Source of the DNA: Clostridiales bacterium
GTDB lineage: Bacteria; Bacillota; Clostridia; Peptostreptococcales; Acidaminobacteraceae
NCBI GenBank assembly: GCA_016933835.1
Contig: JAFGAC010000031.1
Span: 1 to 64,000, forward strand
Direction: 5' to 3'
DNA length: 64,000 nucleotides
Shown: positions 1 to 64,000 of the stretch, piece by piece
Layout: each line of letters begins with the position of its first letter
How positions within the stretch are numbered: the stretch's first letter is position 1
Position numbers and translations under genes: made by a program
Notes under the pieces: model-generated
Seen by the model: only the letters and a program-made list of their open reading frames with translations
Told to the model about the DNA's origin: nothing
Database searches by the model: none

Positions 1-24
1 AGCCAAGATCAAACTCTTAATAAA
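1..24 (-). rRNA. rrs: 16S ribosomal RNA, 5' end only
   Basis: Read on the minus strand, the first 17 bases are the conserved opening of bacterial 16S rRNA (AGAGTTTGATCTTGGCT). By comparison with the E. coli start, the mature 5' end lies about 7 bases further upstream, near position 24. The rest of the gene runs off the window edge. The base before TGGCT is T, where the universal 27F primer site has A or C. The upstream promoter and leader (25-138) support a real rRNA operon start. Confidence 0.9.
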
Positions 25-103
25 CACTTGCATGTTTGTTTCATTTTGTTTCTTTTTCTTTACACTACTTCAGTTTTCAAGGTTCTCGTCACTCAGCGGC
101 GAC
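25..103 (-). other. rRNA operon leader
   Basis: This is the transcribed leader between the rRNA promoter and the mature 16S end. On the minus strand it carries GAACCTTGAAAACTG (about 71-85), an element found in many clostridial and bacillar rRNA leaders and spacers and thought to take part in antitermination or RNase processing. A GC-rich stretch (GTCGCCGCTGAGTGACGA, 81-103 area) directly after the -10 may form a short hairpin. No protein-coding potential is seen. Confidence 0.7.
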
Positions 104-109
104 TTAATA

Positions 110-138
110 ATAATAACACCACTGGCCTTTCATGTCAA
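110..138 (-). promoter_or_regulatory. rRNA operon promoter
   Basis: Minus-strand -35 TTGACA (133-138), 17-base spacer and -10 TATTAT (110-115). This near-consensus promoter points into the 16S gene, as expected for a growth-regulated rRNA operon. Confidence 0.85.
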
Positions 139-194
139 TATTATTAACGATGTTTTTTTATATTTTTTTCCTACATTATAATACGCAAAAAATA

Positions 195-263
195 GCAATG
201 TTTTTTTAAAGTCCATACTCATTTCATACAACTTATGTAAACTAGACTTCTAAAAAACATTGC
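195..263. repeat. 19-base inverted repeat between argD and the rRNA promoter
   Basis: Arm 195-213 (GCAATGTTTTTTTAAAGTC) and arm 245-263 (GACTTCTAAAAAACATTGC) are complementary at 17 of 19 positions and are separated by 31 bases. Read in the argD direction, the second arm is followed by TATTTTTT, so it could fold as a large-loop terminator that insulates argD from the rRNA operon. A protein-binding site near the rRNA promoter is the alternative. The arms are AT-rich, so stem strength is modest. Confidence 0.6.
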
Positions 264-293
264 AGATACAATTTTAAAAACAAAAGAATATTT

Positions 294-314
294 TGAGAAT
301 CTTAAAAATTCTCA
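294..314 (-). terminator. hairpin downstream of argD
   Basis: A 7-bp stem (TGAGAAT / ATTCTCA) with a 7-base loop lies five bases after the argD stop codon. It is followed on the minus strand by a broken T-rich run. It is a weak intrinsic terminator at best; the larger repeat at 195-263 may complete termination. Confidence 0.4.
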
Positions 315-318
315 CGCG

Positions 319-1479
319 TCATTCCAAAAAACTTTCTAAAATTTCTTTGAAAATTGAAATAAAATCATTAATTTCATCTATAGAAACAGTTAAAGGAGGT
401 ACTAATCTAATTGTCTCAGCACCTGCTCCAATTATTAACAACTTTTTTTCCAAGGCTTTTTCAACAATTTTTTTAATTTCAATTCTACTAGTATCAAATT
501 CAACGCCTATTATCAATCCCTTTCCTTTTATTTTTTTTACAAAATCAATCTCATCAGTCATCTCCTCCAATTGGTGTTTTAAATAATTACCTTTAATTGT
601 CACGTCCATCAAGAAATTATCATCACTAATTTTATCGACAACTACATTAGAGACAGCTGTCACCAAAGGATTCCCACCAAATGTACAGCCATGGTCACCA
701 TAAGTCAAAATATCAGCTTTTTTATTGACCATGACAGCTCCAATTGGAACACCAGCACCCAATCCCTTTGCCATAGCTACAACATCAGGAACCACTGAAT
801 AATTCTGATAAGCAAAAAACTTACCTGTTCTCCCTACTCCTGCTTGTACTTCATCAAATATTAGTAAAGCATCCCATTCATCGCATATTTTCTTTATTTC
901 ATTAAGAAATTTTGATTCTATTTCATTGATACCACCCTCACCTTGTATAGGTTCCACAATAACCGCACAAACCTGATTGCTCATTTTTGATTCCAAATCT
1001 TCAATGTTGTTAAATTCAACGGGCACGACATCCGCAATCAAAGGTTTAAAATATTTTTGATATTTTTCTTGTCCTGTCACTGATAAAGCTCCTAATGATC
1101 TGCCATGAAAAGAATTTTGCATATACAAAATTACTGATTTCCCTCTTTCATACCCATACTTTCTAGCTATTTTCAATGAAGTTTCAATGGCTTCTGTCCC
1201 ACTATTACAAAAGAAAACCGATTCATGATCTGATAATTCAATCAATTTATCTGCTAAGTTTATTTGATTGTCATCAAAATATAAATTTGAAATATGAATT
1301 AACTTCTCTGCCTGATTTTTTATAGCTTCAACAACATCCTTGTTACTATGCCCCAAAGCATTCACCGCTATTCCTGCAACAAAATCTAAATATTTATCTC
1401 CATTCTTTTCATATAAATATGATCCTTCACCTCTTACAAAATTCAAATCAAAACGCTTATAAGTCTTCATAATCGACAT
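319..1479 (-). CDS. argD: acetylornithine aminotransferase
   Basis: A pyridoxal-phosphate class-III aminotransferase that converts N-acetylglutamate semialdehyde plus glutamate to N-acetylornithine in arginine synthesis. About 386 residues, normal for ArgD. Visible signatures are the phosphate-binding SGTEA (93-97), FDEVQ near 208-212, and the Schiff-base lysine in MAKGLGAG (K238). The chosen ATG at 1479 has AAGGAG eight bases upstream; an earlier in-frame ATG at 1497 has no good ribosome site. The start lies inside the end of argB (23-base overlap), so the two are translationally coupled and argBD form one transcript. The same fold can serve succinyldiaminopimelate or ornithine transamination, but the context makes ArgD the clear choice. 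Confidence 0.95.
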   Translation of the reverse strand: MSIMKTYKRFDLNFVRGEGSYLYEKNGDKYLDFVAGIAVNALGHSNKDVVEAIKNQAEKLIHISNLYFDDNQINLADKLIELSDHESVFFCNSGTEAIETSLKIARKYGYERGKSVILYMQNSFHGRSLGALSVTGQEKYQKYFKPLIADVVPVEFNNIEDLESKMSNQVCAVIVEPIQGEGGINEIESKFLNEIKKICDEWDALLIFDEVQAGVGRTGKFFAYQNYSVVPDVVAMAKGLGAGVPIGAVMVNKKADILTYGDHGCTFGGNPLVTAVSNVVVDKISDDNFLMDVTIKGNYLKHQLEEMTDEIDFVKKIKGKGLIIGVEFDTSRIEIKKIVEKALEKKLLIIGAGAETIRLVPPLTVSIDEINDFISIFKEILESFLE

Positions 1480-2350
1480 GTTTTTCACTCCTTTCAATCA
1501 TCGTTCCAATACCTTCATCTGTAAATACTTCAAGCAAAACACTATGTGTAATTTTTCCATTAATAATATGCACACTTGCTACGCCATTTTCAATGGATTC
1601 CAGACACGACTTCATTTTAGGTATCATACCTCCATTTATTATCCCATCACTTATCATCTTTGAAGCTTGAGAATAATCCAATCTGCTTATAAATGTCGAT
1701 TCTTCACCTAAAATTGTATAGACACCATTAATATCACTGATCAAAAACAATTTTTCCGCCTTCATACTTTTTGCTATTTCACTTGCAACATCATCAGCGT
1801 TGATATTATAAGTATTCCCTGACTTATCAAATCCGATAGGCGATATTATTGGCAAATAATCATTTTTAAGCAGAAGTTCCAGAAACTCTGCATTTATACT
1901 TTCTACATCTCCGACATGCCCTATATCGATATTTCCTGAAACAATTTTCTTTTTAGCAACAATAAGTCCGGCATCTTTGCCATTTACTCCTATAGCTTTA
2001 GTGCCATAATTGTTGAATAACAATGTCAATTCTTTGTTTATATGACCAGACAATATCATTTCTACTTCATCAATTGCCTGAGAATTTGTTATTCTATATC
2101 CCTCATGAAAAATCGTTTCAATTCCTTTTTCTTCCAACCTTCTGCTGATATGCTTCCCGCCACCATGGACTATAATTACTTTCATCCCTAAATGTTGTAG
2201 CAGTGAAACATCCTCTATGAATGCTTTTTTATTTTCTTCGTTTTCAATAATACTTCCGCCATATTTAAAGACAAAAACCTTGTTTCTAAATTGCATGATA
2301 TACGGTAGCGCTTCAATTAAATGATTGACCATCAATTTTTTCTTATGCAT
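1457..2350 (-). CDS. argB: acetylglutamate kinase
   Basis: Phosphorylates N-acetylglutamate, the second step of arginine synthesis and usually the arginine-feedback point in the acetyl-cycle pathway. At 297 residues it is a full-length amino-acid kinase fold: GGS near 31-33, the glycine-rich HGGGKHIS near residue 62, NADD near 184, and INGGMIPK near 238 in the nucleotide-binding half. The start has GAGGTG six bases upstream and lies 124 bases from the divergent argC, with its own promoter at 2374-2402. The N-terminus is long enough for the helix that permits hexamers in arginine-sensitive NAGKs, but sensitivity is inference. Confidence 0.96.
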   Translation of the reverse strand: MHKKKLMVNHLIEALPYIMQFRNKVFVFKYGGSIIENEENKKAFIEDVSLLQHLGMKVIIVHGGGKHISRRLEEKGIETIFHEGYRITNSQAIDEVEMILSGHINKELTLLFNNYGTKAIGVNGKDAGLIVAKKKIVSGNIDIGHVGDVESINAEFLELLLKNDYLPIISPIGFDKSGNTYNINADDVASEIAKSMKAEKLFLISDINGVYTILGEESTFISRLDYSQASKMISDGIINGGMIPKMKSCLESIENGVASVHIINGKITHSVLLEVFTDEGIGTMIERSEKHVDYEDL

Positions 2351-2366
2351 TAAATCACCTCTATTA

Positions 2367-2455
2367 GTAAATAATTATACAGAAGAATATTTTTTTATGC
2401 AATATATTTTATTAAAATATTGCATTTTATTCAACGTAATTGTATAATTATACAA
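2367..2455. promoter_or_regulatory. divergent argB/argC promoters with ARG-box operators
   Basis: For argC (plus): -35 TTGCAT at 2420-2425, 17-base spacer, -10 TATAAT at 2443-2448. For argB (minus): -35 TTGCAT at 2397-2402, 17-base spacer, -10 TATAAT at 2374-2379. Each -10 lies within an ARG-box-like palindrome: TTGTATAATTATACAA (2440-2455, perfect) on the argC side and a degraded copy (2367-2380) on the argB side. A bound arginine repressor (ArgR/AhrC) would occlude both promoters. The back-to-back -35 boxes also create the inverted repeat at 2399-2423. Confidence 0.8.
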
Positions 2456-2474
2456 ATATAAGGAGTGTGAAAAT

Positions 2475-3512
2475 ATGAATATAGGTATATATGGTGCCAC
2501 AGGTTACGGTGGTATGCAATTAATCTCTTTGCTGAAAAAACATCCTCATGTCAACTTACTATTTTTAACTTCCAATAGATATTCTGGAAAAAAATTCTCT
2601 GAATTATACTCAAAATTTGCAGGCGAAGTTGATGATCTTTTGATTGATGAACTTTCTTCATATAATTTGATTGGAGATACAGATTTGGTTTTTTTGGCAC
2701 TTCCTCACGGTGTCAGTATGCATCATGTGAAAAAATTAAAGTCTCTCAATCCTAATTTGAAAATAATTGATCTTTCAGGTGATTTTAGAATCCAAAATCC
2801 TGATATCTATGAAAAATGGTATGGCAGTGACCATGTTCTTAAAGAATCTATTGCTGAATTTGCCTATGGTCTTCCTGAAATCAACCGAGAAAGAATAATA
2901 AATTCAAAATATGTAGCAAACCCCGGATGCTTTCCTACATCGATGTTGCTAGCATTATATCCATTGATTGAAGAAGATATGATAGAAGGAAAAATTATTT
3001 CAGATTCAAAGACAGGTGTAAGTGGTGCCGGAAGAAAAGAAAATCAAAATTTTCTTTTTACTGAAATTCAAGACAACACATACGCATATAATACGGGTGT
3101 CCATCGTCATAGTCCTGAAGTAGTAGAAACACTTAAAGACCTGACTGGCAATGAAATACAATTTCTATTCAGTCCTCACATCGTGCCATCGAGCAGAGGC
3201 ATTTTCACAACTATTTATCTAAATTTGAAAAAATCATTTACAATCGCAGATGTTGATCGAATTTTTCATCAGTATTACGATAAAGAATATTTCATAAAAC
3301 TCATTGATTTCATTCCATCTACAAAAGACGTCAATAGGTCTAATAATGTTTTTATTCATTATAGATTTGATGATAATTCAAATACTTTAATTGTCTATTC
3401 AGCTATAGACAATTTAATGAAAGGTGCAAGTTCCCAAGCAATACAAAACATGAATATTTTATTTGGTTTTGAAGAACAACTGGGAATTGACTTTAATTTA
3501 TATTATTTATAG
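2475..3512 (+). CDS. argC: N-acetyl-gamma-glutamyl-phosphate reductase
   Basis: Reduces N-acetylglutamyl phosphate with NADPH to the semialdehyde, the third step of arginine synthesis. 345 residues, the usual length. GATGYGG (8-14) is the dinucleotide-binding loop, and NPGCFPT around C152 is the catalytic thiol motif. HSPE near 212 and the dimerisation region follow in normal order. AAGGAG precedes the ATG by seven bases. It is the first gene of argCJ, with argJ following after 15 bases. Confidence 0.97.
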   Translation: MNIGIYGATGYGGMQLISLLKKHPHVNLLFLTSNRYSGKKFSELYSKFAGEVDDLLIDELSSYNLIGDTDLVFLALPHGVSMHHVKKLKSLNPNLKIIDLSGDFRIQNPDIYEKWYGSDHVLKESIAEFAYGLPEINRERIINSKYVANPGCFPTSMLLALYPLIEEDMIEGKIISDSKTGVSGAGRKENQNFLFTEIQDNTYAYNTGVHRHSPEVVETLKDLTGNEIQFLFSPHIVPSSRGIFTTIYLNLKKSFTIADVDRIFHQYYDKEYFIKLIDFIPSTKDVNRSNNVFIHYRFDDNSNTLIVYSAIDNLMKGASSQAIQNMNILFGFEEQLGIDFNLYYL

Positions 3513-3527
3513 AAAGAAGGAATAAAA

Positions 3528-4730
3528 ATGTTAAAGAAAATTTTAGAACCCATAAAAGGTTTTTCAGGCAACAGCATACACTCCGGCATAAAATTCAAGA
3601 ATCCAGATCTTTCCGTCATATATTCCGAATTTCCATGCATTGCAGCAGGCTCTTTCACAAAAAATTTAACCATAGCCGCACCTGTTGTCATTACAAAATC
3701 CAAGATGGACAATCCCATTCATGCTCTGATTGTTAATTCTGGCAACGCAAATGCAGCAACTGGTAAACAAGGTATTATTGATGGGAATAAAATGTGCTCA
3801 ATATTGGCTGATAAAATGAATATTGATTCAACTCAGGTTTTAGTTTCTTCCACTGGTGTCATTGGTGTGCATTTACCCATGGACAAAATTGAAATTGGCA
3901 TCAATGATGCCATTCAAGATCTGTCGCAAGAAAATTTCAAAAAAATCCCCAAGGCCATAATGACAACCGACACGTTCGAAAAATACGGCAGCATCACTTT
4001 TAAAATCGGAAGTGAGGAAATAATTGTAAATGGTATGGCAAAAGGATCAGGAATGATTCATCCAAATATGGCAACGATGTTGTCATTCTTGACATCTAAT
4101 ATCAATATTTCAAAAGAAATGATGCAGAAGGCACTTTCTGAAGTTGTAGAAGATACTTTCAACATGATCTCTGTTGACGGTGATACATCAACCAATGACA
4201 TGGTCATTCTTCTCAGCAATCAAACGGCAAAAAATCCAATTATAACATCAGAAGATGAAACGTATCTATTATTTAAAGCATCACTTTATGAAATTTTAGA
4301 ATTCCTTTCTATTGAAATCGCTAGAGATGGTGAAGGTGCTACAAAACTTTTAAAAGTAAATTTGATAAATGCGAAGTCTAAGCTCGATGCAAGAGTTCTA
4401 GCTAAGTCCGTTATAACCTCAAGCCTGGTAAAATCTGCATTCTTTGGAGAGGATGCCAACTGGGGAAGGATATTAAGTGCTCTAGGCGCTTCTGGAGCCT
4501 CTATGGTTCCAGAAAAAGTAGATTTGTCATTTGAAAGTAAATTTGGCGTCATTGAACTGATGAAAAAAGGTGAGCCGATGCAATTTTCGGAAAAAATTGC
4601 AAAGCAAATATTATCAGACTCAGAAATCACTATTCACATCAATATGAATGATGGTGACTTCTCATCAAAATCTTGGGGATGTGATTTAACCTATGATTAT
4701 GTGAAAATAAATGCCGATTATCGTTCATAA
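3528..4730 (+). CDS. argJ: glutamate N-acetyltransferase / ornithine acetyltransferase
   Basis: Moves the acetyl group from N-acetylornithine back to glutamate, so the arginine pathway runs as an acetyl cycle without argE. Bifunctional forms also make N-acetylglutamate from acetyl-CoA. At 400 residues the protein carries the self-cleavage site in HPNMATML: peptide-bond cleavage before T183 produces alpha and beta chains, with that threonine as nucleophile. The window holds neither argA nor argE, which fits a cyclic pathway. It ends in a strong terminator at 4753-4780. Confidence 0.95.
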   Translation: MLKKILEPIKGFSGNSIHSGIKFKNPDLSVIYSEFPCIAAGSFTKNLTIAAPVVITKSKMDNPIHALIVNSGNANAATGKQGIIDGNKMCSILADKMNIDSTQVLVSSTGVIGVHLPMDKIEIGINDAIQDLSQENFKKIPKAIMTTDTFEKYGSITFKIGSEEIIVNGMAKGSGMIHPNMATMLSFLTSNINISKEMMQKALSEVVEDTFNMISVDGDTSTNDMVILLSNQTAKNPIITSEDETYLLFKASLYEILEFLSIEIARDGEGATKLLKVNLINAKSKLDARVLAKSVITSSLVKSAFFGEDANWGRILSALGASGASMVPEKVDLSFESKFGVIELMKKGEPMQFSEKIAKQILSDSEITIHINMNDGDFSSKSWGCDLTYDYVKINADYRS

Positions 4731-4752
4731 TCAAAATTAAGATAAAAAAAAA

Positions 4753-4780
4753 AGGTAAACCATAAGTTTACCTTTTTTTT
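4753..4780 (+). terminator. argCJ terminator
   Basis: Perfect 8-bp stem AGGTAAAC / GTTTACCT with a 5-base loop and a run of eight Ts on the plus strand. A run of As on the other side lets it also stop transcription arriving from carB. Confidence 0.9.
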
Positions 4781-4901
4781 GCTGGAGATATGTAAGGAAT
4801 TGTCGTTATTCAAATAAGCTCCATGCAAATTAATTTTAATCTATTTTGACAAATTATTGGTATGCAGGGAGCATACATTTCACTTTTCTTTCAAAATGTT
4901 A

Positions 4902-4940
4902 TTTAATTGCATTATCCTGATTTTGGATAATGCAATTAAA
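4902..4940 (-). terminator. 16-bp hairpin at the carB stop codon
   Basis: Arms 4902-4917 and 4925-4940 are perfectly complementary over 16 bp with a 7-base loop, and the carB stop codon lies inside the proximal arm. No long T-run follows on the minus strand. It may be a transcript-end stabiliser, with termination completed at the bidirectional hairpin 4753-4780. The bases 4781-4901 hold no gene that I can see. Confidence 0.55.
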
Positions 4941-7900
4941 TTTTACAAATATCTACAATATCAAAATCCAATGAATTGCACCTTCTGTCAATCATTCTCA
5001 TCACAAGTTTCATTGTATTCAAAGAAGTCATGCAAGGAATCTTATGTTCTACGCACAGTCTTCTTATCAAAAATCCATTCTTTATTTTATTTTTTCCTTT
5101 AGTCGGAATATTCAAAACCAGATTGAATTCTCTATTGATAATCATTCGATTTATTTCATCATCTTTTATACAAATACCATCCACACCGTGCTCAGTTGCA
5201 AACTCAAATGTTCCCTTCGTATAATACAAATCAAAATTCATTCTCTTCATTTCCTCAATCATTGTAAGAACTTCACTCTTTTTTGCATCTGAAATCGATA
5301 TCAATGCTTTTCCAACTGCCGGAATTTCCATATTTGATGCAATAATGCCTTTATATAACGCTCTATCTAAATCTGTATCAATACTCATCGTTTCACCAGT
5401 GGATTTCATTTCTGGACTCAGAGCCATTTCAGCTTGCTTCAATTTTTCCATACTGAAAACAGGATTTTTTACAGCATAAAAAGCTTTCTTTGGAATTATC
5501 TTCTCTTTGTATCCCAATGATTCCAATGATTTTCCAAGCATCAATTTTGTAGCTGTTTCAATAATCTCAACGCCTGTTATTTTACTCATCATGGGAACAG
5601 TTCTACTTGCTCTTGGATTGACTTCAATGACATACAACTTATCTTCATGAACAATGAATTGCACATTGAAAACGCCAATGATATTGAAAGTTCTTCCAAT
5701 CTTTTCTGTCACTTCTATGATTTTATCTTCAATCTCTTTTGAGATGCCATAAGCTGGATATACAGCAATTGAATCACCTGAATGTACACCGGATTCCTCC
5801 AAATGCTGCATTATACCTGGAATCAATATCTCTTTTCCATCAGACAAAGCATCCACTTCAATTTCGATCCCTTGTATAAATCTATCGATTAAAACAGATT
5901 GATCTGCATCCTTATCAAATGCACTCATCAAATATTGTTCAAGTTCCTCATCAGTATACACGACTTCCATGCCAGATCCTCCAATGACGTAGCTAGGCCG
6001 TACAATCATCGGAAACCCAATCTCCCCTGAACGCTCAAGCCCTTCTTCAATACTGTATACACCAATTCCCTTTGGACGCTCTATATCAAGTTCTTCAAGC
6101 TTTCGGTCAAAAATATCCCTATCTTCAGCCGCGTTGATATCTCTGTATGAAGTTCCTAGAATGTCTACTCCTCTAGCATCAAGTTCTTTTGCCAGTTTAA
6201 TTGCCGTTTGGCCGCCAAATTGAAGAATGACACCATCTATCTTTTCTTTGTCGATTATGCTGATTACATCTTCAACTGTAATCGGCTCGAAATATAATTT
6301 ATCTGAAATATCAAAATCTGTTGATACTGTTTCAGGATTGTTATTGATGATTATTCCTTCTATACCAGCTTCTTTCAGTGCCATGATTCCATGCACACTG
6401 CAGTAATCAAATTCTACTCCTTGACCTATTCTTATAGGGCCTGATCCAACAACTAGAATTTTCTTGTTTTTTGAGACTTCTACTTCATCAAAATCATCAT
6501 AGGTCGAATAATAATACGGTGATTCTGCTTCAAATTCAGAAGCACAGGTATCAACCATTTTATAGACTGGTTCGATATTGTGTTCTCTTCGATAATCATA
6601 GACATCTTTTTCTACTGTTTCAAGCATCAGCTGCGCCATACCTTTATCGGAAAATCCTCTTTTTTTCAAATGTTTGATCCATCCTCTGCCAATATAAGGC
6701 AACATTCGACCTGTAATCGACTTTTCCATATCGACAATATTTTTAATTTTATTGATATAGAAAATATCAATCGCTGTCAAAGCATGAATTTTTTTCATGC
6801 TTACTTCTCTTCTCAGCAATTCAGCAATATAAAAAAGCCTTTCTGTATCTCCCAAATTTATTATTTTGAAAAGTTCGTCCAGAGTCATGTTGCTTGCAGG
6901 TTCATATTTCAGATTGAATTGATTTATTTCCAAAGACCTGACCGCTTTCAACAAAGCCATTTCAATATTGTTTCCGATAGCCATAACTTCACCGGTAGCT
7001 TTCATCGCCGTACCTAGGCTTTTATCAGCATATTCAAACTTGTCAAATGGCCATTTAGGTATTTTAACGACACAATAATCCAATGCCGGTTCGAAGCAAG
7101 CATACGTTTTCTCAGTAATTTCATTCTTGATTTCATCCAAATGATAACCTAGTGCGATTTTAGCCGCAACTTTTGCAATTGGATAGCCTGTCGCTTTTGA
7201 TGCTAGCGAGGACGAGCGTGATACTCTAGGATTCACTTCTATAACACGGTATTCCATGGATTCCTGGTTCAATGCCAGTTGCACATTGCATCCGCCTTTG
7301 ATCTCAAGAGCATTTACAATTTTCAATGATGCATTCCTAAGCATTTGATATTCTTGATCTGTCAGAGTTTGTGATGGTGCGAATACAATGCTGTCTCCTG
7401 TATGGATACCTACTGGATCGAAATTTTCCATATTGCACACTGCTATTGTATTGCCAGCTCCATCTCTAATCATTTCATATTCAATTTCTTTCCACCCTTT
7501 AATTGATTTTTCAATTAAAACCTGATTTGTGATTGAATAATTTAAACCTTTTTGGACAATTTCTGTCAATTGTTCTTCATTTTCAGCAATGCCGCCTCCA
7601 GCACCACCCAATGTATAAGCTGGTCTTACAATTATTGGATAGCCAATTTCACTTGCTGCTTTAATCGCAGCCTCAAGAGTTATGGCTATTTGACTCTCTA
7701 TGCTGGGTTCATGTATTTTATCCATCATTTTTTTGAACAGTTCACGGTCTTCAGCAATGTCAATAAATGATAGCTCTGTTCCCAATACTCTGACATTGTA
7801 TTTCTCCAGAACGCCGCTTTTTTCGAGCTCAATGCCTAAGTTCAAAGCAGTTTGCCCACCAAACCCGACTAAAATACTATCAGGTTTTTCTTTTGCAATT

Positions 7901-8118
7901 ATTTTTTCGAGATAAGATATCACCAATGGCTCAGAATAAACGATATCTGCAATTTTTTTATCTGTCATGATTGTGGCAGGATTAGAATTGGCCAATACGA
8001 CTTCAATGCCTTCATCTTTCAAGACGCGACAAGCCTGAGTACCTGAATAGTCGAATTCAGCCCCTTGTCCAATCACTATGGGACCTGATCCTATGACGAG
8101 TGTTTTTTTGATTTCCAT
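4936..8118 (-). CDS. carB: carbamoyl-phosphate synthase large subunit
   Basis: Uses ammonia channelled from CarA, bicarbonate and two ATP to make carbamoyl phosphate for arginine and pyrimidines. The 1060 residues contain the expected duplicated ATP-grasp halves: the GSGPIVIGQGAEFDYSG opening (about 10-26) is echoed by GSGPIRIGQGVEFDYCS in the second half, and ENPR-type metal loops (VIEVNPR) occur in both. The C-terminal allosteric MGS-like domain is present. carB is the last gene of argG-argH-carA-carB, eight bases after carA. Its linkage with arg genes suggests arginine-responsive expression, though whether this is the only CPSase in the genome cannot be seen. Confidence 0.97.
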   Translation of the reverse strand: MEIKKTLVIGSGPIVIGQGAEFDYSGTQACRVLKDEGIEVVLANSNPATIMTDKKIADIVYSEPLVISYLEKIIAKEKPDSILVGFGGQTALNLGIELEKSGVLEKYNVRVLGTELSFIDIAEDRELFKKMMDKIHEPSIESQIAITLEAAIKAASEIGYPIIVRPAYTLGGAGGGIAENEEQLTEIVQKGLNYSITNQVLIEKSIKGWKEIEYEMIRDGAGNTIAVCNMENFDPVGIHTGDSIVFAPSQTLTDQEYQMLRNASLKIVNALEIKGGCNVQLALNQESMEYRVIEVNPRVSRSSSLASKATGYPIAKVAAKIALGYHLDEIKNEITEKTYACFEPALDYCVVKIPKWPFDKFEYADKSLGTAMKATGEVMAIGNNIEMALLKAVRSLEINQFNLKYEPASNMTLDELFKIINLGDTERLFYIAELLRREVSMKKIHALTAIDIFYINKIKNIVDMEKSITGRMLPYIGRGWIKHLKKRGFSDKGMAQLMLETVEKDVYDYRREHNIEPVYKMVDTCASEFEAESPYYYSTYDDFDEVEVSKNKKILVVGSGPIRIGQGVEFDYCSVHGIMALKEAGIEGIIINNNPETVSTDFDISDKLYFEPITVEDVISIIDKEKIDGVILQFGGQTAIKLAKELDARGVDILGTSYRDINAAEDRDIFDRKLEELDIERPKGIGVYSIEEGLERSGEIGFPMIVRPSYVIGGSGMEVVYTDEELEQYLMSAFDKDADQSVLIDRFIQGIEIEVDALSDGKEILIPGIMQHLEESGVHSGDSIAVYPAYGISKEIEDKIIEVTEKIGRTFNIIGVFNVQFIVHEDKLYVIEVNPRASRTVPMMSKITGVEIIETATKLMLGKSLESLGYKEKIIPKKAFYAVKNPVFSMEKLKQAEMALSPEMKSTGETMSIDTDLDRALYKGIIASNMEIPAVGKALISISDAKKSEVLTMIEEMKRMNFDLYYTKGTFEFATEHGVDGICIKDDEINRMIINREFNLVLNIPTKGKNKIKNGFLIRRLCVEHKIPCMTSLNTMKLVMRMIDRRCNSLDFDIVDICKI

Positions 8119-8126
8119 GAATTTAT

Positions 8127-9209
8127 CTATCCTTTCTGCTCTTCAATCATTTTGAGAAATTGATCAAAGAGATATGATGAATCATCTGGTCCCGGTGAAG
8201 CTTCAGGATGATATTGCACACTGAACAAAGCTTTTGTTTTATGCTTTATGCCTTCAATAGTGCGGTCATTGATATTTCTATGGGTAATTTCAACGGATAT
8301 AGCCATTAAAGATTCATCAGTCACAACATATCCATGGTTTTGAGCCGTTATGACAATTTTATCTTCAAGTAAATCCTTGACAGGATGATTTCCACCTCTA
8401 TGGCCATATTTCATTGGAACTGTCTCAGCACCCAGTGCAAGTGCTATCAATTGGTGTCCGAGACATATCCCAAATGTTGGAATATTTGAATCGATGATTT
8501 TTTCAACTTCTTTGATCACCATCGGAATTTCCTTTGGATCCCCAGGTCCATTGGACATAAAAATACCATCAGGATTAAAGGATTTAATTGCTTCAAAATC
8601 TGTCTGTGCAGGAAATATTCTAACCTGTAGATTTCTTTTTAAAAGCTCCCTGATGATATTTCTTTTTATACCAAAATCCAAGACTGCTACCTTTGCCACC
8701 GGTTCACCCAAAGGCCACATATCGTAAATTGATTTTGTCGTAACTGATTGTACATAGTTATTGAATTCTGTTTCCTTCAATAATTTCAAATTATCATCCA
8801 CCATGACTTCATCGCTTGCAATAATTCCTTTCAAAGTTCCTTTTTCTCTTATTATTCTTACGATAGCCCGGGTATCAACTCCCGATATGCCAATGATGCC
8901 ATTTTTCTTCAAATAGGCATCCAAACTTGTGTACCCTTTCCAGTGCGTGTATATATCCGCACTCTCGCGAACAACAAACCCTTTGACAATGGGCCCATTT
9001 GATTGATTGACGAAATGATGGATTCCATAATTTCCTATCAATGGGTACGTCATGACTACAATCTGATTAAAATAAGAGGGGTCAGTCATTATCTCCTGAT
9101 ACCCCGTCATGCTCGTATTGAAAACAACTTCACCCACTTGCTGGTTAATTGCGCCAAAAATATTCCCACTGAATTTAGTGCCATCTTCTAAAAGCAAATA
9201 TCCCTTCAT
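8127..9209 (-). CDS. carA: carbamoyl-phosphate synthase small subunit
   Basis: Glutamine amidotransferase subunit that releases ammonia for CarB. 360 residues: an N-terminal CPSase-specific domain followed by a class-I GATase domain, with nucleophile C249 in GICLGHQ and the catalytic pair H334/E336 in YHPE. The ATG overlaps the argH stop codon (ATGA), so translation is coupled. Length and triad are complete. Confidence 0.97.
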   Translation of the reverse strand: MKGYLLLEDGTKFSGNIFGAINQQVGEVVFNTSMTGYQEIMTDPSYFNQIVVMTYPLIGNYGIHHFVNQSNGPIVKGFVVRESADIYTHWKGYTSLDAYLKKNGIIGISGVDTRAIVRIIREKGTLKGIIASDEVMVDDNLKLLKETEFNNYVQSVTTKSIYDMWPLGEPVAKVAVLDFGIKRNIIRELLKRNLQVRIFPAQTDFEAIKSFNPDGIFMSNGPGDPKEIPMVIKEVEKIIDSNIPTFGICLGHQLIALALGAETVPMKYGHRGGNHPVKDLLEDKIVITAQNHGYVVTDESLMAISVEITHRNINDRTIEGIKHKTKALFSVQYHPEASPGPDDSSYLFDQFLKMIEEQKG

Positions 9210-10585
9210 CTATTCTCCTCCAGCCAATTATATGCATTCCCCAACATTTCCAGCGTACTTATCATGTTGGTCGACCCCATTGATTTTTTTGACTCTACAC
9301 AATTTTCAATAGCCAATATGTCATAGACACTTTGATCTATTTCAGTGACAAACTCTTGATATTTGTCTAAAGCTATTTCTTCTAAAGTCAAATTGTTCGC
9401 GATGGCATAGGCGACTAAGCTGCCGACGATTTCATGAGATTTTCTGAATGGAATCCCTAATGTAACCAAATAGTCTGCGAGATCAGTCGCATTCAAGAAA
9501 CCCTGCTGTGTTGCTTCAAACATCCTAGTTTTATTGAAAATCATCGTTTGAATCATTTTGCTCATTATCGACAGTGAAATCTTGAAATTATCTATCGCTT
9601 CAAATATCTGCTTCTTATCTTCTTGCATATCTTTATTGTAAGCAAGTGGCAATCCTTTCATCATTACTAGCAGTGCAAGAAGATTGCCATAAACACTGCC
9701 TGTTTTGCCTCTGATAAGCTCAGCTGCATCGGGATTTTTCTTTTGTGGCATGATACTTGAGCCTGTTGAATATTTATCTGAAAGTGTAAAAAAATCAAAT
9801 TCTTTAGAACTGAAAATCACTATTTCTTCAGCTATACGGCTTAAATGCATCATTCCAAGTGCAATATTTGATGAGGTTTCTATTACATAATCCCGATCAC
9901 TGACTGCATCCAAAGCATTTCCCATGATTTCTTCAAATCCCAATATATCTCTTAAAAACTCTCTGTCTGTCTCATAACTCGTTCCAGCCAATGCACCTGC
10001 ACCAAGCGGCAGTTCATCCATAAGTTTGTAAGCATTGTCAAAGCGAATATAGTCCCTCTTCAACATTGAAAAGTATGCCATGAGATAAAAAGAAAGCCTT
10101 ATAGGCTGTGCCCTTTGCAAGTGTGTATAACCAGGCATTATCACCTCAGTATTTTCTTTGGCTCGTTTGTATAGCGAAGTCATAAGCTCATGTATCAATA
10201 ATTTTATCTTGCTGATTTCTTTTTTGACATAGAGTCTTAAATCAACTGCTGTCTGGTCATTTCTACTTCTCGCCGTGTGCAGTTTTTTACCGACTTCTCC
10301 AATCTTCTCAATCAGCAAACGCTCAATGAACATATGGATATCTTCGTCTGATATACTGAATTCGATATCGCCATTTTCAATATCTAAAAGGATATCTCTC
10401 AATCCAGTCTTGATCAAATCGCATTCTTCACTGTTGACAATACCGATTTTTTCAAGCATTTGTACATGAGCCAAGCTGCCTTCAATATCCTCTTTGTATA
10501 AAAGACTGTCTATATCGATAGATGCATTGAATAAATCCATCAATTCATCTGTATCTTCTTTGAATCTACCTCCCCATAATTTCAT
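9206..10585 (-). CDS. argH: argininosuccinate lyase
   Basis: Cleaves argininosuccinate to arginine and fumarate, the last step of the pathway. 459 residues of the fumarase/aspartase superfamily; the signature loop [12 protein letters not shown] carries the catalytic serine, and TARSRNDQ near 108-115 is the substrate-binding block. It starts in a 4-base overlap with argG (ATGA) and ends in a 4-base overlap with carA, a tightly coupled operon. Confidence 0.97.
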
Positions 10586-11805
10586 ATGGCCTTCACTTCA
10601 TTCTTTGTTTTTTTTTGGTTCATGATTGCTCTTATTTTAAGTGGCAAAGTAAATAGATTTATGAATCCTTCCGCATCTTTTTGATTGTAGACTTCATCTG
10701 CACCAAAAGTCACAAACTCTTCACTGTAAAGCGAGTATTCAGATGTGCTTGCTATAGTATAACAATTTCCTTTGTACAATTTTATTTTAACTTGTCCTGT
10801 CACATTGATTTGTGTACTTTCAACAAAGGCATCCAAGGCTTCCTTCAAAGGACTCAACCATAAACCATCATAGACAAGTTCTGCATACTTCAACGCCACT
10901 GTTTTCTTAAATGACATTGTCGCACGATCAAGTGTCAATTTTTCCAAAGCTTTATGCCCTTCATACAATATAGTGCCACCAGGCGTTTCATAGACGCCTC
11001 TCGATTTCATGCCTACCAAACGGTTCTCAACGATATCGATTGTGCCAATTCCATGTTTGCCACCTATTTCATTGAGATATTTTACAATCTCAACAGGATT
11101 CATTTTCTCTCCATTTATCTTTATAGGTTCACCTTGAAAATAATCTATCAGTATTACTTGAGCTTCATCAGGTGCTTTTTCTGATGTATTCGACCATTTA
11201 AGCACCTCATCATGATAAGCATTCCAAGGATCTTCCAGGTTCCCACCTTCATGGGAGATATGCCATAAATTTTCGTCTCGCGAATAAATATCTTTTTTCG
11301 TAACAGGAATTGGTATATTATGCGCTTTTGCATAATCAACCAACACTTCACGAGAATTCAATTTCCATTCACGCCAAGGTGAAATAATTTTCAAATTAGG
11401 ATTCATCGCTTTTATAGTAGCTTCAAATCGTACTTGATCGTTTCCTTTTCCTGTAGCGCCATGAGCTATAGCTTCAGCCCCTTCTTTTTCTGCAATTTCG
11501 ACTAATTTTTTTGCAATCAAAGGTCGTGCAAATGCTGTTCCCAGCAAATAGTCATCTTCATACACCGCACCCGCTTTTATACCTTTAAATATATAATCTT
11601 TTACGAATTCTTCTTTTACATCTTCGATGTAGACTTTAACTGCACCCGTTTCCAACGCTTTCTTCTTTACCGCCATAAAATCATCTCTTTGGCCTACATC
11701 AACACATACAGCAATAACATCATATCTATATTCTTCCTCCAGATATTTCAATATCACTGAAGTGTCTAATCCACCTGAATATGCTAAAACTACTTTCTTA
11801 TTCAT
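10582..11805 (-). CDS. argG: argininosuccinate synthase
   Basis: Joins citrulline and aspartate with ATP to form argininosuccinate. 407 residues; the N-type ATP pyrophosphatase loop AYSGGLDTS sits at residues 8-16, with the citrulline/aspartate-binding blocks GATGKGNDQ and SRDENLWH further on. First gene of the argG-argH-carA-carB operon, with AGGAGG upstream of the ATG and ARG-box operators at 11852-11909. Ornithine carbamoyltransferase, which makes the citrulline substrate, is not encoded in this window. Confidence 0.97.
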
Positions 11806-11838
11806 ATTTATACCTCCTAATGTATATTTATTAAAAAC

Positions 11839-11909
11839 ATTATAACAAATATTATAAATTATACAAGTGATTTTATGAATATATTTTATGTTTTATGTGT
11901 ATTTATACA
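11839..11909 (-). promoter_or_regulatory. argG operon promoter with two ARG boxes
   Basis: Minus-strand -35 TTGTAT (11861-11866), 16-base spacer, -10 TATAAT (11839-11844). An ARG-box-like sequence (11852-11866) covers the -35, and a second with perfect arms (TGTATTTATACA, 11898-11909) lies about 45 bases upstream. Two spaced boxes are typical of ArgR hexamer binding. The remaining intergenic DNA (11910-12029) shows no convincing gene. Confidence 0.7.
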
Positions 11910-12029
11910 AGTCCATAAATCATCTGCAGTTATCTGGATAAGCAATAGGATGTCAATATCACGAAATATAAATTAAGTAGGAATATCAAAATGAATTATG
12001 AAATCAAAGACAACATTTGGCAAATAAAA

Positions 12030-12060
12030 AAGCCGGCTGTTTACATGAACAGTCGGTTTT
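12030..12060 (-). terminator. terminator after the DUF6544-like gene
   Basis: Minus-strand stem ACCGACTGTT / AACAGCCGGC (with G-U pairs) and a six-base loop, followed by a run of Ts. It begins at the stop codon of the gene ending at 12059. Confidence 0.85.
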
Positions 12061-12880
12061 AATTGAATCTAATTCCTTTTAATTTACTTTTATGATTTAT
12101 ATATATTTCTTCATCAAAATGCCATCTTTCAATTCGTTCTGAAGGAATCATTACTCCCCCTTCGTTTCTGTAATTTTTAAACTCAGCTGACCAAATTTCA
12201 AGTTTATATTTTCCATGCTCCTCTAAATATCTTTGTGCAATAAAATTTGTAATTTGGCCTTCATCATTAATAGAAATTTCCGCTTCAACTTTAAATCCTT
12301 TTAAATTAAGTATCCCTTTTACTAGATTCTTACCGAGTGAGTGCCACTCAATATTATCACTAATAAAAGCAGTAGGTGCATAGACCATTTCACTAAAATA
12401 CTTGACAAGCAAACTTTGGCTTATTTCAAATTTTCTGGATGACTGATCTAAAGCAATGGCTGAGAAAATCAATAGCCTTCTTTCTCCATTGCTGTTTTTA
12501 AATTTATTATCAACTTTCATTTGAATCAATGGCATCACTTTATACGTTGATTCTCCAATGAAAGTGATTGTATTTAAATACATGTTTTTAACTGTCAAGA
12601 ATTTAATCCATTGGTACTTGAAATATTTTTTTGAATGACCTTCTTCATAAACAGTAACTTTCTTAATCCATTCACGATCTAATGCACCAGAATATACCAG
12701 ATATCTTTTAATAGGATCAGGTAAATTTCCCATATCCAATTTTGCTTTTCCAAAATGATAGCTATTGTTCAAATATTCTATTTTCTTTAATTCTAGAGCC
12801 ATTTTTCTGCTTTCATTAATCAACAAAAACTTAATAAAAACAATTATAAATCCAAAATATATACATATATTCAATAACAT
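12059..12880 (-). CDS. DUF6544-like protein, membrane-anchored
   Basis: Function unknown. 273 residues with one hydrophobic segment (about 3-22), probably a membrane anchor, followed by a soluble domain. The opening LPDPIKRYLVYSG (about 53-65), the internal PTAF motif, the late IPSERIERWHF block and the final GIRFN match what I remember of the DUF6544 family; this is recall, not a search. The start has AGGAG seven bases upstream, directly after the iorB terminator hairpin, so it may receive some read-through from ptb-iorAB. No catalytic motif is visible. Confidence 0.6.
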   Translation of the reverse strand: MLLNICIYFGFIIVFIKFLLINESRKMALELKKIEYLNNSYHFGKAKLDMGNLPDPIKRYLVYSGALDREWIKKVTVYEEGHSKKYFKYQWIKFLTVKNMYLNTITFIGESTYKVMPLIQMKVDNKFKNSNGERRLLIFSAIALDQSSRKFEISQSLLVKYFSEMVYAPTAFISDNIEWHSLGKNLVKGILNLKGFKVEAEISINDEGQITNFIAQRYLEEHGKYKLEIWSAEFKNYRNEGGVMIPSERIERWHFDEEIYINHKSKLKGIRFN

Positions 12881-12893
12881 ATCTTACTCCTAA

Positions 12894-12925
12894 AATAGGC
12901 GTATACAAATTTGTATACGCCTATT
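12894..12925 (-). terminator. 32-base perfect palindrome after iorB
   Basis: A perfectly self-complementary 32-base sequence centred on CAAATTTG (12906-12913), starting five bases after the iorB stop codon. On the minus strand it is followed by TTTT and then at once by the AGGAG site of the next gene. It works as a short intrinsic terminator or a processing/attenuation hairpin. Its TATACAAATTTGTATA core could also be an operator. Confidence 0.7.
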
Positions 12926-12929
12926 ATCA

Positions 12930-13511
12930 TTATTTTACTTGGTTCATTCCAAGTTTGAGTGCTTCAATATTCATATCGACAAATTTAGCTTTTACCGTTT
13001 CTTTTATAACTTGATCCCAATCAATCTCCTCAAGTTCAAGCGCTTTTATCAAAGCACCTACTATGATGACATTCATTGTTTTAATATTTCCCAGTTTATT
13101 AGCCAATTCTGCTGCATTTAAAACTATCGTGTCATCAATTTGTTCTTTTACAAATTCAATTACGCCTTCAGGATAGTTTGATGTTCCAATTAAAATAGGG
13201 GCAGATGCCAATCTATAATCATTGATCACCACTTTTCCGTCTGGTTTTACAAAATCCAACCAGCGGCTTGTTTCCATAGTCTCAAATGAAACTAAAATAT
13301 CAGCTTGTCCTTTACCAATGATAGGCGAATAAACTTTATCTCCAAAACGGACTTGTGTTGTAACACTTCCGCCTCTTTGCGCCATTCCATGCACTTCTGA
13401 CATCTTTACATCATATCCTGCATTAATCAACCCTGTAGCAAGAATTTTACTTGCAAGAATAATACCTTGACCACCAACACCAGATAATAATATATTTTTA
13501 ACTTCTGCCAT
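12930..13511 (-). CDS. iorB: indolepyruvate:ferredoxin oxidoreductase, beta subunit
   Basis: Gamma/beta-type subunit of the 2-oxoacid:ferredoxin oxidoreductase family, partner of IorA. 193 residues, usual for IorB. GVGGQGIILAS (about 11-21) is the family's glycine-rich motif, and MAQRGGS (44-50) is a conserved IorB/PorG block. Its ATG overlaps the iorA stop by one base (TAATG), so the pair is co-translated. With IorA it oxidatively decarboxylates aryl-pyruvates from transaminated aromatic amino acids to aryl-acetyl-CoA, reducing ferredoxin. Confidence 0.93.
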   Translation of the reverse strand: MAEVKNILLSGVGGQGIILASKILATGLINAGYDVKMSEVHGMAQRGGSVTTQVRFGDKVYSPIIGKGQADILVSFETMETSRWLDFVKPDGKVVINDYRLASAPILIGTSNYPEGVIEFVKEQIDDTIVLNAAELANKLGNIKTMNVIIVGALIKALELEEIDWDQVIKETVKAKFVDMNIEALKLGMNQVK

Positions 13512-15292
13512 TATTTTTCACCAACCTTTTCAATAGCATCAAATGGACATGATTGTAAACATACTTCACAACCTACACATTGATTTGGATCGATAAATGC
13601 TTTTTTCTTAGTGACATCAAAGCTAATTGATGGACATCCTGTTTTTGTACAAATTCTGCAGCCTTTACATTTGTCTTCTACAACATGACATTTACTGCTG
13701 ATTGGTCCAAATTCTTCAATATCTTGTTGCGAGTATTTTTTAAGTGCACATGGCCATCTCGTAATAATAACTGAAGGTCCGTCAAAATTGAATGCATCTT
13801 CTAAAGCTTTATCAACTTCGTCCAATTTTAATGGATTAACCGTCACTACATGCTTAATGCCAATTGCCTCTACTAAATTTTCAAAATTTATTTGATTCGT
13901 TGGTTCTCCTTGTACTGTGAATCCTGTACCAGGATTTTGCTGATGACCTGTCATAGCTGTAATTCTATTATCAAGAATAACATTGACTGTGTTTCCTTTA
14001 TTATAAGCAACATCGATCAATGAGTTTATACCTGTATGCATGAACGTAGAATCTCCAATAACTGAAACAACACGTATGTCCACGCCATTTTTAGCAAATG
14101 CCTTTTGAGCACCATGCCCCATTGATATGCTTGCCCCCATACAGATAACTGTATCTATTGCATTTAAAGGCTCAGCCGAACCTAATGTATAACAACCAAT
14201 GTCACCAGTTATCATAACATTTTTCTTTTTACTTAGTTGATAGAAAAATCCTCTATGAGGGCATCCTGCACAAAGTGTAGGAGGACGTCCAACTATTTTT
14301 GATTCATCAACCTTGACAGTTTCTATTTCTTTTCCAAGTAATGCATGAGCGATGATATCGGGATTCAATTCACCAACATTAGGAATTTTATCTTTTCCTA
14401 TACATTGGATGCCGTTCACTTTCATTTGCTCTTCCATAAATGGTTCTAATTCTTCTATAACATATAATGTTTCTACTCTTCCAGCAAATTCTTTTATTTT
14501 ATCCATTGGAAGTGGATAAGAGAATCCTATTTTCAAATAATTGGCATTGTCACCAAAAACTTCTTTTGCATACGTGTACGCAACACCCGATGTTACAATT
14601 CCTATTTTTGAATCATTCCACTCAATTCTATTTAAAAATGTATTGTTGCTGTATGCTTCTAGTTTTTTCAATCTATCTTCAACTACAGGATGCAAAAGTC
14701 TTGCATTTGCTGGAGCAACAATATATTTCTTAGGCTGCTTCACGTAAGGAATAATTTCAAATTCTTCACGTACACCCTCTTCAACTAAACCCTTGGAATG
14801 ACATACTCGCGTAGTCATTCTAAATAAAACAGCTACATCAAATTCTTCACTTATTCTGTATGCTTCTTTTACAAAATCCAATGATTCCTGAGAATCACTT
14901 GGTTCTATGCATGCCATTTTCGCAAATTTTGCATAATATCTGTTGTCCTGCTCATTCTGTGATGAGTGACAGCCAGGATCATCTGCACTAACAAGAACTA
15001 ATCCACCCGTAACACCTGTATAACCCAATGTGAATAGAGGATCCGCAGCGACATTTACGCCTACATGTTTCATTGCAGCAAGAGATCTAGCTCCTGCTAT
15101 AGAAGCACCAAAGGCTGATTCCAAAGCCACTTTTTCATTTGGAGCCCATTCTGCTACTATATCTTCTTTATAAAGTGCAATGTTTTCTAGAATTTCAGTA
15201 CTAGGTGTACCTGGATATGCGGCTGCATAGGTAACACCTGATTCATATGCACCTCTCGCAACTGCTTCATTTCCCGTAAGAAACTTTTTCAT
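13511..15292 (-). CDS. iorA: indolepyruvate:ferredoxin oxidoreductase, alpha subunit
   Basis: Thiamine-diphosphate subunit that takes indolepyruvate, phenylpyruvate or hydroxyphenylpyruvate to the acyl-CoA with ferredoxin as acceptor. 593 residues from the ATG at 15292, preceded by GGAGAG; the extra upstream codons to 15337 overlap ptb and lack a ribosome site. Domain order is pyrimidine-binding (AAYPGTPSTE near 27), the central CAGCPHRGF motif, the ThDP region with GDIGCYTLG and GDSTF, then two C-terminal [4Fe-4S] motifs, CKGCRICTKTGCP and CVGCEVCLQSCP. Located between ptb and iorB in one operon. Confidence 0.95.
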   Translation of the reverse strand: MKKFLTGNEAVARGAYESGVTYAAAYPGTPSTEILENIALYKEDIVAEWAPNEKVALESAFGASIAGARSLAAMKHVGVNVAADPLFTLGYTGVTGGLVLVSADDPGCHSSQNEQDNRYYAKFAKMACIEPSDSQESLDFVKEAYRISEEFDVAVLFRMTTRVCHSKGLVEEGVREEFEIIPYVKQPKKYIVAPANARLLHPVVEDRLKKLEAYSNNTFLNRIEWNDSKIGIVTSGVAYTYAKEVFGDNANYLKIGFSYPLPMDKIKEFAGRVETLYVIEELEPFMEEQMKVNGIQCIGKDKIPNVGELNPDIIAHALLGKEIETVKVDESKIVGRPPTLCAGCPHRGFFYQLSKKKNVMITGDIGCYTLGSAEPLNAIDTVICMGASISMGHGAQKAFAKNGVDIRVVSVIGDSTFMHTGINSLIDVAYNKGNTVNVILDNRITAMTGHQQNPGTGFTVQGEPTNQINFENLVEAIGIKHVVTVNPLKLDEVDKALEDAFNFDGPSVIITRWPCALKKYSQQDIEEFGPISSKCHVVEDKCKGCRICTKTGCPSISFDVTKKKAFIDPNQCVGCEVCLQSCPFDAIEKVGEK

Positions 15293-15296
15293 TCTT

Positions 15297-16217
15297 TCAC
15301 TCTCCTTTAAAAATATTAGCTGCAACAACACTGCCAAGCGCTATAGAGTACAATTTAGATTCATAACTATCCGCTCTTGACACTAATACAATCGGTACTT
15401 TTGCTCCCATAATAATGCCTGCAGATTCTGCTTTTGCAATATAGGTCAATGCTTTTCCAATACCATTTCCCACTTCAATATTAGGAGCTAGCAAAACATC
15501 AACATCTCCTGCAATATTGCTTTTGAAATTTTTTACTTCTGCTGCTTTTTCAGATACAGCCAGGTCAAATGCCAAAGGACCTTCAATTATGACACCTTCA
15601 CCAAATTCTCCACTTTCGCACATATCCTGAAGTTGACGAGCTTCTACCGTTACTGGCATTTTAGGATTGACCTTTTCTTTAGCCGCAAGCGCCGCTACTT
15701 TTACCATCTTGATGCCCAAAGCTTTTACAACATCAATAGCATTTTTTGTAATTTTAACTTTTTCTTCCAAAGTAGGCGTAATATTCATTCCGCCATCAGT
15801 CAAAAATAAAAATTTGTGGTAATTTTCACTAGAATACAACATGACATGGCTGAGCTGAGACTCCGTTCTCAAACCATACTCTTTATTTAAAACTGCTTTT
15901 AGAAGAATTGATGTGTCAATCAATCCTTTCATTAAAAAATCTGCTTCACCATTACTAACTAATTTCACAGCAATTTCAGCAGATTCTTCTATTTTGTCTG
16001 CCTGAATAATCGTGAAAGAACTAATGTCTAAATTCTCATCTTTTGCAATTTTTTTAATTTCTTCAACATTACCTACTAATATTGGTTCTATAATGCCATC
16101 ATGTGCCGCTTCAACTACTGCCGCCAACACATCTGAATCTTGTGCTGCTGCTACTGCCAATTTCATTTTTTTCTGATTTTTAGCTTCATTCATTAAATCC
16201 TTTAGGTTTTTAATCAT
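15297..16217 (-). CDS. ptb: phosphate butyryltransferase-type acyltransferase
   Basis: Exchanges CoA for phosphate on an acyl-CoA, giving an acyl-phosphate from which a kinase can make ATP. 306 residues, the usual Ptb length; the family is related to phosphotransacetylase. Visible blocks are FLMKGLIDTS (about 93-102), LTDGGMN (139-145), EGPLAFDLA and LAPNIEVGN near the C-terminus. It opens the operon ptb-iorA-iorB, five bases before the iorA start. In this setting the substrate may be an aryl- or branched-acyl-CoA made by IorAB rather than butyryl-CoA; that is inference. No butyrate-kinase gene lies in the window. Confidence 0.85.
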   Translation of the reverse strand: MIKNLKDLMNEAKNQKKMKLAVAAAQDSDVLAAVVEAAHDGIIEPILVGNVEEIKKIAKDENLDISSFTIIQADKIEESAEIAVKLVSNGEADFLMKGLIDTSILLKAVLNKEYGLRTESQLSHVMLYSSENYHKFLFLTDGGMNITPTLEEKVKITKNAIDVVKALGIKMVKVAALAAKEKVNPKMPVTVEARQLQDMCESGEFGEGVIIEGPLAFDLAVSEKAAEVKNFKSNIAGDVDVLLAPNIEVGNGIGKALTYIAKAESAGIIMGAKVPIVLVSRADSYESKLYSIALGSVVAANIFKGE

Positions 16218-16257
16218 TTCATACTCCTTCTATTGGATTTTTAATTTTTTAGCAACC

Positions 16258-16274
16258 TTCAACAATTTGTTGAA
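16258..16274. repeat. 17-base palindrome upstream of ptb
   Basis: TTCAACAA-T-TTGTTGAA is an 8-bp perfect inverted repeat with one central base, about 40 bases upstream of the ptb start codon and downstream of the TPR gene. It lacks a following T-run on either strand, so it looks more like an operator than a terminator. The regulator is unknown. Confidence 0.45.
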
Positions 16275-16307
16275 CCCTTATTAGTTTACAATAAAACATC
16301 AATAGTT

Positions 16308-17405
16308 TCAATGAGAAGATTTGTTTAAATATTCTATCCATATTTTAGTAACTTCATCATCTGGTGCAATCTCATAGGCTTTTTGAATAAACTTGCTAGC
16401 CAATTTCAAATCACCCTTATTATAATATACAATTCCAAGATTGCAGATGGTTTCATGATTTTCAGGATTAAGTACAATTGAATTACTATAAATTTCTATC
16501 GCTTTTTCATATTCACCAAGCATCGTATAACAAATTCCTATTTCATTCATCGTATCGACATTATCATCGTTAATTTCCAACGCTCTGTTGAAATAATGAA
16601 TAGCACTCCGGTAATCTTCTTTAAATCTATATCCTAGACCAATAAAGAAATAAATATTCCACCATTCAGAAAATTCATCCTTTACAGATAAAAGTTTTTC
16701 CAATCCCTCATCATATCTTTCTTTTAAGATGAGTTCGTAGCCTTCTTCATAAATAATCTTGCTTTTTAATTTCGGAAATATTTCAATAAGTTCCAATTGC
16801 TGATTCTCTTCCAAACCTTTGTCAAAGCTATTTTCCCATAAAGATTTAGCTTTTGAATACATTCCTTTATTGTAGTAAAAGTACCCCAAATAATATTCAG
16901 GCAGGGGACTAAAAACATTTTTTTCAAGCAAGTATTCAAAAATTCTTCTTGATAAATTATTGAATTCTTCATTTTCATTTTCGATGTAAATATCATTGCT
17001 CAATCGGCCTATATTTATCATCAGATTTTCATCATCTAATCCCAAATGATGAATTCCTACAATTTTCACTAATGAATCCAAACGATTTTCTAAAGTGATT
17101 TCATTCAAAATTTCAGCACTTAGTATTTCTAATATATTTTCATCAATCCCTAAAAGCAATTCTTTATAATATGCCAAATATTTAAACTTGGGATCTAATC
17201 CCAATAAAAATATGATTCCATCAGTCATTTCACTTTGTGAAAATACAGGATTAGAATCATATATCTTGTCTTTTACTGATTCGAGCAATAATGGTATAGG
17301 GAATTTCTTGTCAAGTATAAAACCATTCTTTAATTCGATATCTTTCATTAATTCAAAAAATACAATTTGATCTAATTTTTCTTTTAAAAAACTCAAGTTA
17401 ATCAT
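16308..17405 (-). CDS. tetratricopeptide-repeat protein
   Basis: 365 residues with no signal peptide or membrane segment, so probably cytoplasmic. The C-terminal half has recognisable TPR units: YYNKGMYSKAKSLWENSFDKG (about 177-197, degenerate), then three clear repeats from about residue 250, such as YRSAIHYFNRALEINDDN and YEKAIEIYSNSIVLNPEN. The N-terminal 150 residues are helical but match no motif I recognise. It follows nadK by 12 bases in the same direction, so the two probably share a transcript. A scaffold or adaptor role is likely, partner unknown. Confidence 0.85.
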   Translation of the reverse strand: MINLSFLKEKLDQIVFFELMKDIELKNGFILDKKFPIPLLLESVKDKIYDSNPVFSQSEMTDGIIFLLGLDPKFKYLAYYKELLLGIDENILEILSAEILNEITLENRLDSLVKIVGIHHLGLDDENLMINIGRLSNDIYIENENEEFNNLSRRIFEYLLEKNVFSPLPEYYLGYFYYNKGMYSKAKSLWENSFDKGLEENQQLELIEIFPKLKSKIIYEEGYELILKERYDEGLEKLLSVKDEFSEWWNIYFFIGLGYRFKEDYRSAIHYFNRALEINDDNVDTMNEIGICYTMLGEYEKAIEIYSNSIVLNPENHETICNLGIVYYNKGDLKLASKFIQKAYEIAPDDEVTKIWIEYLNKSSH

Positions 17406-17417
17406 TATCAGTCACTC

Positions 17418-18236
17418 CTACTTTAAATATCGATATATGTTTTTATCTATGATTTTTTGTCTATATAACTCAAAATAATCGTAATCATCTGTTCTTAAAA
17501 TTTTAACCGACAAATCAGATATTTTAACATGTATTTCTGCAATATAGTCATCCGATACATTGATCCCATCACAGGCGACAATAACAGCTCTTTGATGTGC
17601 TTTTATTATTTTAAAATCAATCAGAGTATTATTGGGAACAATCATAGAAGTCTTCATCGGTCTGTTGATTCGATTGTCATTGGGGTTCAACGGCGTCAAT
17701 TGAAATACAGGCAAATCCGAATGCGTCGCTACCCCTCCAGCCCATATTGCATAGCCAGTTGCCCCTACGGGTGTAGAAAGAATAAATCCATCACCGGTGA
17801 AATAATTGAATGGTTTCTTATTCAAATAAACCAGTGCCTCCATCAATTTTGGCTGTTGATGCTTAATCAAAATTTCATTGAATGCATAATTGATGACCTT
17901 TTCTTCATTGATGGTTTTACTATGAACCTCTAATAGAGGATATTCAAAAACCTTCAATTCTTTTTGCTTTAATATATCAATCAATGTATCAATGTCTTTA
18001 GGCAAAATGGAAGGTAAAAATCCAAGTGTGCCAGTATTGATTCCAATAAAGGGAATATTTTTAATTGAATGTGCGCGAATAGCACTCAGCATCGTCCCAT
18101 CACCACCAATTACAATAATAATATCTGGTTGATACTTAGTAGGATAGAATTCATTATCTTTAAGTAATTCAATTAATTTTTCTTTGACACGAATACTTAC
18201 TCGTGAATTGTTGTGATGTATATAAATTCGACGCAT
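17418..18236 (-). CDS. nadK: NAD kinase
   Basis: Makes NADP from NAD and ATP. 272 residues; IGGDGTML (about 43-50) carries the catalytic GGDG aspartate, GTLGFLP follows near 68-74, and the NAD-binding region GDGFILSTPVGATGY is intact. RPMKTS and the C-terminal beta region are normal. The start ATG has AAGG closely upstream. An unusual hairpin (18246-18273) lies just before the start. Transcribed with the TPR gene. Confidence 0.92.
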   Translation of the reverse strand: MRRIYIHHNNSRVSIRVKEKLIELLKDNEFYPTKYQPDIIIVIGGDGTMLSAIRAHSIKNIPFIGINTGTLGFLPSILPKDIDTLIDILKQKELKVFEYPLLEVHSKTINEEKVINYAFNEILIKHQQPKLMEALVYLNKKPFNYFTGDGFILSTPVGATGYAIWAGGVATHSDLPVFQLTPLNPNDNRINRPMKTSMIVPNNTLIDFKIIKAHQRAVIVACDGINVSDDYIAEIHVKISDLSVKILRTDDYDYFELYRQKIIDKNIYRYLK

Positions 18237-18245
18237 ACTTACCTT

Positions 18246-18273
18246 GTATACTAAAACTCTAGTTTAAGTATAC
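18246..18273. repeat. 13-bp inverted repeat upstream of nadK
   Basis: Arms 18246-18258 and 18261-18273 (GTATACTAAAACT / AGTTTAAGTATAC) pair at 12 of 13 positions with a two-base centre. They lie between the membrane-protein stop at 18306 and the nadK start at 18236. No T-run follows, so this may be an operator or an mRNA processing stem. Confidence 0.5.
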
Positions 18274-18305
18274 TCTCCTTCCTTTTTTATTGATCCTTTA
18301 CTCTA

Positions 18306-19001
18306 TTATTTATTAAATTGATAAAATATTCTTTTTCTATAATTTGTTTTATGTAAATTTTTAAAAAGATAAGCTCTAAATATCATGACAAAAGAACTGT
18401 ACAAAAGTAATAACACATTTGAAACATAAGGTATATACGATGAAATAGTAAATAATAAATACAGTCCTGCAAAGAAAATTCCATTAATCAAATACCACTG
18501 TAAATAGTTGTGTTTTATAAAACTGAAATTATAAAAGAACATATCTCTTTCATTGTAATCAGTAAGATAAATAATCTCAGGCATTGGATTAAAAAGAGCA
18601 AATAAAAGAAGCGGCAATAAATAGCTGAATCTACCTAATATTGCATATATTCCTAGCAATAAAAATATATAAAACGTCAAGTTCACAATTAAAGTAAAGA
18701 CCCAACTTTTCATTAAAAAAACTTTTATGCCACTTATCATATAATTAAATTTGAATCTTTTATAATAATGCGCTTCATATAGCACATAAAAATAACTGGA
18801 TAAAACAGCCGCTAGGACTAATCCTCTAAAAAGAGAAGAAAAGATTCCAAGATTAATAAAACTTATTACATAGAAAACTGCTAAATATACCAAGAAATAG
18901 ATTATTGGAATTACCAGCAACAGCGGTAATCTTCTTACAGTTTGCATAGAATTTTTCAATGCATCGTTAAATAAATATTGAATATCTTTAACTTTATTCA
19001 T
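18306..19001 (-). CDS. integral membrane protein, unrecognised
   Basis: 231 residues with about five to six hydrophobic segments (roughly 24-47, 53-72, 92-118, 122-140, 165-185, 188-208 from this start) and short basic loops. I do not recognise the family; the layout is loosely like small DUF624/YesL-type membrane proteins, but no motif supports that. The ATG at 19001 lies inside the end of the radical SAM gene (8-base overlap) with AGGTG six bases upstream; a GTG three codons earlier is less likely. The overlap suggests a product working with the radical SAM protein. Confidence 0.7.
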   Translation of the reverse strand: MNKVKDIQYLFNDALKNSMQTVRRLPLLLVIPIIYFLVYLAVFYVISFINLGIFSSLFRGLVLAAVLSSYFYVLYEAHYYKRFKFNYMISGIKVFLMKSWVFTLIVNLTFYIFLLLGIYAILGRFSYLLPLLLFALFNPMPEIIYLTDYNERDMFFYNFSFIKHNYLQWYLINGIFFAGLYLLFTISSYIPYVSNVLLLLYSSFVMIFRAYLFKNLHKTNYRKRIFYQFNK

Positions 19002-20712
19002 CTTGAACACCTACCTTAATCATACCAAATTTTTCATTTTTATAATCATAATACCCAATTGTTTTAATCTTTTGATATGTTTTATTGAAAACATCATATT
19101 CAAAATTCATAATCTGTATACTCTTTAAAATATCTTTTGCTTTTTCACCTTTGAATTGCGGCATTTTTTCACTGATGAAATCACTGTTCTTCAACATATC
19201 ATGAATATCTTGCTTTGCCATATCTAAATCCAATTTGCCGAAAAACTCCAATTCTTTATAACGATTCTTTTTAAAATAATCAAATTTCATCAATTCTTTT
19301 AATAAATCTAAGTCAACATCTTCTTTTGATTCCATAAATTGAAAAAGAAAAATAAATAAATCAATCAACTGATGCTTATTGTCAAACAAATTTTTTCTGT
19401 TCCAAAATTGTTGGAAACCTTTATAAAATTCAGAAGGCGATTTGAAATATTGCATGATGAAATCAATAACTTCATCAAAATGATGGGAATTATAATATAA
19501 TTCCACCAGCTCTTCAATTCCCTTTAAGTAAATTAAATCATTATATGACAAAAAATCATTCTTTAATATTTCATATGGTGGTTGATCATCAAACACATAG
19601 CCATATTTTTCATATTCTCTTCTAATCTGGCTTCCTTTCAATAATTTCAAAAAACCCAGTTGAAAATGGTCTGCCTTTAAATCATACACTTTATCAAAGG
19701 ATATCATAAATCTATTTATATCTTCAAAAGGAAGTCCTGCTATCAAATCTACATGGATATGAATATTTCTTAATCCTATTATCTGCTTTAAATTAAATTC
19801 AAATTGATCAAATAAAATGTTTCTATTGACTGCCTTGATAACATTCTCGTGGACACTCTGTATACCTATTTCAAATTGAAACAGGTCTTTTCTTACTCCT
19901 CTCAGCAACTCAATCCAACCGAAATCTATTAAATTCGGTGATAATTCCAGATGGAAAGTTGTTATTCCATTATCATTTTCAATCAAGTACTTCATAATTT
20001 CAAAGCTTCTTTTCTTATCAACATTAAATGTACGGTCTATGAATTTAACAATTCTAACCTTATGGTCTAAAAATAATTGCAAATCATTTTTTACTGATTC
20101 AATGGATTTATATCGAACACCTTTAATAGTAGATGATATACAATACGAGCAATTGTACGGACAACCTCTGGAAGATTCATAATAAATCAATTTATTGTCT
20201 TCAAATGGCAATTCATAAGGAAATATCAATTCACTAATATCCATCAAAGGACTCTTCTCTCCTATTATTATTTCTCCTTTTGAGCGATAACTTACACCAG
20301 GAATTTTCAGTATTTCACCATTTTTCATTAGATTTTCCATCAGTTTACTGAAAGGCGCTTCACCTTCACCTGAAATTACATAATCGATTAAAAAAAAGTC
20401 TTTCAATATTTCTTCTGGATTATAACTTACCTCAGGACCACCTACAATAATGACCATTTCAGGCTTTATCTTTTTTAAATTACTGATTACCTCAAGTGTC
20501 ATTTTGTAATTCCAAATATACATAGAAAAAGCGACAACATCTGCTTCGCTCGTGATAATTTTTTTTACAATTAAATCTTTATTTTGATTAATTGTAAAGT
20601 CTTCATAATAAGTCTCAAGATTGTTGATTTCTTTTGCATATTGATATAGATACCTAATTGCTAAATTTGTATGAATATACTTTGAATTTAAACTTGTAAT
20701 AAATAGTTTCAT
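18994..20712 (-). CDS. B12-binding-domain radical SAM protein, DUF4080 type
   Basis: 572 residues. The N-terminal 130 residues form a cobalamin-binding-like Rossmann domain (VIIVGGPEVSYNPEE near 87-101). A radical SAM core follows, with the cluster motif CPYNCSYC at 184-191 (C184, C188, C191). The remaining third resembles the DUF4080 C-terminal region of this group. Family members are predicted to carry out SAM-dependent radical chemistry on an unknown substrate; no product is established. AGGAG precedes the ATG. It is co-transcribed with the overlapping membrane protein at 18306-19001. Confidence 0.85.
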   Translation of the reverse strand: MKLFITSLNSKYIHTNLAIRYLYQYAKEINNLETYYEDFTINQNKDLIVKKIITSEADVVAFSMYIWNYKMTLEVISNLKKIKPEMVIIVGGPEVSYNPEEILKDFFLIDYVISGEGEAPFSKLMENLMKNGEILKIPGVSYRSKGEIIIGEKSPLMDISELIFPYELPFEDNKLIYYESSRGCPYNCSYCISSTIKGVRYKSIESVKNDLQLFLDHKVRIVKFIDRTFNVDKKRSFEIMKYLIENDNGITTFHLELSPNLIDFGWIELLRGVRKDLFQFEIGIQSVHENVIKAVNRNILFDQFEFNLKQIIGLRNIHIHVDLIAGLPFEDINRFMISFDKVYDLKADHFQLGFLKLLKGSQIRREYEKYGYVFDDQPPYEILKNDFLSYNDLIYLKGIEELVELYYNSHHFDEVIDFIMQYFKSPSEFYKGFQQFWNRKNLFDNKHQLIDLFIFLFQFMESKEDVDLDLLKELMKFDYFKKNRYKELEFFGKLDLDMAKQDIHDMLKNSDFISEKMPQFKGEKAKDILKSIQIMNFEYDVFNKTYQKIKTIGYYDYKNEKFGMIKVGVQDE

Positions 20713-20795
20713 TGTAATCTCCTGTCAATTAATTATAAGTAATTATATCATATTTATGCTATAATTATTGTGAATATATGAACGGAGGGGTTAAA

Positions 20796-21323
20796 ATGGC
20801 AATAATGTCATCTCGATTAATCAGACATGAGATATGTAAAGATGAATTAAAAAAATTAGGTGCCCGCGTAATTGACATACAAGGTGTTATGTCACTATTG
20901 AAATTTAATCTTGACGGTACAGCAATCTCTTACATCTATCATCTCAATGACGATAATACATATTTTTTAGAAAGAATTAAACCTTATGCAATGCCAGTAG
21001 GTGAATATGATACTGAAGAAGAAATTGTCGATACAGTAAAAATTGATATCGAACAATTCCGGAATGCAATGCGCAGCCACAACTTCAGTAAATTTATAGA
21101 AATAGATTATAATATAGCTAAATTGGTTAGATTATTTGAAGACTTATATCTCTATTACAATATTAAAAGAGAGAACCTTGATGTCTTGGATAATGAGATC
21201 CATTTGCTTCTTAACATCATCAAGGATATAAAAAATGATTCTGAGCGTGTTTATTTTGCAAAAGAACCAGATGTACTCTCAAAGGATATCGAATATGATC
21301 ATCCGAAACTCAATAATTTGTAA
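20796..21323 (+). CDS. conserved hypothetical protein
   Basis: 175 residues, soluble, acidic in the second half; I do not recognise it. The ATG at 20796 has GGAGG seven bases upstream; an ATG at 20778 lies before that site and is unlikely. The N-terminal half reads like a small alpha/beta domain (LIRHEICKDEL, then hydrophobic strands to about 60), and the second half is helical (DLYLYYNIKRENLDVLDNEI). Transcribed divergently from the radical SAM gene and followed by a strong terminator. No functional claim can be made. Confidence 0.75.
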   Translation: MAIMSSRLIRHEICKDELKKLGARVIDIQGVMSLLKFNLDGTAISYIYHLNDDNTYFLERIKPYAMPVGEYDTEEEIVDTVKIDIEQFRNAMRSHNFSKFIEIDYNIAKLVRLFEDLYLYYNIKRENLDVLDNEIHLLLNIIKDIKNDSERVYFAKEPDVLSKDIEYDHPKLNNL

Positions 21324-21327
21324 ATTG

Positions 21328-21370
21328 AAAAGGCAATGAAAAACATCAAAAATGTTTTTTATTGCCTTTT
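21328..21370. terminator. bidirectional terminator
   Basis: Arms 21328-21346 and 21352-21370 pair at 18 of 19 positions, flanked by As and Ts on both sides. It ends the plus-strand gene at 21323 and the minus-strand small ORF at 21371. Confidence 0.9.
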
Positions 21371-21508
21371 TCATACTTCATTTCTTTTCATCATTTCCCA
21401 TAAATAAATTTCCAAATCACCATATCTTTTAATAAGCATACCCAATTTGGGATCTCTATCAGCAATTCCATGCAGAACCTCGTCTGGGATTTTAAATCTC
21501 GCATACAT
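21371..21508 (-). pseudogene. 45-codon ORF resembling the N-terminus of a DNA-3-methyladenine glycosylase
   Basis: An ATG with AAGGA ten bases upstream opens a 45-residue frame that ends just before the terminator at 21328-21370. Its motifs FKIPDEVLHGI and DRDPKLGMLIKRYGDLE resemble the opening of AlkA-like HhH-GPD glycosylases, where a domain of over 150 residues with the helix-hairpin-helix and catalytic aspartate should follow. None does. It is therefore a gene relic or a stand-alone small protein. Read-through of the argS terminator could transcribe it. Family resemblance is from memory. Confidence 0.5.
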
Positions 21509-21551
21509 GATAGAATTATCCTTTCTCAAAAAAAATTTATCTGATAATAAT

Positions 21552-21577
21552 AAAGGCTACTCCAACGAGTAGCCTTT
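21552..21577 (-). terminator. argS terminator
   Basis: Ten-bp stem AAAGGCTACT / AGTAGCCTTT with a six-base loop, right after the argS stop codon. The T-run after it is short (TTTATTATTATC). Confidence 0.85.
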
Positions 21578-21580
21578 AAA

Positions 21581-23281
21581 TTACATTTTCTCTGGTGCTT
21601 TTAAACCTATCAGGTAAAGTCCGTTTTTAATTGTCTGTCGTACAGCATCCACCAAAAGAAGTCTTGCTTTAGTCAATTCTGCATCATCTGTTATTATTGA
21701 ATTATCATGATAAAAATGATTGAATTCTTGTGCCAAATTGACTGTATATCGTGTAACAATTGACGGTTCGTATTTTTCAGCCGCCAACATGGTGATTTCA
21801 GGGAATTTGTTTAGTATCCTTATAACTTCAATACTTCTCTCATCAGTCAATAAATCGAAATTAATATTTTCAAGAGAATATTCATTTGCCTTTTTCAATA
21901 CTGAACATGCCCTCGCATGTGTATACTGAACATATGGACCAGTCTCGCCCTCAAAACTCAAAGTTTTTTCCAAGCTGAATGTATAATCTTTTATTCTGTT
22001 GTTTGAAAGCTCCTGGAATACAACAGCACCAACACCTACTGCCTTAGCAACTTCTTCCTTGTTTTCCAGATTGGGATTTTTCTCTTCTATTATTTTTGCT
22101 GTTTGCTCAACAGCTTTATTAAGAACATCTTCTAAGAAAACTATTTTCCCTCTTCTTGTAGATAAAGACCCTTCTTCTAAGGATACTGTGCCAAATTCAA
22201 CATGCACACAGTCTTTAGCCCATTCATGACCCATCATTTCAATTATTTTAAACCACTGTTTAAAATGCAACTGCTGCTGTGCACCAACTACATAGATATT
22301 TTTATAAAAATTATAATGATTTTTTCTGTAGATGGCAGCCGCTAAATCACGAGTAATGTAGAGCGAAGATCCATCTTTTTTAGTAATCAATGCAGGGGGC
22401 ATATTATGCTCTGATAAATCAACAATTTCTGCGCCAGCATCTTTGACAAGCACACCTGATTCTCTGAGTTCTGTCAACACTGCCGGCATTTTATCTGAAT
22501 AGAAACTCTCCCCTGCAAATGAATCAAAATGAACATCCAGCAAGGTATAAACTCGATTGAATTCCTTCAAAGATTCATCTCTGATCCATTTCCACAATTC
22601 ATAAGCTTCTGTATCATTATTTTCTAATTTAGTGAACCACTGCCTGGCTTCTTCATCCAATACTGGGTTTTTTTCTGCTTCTTCATGAAATTTCACATAC
22701 AATTTTAATAATTCCGGAATCGGATCATTTTCAATTGTTTCTTTATCTCCCCACAACTTGAAAGCAACAATCAGCTTTCCAAATTGCGTGCCATAATCAC
22801 CTAAATGATTTATTCCAACCGTGTCATAATTCATGAATTTATATATACGATACAAAGAATTTCCTATCATAGTACTTCTAATGTGTCCTATATGAAATGG
22901 CTTTGCAATATTTGTAGATGAAAATTCAACAATAGCAGTTTTTCCAGCTCCAATATTCGATGATCCATAAAAATCTTTTTGACTTTCAATATTTAAAAGC
23001 ACTTCTTTTGCTAAAATAGCTTTTGAAATAGTGAAGTTGACATAGCCACCTTCAGACGTAATCTTTTCAAAAATTTCATTTGATTCAATTGACTTAGAAA
23101 TTTCTTCAGCTATGATGTTTGGCGATTTCCTTTGGACTTTCGCGAATTTAAAACAGGGAAAAGCTAAATCACCCATTTGCGTAAACTTTGGAACTTCGAA
23201 AGCATCATAAATTTCTTGAATTGTCATTGAATCAACTTCTCTAGCGATCAATTGTGATGCAGTTTTTTTAAAATCCAACAT
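21581..23281 (-). CDS. argS: arginyl-tRNA synthetase
   Basis: Charges tRNA-Arg. 566 residues of class I: the N-terminal Add1 tRNA-binding domain (about 1-100), the HIGH motif at 130-133 (FHIGHIRS), a long catalytic and anticodon-binding region with the ArgRS-type STRRG loop in place of a classical KMSKS, and the DALR domain with ending typical for the family. AAGGAGG precedes the ATG. Expression is controlled by the T-box leader at 23304-23530, so it rises when uncharged tRNA-Arg accumulates. Confidence 0.97.
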   Translation of the reverse strand: MLDFKKTASQLIAREVDSMTIQEIYDAFEVPKFTQMGDLAFPCFKFAKVQRKSPNIIAEEISKSIESNEIFEKITSEGGYVNFTISKAILAKEVLLNIESQKDFYGSSNIGAGKTAIVEFSSTNIAKPFHIGHIRSTMIGNSLYRIYKFMNYDTVGINHLGDYGTQFGKLIVAFKLWGDKETIENDPIPELLKLYVKFHEEAEKNPVLDEEARQWFTKLENNDTEAYELWKWIRDESLKEFNRVYTLLDVHFDSFAGESFYSDKMPAVLTELRESGVLVKDAGAEIVDLSEHNMPPALITKKDGSSLYITRDLAAAIYRKNHYNFYKNIYVVGAQQQLHFKQWFKIIEMMGHEWAKDCVHVEFGTVSLEEGSLSTRRGKIVFLEDVLNKAVEQTAKIIEEKNPNLENKEEVAKAVGVGAVVFQELSNNRIKDYTFSLEKTLSFEGETGPYVQYTHARACSVLKKANEYSLENINFDLLTDERSIEVIRILNKFPEITMLAAEKYEPSIVTRYTVNLAQEFNHFYHDNSIITDDAELTKARLLLVDAVRQTIKNGLYLIGLKAPEKM

Positions 23282-23303
23282 AATTTATCCTCCTTATTTT
23301 TCA

Positions 23304-23530
23304 ACAAAAAACGCCCCTTGATAGATCAAGAGACGAAAAATATCCGCGGTACCACTCTTATTAGTAAACACTCACTTTAAACCCCTCTAATGGTGGGTAA
23401 ACCATAGCCTTGCTATACCTAAAAAGTTCTATTCAACAAATAAATTTATAATGAGCTTTCACCACTTCTCATCTCGCTTAATAAAATCATTTTATCTACT
23501 TTCTTTTGTCAAAGGTTGATATGAAAATTT
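23304..23530 (-). ncRNA. T-box leader of argS
   Basis: The minus strand shows the T-box bulge sequence TGGTACCGCGG (23344-23354), stem-I elements AGCGAG and GGTGAAAG, and a terminator stem (23312-23321 with 23325-23334) followed by a T-run. The likely specifier codon is AGA (23428-23430) in the context AATAGAACT, matching arginine. Uncharged tRNA-Arg would stabilise the antiterminator. Confidence 0.92.
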
Positions 23531-23536
23531 GAAATA

Positions 23537-23565
23537 AGTTTAACACATATATTTTTTTCTTTCAA
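23537..23565 (-). promoter_or_regulatory. argS promoter
   Basis: Minus-strand -35 TTGAAA (23560-23565), 17-base spacer, -10 TAAACT (23537-23542), just upstream of the T-box leader. Confidence 0.7.
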
Positions 23566-23604
23566 GTTTTTAATTAAAGAATTATAATAGACACAGGTGA
23601 TTAA

Positions 23605-24405
23605 ATGAAATTCAAAAAAACTTATTCAAATTACATCATAGCAGCCAATATCGTCATATTCATATTGATGATATTTTATGATCCATCAATTTCTACACAT
23701 ACCTTAATCAAATTTGGCGCAAAATCAAATTTTGAAATTGTAGATTTTCAATTCTTCAGACTTTTTAGCTCCATGTTTTTACATGTCACTTTCTATCATA
23801 TTCTCTTCAATTCCCTCGCTTTATATATTATTGGGAATCAAGTTGAAGCAATAATGGGAAAAAAGAAATTTTTAATTGTCTACTTTTCAGCAGGAATAAT
23901 TGGTGCAATGGGTAGTTTCATCACAAATAATTATGTCGCTGCCGGTGCTTCTGCAGGTATCTTTGGTTTACTGGGCACGCATATATATCTCTACCTCTAC
24001 AATAAAGAAGGCTATAAAAAGTTTTTTGGAAATGATTTTTTAGTATTGATTGCCATCAACATCGCATATGGATTTATTAATCCCAACATTGACAATGCTG
24101 CGCATATTTTCGGTATGATCGGTGGTTTATTTGTTACTCTTTTTATTGCAAAACAAGTAAGTAAAATCAAATTCAATCAAAAAATCATATCCGTTGCAGT
24201 ATTGAGCATTATCGTAATACTTTTTGGATTAAAATTCAACAGTTATAAATATTCTGAAGATTACTATCTCAGTAAAAGTGTTTATAAAATTTGGGATGAA
24301 GACTATGATGAAGCATATCATTTGATTATTGAAGGGTTAAGTAAATATCCAGATGATCAGAAATTGACTGAAATTTTCAATTTGTTTCTCATTGAAAAAA
24401 AGTAG
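23605..24405 (+). CDS. rhomboid family intramembrane serine protease
   Basis: Cleaves transmembrane substrates inside the membrane. 266 residues with six to seven membrane segments over residues 10-205. The catalytic serine is S116 in GASAGIFG, the general base H167 in NAAHIFG, and H65/N69 in the HxxxN oxyanion helix (YHILFNS). After the membrane domain a short C-terminal tail of about 55 residues resembles a single TPR-like helix pair. AGGTG precedes the ATG. The substrate is unknown. It lies divergent from argS and convergent with the DUF523 gene. Confidence 0.92.
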   Translation: MKFKKTYSNYIIAANIVIFILMIFYDPSISTHTLIKFGAKSNFEIVDFQFFRLFSSMFLHVTFYHILFNSLALYIIGNQVEAIMGKKKFLIVYFSAGIIGAMGSFITNNYVAAGASAGIFGLLGTHIYLYLYNKEGYKKFFGNDFLVLIAINIAYGFINPNIDNAAHIFGMIGGLFVTLFIAKQVSKIKFNQKIISVAVLSIIVILFGLKFNSYKYSEDYYLSKSVYKIWDEDYDEAYHLIIEGLSKYPDDQKLTEIFNLFLIEKK

Positions 24406-24428
24406 ACCTTGATCTTATTCGAGGTCTA
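24403..24428. terminator. convergent hairpin between rhomboid and DUF523 genes
   Basis: A 7-bp stem TAGACCT / AGGTCTA starts at the rhomboid stop codon and reaches into the end of the opposing gene, followed by TTTC on the plus strand. It is a weak terminator candidate only. Confidence 0.4.
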
Positions 24429-24840
24429 TTTCATCTTCACTCAAAACAATAATACTCTCACTTGTCAACAGCTCAGCAGTCCTACCCATGCCCTGAATTT
24501 TAATTCCTGAAAATGTGCCGTCATATACCATATGCACACCACACGATGGACTTTTTTCTTTCAAAATAGCATGAGTACAATTAAATATTTTCGCGATTTT
24601 CAATGTTTCAAGTGCACCTTTTTCATATTGTCCAGTAACATTTTCTCCAAATTCCGTTATCACTTCTTTTCCGACAATTTCAGATTTAGCTCTTGGCGTT
24701 TGCAGTCCACCCATTTGTTCTGGGCAGGCAATCACAAATTGTTTGTCTTTTAAAAAATTAATGATTTTTTCATTGTAGTTATTTTCACCATTGTATTTAC
24801 AGTTCATCCCCACTAGACAACTACTTACTAAATATTTCAT
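24415..24840 (-). CDS. DUF523 family protein
   Basis: 141 residues, full length for DUF523 (YbbK-like). Conserved cysteine blocks are visible: SSCLVG at 6-11 with C14, CPEQMGGL near 40-47, and KEKSPSCG near 93-100. The cysteine pattern suggests metal or Fe-S binding, but the biochemical role is not established. The ATG overlaps the mutS2 stop codon (ATGA), so it is the last gene of the U32-mutS2-DUF523 string. Confidence 0.88.
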   Translation of the reverse strand: MKYLVSSCLVGMNCKYNGENNYNEKIINFLKDKQFVIACPEQMGGLQTPRAKSEIVGKEVITEFGENVTGQYEKGALETLKIAKIFNCTHAILKEKSPSCGVHMVYDGTFSGIKIQGMGRTAELLTSESIIVLSEDEIDLE

Positions 24841-27197
24841 TTTAATTCCACAATTGTCACACCAATTCCACCTTCTCGATATTCACCATCTCTTTGAGAT
24901 TTAACATGTCTATTTGTTTTTAAATATTCTTTAATTCCTTTTCTTAAAACTCCTGTACCTTTTCCATGTATGATTTGCACTTTCTCAAGCCCCGCCATAA
25001 ATGCATCATCAATGTACTTATCAACCGTCATCCACGCTTCTTCGAAATCCATCCCTCTCAAATCAATTTCAGAATCGATTGAAATCCTTTTAGAAGAACT
25101 ATATGACTTTTCTATTCTTTCATCGTTTTTCTTCTTAGATTTACTGGATATGACATCGTTCAAATTGACTTTTACTTTCATAATCCCTGCCTGAACATAA
25201 AAATTTCCATCTTTATCAGATTTAGACAATACTTCACCATTAGAATCTAAACTCAATATTTTAACTTGATCTCCAACAGAAACACTTAATGGATGCTGAT
25301 GTTTTTCAGTTTCTCTATTTAATCCTAATTCAGAAACTCCGCTCATTTGGTTTTTTAGCTGGTTCCTCATCTGTTCAATTCTCTGATTGTCTTCTTTTTT
25401 GTTAACTTGCATACCTCTTAATTCTTTAATAATTTCCTCAGTTTCTTTTTTTGCATCAAGAAGCATCTTCTTCGCTTCTTCCTTCGCTTGCTTAAGCACT
25501 TTATTTCTTTGTTCTTCTAGTTTTTCGTTTTTTAAATCCCATTTTTCTTTAATTCTTTGGGATTCAATTTTGAGCTTTATAGCTTCATTTCTCTCATTTT
25601 CAGCTTCACTTAAATTTTTATTGATTTTATCCAATATATCTTCAAATTCAATATTGCTGTGGTCTACAAAATCTTTCGCTTTATTAATGACATCTTCTTT
25701 CAATCCAAGTTTTCTAGATATTTCAAAAGCATTGGATTTTCCTGGAATTCCTATAATCAGTCGATACGTAGGATTTAAGGTTTCTACATTAAATTCTACC
25801 GAGGCATTTTGAAACCCTTCTCTAGACAGTGCATAATGCTTCAGTTCACTGTAGTGAGTTGTAGACAATGTCATTGCCTTCTGTTCATTAAATCTTTGCA
25901 GCAGCGCCATGGCCAAAGCTGCACCTTCAATTGGATCTGTTCCCGCTCCCAATTCATCCAATAAAATTAAACTGTTATGATTCGCTTGATCAATCACTCT
26001 TACGATATTCGTCATATGTGATGAAAATGTACTTAAAGATTGTTCAATGCTCTGTTCATCTCCAATATCTGCATAGACATGATCAAAAACAGGCATCACT
26101 GTTCCATATTTAGCTGGAATATGAAATCCTGATTGAAACATCAATGCCAGTAGCCCGACAGTCTTAAGTGTAACAGTTTTTCCCCCAGTATTAGGTCCTG
26201 TTATAATAAGAGACTGATATCCTTTTCCAATCTCTATATCCAATGGAACTACCGTTTTTGGATCTAATAGTGGATGTCTTCCACCTTTAATTTTTATATA
26301 CTTCTCATCTGAAATTTTCGGAGAAATGCCATTGATTTGTATTGCATATTTTCCTTTTGCCAACAACACATCAATTTCAGTCAGAACATCGAAATTAACT
26401 CTAATGGCAGTTGCTTTTTCTCCTACATACCCAGTCAAGATTGCTAGAATTCTTTCAATTTCTTTTAGCTCGTCAATCTTCAATTGGCTTAGTTCATTGT
26501 TCAAATTTACAATTGCCATAGGTTCAATATACACTGTCGAGCCAGAAGCCGATTGATCATGTATCATTCCTTTTATATGCCCTTTATGCTCTGCTTTTAC
26601 TGGTATGACAAATCGATTGTTTCTTATTGTGACAATTGAATCCTGCAGATATTTTGTCATTTGCTGTGAACTTGTATATGATTCCAGTTTACTGCGAATG
26701 GAAGATTGCTTTCTCTCAATGTTTCTGCGAATATCTCTCAATTGCGGCGATGCATTGTCTGATATCTGTTCTTCACTGATGATTGCGTTGTTGATTTCAT
26801 CTTCGACTCTTTTAAGTGGTGTTAACTCAGATGCCATTTGAAAAATCCTTGGATATTTTATTTTTGAATCCTCAGAATTGACAATAAAATAATGAACATT
26901 TCTAGCTGTCCTCAAGCTGTCAGAAACCTGTAATAACTGTCTCGGATTAAGTATAGATCCTATTTCAGCCATTTTAACTTCCCTTCTAAGATCAAAAAGA
27001 GGTCCAAAAGGGAAGTTTGATTTTGACATCAAAAGCGAAGTGATTTCTGAAGTTAATTCTTGTAAAGTTTTTATTTCTTCAATATCAATAGAAGGCCTAA
27101 TGTTCAATATTTTCTCTTTTCCAAGAAAAGAAGATGCTAAACTCGCTATTTTATCAATAATTTTATTATATTCCAGTATTCTTAAATCTCTGTTCAA
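24837..27197 (-). CDS. mutS2: MutS2 family ATPase/endonuclease
   Basis: 786 residues. The MutS-type clamp and helical regions lead to a Walker A GPNTGGKT (about 335-342) and Walker B LLDELGAGTDP; a coiled-coil segment (about 510-620) follows, then a KOW-like linker (SVGDQVKIL) and a C-terminal Smr domain with DLRGMDFEEA and HGKGTG. In Bacillus, MutS2 splits collided ribosomes; in other bacteria it suppresses recombination. The start is TTG with AAGGAG eight bases upstream, overlapping the end of the U32 gene. It lacks the MutS mismatch-reading domain, as expected. Confidence 0.95.
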   Translation of the reverse strand: MNRDLRILEYNKIIDKIASLASSFLGKEKILNIRPSIDIEEIKTLQELTSEITSLLMSKSNFPFGPLFDLRREVKMAEIGSILNPRQLLQVSDSLRTARNVHYFIVNSEDSKIKYPRIFQMASELTPLKRVEDEINNAIISEEQISDNASPQLRDIRRNIERKQSSIRSKLESYTSSQQMTKYLQDSIVTIRNNRFVIPVKAEHKGHIKGMIHDQSASGSTVYIEPMAIVNLNNELSQLKIDELKEIERILAILTGYVGEKATAIRVNFDVLTEIDVLLAKGKYAIQINGISPKISDEKYIKIKGGRHPLLDPKTVVPLDIEIGKGYQSLIITGPNTGGKTVTLKTVGLLALMFQSGFHIPAKYGTVMPVFDHVYADIGDEQSIEQSLSTFSSHMTNIVRVIDQANHNSLILLDELGAGTDPIEGAALAMALLQRFNEQKAMTLSTTHYSELKHYALSREGFQNASVEFNVETLNPTYRLIIGIPGKSNAFEISRKLGLKEDVINKAKDFVDHSNIEFEDILDKINKNLSEAENERNEAIKLKIESQRIKEKWDLKNEKLEEQRNKVLKQAKEEAKKMLLDAKKETEEIIKELRGMQVNKKEDNQRIEQMRNQLKNQMSGVSELGLNRETEKHQHPLSVSVGDQVKILSLDSNGEVLSKSDKDGNFYVQAGIMKVKVNLNDVISSKSKKKNDERIEKSYSSSKRISIDSEIDLRGMDFEEAWMTVDKYIDDAFMAGLEKVQIIHGKGTGVLRKGIKEYLKTNRHVKSQRDGEYREGGIGVTIVELK

Positions 27198-29453
27198 TTA
27201 TAAAACTCCTTTGTTAAAATGACCTTTCGTTCCAAATCTATTGGAACGGCTTCCTTTAAAATCATCAATAACTGCTTGCGTCTCGCTGGCTGTCTCAATT
27301 GTAAATCTCAATCTTACATTTTTTATCTTCAAATCATCCACATATTGAATGATATTCAATGGTCTGTTGTTCATTATTTTCATTCTACAGCCATACGCTC
27401 TCATAAGTGGATAATCATTCCCAAGACGATCTTTTAAATGACTCCCTGTCAAAGTACAATTTCCACAGATATTGTTTGCTCTATAAATACAATAATCTGT
27501 AATCATCATTCTTTGGTATCCGTAAACAACCAATTCAATCGGCCCTTTAAGTTGATTCATTTGTGATTCATTCAATTCTTCTGAAATTGTAATCTTCTTT
27601 ACATCCATCGAGTTTAGAAAATCTATGCTGTACTGGTTAGTCACATTAAATGAAAAATCTGTCTCAATTGAATAAAAATCTTTAAAATAATTCAATTGAC
27701 CAATTGTTTTCACCATGATTTTATCAACTTTATCCATTGTTTTCAATATCTCATGTATAGAAACAAATTCACTGTCTTTTGAAATATCCGGCAATATTGG
27801 AATAATATTTTCACTTATCTCATATGCATCTAAAATTGTGTAAAAATCAGAATAATAAATATCTCCCTTTATCATTTCCTTGACAGTATTCAATTGCTCT
27901 ATTGTATTTACCTCATAACTTGTAATTCTTTCATCACGCATATTATAATCTGAAAATAGTGGCATTTCATTTTTTCCTATAATCTGATTCTCATATCTTT
28001 TATTTCTATTAATGTTCATCTGAGTTATCGCTTCTCTTCTCAATTCATTGAGGTCCGATTTTCTAATAAATATATTGCCATCTATTTTACATTCAAAGCT
28101 CTCTAGAAAATACACCGTATCTCCTAATTTACTCATTTGCTCTTTTATATCATCTGAAGAAAGTGCAACGCGCTTTGCCGGTTCAGCAAGGTTTTCTCTA
28201 AGCAATTCGATTTCAATATCCTGTGAAATAAAAGTTGCTTTTACCATGCCCTTCTCACTAGCAAAAAAATTTATTTTCAATGGAATCAGCTGCAAGTTCT
28301 TATTTAATATTTCATCAATCTTTTTGAATAAATCTGTATCATAGGTGAGATGTGCAATTTCACCTTTTTTAAATATCGATTTTGTAGTCATTTTATATCT
28401 GTTTTGACCAAGCACTCTTTCAACTCTTCCACCGACACTTTGATTTTGTCTAAATATTTTTATTTCATCTCCTTGATTCAACGCGACATCACTTAAAAGG
28501 GTCACTATATTGTCATTGAAATCAATAACTTCACCAACTATTTTTCCATGGTTTTCTGGAGAATGATAATTCATGAATTTGCTGTCTTTTTCACCAAATA
28601 TTCTTCCTTTTGTATATTCCCGATTAAATATCGTTTCAGAACTTATTTCAACTGGAAGGTTGTTCAATTTACTGTAATATTCATGTGCAGTCGCATATGC
28701 ATAATATTTATTTTTCATGCGGCCTTCAATTTTTAAACTCATTGCACCTAAAGATTTAAACTGCTCTAATTCATCCAAAGTTTTCATATCTTTTGGACTC
28801 AGAAGATATTCACCTTCAATTTCTTTTACTAATTCTCCGTCAGAATTGTATAATTCATAGGTCTGTCTGCACGGTTGAGCACATGCCCCTCTGTTTCCTG
28901 ATCTTCCTCCTATAATTGAACTCATCAGACACTGTCCAGAATACGAAATGCAATGAGCCCCATGGATGAATACTTCTGTATCTATACCTTCATCGACAAC
29001 TGCTTTTATTTCTTCCAACGAGTTTTCTCTTGCCAGGACAACACGTTTAACACCTGCATTTTTAGCAAATTTCGCACCTGACAAACTGTGAATACTCATT
29101 TGAGTACTTGCATGAATCTCCAAATCTTTAAAATTTTCTGAGCATAGTTTTAATAATCCTAAATCTTGTATAATGACACCATCAACATTAATGTTATTTA
29201 AAAATTTCAAATACGCAAAAACCTCATTGTATTCATCATTGAAGATAATTGTGTTGACTGTTACATAGATTTTTTTATCATAGAGATGCGCTTTTTCGAC
29301 AACAACTATCATTTCTTCTTCAGTGAAATTGCCTGCAAATTTTCTTGCTCCAAAATTCTTCCCTGAAAGGTAAAATGCATCTGCACCGCCTTTAAGAGCA
29401 GCATCCAATTTTTCCATCTCACCAGCAGGTGATAATAATTCCATTTTTTTCAT
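27198..29453 (-). CDS. U32 family peptidase-like protein (RlhA-type)
   Basis: 751 residues: a U32 domain (ELLSPAGEMEKLDAAL at 5-20; ALKGGADAFYLS), the cysteine cluster GNRGACAQPCR (about 181-191), a DUF3656-type middle region, and a second cysteine cluster near the C-terminus (CIYRANNICGNC, then YGCRM). Members are annotated as collagenase-like peptidases, but the E. coli relative RlhA hydroxylates 23S rRNA C2501 and needs these cysteines for an Fe-S cluster. An RNA-modification role is therefore at least as likely as proteolysis. A terminator hairpin (29473-29500) lies just upstream of its ribosome site. Confidence 0.88.
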   Translation of the reverse strand: MKKMELLSPAGEMEKLDAALKGGADAFYLSGKNFGARKFAGNFTEEEMIVVVEKAHLYDKKIYVTVNTIIFNDEYNEVFAYLKFLNNINVDGVIIQDLGLLKLCSENFKDLEIHASTQMSIHSLSGAKFAKNAGVKRVVLARENSLEEIKAVVDEGIDTEVFIHGAHCISYSGQCLMSSIIGGRSGNRGACAQPCRQTYELYNSDGELVKEIEGEYLLSPKDMKTLDELEQFKSLGAMSLKIEGRMKNKYYAYATAHEYYSKLNNLPVEISSETIFNREYTKGRIFGEKDSKFMNYHSPENHGKIVGEVIDFNDNIVTLLSDVALNQGDEIKIFRQNQSVGGRVERVLGQNRYKMTTKSIFKKGEIAHLTYDTDLFKKIDEILNKNLQLIPLKINFFASEKGMVKATFISQDIEIELLRENLAEPAKRVALSSDDIKEQMSKLGDTVYFLESFECKIDGNIFIRKSDLNELRREAITQMNINRNKRYENQIIGKNEMPLFSDYNMRDERITSYEVNTIEQLNTVKEMIKGDIYYSDFYTILDAYEISENIIPILPDISKDSEFVSIHEILKTMDKVDKIMVKTIGQLNYFKDFYSIETDFSFNVTNQYSIDFLNSMDVKKITISEELNESQMNQLKGPIELVVYGYQRMMITDYCIYRANNICGNCTLTGSHLKDRLGNDYPLMRAYGCRMKIMNNRPLNIIQYVDDLKIKNVRLRFTIETASETQAVIDDFKGSRSNRFGTKGHFNKGVL

Positions 29454-29472
29454 CCTATTAATCTCCTAAAAA

Positions 29473-29500
29473 ATAAGTAGTAATTCATATTACTACTTAT
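29473..29500 (-). terminator. terminator after the ZapA-like gene
   Basis: Twelve-bp perfect stem (ATAAGTAGTAAT / ATTACTACTTAT) with a 4-base loop, then TTTTTT on the minus strand, immediately followed by the AGGAG site of the U32 gene. It separates two co-directional genes and probably sets partial read-through. Confidence 0.85.
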
Positions 29501-29517
29501 TATAATCATTTATTATG

Positions 29518-30849
29518 CTATTTATCAAATTCTTCAATAAATTCTTCTAGTTCTCTCACAGATCTTTGAAGTTCTTCTTCTTTATCTGTGAGCTTTCTTT
29601 GAAGATAAAATATTTTCTCATCTGATTGATTTAACATAGAATCTTTTATTTTAATTTTTTCTTCTAGTTCATTTAGACGTTCTAACAAAAATTCATCACT
29701 TTCAGTCTTTTCTTCATGTTTACTATTCAGCATATTGTTTTGAATTTCTTCTTCTTTTTCTATCAGTTTTCGCTGCAAGAAAAATATTTTCTCATCTGAT
29801 TGATTCAACAATTCTTCTTTTTCTGCAATTGTTTTATCAAACAAAAATCTGTTTTTTTCCATTTCTTTGCTCATATCTTCCTGCATTTTTCTTAAAGCAA
29901 TCTGATAATTCATTTCATAAGTATGAAACGCTTGATCTTTTTCTGCTATCATTTGATACAATTCAGATATTTTTTGATTTGAGATTTTGACAAGCTCTTT
30001 ATTTTTCCCATTTTCTTCTTCAAGTTCCATCACCGTCTTTTTCATATTATCGATGTCTTCTTGTTGAAGATCTAAATCAAAAAAGCTCTGTTGTTCTTGA
30101 AGAATATGTTGAAATTCTTCTTCTTTTTCATTCAATTTTTTCTGAAGAGAAAAAATCTTTTCATCTGAAGCGTTCAACAATTCTTCTTTTATTTTGGCCT
30201 TCTCACTAAGTTCATTTATCTTTTTATCAAACTCTTCAAGCAAATCTTCATTTGCTTTTTCCAAAGAAATATGGTGAATTTTTTTTATTTGTTTTAATTC
30301 TTCTTCTTTTTCATCAAGTTCAATTTGAAGAATAGCAATTTTATCTTTTAATGTTTGAAGCAATTTCTCATTTTCATTTAAATTTTCATCAGATTGTGCC
30401 AATAATTTTTGCATTTTTTCAATTTGTTCTTTTTTTAAGTTATCTGCTTCAAAAAAAGAATACTGCTCTGCTTTCTTAATCTTTAATTCCTCTTCTTTTG
30501 CCATCAACTCTCTTTGAATCAAAAAAATCTTATTTTCCAAATCATTAAAAGTCGTTTTATAAGCTTCAATTTCATCTTGCAAGCTTTTCACTTTATTTTC
30601 CATCATTTGATTCAATTTTCTATCTTTTTCGCTATCATCATTAAGTTTAAACTTAATAAGATCATTGGCAATATTCATAGCTGCCAATACTGAAATCATA
30701 GATGGTGTGTATTTATTTGATTTTTTTTTGAGAATTCGAATTTGTCGGTCAACCATTTCTGTGACTTTTAGTATGTGCATTTCTTCTTCATCAGAAATAA
30801 CATTGTAGGTAACCCCATCTATTATTACACTGATTCTATTTCTTTCCAT
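29518..30849 (-). CDS. zapA: ZapA-like protein with a long repeat-built coiled coil
   Basis: 443 residues. The first ~100 match ZapA, the FtsZ-ring cross-linker (RISVIIDGVTYNV, then EEMHILKVTEMVDRQI, then MISVLAAMNIANDLI). Ordinary ZapA is only about 85-140 residues. The remaining ~340 are predicted coiled coil made of six diverged copies of DEKIFxLQRKLxEKEEE at about 105, 168, 229, 291, 352 and 410, spaced 58-63 residues. Longer modules recur every ~122-124 (EQYSFFEADNLKKEQI at 128; EQQSFFDLDLQQEDI at 252). The location after pheST and before U32-mutS2 is the usual clostridial zapA position. Probable role: a midcell scaffold of unusual reach. Confidence 0.82.
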   Translation of the reverse strand: MERNRISVIIDGVTYNVISDEEEMHILKVTEMVDRQIRILKKKSNKYTPSMISVLAAMNIANDLIKFKLNDDSEKDRKLNQMMENKVKSLQDEIEAYKTTFNDLENKIFLIQRELMAKEEELKIKKAEQYSFFEADNLKKEQIEKMQKLLAQSDENLNENEKLLQTLKDKIAILQIELDEKEEELKQIKKIHHISLEKANEDLLEEFDKKINELSEKAKIKEELLNASDEKIFSLQKKLNEKEEEFQHILQEQQSFFDLDLQQEDIDNMKKTVMELEEENGKNKELVKISNQKISELYQMIAEKDQAFHTYEMNYQIALRKMQEDMSKEMEKNRFLFDKTIAEKEELLNQSDEKIFFLQRKLIEKEEEIQNNMLNSKHEEKTESDEFLLERLNELEEKIKIKDSMLNQSDEKIFYLQRKLTDKEEELQRSVRELEEFIEEFDK

Positions 30850-30870
30850 TGACAGACACTCCCTTATATC

Positions 30871-33267
30871 TTATCTACGTATTGCATCAAGCGTCTCTTC
30901 TAAAACTCTTAAAATTTTATCATATGGTTTTTGTACTTCTTCATCGGTCAAAGTTTTTTCATCCGATCTAAAAGTCATTGAATAAGCCATACTCTTATAT
31001 CCCTGTTTTATCTGGACACCTCTATAAATATCAAACAATTTAACATCTACAAGATTTTTACCACCATTTTTTAATATCAAATCAACTATTTCTGAATGTG
31101 TCGTTTCATCTTTTACTAAAATAGCAATGTCTCTTTGAATTGAAGGATATTTTGGTACCGGTTCGTAAAGTTTTGCTAGATTAGAATTTTCAGCAATTTT
31201 TTCAAAGTCAATTTCCGCAGCAATAACACGACTTGAAATTCCAAAATTTTTCATAACATCAGGATGGATCTCCCCAATTATGCCAAACAATGTTTCATCA
31301 ACAATAATTTTAGCTAATCGTCCTGGATGATATGTCAATATATCATTTATTTTTTCGAACTTTACATTTTTTATGCCTAGGACTTCAAATAATAATTCCA
31401 CAAAGGATTTAATTTTGAAGAAATCCACTTTCTTGCCATAGGCACCAATGCATATCGATTTTCTTTCATCAGGCAAGTCAACAACCGGAATCGATTTTGC
31501 AATAAATGTATTACCCAGTTCAAATGCCATCATTTCGCTGTTGCCGTTATTCTGGTTTCTAGTTAGAACTTCCATCATATTAGGTAGCAAAGTAGTTCTC
31601 ATTACACTGTATTCTTCACCTAATGGATTAATCAAGCGAACGAACTGATTTAAAGATGTATCATCACTTCTGTTTATTTTATCTATAGCCGTCGGTGAGA
31701 CAAAAGAATATGTCGAAATTTCATATAGACCTTGTGAAACAAGTGTACTCTTAACTGTGTTCTCGATCTTTTGTCTATAGTTGTACTCTCCAAATTCTAC
31801 ACCGCCCGGCAAAGTAACTGGTATATTATCATAGCCGTACATACGTGCAACTTCTTCAATCATATCAATTTCCTTAAGGACATCCATTCTGAAAGATGGC
31901 ACCTGAATTTTCAAATGATTATCATCCAAAGATAACACTTTAAATTCGAGACTTTCAAGCATTTCTTTCATTTTTGAAGTCGACAAATCAATTCCCAAGA
32001 TTCTTTTCACTTCTTGTGTCGTCAATATAACAATATCTTCTTCTTTTCTAGTTGGATAAATATCAATCATTCCATCCACTATCTCGCCCACATTCAACTG
32101 TGCATATAATTCTAATAATCTATTTACTGCTTTTCCTACACGGTTGATGTCGATTCCTTTTTCAAATCTTGCAGATGCCTCAGTTCTTAAACCCAGGTGT
32201 TTAGAAGTCATTCTTATTGCTGTTTTATTAAAATTTGCAACTTCAACAAATATATTTTTTGTATTTTCAGTAATTTCTGTATTTTCGCCGCCCATGACAC
32301 CTGCAATACCTATTGCTTTATGAGCGCTTGCAATTACAAGATCATCATTTTTTAGAATTCTTTCAACTGAATCAAGAGTTGTCATTTTCTCACCATCAAA
32401 AGCTCTTCTGACAATAATTTTCTTGTCATCAACCAAATCAAGATCAAATGGATGAATCGGTTGACCTGTCTCGAGCATAACATAATTGGTGATATCTACA
32501 ATATTATTGATAGGTCTGACTCCAGCAAGCATCAATCTTACTTGCATCCACTGAGGAGAAGGTTTGATTTGCACATTATTGATGACAAATCCAGAATATC
32601 GAGGACATAAATCTGAATCTTGGACCTCAACGTCAAAATATTTTTTTACATTTTTTTCTTCGAAAATATTTTGATCCGATAATTTCTTTCTCTCTCTTTT
32701 AAATGTCGCCTGTGTCTCTCTTGCCATTCCTTCTATTGACAAACAATCAGGACGATTGGGAGTTATTTCAAACTCAATTACATTATCCCCAATATCCACT
32801 ACATCAAATAATGGTGTTCCAAGCTCATATTCTCCTTGAAGAATATAAATACCATCATCGAATATTTTAGGAATGACGCTTTTTTCAAATCCAAGTTCAT
32901 CAAGTGAACACAACATACCATTTGACACTTGTCCTCTCAATTTTCCTTTTTTGATTTTAAGCCCATTCGCAAGATTTGCCCCAACCTTCGCTACCGGTAC
33001 ATAATCACCAACTTTCACATTTTTAGCGCCAGTGACAATCTGTGTAATTTCTTCACCCAAATCGATTTGTAGAACAAATAATTTATCAGCATCTTCATGT
33101 TTCACTTGTTCAATAACCTTGCCAATAACAATATCCGTATTGTTTTTCGAAAAATCTTTAACACCTTCTGTATTTGAACCCGACATGATTAGACGGTCTT
33201 CTAAAAATTTAATATCGATATCATCTATTTTCACATGTTCATTAAGCCATTTAACAGGTACTTTCAT
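30871..33267 (-). CDS. pheT: phenylalanyl-tRNA synthetase beta subunit
   Basis: 798 residues, the normal size. The domains run in order: N-terminal tRNA-binding OB fold (about 40-150, VIGKVIEQVKHEDADKL), B3/B4 editing region, B5, the catalytic-like core and the C-terminal anticodon-binding FDX-ACB domain (FDIYRGVQIKQGYKS). Acts as (alpha-beta)2 with PheS and edits Tyr-tRNA-Phe. It follows pheS by 16 bases with AAGGAGGG before the ATG. Confidence 0.97.
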   Translation of the reverse strand: MKVPVKWLNEHVKIDDIDIKFLEDRLIMSGSNTEGVKDFSKNNTDIVIGKVIEQVKHEDADKLFVLQIDLGEEITQIVTGAKNVKVGDYVPVAKVGANLANGLKIKKGKLRGQVSNGMLCSLDELGFEKSVIPKIFDDGIYILQGEYELGTPLFDVVDIGDNVIEFEITPNRPDCLSIEGMARETQATFKRERKKLSDQNIFEEKNVKKYFDVEVQDSDLCPRYSGFVINNVQIKPSPQWMQVRLMLAGVRPINNIVDITNYVMLETGQPIHPFDLDLVDDKKIIVRRAFDGEKMTTLDSVERILKNDDLVIASAHKAIGIAGVMGGENTEITENTKNIFVEVANFNKTAIRMTSKHLGLRTEASARFEKGIDINRVGKAVNRLLELYAQLNVGEIVDGMIDIYPTRKEEDIVILTTQEVKRILGIDLSTSKMKEMLESLEFKVLSLDDNHLKIQVPSFRMDVLKEIDMIEEVARMYGYDNIPVTLPGGVEFGEYNYRQKIENTVKSTLVSQGLYEISTYSFVSPTAIDKINRSDDTSLNQFVRLINPLGEEYSVMRTTLLPNMMEVLTRNQNNGNSEMMAFELGNTFIAKSIPVVDLPDERKSICIGAYGKKVDFFKIKSFVELLFEVLGIKNVKFEKINDILTYHPGRLAKIIVDETLFGIIGEIHPDVMKNFGISSRVIAAEIDFEKIAENSNLAKLYEPVPKYPSIQRDIAILVKDETTHSEIVDLILKNGGKNLVDVKLFDIYRGVQIKQGYKSMAYSMTFRSDEKTLTDEEVQKPYDKILRVLEETLDAIRR

Positions 33268-33283
33268 GTTATTCCCTCCTTAA

Positions 33284-34303
33284 CTAAAATTGTTTTATAA
33301 ATCTGATGTCATTATCAAAGAAAAGTCTGATATCATCTATTTCATACTTTAACATTGTAATTCTATCCAAACCCATTCCAAAAGCGAATCCTGAATATTT
33401 TTTTGAATCAATATCACATTCTTCAAGTACATTTGGATGTACCATGCCACATCCCAAAATCTCTATCCATCCTGTATTTGAACAGAATTTACACCCTTCT
33501 CCGCCACATTTAAAACAACTGACATCTACTTCTGCACTCGGCTCAGTAAACGGAAAATAATGAGGTCTGAATTTTGTTTTCGTATTTTCTCCAAACAATC
33601 TTTTTGCGAAGAGATCTAAAGTGCCTTTCAAATCGGCCATTGTAATATCCTTATCAACAACCAGCCCTTCAATTTGATGAAACATTGGCGAATGTGTAGC
33701 ATCCAATTCATCATATCTGAAACATCTTCCCGGAGAAATAACTTTAATCGGAGGATCATTTGCCTTCATTGTTCGGACTTGTACTGGAGAAGTTTGCGTT
33801 CTAAGCAACAATTCTTCATTAATATAAAATGTGTCTGACAAACTTCTTGAAGGATGATCTTTAGGTGAATTCAAGGCATCAAAATTATTATAAACCGTAT
33901 CTATTTCAGGTCCTTCCGCAATTTTGTAGCCCATTCCAATAAATATATCCTTTATTTCATCTAAAACTACATTTAGTGGATGTTTATGGCCTCTGTTTAT
34001 ATCCGCACTAGGCAAAGTAACATCAATATCTTCTTTCATCAACTGATGTTTCAATTCAACCGCTCTAATTTTTTCTTTGACTATATCAATATGAGTCTCT
34101 ATTTTTTCTCTTGTTTCATTGGCGATTTTACCCATCAAAGGTCTCTCTTCATCGGTAATTTTACCCATTCCTTTGAGAATTTCCTTTAATTCACCCTTTT
34201 TACCTAAATATTTAACTCTGAATTCATCTAACTGTTCACTTGTTATAATGTTTTTTATTTCATTTTCTGCATTTTTAAGTATCAACTGCAACTTATCTTT
34301 CAT
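33284..34303 (-). CDS. pheS: phenylalanyl-tRNA synthetase alpha subunit
   Basis: Class II catalytic subunit that charges tRNA-Phe. 339 residues with an N-terminal coiled-coil tRNA-contact arm (1-90), the class-II motif 2 region (GRCFRYDELDATHSPMFHQ), the FKCGGEGCKFC insertion with four cysteines (probable zinc site), and motif 3 GFAFGMGLDR. The start has GAAAGGGG upstream and is controlled by the T-box at 34325-34552. Confidence 0.97.
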   Translation of the reverse strand: MKDKLQLILKNAENEIKNIITSEQLDEFRVKYLGKKGELKEILKGMGKITDEERPLMGKIANETREKIETHIDIVKEKIRAVELKHQLMKEDIDVTLPSADINRGHKHPLNVVLDEIKDIFIGMGYKIAEGPEIDTVYNNFDALNSPKDHPSRSLSDTFYINEELLLRTQTSPVQVRTMKANDPPIKVISPGRCFRYDELDATHSPMFHQIEGLVVDKDITMADLKGTLDLFAKRLFGENTKTKFRPHYFPFTEPSAEVDVSCFKCGGEGCKFCSNTGWIEILGCGMVHPNVLEECDIDSKKYSGFAFGMGLDRITMLKYEIDDIRLFFDNDIRFIKQF

Positions 34304-34324
34304 TTGAATCCCCTTTCTTTATAT

Positions 34325-34552
34325 AAATAAAACCTTCATCCCTAAAAGGGACGAAGGTATTCTCCGCGGTACCACCCAACTTGTCTTTTGACCACTTAAT
34401 TCAGCAATAACGGAACAACCGTTCTTCTCTACTATCGCTTCGAGAAGACTACTCCAGAGCGAACTTCACATTAATCTATATGAAAAACTTCCAGCCAAGG
34501 TTTCTCTCTCTATAATACTCATAATGTTACTTTTCTCTTTCAACGTATTTTC
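34325..34552 (-). ncRNA. T-box leader of pheST
   Basis: Minus strand: T-box bulge TGGTACCGCGG (34364-34374), specifier TTC for phenylalanine (34461-34463, in TGAAGTTCGC), and a terminator stem (34332-34342 with 34348-34358) before a T-rich run and the pheS ribosome site. Confidence 0.92.
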
Positions 34553-34558
34553 TATAAA

Positions 34559-34587
34559 ATTATAACACAATCAAATAGGGTTAACAA
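34559..34587 (-). promoter_or_regulatory. pheST promoter
   Basis: Minus-strand -35 TTGTTA (34582-34587), 17-base spacer, -10 TATAAT (34559-34564). It starts at the base after the stop codon of the upstream methyltransferase gene. Confidence 0.75.
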
Positions 34588-35352
34588 TTATTTATTCAAT
34601 TGTTTTCCAACTTCATAAATGACTATGGCCGCTGCAACTGAAGCGTTAAGAGATTCAATATCACCGTAAAGCGGTATTTTTACTGAAAAATCCGAATACA
34701 CCAATATTCCATCAGATATGCCATTTCCTTCATTGCCTATGATTACTGCTGTCTTATTGACATATGTACAATCATTAAATGCAATTTCTGCATCCATTTT
34801 TGTACTGATTATTTGATATTCTTCCTTTTTCAATTTCATAAAAAATGAATCAATATCATTAATTTCCAAATGATTGATATTAAATATTGCCCCCGCCGTG
34901 CTTCTTACAACTTTAGGGTTGTAAATATCTACACTTCCTTTGATTGTTATAATATTATTGATTCCAGCTGATACCGCTGTCCTGATAATGGTCCCCATGT
35001 TCCCGGGATCCTGCAGCTGATCAAGAATAATCATTGGTTTTGTGTAGTCAATCTCTTTGGTTTTATCTTTATTTATTACCGCAATAATGCCTTGAGAATT
35101 TATTGTATCAGATATTTCATTAAAAAGAGTATCATCAAAGACAATTTGCTCAAATTGAGAATATCTCTGCATACTTTCCGAAAATTTATAATTGCTTATA
35201 ATACATTCGATTGACTGGTTCTTTTGAATTGCATCATCGACAAATCGTTCTCCTTCAACTAAATACTGATTGAAAATATCTCTATTTTTACGTTTATTGA
35301 GGTTTTTGTATTGTTTAAATAATTTATTTTCTTTAGATTGAATAAATTTCAT
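34588..35352 (-). CDS. TrmH/SpoU family RNA 2'-O-methyltransferase
   Basis: 254 residues: an N-terminal substrate-binding domain (SKENKLFKQYKNL, EGERFVDDAI) and a C-terminal SPOUT knot with the three SpoU motifs, LDQLQDPGNMGTIIRTA (about 111-127), IGNEGNGIS and PLYGDIESLNASVAAAI. It methylates ribose 2'-OH in rRNA or tRNA; the exact nucleotide is not predictable here (RlmB- or TsnR-like). It lies 11 bases downstream of ktrA in the same direction, as is common in Firmicutes near pheST. Confidence 0.9.
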   Translation of the reverse strand: MKFIQSKENKLFKQYKNLNKRKNRDIFNQYLVEGERFVDDAIQKNQSIECIISNYKFSESMQRYSQFEQIVFDDTLFNEISDTINSQGIIAVINKDKTKEIDYTKPMIILDQLQDPGNMGTIIRTAVSAGINNIITIKGSVDIYNPKVVRSTAGAIFNINHLEINDIDSFFMKLKKEEYQIISTKMDAEIAFNDCTYVNKTAVIIGNEGNGISDGILVYSDFSVKIPLYGDIESLNASVAAAIVIYEVGKQLNK

Positions 35353-35363
35353 ATTTGCATCAC

Positions 35364-36014
35364 CTATTTGTGACTTAATTGATTCAAATCATCATTATGA
35401 CCTATAACAACCAGAACATCACCATTTTTTATGATTTCATTTGCATTTATTGCAATATTGATGTTAAGACCATTTTTTATAGCCATAACATTAATTCCAT
35501 ATTGAGCTCTTATATTCAACTCTTTTAAACTTTTACCAAGCCACTCATCTAATGCAATAATTTCAACAATTGAATACTCAGGTGCCAGTTCAATAAAATC
35601 TAAAATATTATCTGAGATAAGATTTTTAGCAATTCTTATCCCCATTTCTCTCTCAGGAAAAACAACACGATCAGCTCCGATTCTATAAAGTACTTTCGCA
35701 TGAAGGTCATTTTGTGCTTTAGCGATAATATGCTTGACGCCCAATTCTTTTATCATCAATGTAACAAGAATAGAAGCTTGAATATCTCCTCCGATAGTTA
35801 CAATTGCCACGTCGAAATTTCTGATTCCTAGAGATTTCAAAGCATTTTCATCTGTTGCATCTGCTTGAACTGCGTAAGTAACCGTATCAGATAACTGCTG
35901 AATAACATCTTCATTTTTATCTACAACCATCACTTCACTGCCAAGCTCTGCAAGTTTTGTTGCAACACTTGTACCAAATCTTCCACAACCGATTACTGCA
36001 AATTGTTTCTTCAT
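35364..36014 (-). CDS. ktrA: potassium uptake regulatory subunit KtrA
   Basis: Cytosolic RCK ring protein that gates the KtrB potassium channel in response to nucleotides. 216 residues: RCK_N Rossmann domain with VIGCGRFGTSVA (about 6-17) and the acidic end VVDKN, then an RCK_C domain (from about residue 135), which in Firmicutes can bind cyclic-di-AMP. The ATG at 36014 is preferred over an upstream GTG because of AGGTG spacing. It is eight bases from ktrB, forming a ktrBA operon. Confidence 0.92.
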   Translation of the reverse strand: MKKQFAVIGCGRFGTSVATKLAELGSEVMVVDKNEDVIQQLSDTVTYAVQADATDENALKSLGIRNFDVAIVTIGGDIQASILVTLMIKELGVKHIIAKAQNDLHAKVLYRIGADRVVFPEREMGIRIAKNLISDNILDFIELAPEYSIVEIIALDEWLGKSLKELNIRAQYGINVMAIKNGLNINIAINANEIIKNGDVLVVIGHNDDLNQLSHK

Positions 36015-36022
36015 AATCACAC

Positions 36023-37372
36023 CTACCCTACACTTATTTTGCCTTCTGGATATCTAATCAAAGCTTTTTTCTTGTTTCTATGTGCTATAGCTACTATGAC
36101 AGTAATAGGTCCAACCCTTCCTGCAAACATAGTCATTGAAATTATTATCTTGCCAATCATGGATAGATTTCCTGTTATTCCTGTCGATAATCCTACTGTG
36201 CCGAATGCAGAGATTGTCTCAAATATTATATCAATAAAAGCCTTATCGCTTTCAATAATTGTCAGTAGAAATGTTACAATAAGAACAATTGATAAAGCAA
36301 TGATAAAAACAGTTAACGCCCTATTAATTGCCTCTTTATTGATTCTCCTTTTATACAGCTCAATATCTTCTCGTCCCATAATCACTGAAACAACCGTTAA
36401 AACCAACATCCCGATTGTGGTTGTTTTTATACCTCCGGCTGTTGAGCCCGGTGAACCTCCGATAAACATCAATAGCATAGTTAAAAATTTTGATGAATCC
36501 CTGAGGGAAGCCGTATCAATTGTATTAAATCCTGCAGTTCTAGGTGTAACTGACTGAAATAGAGCAGCAGTCAATTTATCGCCAAAATTCAAATTCCCCA
36601 GAGTCAAAGGATTTGTATATTCAAGAGTTAAAAAAAGTATGAACCCTGTTGAAAGCAAAATTGCTGTCATTGTCAAAACCAACTTAGAATGAAGCGTCAA
36701 TTTTCTAAATGATCTGACTCTTGCAAAATCCAATAAAACAGAAAATCCAAGTCCTCCAATAATAATTAAAAAAATAATCACCAAACTCAAATAAGTGCTT
36801 GTCACAAATGGCGTCAAACTTTGGCCATTTCCAATCAGATCAAATCCGGCGTTACAAAATGCAGAGACACTATGGAATATTCCATAGACAATTCCAGTAC
36901 TCTTTCCATAAATAGGAACAAAAAACAATGAAAGCAATACTGCACCTATTCCTTCTACTATTAGAGTAAATACCAATACATATTTAACCAGACGAACAAT
37001 GCCTGATAGAGTCAGTTGATTAAACGCCTCTTGCATGATTAACCTATTTCTGAGGGTTATTTTTCTTCCAATTATCAGCGCAACCAATGTTGCCATGGAC
37101 ATGAATCCAAGTCCACCTATTTGAATCAAAAGTAAAATGATTGTTTTTCCAAAAATAGACCAAAATGTACCTGTATCAACAACTACCAGTCCTGTCACGC
37201 AGACAGCAGATGTCGCTGTAAATATTGAATTTACAAAACCGGCACTTTTCCCTGATAGTGTAGCAATAGGAAGGTTGAGAAGAATCGCACCCATCAATAT
37301 GATTCCCGCAAACCCTATCGCTAAAATCTGTGCGGGATTAAGCTCTTTTTTTCTGAAGTTATTGTATTCCAT
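36023..37372 (-). CDS. ktrB: potassium uptake channel subunit KtrB
   Basis: TrkH/KtrB-type K+ translocating membrane protein. 449 residues from the ATG at 37372 (GAGGTGAT upstream), with four pseudo-repeated M1-P-M2 units. The selectivity-filter glycines are visible in CVTGLVVVD, CNAGFDLIG, TAGFNTID and FGTVGLSTG. Together with KtrA it forms a Na+-coupled or Na+-activated K+ uptake system used in osmotic adaptation. Confidence 0.94.
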   Translation of the reverse strand: MEYNNFRKKELNPAQILAIGFAGIILMGAILLNLPIATLSGKSAGFVNSIFTATSAVCVTGLVVVDTGTFWSIFGKTIILLLIQIGGLGFMSMATLVALIIGRKITLRNRLIMQEAFNQLTLSGIVRLVKYVLVFTLIVEGIGAVLLSLFFVPIYGKSTGIVYGIFHSVSAFCNAGFDLIGNGQSLTPFVTSTYLSLVIIFLIIIGGLGFSVLLDFARVRSFRKLTLHSKLVLTMTAILLSTGFILFLTLEYTNPLTLGNLNFGDKLTAALFQSVTPRTAGFNTIDTASLRDSSKFLTMLLMFIGGSPGSTAGGIKTTTIGMLVLTVVSVIMGREDIELYKRRINKEAINRALTVFIIALSIVLIVTFLLTIIESDKAFIDIIFETISAFGTVGLSTGITGNLSMIGKIIISMTMFAGRVGPITVIVAIAHRNKKKALIRYPEGKISVG

Positions 37373-37429
37373 CCCATCACCTCTATGTATGCATTTCAAA
37401 CAATTATATCATTTTTCTGCAAAATAAAA

Positions 37430-37450
37430 AAGAGTCATCAATTGACTCTT
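37430..37450 (-). terminator. terminator of infC-rpmI-rplT
   Basis: Eight-bp stem AAGAGTCA / TGACTCTT, five-base loop, T-run on the minus strand, right after rplT. Confidence 0.9.
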
Positions 37451-37464
37451 ATCTATCATAACAA

Positions 37465-37818
37465 TTATAATGCAGCTTTTGCAGTCTCTACTAAACTAGC
37501 GAAACCTTCTGGATCATGAATTGCCATTTCAGACAACATTTTTCTATTGATATTGATATCAGCTTTTTTAAGTCCATTTATGAACTTGCTGTATGACATG
37601 CCATTTGCTCTTGTACCCGCATTGATTCTAGCAATCCATAATTTTCTGAAATCTCTTTTTCTAAGTTTTCTTCCAACGTATGAAGATCTCAATGCTCTCA
37701 TTACTGCTGGATTTGCAGCTTTGAAAACTTTACTTTTTTGTCCATAATATCCTTTAGCCAATTTCAAAATTTTTCTATGTTTTTTCTTAGCGTTTACGCC
37801 TCTTTTAACTCTAGCCAT
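37465..37818 (-). CDS. rplT: 50S ribosomal protein L20
   Basis: 117 residues, highly basic N-terminus ([14 protein letters not shown]) that threads into 23S rRNA, and a globular C-terminal domain ([18 protein letters not shown]). Needed early in large-subunit assembly. In Firmicutes, L20 binds the infC leader to repress this operon, and such a leader is visible at 38603-38720. AGGAGG precedes the ATG. Confidence 0.98.
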
Positions 37819-37844
37819 TTTATTTACCTCCTATCTCATTCTAT

Positions 37845-38042
37845 TTAAATATATGGTAATAATTTTCTTACACGTTTCATATCTGATGGTGAAACTAAAC
37901 CAGCTTTACGAAGATTTCTCTTTCTCTTTGGAGATTTTTTAGTCAAAATATGGCTAGTAAACGCTTTTGATCTTTTAAGTTTACCTTTTCCAGTTAATTT
38001 AACTCTTTTTCTTGCTCCTCGATGTGTTTTCATTTTAGGCAT
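37845..38042 (-). CDS. rpmI: 50S ribosomal protein L35
   Basis: 65 residues, very basic, beginning [20 protein letters not shown] as usual. Middle gene of infC-rpmI-rplT, with GGAGG before the ATG. Confidence 0.98.
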
Positions 38043-38063
38043 AATATATCCTCCTCTCCCGCA

Positions 38064-38570
38064 TTATTTCTTAGGTGCAAATATTACAATAAGGCTTCTA
38101 CCTTCAATATTTGGTCTTTTTTCCATACTGCCACTTTCGCCGATAATTCCTGCGAATTTATTGATGACTTCATATCCAAATTCAGTATGACCCATTTGTC
38201 TACCTTTAAATCTCAAAGCAACTTTGACCTTGTCACCACTCTCTAAAAACTTAATTGCGTTGTTTGCTTTAGTTTTCATGTCATGGTCGTCAATACTCAA
38301 GCTCAATCTAATTTCTTTTATTTGAGTAATTTTTTGCTTTTTCTTTGATTCTTTATCCTTTTTAGCTTGCTCATACTTAAACTTGCCGTAATCCATAATT
38401 TTGCAGACAGGCGGAACAGCATTCGGAGCAATCTTAACTAAGTCAAGTTTCTTTTCAATTGCAAGATTAAGTGCATCTTTTCTTGAAACAACACCTAGCA
38501 TTTCTCCATCAACGTCGAGTAATCGGACTTCTTTGTCGCGAATATCTTCATTAATTTCAGTTTTTTTAAT
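38064..38570 (-). CDS. infC: translation initiation factor IF-3
   Basis: Binds the 30S subunit, keeps subunits apart and proofreads initiation. N-domain (INEDIRDKEVRLLDVDGEMLGV), linker rich in lysine, and C-domain (IRLSLSIDDHDMKTKANNA; LRFKGRQMGH) are complete, 168 residues. The ribosome site GGAGGTG (38577-38583) is followed eight bases later by ATT at 38570, so an AUU start is proposed. The only ATG nearby (38585) overlaps the ribosome site itself and could not be used. AUU starts in infC are known to permit autoregulation by IF-3. Confidence 0.93.
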   Translation of the reverse strand: MKKTEINEDIRDKEVRLLDVDGEMLGVVSRKDALNLAIEKKLDLVKIAPNAVPPVCKIMDYGKFKYEQAKKDKESKKKQKITQIKEIRLSLSIDDHDMKTKANNAIKFLESGDKVKVALRFKGRQMGHTEFGYEVINKFAGIIGESGSMEKRPNIEGRSLIVIFAPKK

Positions 38571-38602
38571 AACGTACACCTCCATTTATTCTGCAGAGAC
38601 AA

Positions 38603-38720
38603 TAAAAAATGAGCGAACAATAAAGTCCGCTCACTACAAATTCAATTGCGTCGTGACCTTATGAACTCTAACGTTATAAGGTGAGAAGTAACGGACCTCT
38701 GCTTAATAATATTTAATTAC
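38603..38720 (-). ncRNA. L20-type leader of infC-rpmI-rplT
   Basis: Between the promoter and infC the minus strand has an intrinsic terminator (stem 38611-38618 with 38625-38632, then TTTTTT) and an upstream segment GGTCCG (about 38690-38696) able to pair with CGGAC of that stem as an antiterminator. A long hairpin (ACCTTATAACG.../...CATAAGGT, about 38655-38682) lies between. This matches the known Firmicutes L20 leader, where L20 promotes premature termination. Confidence 0.8.
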
Positions 38721-38726
38721 TTGCAC

Positions 38727-38755
38727 ATAATATCATCTATCTAACTAAATGTCAA
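38727..38755 (-). promoter_or_regulatory. infC operon promoter
   Basis: Minus-strand -35 TTGACA (38750-38755), 17-base spacer, -10 TATTAT (38727-38732): near consensus, fitting high expression. Confidence 0.88.
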
Positions 38756-38764
38756 ATTGTATAA

Positions 38765-40675
38765 TTATAAATAATAAGTTTTATCCTTAACTTCTTGATG
38801 CAGTTCATTTATAAAACTTTCAACTGATTTTGTTCCAAGCTCACCTTTGTGATGGCTTCTTACGGATATATCACCTGATTCGATTTCTTTATCGCCTACT
38901 ACCAACATATATGGTACTTTTGAAAGTTGTGCTTCTCTAATCTTATAACCTACTTTTTCACTTCTCTCATCAATGCTGACTCTTATTCCTGCTTCATTCA
39001 ATTGTTTTTCAATCATTTTAGCAAAATCAGCATGTCTGTCAGCTACTGGAATAATTTTAACTTGTTCTGGTGCTACCCAAAGTGGAAAGTTTCCTGCAAA
39101 ATGTTCAATCAGTATTCCAATGAATCTTTCAATTGAACCATATACTACACGATGAATGACAATAGGTCGATGTTTTTCTCCATCTTTACCAATATAAGAA
39201 AGCTCAAATTGCTTTGGCAGTTGCATATCCAACTGGATTGTTCCACATTGCCATGATCTTCCGATTGCATCACGCAAATGGAAATCAATTTTCGGACCAT
39301 AGAACGCGCCATCTCCTGCGTTGATTTTATAAGGAATTGCCATTTCATCAAGTGCGGCTGCTAAAGAAGCCTCTGCATGATCCCACTCTTCTTTTGAACC
39401 CATAGATTCTTCTGGTTTTGTTGATAATTCAACAAAATATTCAAACCCGAAAGTTTTATAAACTTCATCAAACAGTCGTGCTACGCCTTTTATTTCATCC
39501 TTAATTTGTTCAGGCAGCATGAATATATGCGCATCATCTTGTGTAAAGGCACGTACTCTCATCAGACCGTGAAGAGCGCCTGAAAGTTCATGTCTATGAA
39601 CACGGCCAATTTCACCCATTCTAATAGGTAGATCTCTATATGACTTGATACTTTGATTATAGACCAACATACCTCCTGGACAATTCATAGGCTTGATTGC
39701 GTAATCCTCTTCATCTATCTTTAGCGTGTACATATTTTCTTTATAATGATGCCAGTGACCTGAAGTTTCCCACAATTGTCTGTTTAAAATAATTGGTGTT
39801 TCTATCTCTACATAGCCTTCTCTTACATGAATTTTTCTCCAATAATCCAAAAGCAAGTTTTTAAGAACAGTTCCCTTAGGCATGAAAAATGGAAATCCCG
39901 GACCTTCTTCGAGCAACACAAAAAGTTCAAGCTCTTTTCCTAATTTTCTATGATCTCTTTTTTTAGCTTCCTCTAATCTATGGATATATTCTTCAAGCAT
40001 TGAGGCTTTCGGAAAAGATGTTCCATAGATTCTCTGAAGCATTTTATTTTTAACATCACCTTTCCAGTATGCACCCGCAAGATTCAATAACTTTACCGCC
40101 TTTATCTTATCAGTGCTTGGAACATGGACACCTGCACACAAATCAACAAATTCACCTTGTCTGTAAAAAGAGATGATTTCATCTTCAGGCAATTCATTGA
40201 TGAGCTGAACTTTATAATCTTCACCACGTTCTTTTACAAGTACTAAAGCTTCATCTCTAGGCAATTCAAATCTTTCAAGAACCAATCCTTCCTTGACTAT
40301 TTTTTTCATTTCATTTTCTATCTTTTCTAAATCTTCAGGTGTAAATACATGATCAGAATCTATATCATAATAATATCCGTCTTTGATTGCCGGTCCTATT
40401 GCAAGCTTAGAACCCGGATACAGACGCAATACAGCTTGTGCCAAAATATGTGAACTGGTATGTCTGAATGCATGTTCACCGACTTCATCGTTGAATGTAA
40501 ATATACTGACTTCAGAATCCTCATTAACTTTATATGAAAGATCCACCTTCTTGCCATTCACTTCTCCTGCGATAGCTTCTTTAGCCAAACGTCCACTTAT
40601 TGCCTTAGCGATTTCAAAAAGCGATACACCTTTTTCAAATTCTTTTACAGAACCATCTTTTAAAGTAATTTTCAT
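38765..40675 (-). CDS. thrS: threonyl-tRNA synthetase
   Basis: Class II synthetase of 636 residues: N-terminal TGS domain (1-62), the editing N2 domain with HTSSHILAQAV and CAGVHVPST, the catalytic core (motif 2 region RMGEIGRVHRHELSG, zinc ligands in NCPGG and VIHRVVYGS) and the C-terminal anticodon-binding domain (VKIIPVADRH). The start at 40675 has GGAGAGG upstream. The open frame continues upstream to 40771, but those codons are the T-box antiterminator region, not protein. Confidence 0.97.
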   Translation of the reverse strand: MKITLKDGSVKEFEKGVSLFEIAKAISGRLAKEAIAGEVNGKKVDLSYKVNEDSEVSIFTFNDEVGEHAFRHTSSHILAQAVLRLYPGSKLAIGPAIKDGYYYDIDSDHVFTPEDLEKIENEMKKIVKEGLVLERFELPRDEALVLVKERGEDYKVQLINELPEDEIISFYRQGEFVDLCAGVHVPSTDKIKAVKLLNLAGAYWKGDVKNKMLQRIYGTSFPKASMLEEYIHRLEEAKKRDHRKLGKELELFVLLEEGPGFPFFMPKGTVLKNLLLDYWRKIHVREGYVEIETPIILNRQLWETSGHWHHYKENMYTLKIDEEDYAIKPMNCPGGMLVYNQSIKSYRDLPIRMGEIGRVHRHELSGALHGLMRVRAFTQDDAHIFMLPEQIKDEIKGVARLFDEVYKTFGFEYFVELSTKPEESMGSKEEWDHAEASLAAALDEMAIPYKINAGDGAFYGPKIDFHLRDAIGRSWQCGTIQLDMQLPKQFELSYIGKDGEKHRPIVIHRVVYGSIERFIGILIEHFAGNFPLWVAPEQVKIIPVADRHADFAKMIEKQLNEAGIRVSIDERSEKVGYKIREAQLSKVPYMLVVGDKEIESGDISVRSHHKGELGTKSVESFINELHQEVKDKTYYL

Positions 40676-40696
40676 ATTATCCTCTCCTTTTCTTAA

Positions 40697-40945
40697 ATAA
40701 AAAAACTCATCCTTAATAATAAAGGACGAGTTAACGCGGTTCCACCTTGGTTGCCATAAATGGCCTCTCAAATTACCTTATCGCGGTAAGAACGTTGATA
40801 TTTCACTATTAAAGCTAATCAATCAAAGCATAGGGATCAGTTTTCCAAAATTCTTGCTTGAAAAAGTTCACAGCCAAAGACTTTTTCTCTCTGAAAGCAG
40901 TCAATCAAGTACTCTTTCCCATCATCACTTAAAAATTTTATATTT
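40697..40945 (-). ncRNA. T-box leader of thrS
   Basis: Minus strand: T-box sequence TGGAACCGCG (40735-40744) within AAGGTGGAACCGCGTTAA, candidate specifier ACT for threonine (40839-40841, in AAAACTGAT), and terminator stem 40704-40714 with 40722-40732 before seven Ts. Confidence 0.92.
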
Positions 40946-40950
40946 TTTTA

Positions 40951-40979
40951 ATTTTATACCTGATCTCTACAAATGTCAA
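40951..40979 (-). promoter_or_regulatory. thrS promoter
   Basis: Minus-strand -35 TTGACA (40974-40979), 17-base spacer, -10 TAAAAT (40951-40956). Confidence 0.8.
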
Positions 40980-41012
40980 GCCGTATTTAATTTGCACTGC
41001 ACTAAGGAGTGT

Positions 41013-41726
41013 CTACGCAACATTGATTTCTATTTTCCTGTTTTGACTGTCTAGAACATATATTTCGCATATACCTCCAAGATGAATTTCTATGTTGCTT
41101 CTCAAACTTTCAAGAGCTGCTTCAAATTCTCCATCTCTGCTTGAATCAATGTGTTCGATACACATGAATGCATTGTTTGTATCTTCTGTCAGCATTGTTC
41201 TCTTAGATTCACGCCAATTCCAACATCTGCATACAGCGCCGATATCATCTTTATAAACAATCTCATTTTCAAGTGCCGGACTGTTGTCATCGCTTCCAAG
41301 CACAAGAAAACTTTCTCCACCGATGGCCTTGGTGAGTTTCAAATCACCTTTCACAGAATCCATATCCTCTCCACCACAAGGAAAAGCATATTCTAATGAG
41401 ACAGCATTATATATATCTACTAGAGGATTAATGTTTCCAATAGAATGATTATTATTCACTCTTTTTAACAGTGCTTCGATAGAGGATCTAGCTCCTTTTT
41501 TTGTCTTGAATTTCTTGAAAGCTTCTCTCCATACTTTAACAACCTTGTTGCTAGTGAAATCCTCTTCATTCAAGTGCATTTTTGCTTTTATTTGAGCATC
41601 AGAAAGAATTTTAAAATAAATCTCTTCTGATCTATATTTATTGTTTATGCCTCTACATATGACAACTCCCAGTTTGGCTTCAGGAAAAACTTCCCAAAAA
41701 TTATCTTCAACAATAAATCGATCCAT
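41013..41726 (-). CDS. stand-alone B3/B4 tRNA-editing-like domain protein
   Basis: 237 residues resembling the B3/B4 domain of PheT (AFPCGGEDMDSVKGDLKLTKAIGGE and the late CRCWNWRESKRTMLTED block). In PheT this domain hydrolyses mischarged Tyr-tRNA-Phe; free-standing copies are widespread and mostly uncharacterised, with trans-editing or hydrolase roles suggested. The ATG at 41726 has AGGTGG eight bases upstream; the GTG at 41738 sits inside that site. It is upstream of thrS, with 34 bases between its stop codon and the thrS -35 box. Confidence 0.8.
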   Translation of the reverse strand: MDRFIVEDNFWEVFPEAKLGVVICRGINNKYRSEEIYFKILSDAQIKAKMHLNEEDFTSNKVVKVWREAFKKFKTKKGARSSIEALLKRVNNNHSIGNINPLVDIYNAVSLEYAFPCGGEDMDSVKGDLKLTKAIGGESFLVLGSDDNSPALENEIVYKDDIGAVCRCWNWRESKRTMLTEDTNNAFMCIEHIDSSRDGEFEAALESLRSNIEIHLGGICEIYVLDSQNRKIEINVA

Positions 41727-41771
41727 CAATTCTGCCACCTATCTTTACTTAAATATTTTTTTCCGATATGA

Positions 41772-43019
41772 CTACTCATTCGTTTTTATCTTCAATTTTT
41801 CAATTCTATTTTTCTTGATTTTTATGATTTCAAAAGTGATTTCATTGAATTCCAAAATCTCATTCGTTTCAGGCAAATGACCCATTTCTCCGATGATGAA
41901 TCCCCCAATTGTATCAAAATCATCCGATTCAATTAAAATGCCCAATAATTCATTTATCTGATCGATACGTGTATTGCCATCAACAATGTACTCATTTTCA
42001 GATATGACTTTTATCTGCTCTTTTTCATCGTCATATTCATCTTCTATTTCTCCAACAATTTCTTCTACCAAATCTTCTATTGTCACAATCCCGGCAGTCA
42101 CACCGTATTCGTCCAAAACTACTGCCATTCTAGTTTTTTTCATTCTCATTTCTTCCAACAATTCGATTGAACGTTTAAATTCATAAGTAAAATGAGGTTC
42201 TTTCAATATTTTACCAATATCGAATTGCGAAGGATCATCTAAAAACAGAAGATCTTTTATATTTAAAATTCCTTCAATATTATCAGGACTCTCTTTATAT
42301 ACAGGCAATCTGGAATATTGTTCATCACGAAATAGTTTAATAACTTCTTCATAAGTGGACTCATACTTTAAAAAACAAACATCAATTCTGGGCACCATGA
42401 CCGATTTCACTCTGATATCCGTGAATTCAAATACATTGTGGATCATCTGTCTCTCTTCTACTTCAAGGATTCCTTCCTCATGACTGATATTGATCATTGT
42501 CTTTAATTCTTCTTCCGTTATAAGTGCTTTTTTAAAATTGGATTTTCCACCTAAAATTCTAACAAGAAAATTGGTAATTAAAATAATTACTTTTGTCAGA
42601 GGATTCAAGATGAGCATCAAAAAATATATGACTTTAGATAGTCTTAATGATACTTTTTCAGGTTTCTGAGCAGCCAGTGATTTTGGTGTTATTTCTGCAA
42701 ATATCAATACAATAAATGTCATGCTTATTGTTGAAATACCAACACCCTTATTCCCAAAATAACTGATTGCCAAAGAAGTTGCAATCGCTGATGCGGCTAT
42801 ATTCACAATATTGTTACCTACCAGTATTGCGCCAAGCAGTTTGTTGGGATTATCCACCAATTTTTGCACCAACCCTGCACCTTTTACTTTTTCTTCAACC
42901 ATATGTCTCAATTTTATTTTGCTAAGTGTCATCAACGCTGTCTCAGACGATGAAAAAAGTGCTGACAGCATCAGAAGAACAGCTAATAATACAAATTGTA
43001 AAGTGCTTCCAAATACCAT
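41772..43019 (-). CDS. CNNM/CorC (hemolysin C family) transporter
   Basis: 415 residues: a DUF21/CNNM membrane domain with three to four helices and the SALFSSSETALMTLS motif (about 19-33), a pair of CBS domains (about 200-320; MVPRIDVCFL, LPVYKESPDNIEGILN, RMAVVLDEYGVTAGIVT) and a C-terminal CorC_HlyC domain. Members export Mg2+ or Co2+, with CBS domains sensing Mg-ATP. The hemolysin name is historical. AAGGTGATG precedes the start. Confidence 0.92.
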   Translation of the reverse strand: MVFGSTLQFVLLAVLLMLSALFSSSETALMTLSKIKLRHMVEEKVKGAGLVQKLVDNPNKLLGAILVGNNIVNIAASAIATSLAISYFGNKGVGISTISMTFIVLIFAEITPKSLAAQKPEKVSLRLSKVIYFLMLILNPLTKVIILITNFLVRILGGKSNFKKALITEEELKTMINISHEEGILEVEERQMIHNVFEFTDIRVKSVMVPRIDVCFLKYESTYEEVIKLFRDEQYSRLPVYKESPDNIEGILNIKDLLFLDDPSQFDIGKILKEPHFTYEFKRSIELLEEMRMKKTRMAVVLDEYGVTAGIVTIEDLVEEIVGEIEDEYDDEKEQIKVISENEYIVDGNTRIDQINELLGILIESDDFDTIGGFIIGEMGHLPETNEILEFNEITFEIIKIKKNRIEKLKIKTNE

Positions 43020-43074
43020 AACTCATCACCTTCCTCTTATTTCTGATTTTACCATATTTTTTATCATTTATTCA

Positions 43075-43104
43075 TTATTAGAAATATCTAACTCTTTATG
43101 TCAA
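43075..43104 (-). promoter_or_regulatory. putative promoter of the CorC-type gene
   Basis: Minus-strand -35 TTGACA (43099-43104), 18-base spacer and -10-like TAATAA (43075-43080), about 55 bases upstream of the start codon. Confidence 0.45.
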
Positions 43105-43155
43105 TCTCAATTTATTTTATAGAAAATAATTTTTCAGTATACAATTTCTTTTCGT

Positions 43156-43734
43156 CTATATAGATAACACTATTACACCTTGTACCAATCCAATGATCAA
43201 TCCAAGGACACCTCCCAGAAGCTCTATATGCCTCAATTCTTTATGCACGATTTTCAAGATGATTTCTTCAAGCTTGATCAAGTCAAAATCCATAATTTTA
43301 TCTTCAACAATTTGGTCTACTTTTACATTTGTTGACGCTTCATGAAGGATTCTTTCACTGATTTCATTAATGAATTCATCACCTTTTTCATTGATGAACT
43401 GATCTACATATGTTGTGACAATTGTTGCAGGTATAAAAGGAGGTAATTTATCCACAATCGCAGATGATATTTTATCACCAATTTCATATTTGAATTTTTC
43501 TTTATCCATTCTTTCAATAAAAATATCCATTAATTCTTCTACTTTTATAAGCTCATTAGCAACTATTTCACCAATACTGACCGCAATTTCAGGTTTTCTT
43601 TTAGGTATCAATCCTTGTATATTAAACAATTTCGTTGGCTCAAGCGGTCTAAACAACAATTTTATTGCAATGACGTTAGTCGAATAACCAATCAAAGCAC
43701 CTACCAATCCTAAAATAATCAATTTACTCCACAT
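43156..43734 (-). CDS. DUF445 family membrane protein, short form
   Basis: 192 residues with a membrane segment at each end (about 3-22 and 172-190), joined by an amphipathic helical region. The opening GLVGALIGYSTNVIAIKLLFRPLEP is the DUF445 signature. B. subtilis YheB, a member tied to spore-coat assembly, is about twice as long, so this is a compact version. The ATG at 43734 is chosen because GGAG lies nine bases upstream; the ATG at 43743 is too close. It follows the DUF6873-like gene by 15 bases. Confidence 0.85.
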   Translation of the reverse strand: MWSKLIILGLVGALIGYSTNVIAIKLLFRPLEPTKLFNIQGLIPKRKPEIAVSIGEIVANELIKVEELMDIFIERMDKEKFKYEIGDKISSAIVDKLPPFIPATIVTTYVDQFINEKGDEFINEISERILHEASTNVKVDQIVEDKIMDFDLIKLEEIILKIVHKELRHIELLGGVLGLIIGLVQGVIVLSI

Positions 43735-43749
43735 AATTATCATCTCCTT

Positions 43750-44445
43750 TTAATCAAAAAACATGACACTGCCCAAATCTGTCAGTGGAATATCTTTTGG
43801 ATACTGCAATTTTATTTTTCTTTCAGATACAAATTTATAGATGGCTTCATAATCACTGTGCTTTTCAATGTTTCCAGTAAAGAAAATTTCATCTTCTGAT
43901 ATTTTTCCACCTGCACCGCCAATAAAACCGTGGTCCATTTGATCCAGAAGTATCCCTTTAGGTGTGATGAGTAAAACATCAAATATATCCTTAGTTATTT
44001 TATAAATTCCTTCATCCGAAGTGATAAAACTATTTTCATCAACAGGTAAAATACTACACTTTGCATATCCTTGTTTCACTATTATCTTGCTTGAAAACAT
44101 TTCATCTATACTTTTATCAGTATATTTTGATCCTATTAAAATACCATTTATGCCAATGGCATTATAATAAACATTTTCCGGGTATGAAAATCCTATAATG
44201 CTTTTGCCTTTTTTTACATGGCAATTGTATTTTTCAAGTTTTCCATTGAAATACTCGTAGTATCTTGGGTCAACAATCAATCCTTCATCAGTTTGAAAAA
44301 TAAAAACATCTGGATGATCTGAAATTGATTCATAAACAAAATGATTTGATTTTGTATTTATAATCTCTAAATCTAATTTTTTCAGATACTCTATCAACTT
44401 ATCTGATGCCTTATAGGAAATTATGACTCCTTTTGCACGCTTCAT
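43750..44445 (-). CDS. GME-fold protein, DUF6873-like
   Basis: 231 residues, soluble. I recall this sequence type as DUF6873, described as having the guanidine-group modifying enzyme fold shared with arginine deiminase and amidinotransferases; this is recall, not a search. Visible blocks are VFIFQTDEGLIVDPRYYEY, CHVKKGKSIIGFSYPENVYYNAIGING and HGFIGGAGGKIS, the last near where GME enzymes have a conserved glycine-rich loop. No complete Cys-His-Glu triad is obvious. The ATG at 44445 has GGTGAGG upstream. The unusual structured leader at 44464-44594 precedes it. Confidence 0.65.
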   Translation of the reverse strand: MKRAKGVIISYKASDKLIEYLKKLDLEIINTKSNHFVYESISDHPDVFIFQTDEGLIVDPRYYEYFNGKLEKYNCHVKKGKSIIGFSYPENVYYNAIGINGILIGSKYTDKSIDEMFSSKIIVKQGYAKCSILPVDENSFITSDEGIYKITKDIFDVLLITPKGILLDQMDHGFIGGAGGKISEDEIFFTGNIEKHSDYEAIYKFVSERKIKLQYPKDIPLTDLGSVMFFD

Positions 44446-44463
44446 TACCCTCACCCCGTCCAT

Positions 44464-44594
44464 TAAAAAAACAACCAAAAGGTTGTCTAGTGGTTGAGAT
44501 CATAGGTTTTAACCAATAAATAAAGAGTTGAAAACTACGCCTCACCACTTGGATATATCGTCTCATTCTTCAGCGAATCAATCATATCGCAAAT
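44464..44594 (-). ncRNA. candidate structured leader/attenuator between hslO and the GME-like gene
   Basis: Minus strand, 5' to 3': a hairpin around 44551-44586 (GATAT...ATATC with inner ATTC/GAAT); then AGTGGTGAG (44541-44549) pairing with CTCAACCACT (44489-44498) and enclosing two small hairpins, AGTTTTCAACT (44525-44535) and GGTTAAAACC (44505-44514); then an intrinsic terminator ACAACCTTTTGGTTGT (44471-44486) with seven Ts; then the downstream ribosome site. GGTT/AACC repeats allow alternative pairings that would open the terminator. It matches no riboswitch class I can recognise; it may simply be the hslO terminator with flanking structure. Confidence 0.5.
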
Positions 44595-45473
44595 TTATTT
44601 TTTAGTCAATTTATAAATATTTATTAATTCTTCTCCGCTGAAATCATAATAAGTATTGCAAAAATGACAGTGAAGTTGCGCTTTTCCATCAGTATCAATA
44701 ATTTCCTTGATATCATCCGATCCTAGAGTAATAAGCGCCTTTTCTAGTTTTTCCTTGCTGCAATCACATTTTAAAGCTACATCATAAGTCTCCATTATTC
44801 GTAATGCCATATCTGGAAAAAGTATTTTCAACATTTCTTCATGATCAGTATACTCTTTAATTACAGAAGAAATAGCAGGCATATCTTTTACTGCCCTCTC
44901 CAAAAGTATTATTTCATCTTCCGGTATGTTAGGCATCGGCTGTGCAAAAAAACCGCCAGCAGCTATTACACTTAAATCAGGACTCACTAAAACCCCCAAG
45001 GATATTATTGAAGGTTGCTGCTCTGATTCCAAGTAATACTGTGCAAGATCTTCTGCTATCTCACCACTAACCAAATGGGACCGACCTATATAAGGATCCT
45101 TCAATCCCAAATCTTTGATTATGATTATTTCCCCATCTGTTCCTATAGCGCCACCAACATTGAGCTTATTATTTTCATGGTCTTCAAAATCCACATGAGG
45201 ATCAGATATGAAAGCTTTGACATTTCCGTTCGACCAAGCTACTGCTACAATAGAATCTATTAGACCTTTTGCCTTGATTTGAAAAGTCAACTTTTCATTT
45301 TCACCCTTCAGCATTTTCCCCATGATGCTTGCAGCGGTAATACTTCTTCCTAGAGCTGCCGTTGCCACAGGAAATGTATCGTGAATTTTCCTTGCTTCAT
45401 CTACCATATCTGTTGTGTCAGCAATATACACTCGTGTATATTCTCCGACCAACGCCATTGTTATTTTTCCCAT
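44595..45473 (-). CDS. hslO: redox-regulated chaperone Hsp33
   Basis: Holdase activated by oxidation: four cysteines release zinc and form disulfides. 292 residues; the N-terminal domain (ALGRSITAASIMGKML) and the C-terminal zinc site CDC...CHFC (about 234-270) are intact. The second ATG at 45473 is chosen, with GGAGG five bases upstream. Under strict anaerobiosis it would guard against oxygen exposure. Confidence 0.95.
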   Translation of the reverse strand: MGKITMALVGEYTRVYIADTTDMVDEARKIHDTFPVATAALGRSITAASIMGKMLKGENEKLTFQIKAKGLIDSIVAVAWSNGNVKAFISDPHVDFEDHENNKLNVGGAIGTDGEIIIIKDLGLKDPYIGRSHLVSGEIAEDLAQYYLESEQQPSIISLGVLVSPDLSVIAAGGFFAQPMPNIPEDEIILLERAVKDMPAISSVIKEYTDHEEMLKILFPDMALRIMETYDVALKCDCSKEKLEKALITLGSDDIKEIIDTDGKAQLHCHFCNTYYDFSGEELINIYKLTKK

Positions 45474-45526
45474 CATTACCTCCAAATTCTCTTTCCTATT
45501 TTAAATGAATCTTTGATATATTTCAA

Positions 45527-45555
45527 TTGTTAAATATGCTCCAATATGTTATATT
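45527..45555 (+). promoter_or_regulatory. promoter of the EamA transporter gene
   Basis: -35 TTGTTA (45527-45532), 17-base spacer, -10 TATATT (45550-45555), 34 bases before the start codon. Confidence 0.65.
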
Positions 45556-45588
45556 CTAGTTGTAAAAATAATGAAAACTGAGGTATTT

Positions 45589-46485
45589 ATGCATTCACAT
45601 ATTGGAGAAATAGCTGCTTTTGGCACTGCTATCTGCTGGACTGTCACATCAATCGCTTTTGAATCTGCTGGAAAAAAAGTAGGTTCTTTCCCATTGAATT
45701 TAATTAGGCTTGTAATGGCTATTTTTTTTGTCAGCATTTTTACTGTTTTTTCACGAGGCATGTTTTTCCCTATTGATGCCTCTATCAACAATTGGATCTG
45801 GTTATCATTGTCTGGAATAATTGGATTCGTTATAGGAGATCTTCTTTTATTTGAATCTCTCGTACGGAACGGTTCTAGAATCACAATGCTCATCATGGCT
45901 AGCGTTCCGCCGATTACAGGTATTTTGAGCTTCTTATTCTTAAATGAAGTGATGTCTCTTCATCAAATTACTGGAATGCTCATTACTCTTTTCGGAATCA
46001 ATCTGGTTATTCTCAAAAAATCGAAATCTGGAAACCAACTTTCTTTATCACACCCGTTAAAAGATTTATTATTCGCTTTTGGTGGTGCAATCGGTCAATC
46101 CTCAGGACTTATCTTAAGCAAGATTGGCATGGGCGAATACAATCCTATAGCTGCTACACAGATAAGAATTATTGCTGCAGTAATTGGCTTCATCATAGTT
46201 TTCACAATAAAAAGGCAATGGCCACTCGTCATAAAAGCATTAAAGAATAGACCTGCTATGACAAGTACTGCTATTGGTTCATTTTTCGGTCCATCGATTG
46301 GCGTCTCCTTATCGCTTATATCAATCAAATATACTAATCCAGGAATCGCATCAACTATCATGTCTTTAACTCCTATTCTAGTAATACCATTTGCTTATTT
46401 TTATCAAAAGGAAACAATGTCCCTTCGAGAAATTTTTGGTGCCTTTGTCGCAGTTTCTGGTGTCGCTTATATTTTCATGACATAA
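45589..46485 (+). CDS. EamA/DMT family transporter
   Basis: 298 residues with ten predicted membrane helices arranged as two EamA halves (about 5-135 and 150-290), such as SGIIGFVIGDLLLFESL and TSTAIGSFFGPSIGVSLSL. Drug/metabolite transporters usually export amino acids, nucleotide sugars or similar small molecules; the substrate cannot be read from sequence. The ATG at 45589 has GAGG upstream. A lone plus-strand gene between minus-strand operons. Confidence 0.88.
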   Translation: MHSHIGEIAAFGTAICWTVTSIAFESAGKKVGSFPLNLIRLVMAIFFVSIFTVFSRGMFFPIDASINNWIWLSLSGIIGFVIGDLLLFESLVRNGSRITMLIMASVPPITGILSFLFLNEVMSLHQITGMLITLFGINLVILKKSKSGNQLSLSHPLKDLLFAFGGAIGQSSGLILSKIGMGEYNPIAATQIRIIAAVIGFIIVFTIKRQWPLVIKALKNRPAMTSTAIGSFFGPSIGVSLSLISIKYTNPGIASTIMSLTPILVIPFAYFYQKETMSLREIFGAFVAVSGVAYIFMT

Positions 46486-46489
46486 TATG

Positions 46490-46519
46490 AACCTTATTGA
46501 CATAATGTCTAATAAGGTT
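46490..46519. terminator. convergent terminator
   Basis: Nine-bp stem AACCTTATT / AATAAGGTT with a 12-base loop, followed by TTTTC on the plus strand. It overlaps the stop codon of the opposing methyltransferase gene and may serve both genes. Confidence 0.6.
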
Positions 46520-47243
46520 TTCTAGCTACGTAAAACAATCTGTCTGATAACTCCAGACTTTCATTTGATCCATAGACATCCAAAATTTCAAAATTTGACA
46601 ACTTCAACAATTTTTCTATTACTTCGATTCCATATCCCTTTTGCGTATGGTTCTCCATTTTTCTTTCAAATAGATCTTTTGAAGTCTTAGTAAAAATTGT
46701 TACATCAAAATCAAGTATATTGTTTTCTTCATCGTAATAATTCTCCCAGATATAAGATGAATCTTCATCATTCTCTGCAAAAGTAGTATTTCCGATGATT
46801 TCCTTGAATTTATAGATGCTGCTCATGTCAAAGATAAAGATGCCGTTAGATTTCAAATGTTCAAATACATTATTGAATGCCTGTGACAAATCTTCTTCAT
46901 CAAGTAAATAATTGAATCCATCCGTCAGCGAAATAACAGCATCAAAACGCGTATTCATTTGAAAATCTCTCATATCTGAAAGCATGAATTTTATTTTATA
47001 ATTTTTCTCAAGTGCTTTTTCTTTTGCAACCATCAGCATTTCTTCAGACAAATCGACACCTGTAACAGCATAAGCTCTTTCATAAAGTTCAAAACTGGCA
47101 TTTCCAGTGCCGCACGCCAAATCCAATACATTTTTCACTTTTAGTTCTCTCAGATATTTTTCAATTTTATCGATAACTGATTTATAATCATAATCTGCCA
47201 TGTAATTATCATAAATCAAAGATAAATTCTTATAACTCTTCAT
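46509..47243 (-). CDS. class I SAM-dependent methyltransferase
   Basis: 244 residues. Motif I LDLACGTGNAS (about 40-50), the acidic GVDLSEEML (motif II) and motif LSDMRDFQ are all present, so SAM binding is well supported. The C-terminal half resembles the YqeM-like group of small-molecule or RNA methyltransferases; the substrate is unknown. GAGGTGATG precedes the start. Likely co-transcribed with the CPBP and M20 genes just upstream. Confidence 0.88.
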   Translation of the reverse strand: MKSYKNLSLIYDNYMADYDYKSVIDKIEKYLRELKVKNVLDLACGTGNASFELYERAYAVTGVDLSEEMLMVAKEKALEKNYKIKFMLSDMRDFQMNTRFDAVISLTDGFNYLLDEEDLSQAFNNVFEHLKSNGIFIFDMSSIYKFKEIIGNTTFAENDEDSSYIWENYYDEENNILDFDVTIFTKTSKDLFERKMENHTQKGYGIEVIEKLLKLSNFEILDVYGSNESLELSDRLFYVARKPY

Positions 47244-47249
47244 TATTCA

Positions 47250-48140
47250 TCACCTCAAAAACACATAGTAGGTATAACCGATATAGATTGCCAACACAAT
47301 AAATATCGGAGTAAAATATATTTTTTTATATGGCATTTTTTTAGTTTCTATATGCATGTTGCTTTCATCTGGTATTGATTTCAACAAATAAAGAATGACA
47401 CCTAATGAAAAAACAGCACCTACAGAAAGACTGACAATTGTGTCCAATAAAAACTTGGCATTTATAACAGTTTCAGCTTCTTTAGTATCAATGAAAGATC
47501 CCATATACGAAAGGACATATGCAATCCCATTATTAGTCATATGCCCAATAATGGCTGGGATAATGGATTTTGTCTTGATTGCGATAATGCCAAATACAAT
47601 TCCCAAATAGATAGGTCCTAATATGTTTTCAATATTGAAATGGAATACGCCAAACAAGACTGCCGAAATAACAATCGCTTTTTTATATGAAAAATAATCA
47701 GAATAGGCATTTAATATAACCCCTCTAAAAAAGATCTCTTCACATATCCCCGCTGAGATTGAAATTATCAAAAATTGAAATATCACATGAAGAAAACCAC
47801 TGGGCATAGGAATATCAAAATACATGCTTTTTCCCATCAACTCTAAAACATAAATAGAAATCAAGTTCAATATCATAACGATAGGCAATGAAAGTGCAAC
47901 TATTAAAATAGTTTTCAACAAGGTCAATTTAGAAACTTCTTTCAAATGAATATAATCTGATATTTTTGCTCTATTGAATTTGATGATCAGTATGGAAAAA
48001 CCTAAAACCAATACATACTCTGTAATAATCAATCCAATTTCAAAATGCCAGCTTTGAAGAAAATTCCCTAAAGTCAGAAATAGAATTGCTCCAAGCAGAT
48101 AAAATATATTTAAAGTCAGTAATTTAATCCTATTCTCCAT
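47250..48140 (-). CDS. CPBP family intramembrane glutamic endopeptidase
   Basis: 296 residues with about eight membrane helices. The CPBP/Abi signature EEIFFRG (E134, E135, R139) and FGVFHFN (about 162-168) and a later asparagine-rich HMTNNG give the expected catalytic set of the Rce1-like fold. Bacterial members process membrane proteins or confer bacteriocin immunity; the role here is unknown. The start overlaps the end of the M20 gene by 11 bases. Confidence 0.9.
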   Translation of the reverse strand: MENRIKLLTLNIFYLLGAILFLTLGNFLQSWHFEIGLIITEYVLVLGFSILIIKFNRAKISDYIHLKEVSKLTLLKTILIVALSLPIVMILNLISIYVLELMGKSMYFDIPMPSGFLHVIFQFLIISISAGICEEIFFRGVILNAYSDYFSYKKAIVISAVLFGVFHFNIENILGPIYLGIVFGIIAIKTKSIIPAIIGHMTNNGIAYVLSYMGSFIDTKEAETVINAKFLLDTIVSLSVGAVFSLGVILYLLKSIPDESNMHIETKKMPYKKIYFTPIFIVLAIYIGYTYYVFLR

Positions 48141-49296
48141 CTATTGCACCTCTTACTGACAAGTACCTTAAAAATCCTTCCACACCGTTTAAAAGAATCT
48201 TTTCATCAAAGTCGAATGTTGAACTATGCAAAGGCTTATTGAAACCTTTCTCCTCATTTTTAATTCCGACAAAAACAAAAATACCAGGAATGACAGTTTG
48301 ATAATATGAAAAATCTTCTGCAATCATTTGAGGTTTAATCATCAGTACCTTTTCAGCACCTACAGCCTGTCTGAAATCATCTACCAAAGTGACATCATTT
48401 ACAACAGCCGGGTACATGTCCCTGAAATCAACTTCAACTTTCACAATATCCGATTCTAATAATTTTGCATAAATATTCATTTTATCTTTAATACTTTTAT
48501 AAACTTCCTCATTAAACGTTCTAATGGTACCTTCCATTCTTGCCTTACCAGCAATGACGTTTCTCATCTCTCCTATAACTATTTTCCCTACAGTTAAAAC
48601 TGCAGGTTCAATAGGATCAATACTCCTGCTGATAATTGTTTGAAATTTCAATAGCAATTCCGATGCTAAAATTGCAGCATCCACACCTTTATGAGGCATT
48701 GCTCCATGTGCAGTTTTCGTATAGATATCAATATCGAATTCTCCAGTACGTGCCATTAGAGGTCCACTGACCGTTGAAAAAAAGCCCTCTTCCACATCAG
48801 GAAAAACATGATAGCCAAAAATTTCCATCACATTGTATTTTTCAAGCACGCCTTCGGCTATTATTCTTTCAGCACCACCAGGCCCTTCCTCAGCTGGCTG
48901 AAATATGAACACGACATTCATTTTCAAAGGTATCTTGTTTTCAATGAGGAATTTTATCGTTCCAAGTGCCATGGCCATATGTCCATCATGGCCACAGGCA
49001 TGCATCATAGACTTGTGCGACGAAATGAAATCATGAGAATTTTCTTCATTGACACCTAGTCCATCAATATCTGTACGGTAAGCAATCGCCTTACTTTGGT
49101 CTTCTCCTTCAATAACTGCGACAATTCCTGTTCCGGCCACTTTTTCAAATTCAACACCAAACTGTTTCAATTTATTTATAATATAATTCTGAGTCTTTAT
49201 TTCTTTAAAACCACTTTCTGGAATCAAATGAAGCTCTCGTCTGTAATTTTTTATATTTTCTTGCATAATTATTAATTTTTCGCGTATAAAATTCAT
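48130..49296 (-). CDS. M20 family amidohydrolase
   Basis: 388 residues of the zinc-dependent M20D group. The metal motifs are HACGHDGH (99-106), AEEGPGGAE (about 137-145) and the C-terminal HSSTFDFDE; a lid/dimerisation domain separates them. Such enzymes deacylate N-acyl amino acids. Because dapH (acetylase-type lysine route) lies just across the divergent gap, this could be N-acetyldiaminopimelate deacetylase (dapL), as with the ykuQ-ykuR pair of B. subtilis, but general N-acyl-amino-acid hydrolases look the same. GGAGG precedes the ATG at 49296. Confidence 0.85.
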   Translation of the reverse strand: MNFIREKLIIMQENIKNYRRELHLIPESGFKEIKTQNYIINKLKQFGVEFEKVAGTGIVAVIEGEDQSKAIAYRTDIDGLGVNEENSHDFISSHKSMMHACGHDGHMAMALGTIKFLIENKIPLKMNVVFIFQPAEEGPGGAERIIAEGVLEKYNVMEIFGYHVFPDVEEGFFSTVSGPLMARTGEFDIDIYTKTAHGAMPHKGVDAAILASELLLKFQTIISRSIDPIEPAVLTVGKIVIGEMRNVIAGKARMEGTIRTFNEEVYKSIKDKMNIYAKLLESDIVKVEVDFRDMYPAVVNDVTLVDDFRQAVGAEKVLMIKPQMIAEDFSYYQTVIPGIFVFVGIKNEEKGFNKPLHSSTFDFDEKILLNGVEGFLRYLSVRGAIDGE

Positions 49297-49400
49297 TCCA
49301 ACCTCCAAAATAACTTGATTTATTTCATATTTACTATACTATATTGTATATATAATTGTAAGTTAATACAAATATTAATATAAAATAAGAGGTGACCATC

Positions 49401-50399
49401 ATGAAAAAAATAAATTTAGCCATTGTTGGCGCAACAGGAATGGTTGGACAAACATTTTTAAAAGTATTGGAAGAAAGAAATTTTCCTTTTGAAAATTTAT
49501 ACTTATTCTCATCCGCTAAATCTTCTGGCATGAAAATAACATTTATGGGTAAAGAGTATACTGTAGAAGAATTGACAGAAGCTTCATTTGATAGAGAAAT
49601 AGATATTGCTCTATTTTCAGCTGGAGGCGACATAAGCGAAAAATTTTCACCTCTTGCCGCGAGTAAAGGCGTAATTGTTATTGACAATTCAAGTGCCTTT
49701 AGAATGGATGAAAATGTGCCCCTTGTAGTACCAGAAGTCAATCCTGAAGACATCGCAAAACATCATGGCATTATTGCCAATCCAAACTGCTCTACAATAC
49801 AAGCGGTAGTTGCCTTGAAACCACTGAATGAACTTTATAAAATCAAACGTATCATTTATTCAACATACCAGGCAGTATCAGGTTCAGGAGTAAAGGGCTA
49901 CAATGACCTTGAACAAGGTTTGAAAGGCAAAGAACTCTTGAGTGCATATCCTCATCCTATTGCCAATAATGTAATTCCACACATTGATGTATTTATGGAA
50001 AATGGCTATACAAAAGAAGAAATGAAAATGATCAACGAAACAAAAAAAATGCTTCATAATCCAGATTTAAAAATCACCGCTACGACTGTCAGAGTTCCTG
50101 TTTTTTATTCTCACAGTGAGAGTATCAATGTTGAACTTGAAAAACCGTTCAATATGAGTGATATTTTCAAACTTTATCAAAATGCTGAGGGCATTGTACT
50201 AGTCGATGATGTCAAGAACGATAAATATCCATTAGCTCTTGATGCTGCAGGTACAGATGAAGTTTATGTCGGCCGTTTACGCAGAGATGAAAGTGTTGAA
50301 AATGGTTTAAATCTATGGGTTGTGGCTGACAACATAAGAAAAGGAGCAGCAACAAATGCTGTTCAAATCGCCGAATATTTAGAGAAAAATATATTATAG
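49401..50399 (+). CDS. asd: aspartate-semialdehyde dehydrogenase
   Basis: Reduces aspartyl phosphate to the semialdehyde that feeds lysine, diaminopimelate, threonine and methionine. 332 residues: NADP loop GATGMVGQ (10-17), catalytic C130 in NPNCSTIQ, and the H-bearing RVPVFYSHSE block. GAGGTGA lies upstream of the ATG at 49401; an earlier GTG at 49392 overlaps it. First gene of asd-dapA-dapB-dapH. Confidence 0.96.
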   Translation: MKKINLAIVGATGMVGQTFLKVLEERNFPFENLYLFSSAKSSGMKITFMGKEYTVEELTEASFDREIDIALFSAGGDISEKFSPLAASKGVIVIDNSSAFRMDENVPLVVPEVNPEDIAKHHGIIANPNCSTIQAVVALKPLNELYKIKRIIYSTYQAVSGSGVKGYNDLEQGLKGKELLSAYPHPIANNVIPHIDVFMENGYTKEEMKMINETKKMLHNPDLKITATTVRVPVFYSHSESINVELEKPFNMSDIFKLYQNAEGIVLVDDVKNDKYPLALDAAGTDEVYVGRLRRDESVENGLNLWVVADNIRKGAATNAVQIAEYLEKNIL

Positions 50400-50418
50400 G
50401 TTAAAGGAGAGATTCAAT

Positions 50419-51300
50419 ATGGGTTTATTTAAAGGTTCTGGCGTGGCAATTGTGACACCCTTCAACGACGACTTAAGTGTCAATTATGAAAAATTTATTG
50501 AACTCCTTCAATTTCATTTGGAGAATGGAACTGATGCTATTATTGTAAGCGGTACAACAGGTGAATCTCCTACAATTTCTGATGATGAAAAATTAAAATT
50601 ATTTAAAATTGCTGTAAAGGAAATTGATGGGAAGATACCTGTCATTGCAGGAACAGGTTCCAATGACACTGCCCATAGTATCCGATTGAGCAAGGCAGCT
50701 GAATTGACAGGTGTTGATGGACTTTTACTTGTAACACCATATTACAACAAATCGACACAAGAAGGACTTATTAGACACTTCACAGCAATCGCCGATGAAG
50801 TTGATATTCCTTGTATTCTTTATAACGTACCAGGCCGTACAGGTATGAATATCTTGCCAAGTACTGTTGAAAAGCTTTCAAAGCATAAAAATATATCTGC
50901 AGTCAAAGAAGCCAGTGGCAACATTGCTCAAATAGTTGAAGTTGCAAGATTGATTCCTGAAGACTTTTATCTCTATTCAGGCAATGACGACCATATTGTC
51001 CCAGTGCTGTCAGTTGGAGGACATGGTGTCATATCAGTCATTGCAAATATTTTGCCAAAAGAAACCCATGATATGGTTGAAGCTTTCTTAAACGGTGATA
51101 CAAAAAAAGCCGCTAACCTTCAGCTGCTTACAAAACCTATTACTGATGCAGTCTTCATGGAAGTAAATCCCATTCCAATTAAAGCAGCGATGAATCTTAT
51201 GGGAATGTCTGTTGGCTCTTTACGAATGCCATTGATCGAAATGAGCGAACCGGGACAAGTTTTGCTCAAAGAAGAGATGAAAAAAATAGGATTGTTGTAG
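50419..51300 (+). CDS. dapA: 4-hydroxy-tetrahydrodipicolinate synthase
   Basis: Condenses pyruvate with aspartate semialdehyde. 293 residues, TIM barrel; Schiff-base K163 in AVKEASGN, Y135 in LYNVPGR, and the TTGES (46-50) substrate loop are intact. Spacing from asd is 19 bases with AAAGGAGAG before the ATG. Confidence 0.97.
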   Translation: MGLFKGSGVAIVTPFNDDLSVNYEKFIELLQFHLENGTDAIIVSGTTGESPTISDDEKLKLFKIAVKEIDGKIPVIAGTGSNDTAHSIRLSKAAELTGVDGLLLVTPYYNKSTQEGLIRHFTAIADEVDIPCILYNVPGRTGMNILPSTVEKLSKHKNISAVKEASGNIAQIVEVARLIPEDFYLYSGNDDHIVPVLSVGGHGVISVIANILPKETHDMVEAFLNGDTKKAANLQLLTKPITDAVFMEVNPIPIKAAMNLMGMSVGSLRMPLIEMSEPGQVLLKEEMKKIGLL

Positions 51301-51308
51301 GTGATTGA

Positions 51309-52070
51309 ATGATTCGAATACTTGTTTACGGAGCAAAAGGAACCATGGGAAAAATTATCACAAATGAAATAGAAAGTCATCCTGATTTCATTTTGTCTGC
51401 TTGTGTTTCTAAACATATCGACGGTGATGAATCTTGCTCGGCATTTGCTGATTTAGATTCTGTCAATGTGGAATACGATGTTGTCATCGACTTTTCACAT
51501 TTTTCTTTAACTGATGATTTGATTGATTTTTGCATCAAAAAAAATAAGCCGCTTGTTTTAGCGACAACAGGATTATCTGAAGAACAAGAACAAAAAGTTT
51601 TAAAAGCTTCTGATACTATTCCTGTTTTCAGATCAAAAAATTTGTCGATCGGCATCAATCTAATCGCTCATTTAATACAGGAAGCCCACGAATTATTAAA
51701 TGATTTTGACATTGAAATCATTGAGAAACATCATAATAAAAAAGTGGATGCACCCAGTGGCACTGCATTTTTATTGGCAGATGCCATCAATCAAAAAAAT
51801 GATTATACATATATCCACGGTAGATTTGGCAAAACTTCAAAAAGAAATGCAAAAGAAATTGGTATTCATTCTGTCAGAGGCGGCACAATTGTTGGTGAAC
51901 ATTCCGTAATTTTTGCAGGCACTGATGAAATCGTAGAATTTAAACATGAAGCGCATTCTAAAAAAGTTTTTGCAAAGGGAGCATTAAATGCTGCCAAGTT
52001 TTTGATATCAAAGAAAAATGGATTGTTCAATATGAATGATCTCATTACAAGGAGGTTAACAATTGACTGA
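51309..52070 (+). CDS. dapB: 4-hydroxy-tetrahydrodipicolinate reductase
   Basis: Second step of the diaminopimelate branch. 253 residues; dinucleotide loop GAKGTMG (8-14), catalytic block [14 protein letters not shown] (H141/H142, K145), C-terminal GAL-type ending. Eight bases after dapA; overlaps dapH by eight bases. Confidence 0.96.
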
Positions 52071-52776
52071 AGAGTTCAATCTAACAGATCCATATGAAAT
52101 AGCGAAGTTTATAAAAAATTCAGAAAAATCAACATTGACAAAAGTCTATGTACAAGGAAAACTTTACATTCCTCCAAACAAGGTACAATCATTTTGTGCT
52201 GATGACTTTTGCATTCTCATCGGAGATTATAAAAACATCAAAGAAATACTGGATGACAATGAAAATAACATTGAACATTATTTCATTGAGAACGATCGAA
52301 GAAATTCAGCTATTCCTATGTTGGATACTAGAGAAATAGAAGCAAGAATAGAACCAGGCGCAATTATAAGAGACCATGTCATCATAGGGAAAAACGCCGT
52401 CATCATGATGGGTGCGGTAATCAATATCGGCAGTTCAATCGGGGAAGGAACCATGATTGACATGAATGCTGTGTTAGGTGCAAGAGCCACTATTGGCAAA
52501 AATGCACATATCGGTGCCGGTGCTGTTATTGCAGGTGTATTGGAACCCCCTAGTGCAACACCTGTCATTATTGAAGATGATGTTTTAGTAGGTGCAAATG
52601 CTGTCGTTCTTGAAGGTGTTCGCATAGGAAAAGGAGCTGTAGTTGCGGCAGGTTCAGTAGTAACTGAAGATGTTCCTCCTGGTGCTGTCGTGGCAGGAAC
52701 ACCTGCAAAGGTCATCAAAATGAAGGATGATAAAACTAAAGATAAAACTAAATTATTGGATGACTTGAGAGGCTAA
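52063..52776 (+). CDS. dapH: tetrahydrodipicolinate N-acetyltransferase
   Basis: Acetylates tetrahydrodipicolinate, so lysine/DAP synthesis uses acetylated intermediates. 237 residues with a helical N-terminal domain and a left-handed beta-helix of hexapeptide repeats ([54 protein letters not shown]). Start is TTG, fixed by AGGAGG seven bases upstream within the end of dapB. The acetyl route needs an aminotransferase and deacetylase (dapL); the divergent M20 gene is a candidate for the latter. Confidence 0.95.
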
Positions 52777-52791
52777 CGCCTCTCTTTTTTT
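52767..52791 (+). terminator. terminator of asd-dapABH
   Basis: Seven-bp stem GAGAGGC / GCCTCTC, 4-base loop, then seven Ts. Confidence 0.92.
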
Positions 52792-53764
52792 ATAGATTAA
52801 TCATCAGATAGTTAAATAAATTCCTCCACATGATTTTTTCAATTTTTTCTTTCGGCCATCCTCTGTCTACAAGTTCTTTTTCAAGAAGCGGAACCAATCC
52901 GTGATGCGCTATGACATCATATCCTTTTCTATCATTTGCTTCTCTTCTCTGAATTTGCGGAATATCATGCAACTTTCCAATCATGTCGAATCCAAGTCCA
53001 ACCGAGTTTTCATCTGATTTTTCAACAAAATACTCAATATGGTCAGCTACGGTTTTTACATCAAGACCTTCATCCAATTCAGCCATGTTTTTGTTGTATC
53101 CATTGACACCTATAAAACCCAACGACGCTATAAATTTATCAGGCAGATTTCTTTCTATTCCATGCAAAGAACGGGGATTTGAATGAGAAGCAATTATTTT
53201 TTTAGATGAAATTTTCAAGACGTCCTCAATTCCCAAATCATTTGCGTGGCTGACATCTATGAACATGCCTTTTTCATTTGCAAATTCAATCACTTCTTCT
53301 CCAAATTTTGTCAAACCACCTCTATTCTCATTTGAGAAAGTACCTACACCATCAATCACATAATTTCTTCTTGACCACGAAAGTCCAAGACCTCTTATAC
53401 CTAATCGATAAAAACTCTTCAGCATTTCTATATCATTCTCAATGGGTGCCAACCCTTCAAGTGAAAGAATAATCCCGATTTTATCTGATTGAAGTAATTC
53501 TTTCAAATCCTCTTTACATTTGATTAACATATATCGGTCCATTGATTCTTCAATCTCTTCAAGCAATGCATTTATTTCACGTATTGCCATTTTTAATCCC
53601 ATATCAGGTAGAAAGATATCATCAATATAAATGGCTGCAATAACAAGTTTCATCCCGCCACCAACAAAGTCATCATAATAATGGCGATTGATGACTTCTT
53701 TTTCTCCTAAATAACGTTTCCAATAGACATAATATCCTAAATCCAAATGAGCATCGAAATACAT
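52790..53764 (-). CDS. M19 family membrane (renal-type) dipeptidase
   Basis: Zinc dipeptidase of 324 residues. FDAHLDLG (3-10) holds the first metal ligands, SLEGLAP the bridging glutamate, DVSHAND and ASHSNPRSLHG the histidines, GLGFDMIG the final aspartate. Bacterial members cleave L-D and D-D dipeptides as well as ordinary ones. Its neighbours (DAP synthesis, D-serine dehydratase, L,D-transpeptidase) fit peptidoglycan-peptide recycling, by inference. Confidence 0.9.
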   Translation of the reverse strand: MYFDAHLDLGYYVYWKRYLGEKEVINRHYYDDFVGGGMKLVIAAIYIDDIFLPDMGLKMAIREINALLEEIEESMDRYMLIKCKEDLKELLQSDKIGIILSLEGLAPIENDIEMLKSFYRLGIRGLGLSWSRRNYVIDGVGTFSNENRGGLTKFGEEVIEFANEKGMFIDVSHANDLGIEDVLKISSKKIIASHSNPRSLHGIERNLPDKFIASLGFIGVNGYNKNMAELDEGLDVKTVADHIEYFVEKSDENSVGLGFDMIGKLHDIPQIQRREANDRKGYDVIAHHGLVPLLEKELVDRGWPKEKIEKIMWRNLFNYLMINL

Positions 53765-53826
53765 ATGATTTTTCTCCTTTTTTTGTATAATGATATTATG
53801 ATTATCATATCACAAGGAGGAATAAA

Positions 53827-55110
53827 ATGAATTCAATTCTTGAAGCAATGAAAAATAGAAAGGAACTCTTTTGGATCAATTCGACATTTGAATCAACTTC
53901 AACTGGATTTGATAAGCTCAGTTTAAATATTGAAGATATTATGGATGCGGAAAAAAGACTTCAAAGATTCAGACCTTTTATTGAAAAAGCTTTTCCTGAA
54001 ACAAAAGCGAACAATGGATTGATAGAATCAGAATTGATTGATATCCATAAGACAACTCAGATGTTTCAAATTAAAGAACAAAAATATTACCCGGGTAAAT
54101 ATTTTTTAAAAGCTGACTCACAATTACCCGTATCGGGTTCAGTAAAGGCAAGAGGCGGAATCTATGAAATTCTCCATCATGCTGAAAATTTAGCCATTGA
54201 AAACAATATGCTCAAAGAAGATGATGACTACTCAATTTTACTCAATGATTCTTTTAAAAAATTCTTTTCACAATATAAAATTGCAGTCGGTTCTACTGGC
54301 AATCTCGGATTGTCCATTGGCATCATTGGATCTGTCCTTAACTTCAATGTAACTGTCCACATGTCTGCAGACGCAAAAACATGGAAGAAGGAACTTTTAC
54401 GTTCAAAGGGTGTCACTGTCAAAGAATATGAAGATGATTACTCAGTCGCCGTCAGAGAAGGCAGAAAGCAAGCTGATAATGATAGCAAGACTTATTTTGT
54501 CGATGATGAAAATTCCGAGATACTATTTTTGGGTTATGCTACTGCTGCCCTGAGATTGAAAAGTCAACTTGAAGAAAAGAAAATCATTGTAGATTCTCGT
54601 CATCCTCTCATGGTCTATTTGCCATGCGGTGTCGGCGGTGCACCAGGAGGCATAACTTTTGGCCTCAAGAAAATTTTTGGTGACAACGTCCATATTTTCT
54701 TTGCCGAACCCACTGAATCACCCTGCATGTTTCTCGGTGTTTTTACAGGCAAACATGAAAACATTTCAGTAAAGGACATCGGTCTCACAAACATAACTGA
54801 AGCAGATGGCTTAGCTGTCGGACGCCCTTCAGGCTTTGTAGGTAAAACAGTTGGACATCTCATCAACGGATTCTATACTTTGAATGACAATCACCTCTAC
54901 CCTTATCTGAAAGATATTTATCTGATGGACCATATAAAAATCGAACCATCCGCTGCAATTTCTTTGGCAGGACCGAGAATTTTGCTCGCAAATGACTACT
55001 TTGAATTGAAAAATATCAATCCATACAAAGCAACTCATGTTTCCTGGGCAACAGGAGGAAACATGGTACCTGATGAGGAATTCAAAAAATGGTTAGAGAG
55101 CAATTTTTAA
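53827..55110 (+). CDS. dsdA: D-serine ammonia-lyase
   Basis: PLP enzyme that deaminates D-serine to pyruvate and ammonia. 427 residues, normal size; the PLP lysine is K107 in SGSVKARGG, the phosphate cup is GSTGNLGLS (about 154-162), and PCGVGGAPGG and SGATGG-like SWATGGNM motifs follow. No dsdC-type regulator is adjacent. AAGGAGG precedes the ATG. It can detoxify D-serine or use it as a substrate. Confidence 0.94.
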   Translation: MNSILEAMKNRKELFWINSTFESTSTGFDKLSLNIEDIMDAEKRLQRFRPFIEKAFPETKANNGLIESELIDIHKTTQMFQIKEQKYYPGKYFLKADSQLPVSGSVKARGGIYEILHHAENLAIENNMLKEDDDYSILLNDSFKKFFSQYKIAVGSTGNLGLSIGIIGSVLNFNVTVHMSADAKTWKKELLRSKGVTVKEYEDDYSVAVREGRKQADNDSKTYFVDDENSEILFLGYATAALRLKSQLEEKKIIVDSRHPLMVYLPCGVGGAPGGITFGLKKIFGDNVHIFFAEPTESPCMFLGVFTGKHENISVKDIGLTNITEADGLAVGRPSGFVGKTVGHLINGFYTLNDNHLYPYLKDIYLMDHIKIEPSAAISLAGPRILLANDYFELKNINPYKATHVSWATGGNMVPDEEFKKWLESNF

Positions 55111-55127
55111 TTGCTCTCATCTTTTTT
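55096..55127 (+). terminator. dsdA terminator
   Basis: Ten-bp perfect stem GAGAGCAATT / AATTGCTCTC with a three-base loop, overlapping the dsdA stop codon, then CATCTTTTTT. Confidence 0.85.
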
Positions 55128-55130
55128 GCT

Positions 55131-56033
55131 TTAATTTATAAACACAGCTGTTCCTTCTGGAATATTATCATAAATCCATTTGGCATTCTCGACAGCTAAC
55201 CTGATACATCCATTTGATGCTCTAATTCCCAAAGTGGGATCAGAAACTTCCTTGTTGATGTCCATTGAAACCGAATGGAACAAATATGCTCCATTGAATT
55301 TAGTCCAATATTTTGCACCACTTGCAAATCTTTCAGTATAAAACCAATCTCCTCTTGTCGATACTTCAAATTTACCTCTAGTAGTCGGTGAAATATTTTT
55401 TCCGGTTGCAGACAGCATACTGTCAACTAATTCCCACTTTCCTTTTTCACCAATAAAAACATTTGTCACTTGTCGATCTATATCAACCCATATGAAATAC
55501 TCGGAATTGCTCTCAAAAGCTTTAAAATTCACATAAGCTTCTAGCTGTTCTTTTGTCATCAATTCATTATTCGTCTGCGGATCCTCAGGAATACTCAGTG
55601 TGTCTACAGGAATCCATCCTTCTTCAAGCGTATCCAAATTCTTGACATAATACCACTGACATCCTCTGTCCCTTAAGATTTCTACTTTCTCTTCAATTGA
55701 TATTTCACCAACTATTTCTTTTGAATCTGAATAATCAGAGTACAAAGCTGAGTCTTTAATCATGACAGCAATTACTTCAGATGACTTGACCATTTTTTCA
55801 AGTTCCTGCAGATTATCCAATTCAGGTTTGATTTCAGCTTCAGGACTTGTATCTCCTTCATCTTGCGTATATTCAGGAACCTGCGTGTCCTCTACTACTG
55901 TTTCATTATCCTCAACAGGAACAATTTCCTTTGTGCTTTTATCAGACATCAGCATAAATGATGCAACACCAATCAATGCCAGCACTGATATCATCAATAA
56001 ATTCTTGACAATCTTTTTAGATTTTCTTCTCAT
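55131..56033 (-). CDS. L,D-transpeptidase with SH3-like domain
   Basis: 300 residues: an N-terminal membrane anchor or signal (about 10-29), an acidic linker rich in E, D and T (35-70), an SH3-type wall-binding region (about 88-145; ALYSDYSDSKEIVGEI, WYYVKNLDTLEEGWIP), and a C-terminal YkuD domain ending in the HSVS histidine and SNGCIRL catalytic cysteine C276. It should form 3-3 cross-links in, or attach groups to, peptidoglycan outside the membrane. Convergent with dsdA. Confidence 0.92.
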   Translation of the reverse strand: MRRKSKKIVKNLLMISVLALIGVASFMLMSDKSTKEIVPVEDNETVVEDTQVPEYTQDEGDTSPEAEIKPELDNLQELEKMVKSSEVIAVMIKDSALYSDYSDSKEIVGEISIEEKVEILRDRGCQWYYVKNLDTLEEGWIPVDTLSIPEDPQTNNELMTKEQLEAYVNFKAFESNSEYFIWVDIDRQVTNVFIGEKGKWELVDSMLSATGKNISPTTRGKFEVSTRGDWFYTERFASGAKYWTKFNGAYLFHSVSMDINKEVSDPTLGIRASNGCIRLAVENAKWIYDNIPEGTAVFIN

Positions 56034-56057
56034 TTTAATCCCCCAATATTATGTCTG

Positions 56058-56085
56058 AAAATGACTTGACAATTACAGTCATTTT
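56058..56085. repeat. inverted repeat in the L,D-transpeptidase leader
   Basis: Arms AAAATGACT (56058-56066) and AGTCATTTT (56077-56085) pair perfectly over nine bases with a 10-base loop, 25 bases upstream of the start codon. It may be an operator or mRNA stem. The rest of 56086-56240 shows no gene; it must carry the transpeptidase promoter, which I could not fix. Confidence 0.45.
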
Positions 56086-56243
56086 TTTACGATTGATACT
56101 TTTATCATAATTACTTCAAATTCCTATATTAGACACCATCATGCACTGATTAGTTCCAGTCAACTTTATTATTTGCTTTGCCAAAATAATTTTTATTTAA
56201 TTATGACACATCTCTAATTTTATCTCATATCCACAAAAAAGAA

Positions 56244-56263
56244 AACAGCCGATTAAGGCTGAT
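56244..56263 (-). terminator. hydABC operon terminator
   Basis: Minus-strand stem ATCAGCC / GGCTGTT with six-base loop followed by a TTTTCTTTTTT run, 20 bases after hydA. Confidence 0.8.
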
Positions 56264-56281
56264 TTCTTTTTCCAATAATCT

Positions 56282-58018
56282 TTATAAATGTCTCGCTGAA
56301 TAATGTGTATGCAGCAATTCATGTGCAACATGACTATTGGGCTCTACTAGAAAATCTTCATAAAGTTTTTGGATGTATGGATTTTCATGAGATTTTCTTA
56401 TAGGCATATTTTGATCCATATAATAAATCCCACTGATTCTTTGATCTTTGATGCATTTCTCTGTGCAGATTGGCTGACCGCCCCCACCAATACATCCTCC
56501 AAGGCATGACATTATTTCAATGAAATGATAGGGTGATTTTCCATCTTTCACTTGCTCCATCAATTTTCTCGCATTGCTGAGTCCATGTGCAACAGCGATT
56601 TTAACTTCCAAATCTCCAATCTTGACAGAAGACTCTTTAATGCCTTCCATTCCTCTTACATCATAGAAATTTATTTCTGGCAATTCTTTATCAGTGAGAA
56701 CTTCATACACCGTTCTTAAGGCTGCTTCCATGACACCACCTGTGGCACCGAATATTGCGGCTGCACCTGTTGTTATTCCAAACGGATTATCGAATTCTTC
56801 ATCTTTCAAGTTGGCAAAATCAATACCAGCTGTTTTAATCAGTTTTGCCAATTCCCTTGTTGTCAATACGGCATCCACATCCGGTATGCCATTGGTCATC
56901 ATTTCATCTCTTTTAGCCTCGAATTTCTTGGCAGTACAAGGCATGATTGAAACTGAGTATATTTTTGAGGGATGGATACCTCTTGTCTTTGAATAATAGG
57001 TTTTAGATAACGTACCAAACATCTGCTGGGGCGATTTGCAGGTTGAAACATGGTCAATCACTTCTGGAAAAAATCCTTCCATATAGTTGATCCATCCTGG
57101 TGAACAAGATGTAATCATCGGTAAAGTTTTATGATTGCTGATACGATCAATCAGTTCATAACCTTCTTCTATGATTGTTAAATCTGCTGTGAAGTTAGTA
57201 TCAAACACTTGATCAAACCCAAGTCTTCTAAGAGCTGAAACTGTTTTCCCAGTTACTGCAGTTCCAGGTTTGAATCCAAATTCTTCACCTATTGAAATTC
57301 TTACTGCAGGCGCTACTTGCACAACGACATGCAGATTGGGATTGTCAATAGCATCCCACACTTGTTGTATTTCACTTTTTTCATATATGGCGCCAACAGG
57401 ACATACTACTGCACACTGCCCACAATATGTGCATAATGTCTGTGACAACGTCTTGCCATAAGCCGGTTGAACAGTATAATCTGTTGATCTGAACGCACCT
57501 GCTAATATACTGGCATCTTGAACTTCCCTGCATACTTCGACACATCTATTGCATTTTATGCATTTACTATAGTCTCTAACAATAGCAGGATTCAGTAAAT
57601 CCATTGCTTTTGAATCAATAACAATATCATGCGGCGGTATTATTTCAATATCGTCGCGAGATATTGAAAATTTTTCACATAAATCTTGCAATTCACAGTG
57701 TCCATTTCTAACACATTTCAAACAGTCTTGATCATGATTTGCCAATATTAGTTCCAATACACCTAATTGAGTTTCACGTACCAATTTAGATTTTGTATTT
57801 ACCTTCATTCCTTCTCTGACGAAGGTTGAACAAGCAGTATCAAGATTGTCATCCCCTGTTTCAACCAAACAAATTCGACAATTTGCCTTTATCTTTTGAT
57901 CAGGATGGTGACATAGGGTTGGAATTTTGATATTTACTTTTTTAGCAGCTTCTAAGATTGTTGTTCCTTCTGGGACCACTACTACTTGATTGTCGATTGT
58001 CAATTTTATATTACGCAT
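56282..58018 (-). CDS. hydA: [FeFe]-hydrogenase catalytic subunit (HydA/HndD type)
   Basis: Makes H2 from NADH and reduced ferredoxin with HydBC. 578 residues: N-terminal [2Fe-2S] domain (C36, C47, C50, C63), a His-Cys3 cluster (H95, C99, C102, C108), two [4Fe-4S] motifs (C153-C163; C196-C206), the H-cluster domain (L1 TSCSPGW 303-309, L2 MPCTAKK 359-365, L3 with C505 and C509) and a small-subunit-like tail (VAHELLHTHY). L1 has Ser306 where monomeric enzymes have a second cysteine. The ATG at 58018 has GGGGTG upstream; the longer frame to 58066 runs through hydB. Confidence 0.94.
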   Translation of the reverse strand: MRNIKLTIDNQVVVVPEGTTILEAAKKVNIKIPTLCHHPDQKIKANCRICLVETGDDNLDTACSTFVREGMKVNTKSKLVRETQLGVLELILANHDQDCLKCVRNGHCELQDLCEKFSISRDDIEIIPPHDIVIDSKAMDLLNPAIVRDYSKCIKCNRCVEVCREVQDASILAGAFRSTDYTVQPAYGKTLSQTLCTYCGQCAVVCPVGAIYEKSEIQQVWDAIDNPNLHVVVQVAPAVRISIGEEFGFKPGTAVTGKTVSALRRLGFDQVFDTNFTADLTIIEEGYELIDRISNHKTLPMITSCSPGWINYMEGFFPEVIDHVSTCKSPQQMFGTLSKTYYSKTRGIHPSKIYSVSIMPCTAKKFEAKRDEMMTNGIPDVDAVLTTRELAKLIKTAGIDFANLKDEEFDNPFGITTGAAAIFGATGGVMEAALRTVYEVLTDKELPEINFYDVRGMEGIKESSVKIGDLEVKIAVAHGLSNARKLMEQVKDGKSPYHFIEIMSCLGGCIGGGGQPICTEKCIKDQRISGIYYMDQNMPIRKSHENPYIQKLYEDFLVEPNSHVAHELLHTHYSARHL

Positions 58019-59249
58019 GTTGTTCACCCCTTCTGAAAATTTCTTCTGGACAATTTTTGATGGCACTTAACAGTGCAGTAGGCGCTGTCTGTCCCAACCC
58101 GCAAAAAGAAGCGTATTTCATGGTTTTCGCAATTCTCTCAATATTGACTATATCTGACTCTGTTTCAATTCCTTTTCGCATTCTTGCCAACACATTGAGA
58201 AGCTGCCTATTTCCTTCACGACACGGTGTGCATTTTCCGCAACTTTCATGCTTGAAGAATGCCTGAACAGCATCGAGAAAATCAAGAATATCTGTCTGGT
58301 CATCCACAACCAAAATCGCACCAGAACCCATCGAAACATCTATCTTGTCAAAATCTTCATAAGTAAAAGGTATATCCAAATTTTTTCCTAAAATCAAGGG
58401 ACCTGAAATTCCACCAATTTGAACAAATTTTACATTTCTTTCATTTTTTACGCCATTTCCTATTTTTTCTATTATCTCCTTAAGGGTGACACCAAAGGGA
58501 ATTTCATAAGTTCCCGGACTGTTTACGTTGCCGCATAAACTGATTAATTTGGTGCCTGGACTCTTCTCAGTTCCATATTTTATAAATTCCTCATAACCAT
58601 TTTTCATAATGGCATTGATTGCCGCATAGGTTTCAACATTGTTCAATAAAGTCGGTTTCATGAATAAACCTTGTTCCTTTGTATACGGTGGTTTATTTCT
58701 TGGTCTTCCTGGTTTTCCTTCAATCGATTCAATCAATGATGTTCCTTCTCCGCAAATATACGCGCCTGCGCCTGAAAAAATTGAAATATCAAAGTTCAAT
58801 CCCGTATCTAAAATATTGTGTCCCAATATTTTTTTGCTTCTCATTTGTGACAAAATATTTTCAAGTTCATCTATTAAAAAACTGTATTCCTCTCTCAAAT
58901 ACAAAATGCCATCTGTAGCTCTAACCGCTAAAGCTGAAATTACCATCCCTTCAAAGACACCTAATGCATCATATTTTAAAAGATCACGATCTTTGAATGT
59001 TCCAGGCTCACCTTCATCTGCATTGCATATCAAGTACTTGACATCACTTTTAAAAACAGCTGATTGAGCCAATTTCTTTCCTGTCGGATAAGCCGCTCCA
59101 CCTCTACCTTTCAATCCAGACAAACTTATCTCTTCAATTATCTCATCTTCAGTCATATTTGACGCTCTCAGTAAACCACTTGAAATTTCAAATGATTCAA
59201 GCACTTCTTTTTCGAAATTTTCTGTTATGAAGCTAACTATTCTTTTCAT
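58011..59249 (-). CDS. hydB: NuoF-like flavin/NADH subunit of the hydrogenase, compact form
   Basis: Binds FMN, NADH and one [4Fe-4S] cluster; proposed bifurcation site in the trimeric hydrogenase. 412 residues: GLKGRGGAAYPTGKK (about 45-59) for NADH/FMN, ICNADEGEPGTF for FMN, GAGAYICGE, and the cluster motif CGKCTPCREG with a later cysteine near CGLGQ. Typical HydB/HndC has ~590 residues, with an N-terminal [2Fe-2S] thioredoxin-like domain and a C-terminal ferredoxin. Both are missing here, so it resembles complex-I NuoF. It overlaps hydC by 17 bases and hydA by eight. Confidence 0.9.
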   Translation of the reverse strand: MKRIVSFITENFEKEVLESFEISSGLLRASNMTEDEIIEEISLSGLKGRGGAAYPTGKKLAQSAVFKSDVKYLICNADEGEPGTFKDRDLLKYDALGVFEGMVISALAVRATDGILYLREEYSFLIDELENILSQMRSKKILGHNILDTGLNFDISIFSGAGAYICGEGTSLIESIEGKPGRPRNKPPYTKEQGLFMKPTLLNNVETYAAINAIMKNGYEEFIKYGTEKSPGTKLISLCGNVNSPGTYEIPFGVTLKEIIEKIGNGVKNERNVKFVQIGGISGPLILGKNLDIPFTYEDFDKIDVSMGSGAILVVDDQTDILDFLDAVQAFFKHESCGKCTPCREGNRQLLNVLARMRKGIETESDIVNIERIAKTMKYASFCGLGQTAPTALLSAIKNCPEEIFRRGEQHA

Positions 59250-59724
59250 GAGGACCCTCCTTATAGTATTGAAGAATCTCTTCTAATCTTTCCTTATTTA
59301 AGTTTCCAAAAACTTCACCGTTTATTCTAATAGCAGGCGCTATATCACATGCCCCAAAACAAGGCGAAAATTCAAGTGAAAATTTCTTGTTCTCAGATGT
59401 TTCACCCATTCCAATTCCTAGCACGTCTTCTAGTAGTCCGATAAGTTCTTCATTGTCATTCACTTTACAGACAGTACTGTCACAAACTTTAATTACATTT
59501 TCTCCACGTGGGACCTCCGAAAACTCCGCATAAAAAGAAATTACTTCATACACTTCACTTTCATGAATTCCCATGTATTTAGCCATATACTGGCTAACAT
59601 CTTGAGGAATATAATGATACTTATTGAGTTTCTGGACTTCTTTTAAAATCGGCAATAAAAATTCTTTTCCCACTCCATGTTTAATAACAATTTTTTGCAC
59701 AGCATCTTTCATGGATTTATCCAT
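59233..59724 (-). CDS. hydC: NuoE-like [2Fe-2S] subunit of the hydrogenase
   Basis: 163 residues with a helical N-terminus and thioredoxin-like [2Fe-2S] domain; ligands lie in CDSTVC (about 83-88) and CFGACD (about 125-130). It passes electrons between NADH/FMN in HydB and the rest of the complex. First gene of hydCBA, with GGGGGG and seven spacer bases before the ATG. A TATAAT -10 (59766-59771, minus strand) lies upstream, without a clear -35 at normal distance. Confidence 0.93.
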   Translation of the reverse strand: MDKSMKDAVQKIVIKHGVGKEFLLPILKEVQKLNKYHYIPQDVSQYMAKYMGIHESEVYEVISFYAEFSEVPRGENVIKVCDSTVCKVNDNEELIGLLEDVLGIGMGETSENKKFSLEFSPCFGACDIAPAIRINGEVFGNLNKERLEEILQYYKEGPHEKNS

Positions 59725-59817
59725 GGAAAATCCCCCCTTTTGATTTGACTATGGTTTACATATTAATTATACCCTATATAATTAAATATTTCACAATAAT
59801 TTTTATCTAATTGATTA

Positions 59818-59851
59818 TTTTTTGCAATAACAATAATTATTTTGCAAAAAA
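59818..59851. repeat. 10-bp inverted repeat upstream of hydCBA
   Basis: Arms TTTTTTGCAA (59818-59827) and TTGCAAAAAA (59842-59851) are perfect, separated by 14 bases, about 50 bases upstream of the hydC -10. It could be an operator for redox control of the hydrogenase, or chance in AT-rich DNA. It does not match the Rex consensus. Confidence 0.4.
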
Positions 59852-59857
59852 AATAAA

Positions 59858-59880
59858 AGAAGACCTCCATGAGGTCTTCT
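59858..59880 (-). terminator. hpt terminator
   Basis: Ten-bp perfect stem AGAAGACCTC / GAGGTCTTCT, 3-base loop, T-rich run on the minus strand. Confidence 0.9.
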
Positions 59881-59893
59881 TTTAAACTATTTC

Positions 59894-60424
59894 TTATTCT
59901 ACAAATGCAAATATATGATCGACATTTCTATAGTAGTCACCATAATTAAGTCCATATCCGACAATGAATTTATCAGGAATGATGAATCCAGTATAGTCAG
60001 CCGTGAATTCAACTGCTCTTCTTGATGGTTTATCAAGTAAAGTGCATGTTTTTAAACTTTTTGGATTTCTTGAAAGAAATAATTCATAAACGTTTTTCAT
60101 TGTATGTCCAGAATCTATAATATCATCTACTAACAAGACATCATATTCAGAAACATTATGATCAACATCTTGTATTACTTTGACCATTCCAGTTGATTCA
60201 TGGCTATTTCCATAACTTGAGGTAATCATGAATTCAATTACTAGCGGTAAATGAATATTTCTGACCAAATCAGCTGTAAAAACAAAACTTCCTTTTAGTA
60301 GTGAAACCACCATCAAATTTTTATTTTTATAGTCATTTTCTATAATTTTTCCCATTTCGACAATTTTTTCATTTATTGTTTCCTTCGTAAATAAAATCTC
60401 CTTGTTCATTTTCCCGACATCCAT
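59894..60424 (-). CDS. hpt: hypoxanthine phosphoribosyltransferase
   Basis: Salvages hypoxanthine and guanine to IMP and GMP. About 176 residues from the ATG at 60424 (GGAGG upstream). The PRPP loop VLLVDDIIDSGHTM (about 99-112), the flexible-loop SSYGNSHES and the purine-binding FIIPDKFIVGYGLNY block are intact. The open frame to 60442 includes codons overlapping the ribosome site. Confidence 0.95.
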   Translation of the reverse strand: MDVGKMNKEILFTKETINEKIVEMGKIIENDYKNKNLMVVSLLKGSFVFTADLVRNIHLPLVIEFMITSSYGNSHESTGMVKVIQDVDHNVSEYDVLLVDDIIDSGHTMKNVYELFLSRNPKSLKTCTLLDKPSRRAVEFTADYTGFIIPDKFIVGYGLNYGDYYRNVDHIFAFVE

Positions 60425-60469
60425 AAAAAACCTCCAAAGCAAATTATTAAGAATATTCTATCACAAATA

Positions 60470-60601
60470 TTAGAATTTTCCTCGTAAGCTTTTCAAATTG
60501 TTGTTTATTTCTTGTAATAATTTTATTATTCTATTTAAACTGTACTGAAAAGACGTCAAAATTACCAATAATACAATTGCTGCAATTACCGAATAATACA
60601 T
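60470..60601 (-). CDS. 43-residue single-pass membrane protein
   Basis: A small gene with a good ribosome site (GAGGTG, five bases from the ATG), starting inside the last codons of the polysaccharide deacetylase gene (16-base overlap). The product has a hydrophobic segment (about 3-17, SVIAAIVLLVILTSF), then a charged amphipathic helix (SLNRIIKLLQEINNNLKSLR). No family is recognised. The overlap implies co-translation with the deacetylase. It could be a membrane-anchored regulator or adaptor. Confidence 0.6.
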   Translation of the reverse strand: MYYSVIAAIVLLVILTSFQYSLNRIIKLLQEINNNLKSLRGKF

Positions 60602-61611
60602 TTAGTCACCTCATAAATAATGATTTCTTTTTTGCTGACATAGTCGGCATTCAATTCATTTTCAAATGAATTTGGCAATGTGATTTTAGAAGAATCCCCA
60701 TCACTTGTAAATAATTCATCAGGATGATTCGAAAAATAGTCCATCCAATACTCAAATTGAAACTGATCTTTTCCATTTTGAATTCTGTTGATTTTATAAG
60801 GATTGAATTTTGTTGAGAATATCGATTCTTCTGGTTTCCAACCAACTTTCAAAGTAGGATATCCAATGTCTTCAATAATCGACATATCTTTTGGATAAAT
60901 ACCATAAGGCAATGCCAATATATGTGCCAAATTGGTATCATATTTTTCTGAATAGTAAATTTCATTGTCATACACAGCTTTTTCAATTACCTCTTTTGTC
61001 AGCATATCTGCCAAACTTATATGCATCAGCGTATGATTACCTAGAATCAATCCATTTTTTTCAATGAATGCCACTTTTCTCTCAACATAATCCTGTTGGC
61101 CAAAAGGAGTATTGCCATTCAGAAAAAAAGAGGCTTCAAAACCAAAATCAGTATGATTCAAGTAAAAATCGTACAATATACCTACCGCACTGTTCATATC
61201 AATCTCTGGATTTCCATTTTCATCGACAATTATTCTAAATTGGCTGATATCACCATCATCAAAAGTTATGATAACAGGATGTTTGCCCTGTGGTATATTT
61301 ATTTCACCTTGCAAGTACTCTTCAAAATTGACTGCAACAAAATCATTGTCGTAGAGTCTTTGAAGATTATCCTTCAATTCTGTCCATGAAACATCATAGC
61401 CATTTGAAACCTCTCTAACTCTATGATACATCAATACAGGCACCTTGCCCATTTCATTTGCCTCATAAAAAGCTTCTTCTTGAATTGTCACTTGAGGATA
61501 TTCAACAGCTGACAGTTGTTGTTGCAAATCATTAAGCGAAAGAATCGTATCATTTTCATATGGATTTGCCAGCATCATTATTAACAAATATAAAATATTT
61601 AATAATTTCAT
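60586..61611 (-). CDS. polysaccharide deacetylase family protein
   Basis: 341 residues: N-terminal signal or anchor (3-17), then a NodB-homology domain with VPVLMYHRV (about 56-64), the catalytic motif 1 ITFDDGD, motif 2 HTLMHIS (zinc histidines) and motif 3 LALPYG. Such enzymes N-deacetylate peptidoglycan or other polymers outside the cell. The ATG at 61611 is two bases beyond the upstream gene's stop; the frame to 61677 belongs to that gene. The C-terminus (about 270-341) has no motif I know. Confidence 0.88.
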   Translation of the reverse strand: MKLLNILYLLIMMLANPYENDTILSLNDLQQQLSAVEYPQVTIQEEAFYEANEMGKVPVLMYHRVREVSNGYDVSWTELKDNLQRLYDNDFVAVNFEEYLQGEINIPQGKHPVIITFDDGDISQFRIIVDENGNPEIDMNSAVGILYDFYLNHTDFGFEASFFLNGNTPFGQQDYVERKVAFIEKNGLILGNHTLMHISLADMLTKEVIEKAVYDNEIYYSEKYDTNLAHILALPYGIYPKDMSIIEDIGYPTLKVGWKPEESIFSTKFNPYKINRIQNGKDQFQFEYWMDYFSNHPDELFTSDGDSSKITLPNSFENELNADYVSKKEIIIYEVTKCIIR

Positions 61612-61612
61612 T

Positions 61613-62293
61613 TTATAACCTTTCTTTTCCAATCGGGCATTTACTGATGCAAATACCACAGACAGACCCTCTTCCAATCAAATCATATTGATCTTTCATA
61701 TGATTTGAACATGCGAGCACATCAACAAGCTCACCTCTCTCAACAGAAGGATTCCATTTAACCCCTGATAGTGCCAATGTCGGACATTTTTCAACACAAA
61801 TATTGCAATTCCCACATTTTGATTCAGTATAAGCTTCATCATATTCAACAATCAAATTTGTCAAAACTGTACCTAACCTGATACGAGGCCCAAATTCAGG
61901 TGTAATGACAGATGCATTTTTTCCAATCCAACCTATGCCTGATCTTGTTGCCGCCAACCTATGGGAAAACAGTGCGCTGTACGGCATATTTTGAGGCAAG
62001 TTGATTGATTGACTAGCTGCTATAGGTATCGCTCTATAACCTTTCCTTTGAAGCTCTATGACTATTCTCAGAGCAATATCGTCAATCAGACGGTTTACAG
62101 ATCGATATAAATGAAAATACTCATGGGTTGGAGCTTCATTAACGGAATCCATGATGCTGTCGCTCATTCGGACAGCAAATGATATGGCAGTTGTTAAATC
62201 ATTATATTGAGTAGGAACATATGCCTCAACATCTGAAAATCCAATTTTGTCAGCACCTATCGACCGTGCAATTTCTGTTATTTTTTCTTTCAT
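61613..62293 (-). CDS. QueG-like double [4Fe-4S] cluster protein, short form
   Basis: 226 residues. The C-terminal half has two cluster motifs, CGNCNICVEKCP (about 159-170) and CGICISKCP (about 211-219), and the middle LGTVLTN and GIGWIGKN blocks are those of epoxyqueuosine reductase. QueG is usually 310-380 residues with a cobalamin-binding N-domain, so this shorter relative may do a different reduction. It is the first gene of the transcript continuing into the deacetylase and the 43-residue protein. Confidence 0.8.
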   Translation of the reverse strand: MKEKITEIARSIGADKIGFSDVEAYVPTQYNDLTTAISFAVRMSDSIMDSVNEAPTHEYFHLYRSVNRLIDDIALRIVIELQRKGYRAIPIAASQSINLPQNMPYSALFSHRLAATRSGIGWIGKNASVITPEFGPRIRLGTVLTNLIVEYDEAYTESKCGNCNICVEKCPTLALSGVKWNPSVERGELVDVLACSNHMKDQYDLIGRGSVCGICISKCPIGKERL

Positions 62294-62395
62294 CTATGAG
62301 TTCCTTTCAAAAAACTTCTTTTATAATTATTTATTTTTCTCATCAATATGATATACTTGACGATGACTATATTATAACATATGAAGGAGAAATTT

Positions 62396-62923
62396 ATGCT
62401 TATCAATCCAACCGATAAAGAAACAGTTGACCGCTTAGCTCTTCTTCTCGTTCTTGATACTTTCAAATATCCCGTTCAAAAAAATGAGCTGGTAGAATTC
62501 ATAATAAAAAACAATATCATACAATACTTTGAAATGCATGAACTTTTAATTTCATTGATTGACAGTTTTCTTATTCATGAAATAAAGAAGGAAAAGAAAG
62601 TTTACTATGAAATAACTGAGAATGGTCGTGTTTCTCTTGAATTTTTCAAGGAGCGCGTTCCATATGATCTTCACAATACCATCATCGACCTCGTCAATAT
62701 TATAAGAAAACCACCTAAGGTACAGCATGAGATATCAACCTATTTTACAAAAATAGACAATCAAAATTTTGAAGTTTTTCTTGAAATGATTGAAAATAAA
62801 AAAAGCATCATGAAGTTAGCAATCAATGTCATTAGTGAAAAACAGGCAAATCAAATAATCCAAAAATGGGAAAAAGATTCAGAATTTCTCTATGGCGACA
62901 TTCTCCAACTGCTTACTAAATAA
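62396..62923 (+). CDS. DUF4364 family protein
   Basis: 175 residues from the ATG at 62396 (AAGGAGA five bases upstream). The first 85 residues look like a winged-helix domain (DTFKYPVQKNELVEFIIKNN; ITENGRVSLEFF), the second part is helical. The family is common in Clostridia and may be a DNA-binding regulator, but no target is known. Ends in a strong shared terminator. Confidence 0.82.
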   Translation: MLINPTDKETVDRLALLLVLDTFKYPVQKNELVEFIIKNNIIQYFEMHELLISLIDSFLIHEIKKEKKVYYEITENGRVSLEFFKERVPYDLHNTIIDLVNIIRKPPKVQHEISTYFTKIDNQNFEVFLEMIENKKSIMKLAINVISEKQANQIIQKWEKDSEFLYGDILQLLTK

Positions 62924-62951
62924 TCCCCTGATTTTAAAAATCAGGGGATTA
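62921..62951. terminator. bidirectional terminator between DUF4364 and rnfB
   Basis: Fifteen-bp perfect stem (62921-62935 with 62937-62951) containing TCCCCTGA / TCAGGGGA. It ends both the plus-strand DUF4364 gene and the minus-strand rnf operon. Confidence 0.9.
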
Positions 62952-62954
62952 TAT

Positions 62955-63782
62955 TTATTCATTTACAATTATTCTATTATTTTCTTTATCTATCGTAATA
63001 GCATTTGTTGGACATTTTTCAAAACAGATGCCGCAATTGGTACATTTTTCATAATCAATTCTAGCTACATTGTTTTCAACATGAATTGCATCTTCAGGGC
63101 AATTTTTCACACAAATTTTACATGCAATACAAGCATTGCTGCAATTCTTTTTAACATGCCCACCTATTTCAAGATTGATACAGTCTACAAAAACCGTTTG
63201 ATTGTAAGGGACTAATTCAATGATATTCTTAGGGCATGCAGTAATGCAGAGTCCACATGCTGTACATTTTTCAGGATTCACTTCCGCAACACCATATTCA
63301 TTGATATGAATAGCATCAAATGAGCAAACCTGAACGCAATCTCCACCGCCAAGGCATCCATAAGTACAAGCTTTTGAACCGCCTCCACCAATCATATTTT
63401 CTGCTTTACAATCTTCTATGCCATCGTATTCAAATCGAGATAAGCAATTATCTCCACCTTTACATAATACACGTGCCGTTTTTTTCTCACCTGCAACTGC
63501 AGCGACACCCATAATTTCAGCAATTTTACTTGCTGATTCTGGACCACCCACTGGACATCCGTTAACACTTGTTTTACCAGCAAGTACTGCATTTGCAAAT
63601 CCGTCGCATCCAGGAAAACCACATGCACCACAATTTGCACCTGGCAGTGCATTTCTTATTTCTATAGCTCTAGGGTCAATTTCAACAGCAAATTTTTGAG
63701 ATGCAAATGCAAGCACAGCACCAAATATAAGACCCATGCCACCTAAACTGACTACCGCCATTATAATATTTTTGATATCCAA
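62955..63782 (-). CDS. rnfB: Rnf complex subunit B
   Basis: Membrane-attached iron-sulfur subunit that takes electrons from ferredoxin. 275 residues: N-terminal helix (7-27), an Fe-S domain with NCGACGFPGCDGF and NGCPVG, then a row of ferredoxin motifs including CTACGLCITACP, CIACKICVKNCP and CTNCGICFEKCP. The start appears to be TTG (63780-63782), with GGAG nine bases upstream; the nearby ATG is out of frame. Last gene of the rnf operon, as in other Clostridia (CDGEAB order). Confidence 0.95.
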   Translation of the reverse strand: MDIKNIIMAVVSLGGMGLIFGAVLAFASQKFAVEIDPRAIEIRNALPGANCGACGFPGCDGFANAVLAGKTSVNGCPVGGPESASKIAEIMGVAAVAGEKKTARVLCKGGDNCLSRFEYDGIEDCKAENMIGGGGSKACTYGCLGGGDCVQVCSFDAIHINEYGVAEVNPEKCTACGLCITACPKNIIELVPYNQTVFVDCINLEIGGHVKKNCSNACIACKICVKNCPEDAIHVENNVARIDYEKCTNCGICFEKCPTNAITIDKENNRIIVNE

Positions 63783-63796
63783 ATCATCTCACTCCT

Positions 63797-64000
63797 TTAA
63801 ACTAATCCTGTAAATCCCAAGAAGGCAATAGACATCAAACTAGCAGTAATCAACGCAATGGGAAATCCTCTGAAGGGCTTTGGCACGTCAGCAATTTCCA
63901 ATTTTTCTCTTATTCCTGCAAAAAGTATGATTGCAAGTGAAAAACCAATAGCTGCCGAAGCTGAATGCGCTATCGTTTGCAGTAAATTAAATTCATACTG
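63797..64000 (-). CDS. rnfA: Rnf complex subunit A, C-terminal part
   Basis: The frame entering from the window edge encodes 67 residues with two membrane helices and the typical RnfA ending ([26 protein letters not shown]). It ends 14 bases before rnfB. The gene start is outside the window. RnfA is an integral membrane subunit of the ion-pumping ferredoxin:NAD+ oxidoreductase. Confidence 0.92.

Follow-up and report, generated by a model that had tools for sequence, protein, structure and literature searches.

The spacing and cross-linking of filaments in the Z-ring are still debated, and ZapA is among the best-understood cross-linkers. A further Z-ring coiled coil, ZapB (PF06005), has been described in E. 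coli and other gammaproteobacteria. The ZapA proteins of E. coli, Klebsiella and Pseudomonas (PDB 4P1M, 9ISJ/9ISK, 1W2E) consist of a beta-beta-alpha-alpha head that continues into a coiled coil, with a chain length of 109 residues in Klebsiella. Klebsiella FtsZ hooks ZapA via Phe2, and a conserved Phe at position 4 of Gram-positive FtsZ has been likened to this hook (PMC12216130). In E. coli, ZapA that forms dimers only cannot support the role of ZapA (PMC7246612), and in C. difficile, which has no ftsA, zapA is essential (PMC12548448).

The protein described here (443 aa) shares with these ZapAs the head, the coiled coil and the presence as a single copy; the conserved Asn of the AALNI/AAMNI motif and Gly12 are common to both. 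It differs in a coil of approximately 370 residues, in six repeats of approximately 61 residues and in an added conserved C-terminal module. Several residues that contact FtsZ in Klebsiella also differ in its head, e.g. Arg16, which is replaced by Asn16 (visual alignment). The gene is located in a stretch of 64,000 nucleotides, hereafter the window, from a Clostridiales bacterium (Acidaminobacteraceae; GCA_016933835.1, contig JAFGAC010000031.1, positions 1 to 64,000, forward strand), where it lies on the minus strand, flanked by pheT and a U32-peptidase gene. The order pheS-pheT-zapA-U32-mutS2 is common in Firmicutes, and pheT is the canonical neighbor of zapA. This syntenic locus (pheT to mutS2) is present in the window with the following features:

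24837..27197, minus strand: mutS2 (ORF recognized by sequence, without profile search)
27198..29453, minus strand: U32 peptidase / DUF3656 gene, downstream of zapA (ORF, Pfam)
29518..30849, minus strand: zapA, head and expanded coil, 443 aa, ATG start (ORF list, Pfam)
29521..29628, minus strand: unit 6, residues 408-443, the conserved module at the C-terminus (ortholog of the one copy in genus g20)
29629..29802, minus strand: repeat unit 5, residues 350-407 (self-alignment, unit comparison)
29803..29985, minus strand: repeat unit 4, degenerate, residues 289-349 (self-alignment, unit comparison)
29986..30171, minus strand: repeat unit 3, residues 227-288 (self-alignment, unit comparison)
30172..30354, minus strand: repeat unit 2, residues 166-226 (self-alignment, unit comparison)
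30355..30543, minus strand: repeat unit 1, residues 103-165 (self-alignment, unit comparison)
30568..30849, minus strand: ZapA head, residues 1-94, beta-beta-alpha-alpha and start of the coil (PF05164, predicted secondary structure)
30859..30865, minus strand: Shine-Dalgarno sequence AAGGGAG, 9 nt before the zapA ATG (read off the sequence)
30871..33267, minus strand: pheT, 21 nt upstream of zapA (ORF, Pfam)
33284..34303, minus strand: pheS (ORF recognized by sequence, without profile search)

Residues 6-94 matched PF05164 with 44.8 bits (E = 1.6e-11, cut-off 23.8), covering the whole profile (positions 1-88). The window head and its relatives were combined into a profile, which matched the PDB entries 2mmv (E = 1.2e-19), 1t3u (E = 1.6e-12) and 4p1m (E = 2e-5) as well as the ZapA structures 1w2e and 9isj/9isk. 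When the model of a sister protein from the related genus g3 was submitted to Foldseek, the top eight matches were all ZapA chains, at a best E-value of only 1.4e-3. The head of the window protein is 58% identical to that of g3. The cut-off of NCBIfam PRK14126, an 87-position model for the equivalog of short ZapA, was not reached (39.2 versus 80 bits), indicating a divergent ZapA whose membership in the wider family stands. An AlphaFold2 model calculated from a three-sequence alignment (pLDDT 67.9, head 41-67) contained strands at residues 5-10 and 13-18, helices at 22-43 and 49-68, and further helices to the end; the ZapA order of beta-beta-alpha-alpha and coiled coil is thus present, at low confidence for the head. 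A genome-wide profile search detected a single ZapA in the organism (49.5 bits), so that the 443-aa protein should carry the ZapA role. Matches to ATG16, SMC, ERM and HxlR were discarded as noise from the coiled coil, and a search for defense systems gave no match. The PDB entry 3HNW, an "uncharacterized protein" with an extra coiled coil, matched the clostridial ZapA-head profile (E = 1.9e-11) and appears to be an extended ZapA without annotation.

The six units start at residues 103, 166, 227, 289, 350 and 408, corresponding to spacings of 63, 61, 62, 61 and 58 residues. Longer blocks recur at residues 128 and 252 (EQYSFFEAD and EQQSFFDLD) and at residues 192 and 314 (HHISLEKANEDL and NYQIALRKMQEDM). 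The best ungapped self-alignment was obtained at an offset of 123 (residues 137-248 versus 260-371) with a BLOSUM62 score of 185; full shuffling reached at most 96 and shuffling with the hydrophobic pattern kept at most 124 (200 shuffles each), the latter being the relevant null because full shuffling is a weak one for coiled coils. In a further run of this test, the signal of the window protein was z = 8.5. Identities between units range from 16 to 56%, with the degenerate unit 4 (NQKISELYQMIAEKDQA) at 16-30% to the others. Tandem Repeats Finder detected no repeat in the DNA, as the copies are too diverged, which argues for an old duplication and against an assembly artefact.

In 37 of 41 genomes of the same family, a ZapA match was found at E ≤ 0.001, most frames comprising 180-220 aa. 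A repeat signal far above the null was observed in exactly three of approximately 60 ZapAs extracted from the family and order, namely the window protein and those of two g3 species (Eubacteriales MAGs CSMAG_142 and CSMAG_129, 309 and 313 aa; z = 11.1 and 13.8). The g3 proteins have the same NEKIFYLQRKLTDKEEELQN repeat core and the same C-terminal end as the window protein and are encoded at the same locus with the same gene order, but they contain four copies of a 55-57-aa unit in a continuous predicted helix, compared with six units of approximately 61 aa. The head of the window protein thus matches a ZapA profile and its periodicity is kept in a related genus; the original prediction of a ZapA-like protein with a tandem repeat of approximately 61 residues, unit spacings and blocks included, was borne out.

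The ZapAs of genus g20 (191 and 210 aa as extracted, with approximate starts) contain one copy of the unit, at the C-terminus, which is 61-67% identical to unit 6 of the window protein; between the terminal unit of the latter and those of g3 and g20, the identity is 61-69%. Apart from unit 4, no internal unit of the window protein resembles another internal unit more closely than it resembles its best-matching terminal module. A related motif, LQxKL...ELxxFIxxFD, ends ZapAs across the order, and a C-terminal profile trained on 25 members of the order, with genera g1, g3 and g20 left out, retrieved the C-terminal end of the window protein with 22.5 bits (shuffle maximum 13.5). Clostridial ZapAs with a C-terminal extension (approximately 155-230 aa in the order; 3HNW as the structure with an extended head) have head, coil and module in common with the window protein, and the short ZapAs of the order are found, where checked, in the same pheT / U32 peptidase neighborhood; they differ in having one copy of the module versus six and a coil of about one third of the length. 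Because g3 has four copies and g20 a single C-terminal one, the repeat unit most likely derives from the C-terminal module conserved in clostridial ZapA, by inward tandem copying together with a spacer, a history read from similarity and not from a resolved tree. The profile trained on the order gave no significant match to the tails of long ZapAs from another clostridial family (f45), and a universal clostridial tail module is therefore not claimed; the module is firm across the order and, on the separate evidence of an alignment, among several f45 members. In several genomes of the same family as the window organism (G005-G012), ZapA matches were very weak or absent and the frames short (136-176 aa), which suggests a divergent or reduced ZapA lineage.

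Residues 96-443 are devoid of proline, and a helix of approximately 370 residues is predicted. The model of the window protein shows helix breaks near residues 135-139, 257-263 and 377-383, i.e. every ~122 residues. The first two of these breaks fall at the EQxSFFxxD blocks. A conserved hinge in each 122-aa super-repeat was considered and rejected, since the g3 model, at a higher confidence of 82.4, forms one unbroken helix (residues 76-312). The long helical coil of the original prediction is thus found in both models; given the low confidence of the window model and its three breaks, which are absent from the sister, the coil cannot be taken as a straight and rigid rod. The rise of a coiled coil is 0.1485 nm per residue. 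At this value, the 369-residue coil of the window protein would measure up to ~55 nm if straight, and the corresponding lengths would be ~35 nm for g3 and ~17 nm for a 187-aa ZapA.

FtsZ of the window organism (L071, 1333-2463) comprises 376 aa and starts with MIEF, placing a Phe at position 4. It ends in a short, very acidic stretch, SLDLDLDLGSLDEDDDQDLDRPPFLIRR. SepF is present. Of three matches to the FtsA family, two were MreB-like and the third PilM-like by inspection; as no true FtsA was seen in the draft genome, SepF is the likely anchor. No ZapB was found at E ≤ 0.001 in the genome (94.95% complete), and PF06005 gave no match to the 443-aa protein at E ≤ 0.1; the absence of FtsA and ZapB is provisional because the genomes are drafts. 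The coil has no detectable sequence relation to ZapB, and any likeness is by functional analogy only. The suggestion that the window protein merges ZapA with a ZapB-like role thus received no positive evidence and was dropped, and the ZapA head, the duplication, the coil and its conservation were retained from the original prediction.

Long ZapAs were also found in a survey of 293 sampled genomes of the class. Among the best-scoring matches listed, the window protein is the longest ZapA in its order and is surpassed in its class; L073 (649 aa), L074 (538 aa), L075 (336 aa), L076 (316 aa) and L077 (534 aa) likewise combine a head with a very long coil but lack the LQRKL repeat. Internal periods were 42 aa for L073 (z = 5.5), 21 aa for L076 (z = 9.0) and 18 aa for L077 (z = 8.7), and the self-match test detected none in L074 and L075. 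As periods differ or are missing, lengthening is recurrent and occurred more than once. As in the window, the two f45 genes (L073, 2201-4150; L074, 1646-3262) are followed by a U32 peptidase gene, confirmed by Pfam for L073; the tails of their products are only 31% identical. L077 (1904-3511) is a second ZapA in a genome that also has one in a frame of ~150 aa, and its neighbors are non-canonical by eye (small heat-shock protein-like and nitroreductase-like); it is either a paralogue or contamination. Neither the independent long ZapAs nor the C-terminal module as the source of the unit had been part of the original prediction. A search of the open-licence literature found no description of a repeat-expanded ZapA, a weak argument for novelty. 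In those papers, the expansion by repeats, its derivation from the C-terminal module and its recurrence appear undescribed; ZapA itself is well known, and moderately extended clostridial ZapAs are common.

We give about an even chance to the reading that the window protein is a working ZapA in which the rod separates the FtsZ-binding heads from the conserved tail, yielding a spaced filament cross-linker; a putative role as an FtsZ-linked scaffold, as originally predicted, is plausible. The protein would have three parts: the head (residues 1-94), which would bind FtsZ, a rod lengthened by five internal copies and the C-terminal module (residues 408-443). Oligomeric state, FtsZ binding and the effect on spacing are what we infer: head dimers would bind FtsZ filaments at the FtsZ N-terminal tail and at subunit junctions, as in E. 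coli and Klebsiella ZapA, the coils would pair in parallel inside the dimer, and contacts of the coil and/or the tail would link this dimer to another. If the window protein cross-links like other ZapAs, it would thereby hold FtsZ filaments further apart, tens of nanometers from one another.

A serious rival, and one we consider quite possible, is passive drift in length, in which clostridial ZapA accepts a coil of nearly any length and slippage and duplication extended that of an ordinary ZapA bundler without a selected change in function. Between the two g3 species the coil indeed changes fastest (73% identity, versus 96% for the head, 92% for the C-terminal 36 residues and 92% for PheT). 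ZapA lengths vary widely, several lineages were lengthened independently with unrelated periods, and one copy suffices in the nearby genus g20. Against drift, the repeats are kept in both g3 species with identities that depend on position (U1 81%, U2 60%, U3 65%, terminal unit 92%), the dN/dS of the coil is 0.11, an approximate value as dS is near saturation, and reading frame and helicity are retained over ~370 residues. Judged by these identities and rates, both ends are held and the middle is drifting under purifying selection in the g3 pair.

The protein might also be a reaching adaptor, with heads on FtsZ and the module at the far end bound to another partner (membrane, nucleoid or cell-wall machinery), so that one protein would do the job of ZapA, ZapB and MatP in E. 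coli. We consider this unlikely: short and long ZapAs of the order alike keep the module at their far end and the genome gave no ZapB match, but no partner is known, the coil has no likeness to ZapB in sequence, and capping of the coil or assembly of the tetramer would be equally good roles for the module. That the protein is no functional ZapA, but either a coiled-coil protein whose head matches by chance or a product of faulty assembly, is highly improbable, because its Pfam scores (44.8 and 49.5 bits), low compared with 60-85 bits for many family members, and the spurious ATG16 and SMC matches typical of coiled coils are outweighed by a score well above the curated cut-off, the canonical locus, the similarity to the g3 head, the same architecture in two independently assembled species and the divergence of the copies.

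Beyond the spaced cross-linker favored for the window protein, clostridial ZapA in general may act as an adjustable ruler, in which a coil of readily evolving length holds the FtsZ-binding heads and the tail module apart; we regard this wider proposal as rather doubtful. Total ZapA length ranged from about 110 to 650 residues among the species sampled. If the proposal is true, species would differ several-fold in the spacing between filaments or in how far the Z-ring reaches into the cytoplasm, and repeat number would set this genetically. The repeat in the sister species and the other lengthenings in unrelated relatives suggest that division-ring spacing may be adjustable. Clostridia are a good setting for such work, as C. 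difficile has no ftsA and cannot grow without zapA (PMC12548448). ZapAs that have the same head and coils from short to >500 residues form a natural series, ready for questions of cross-linker length, and this series bears on how that length relates to filament spacing, the order of treadmilling and division.
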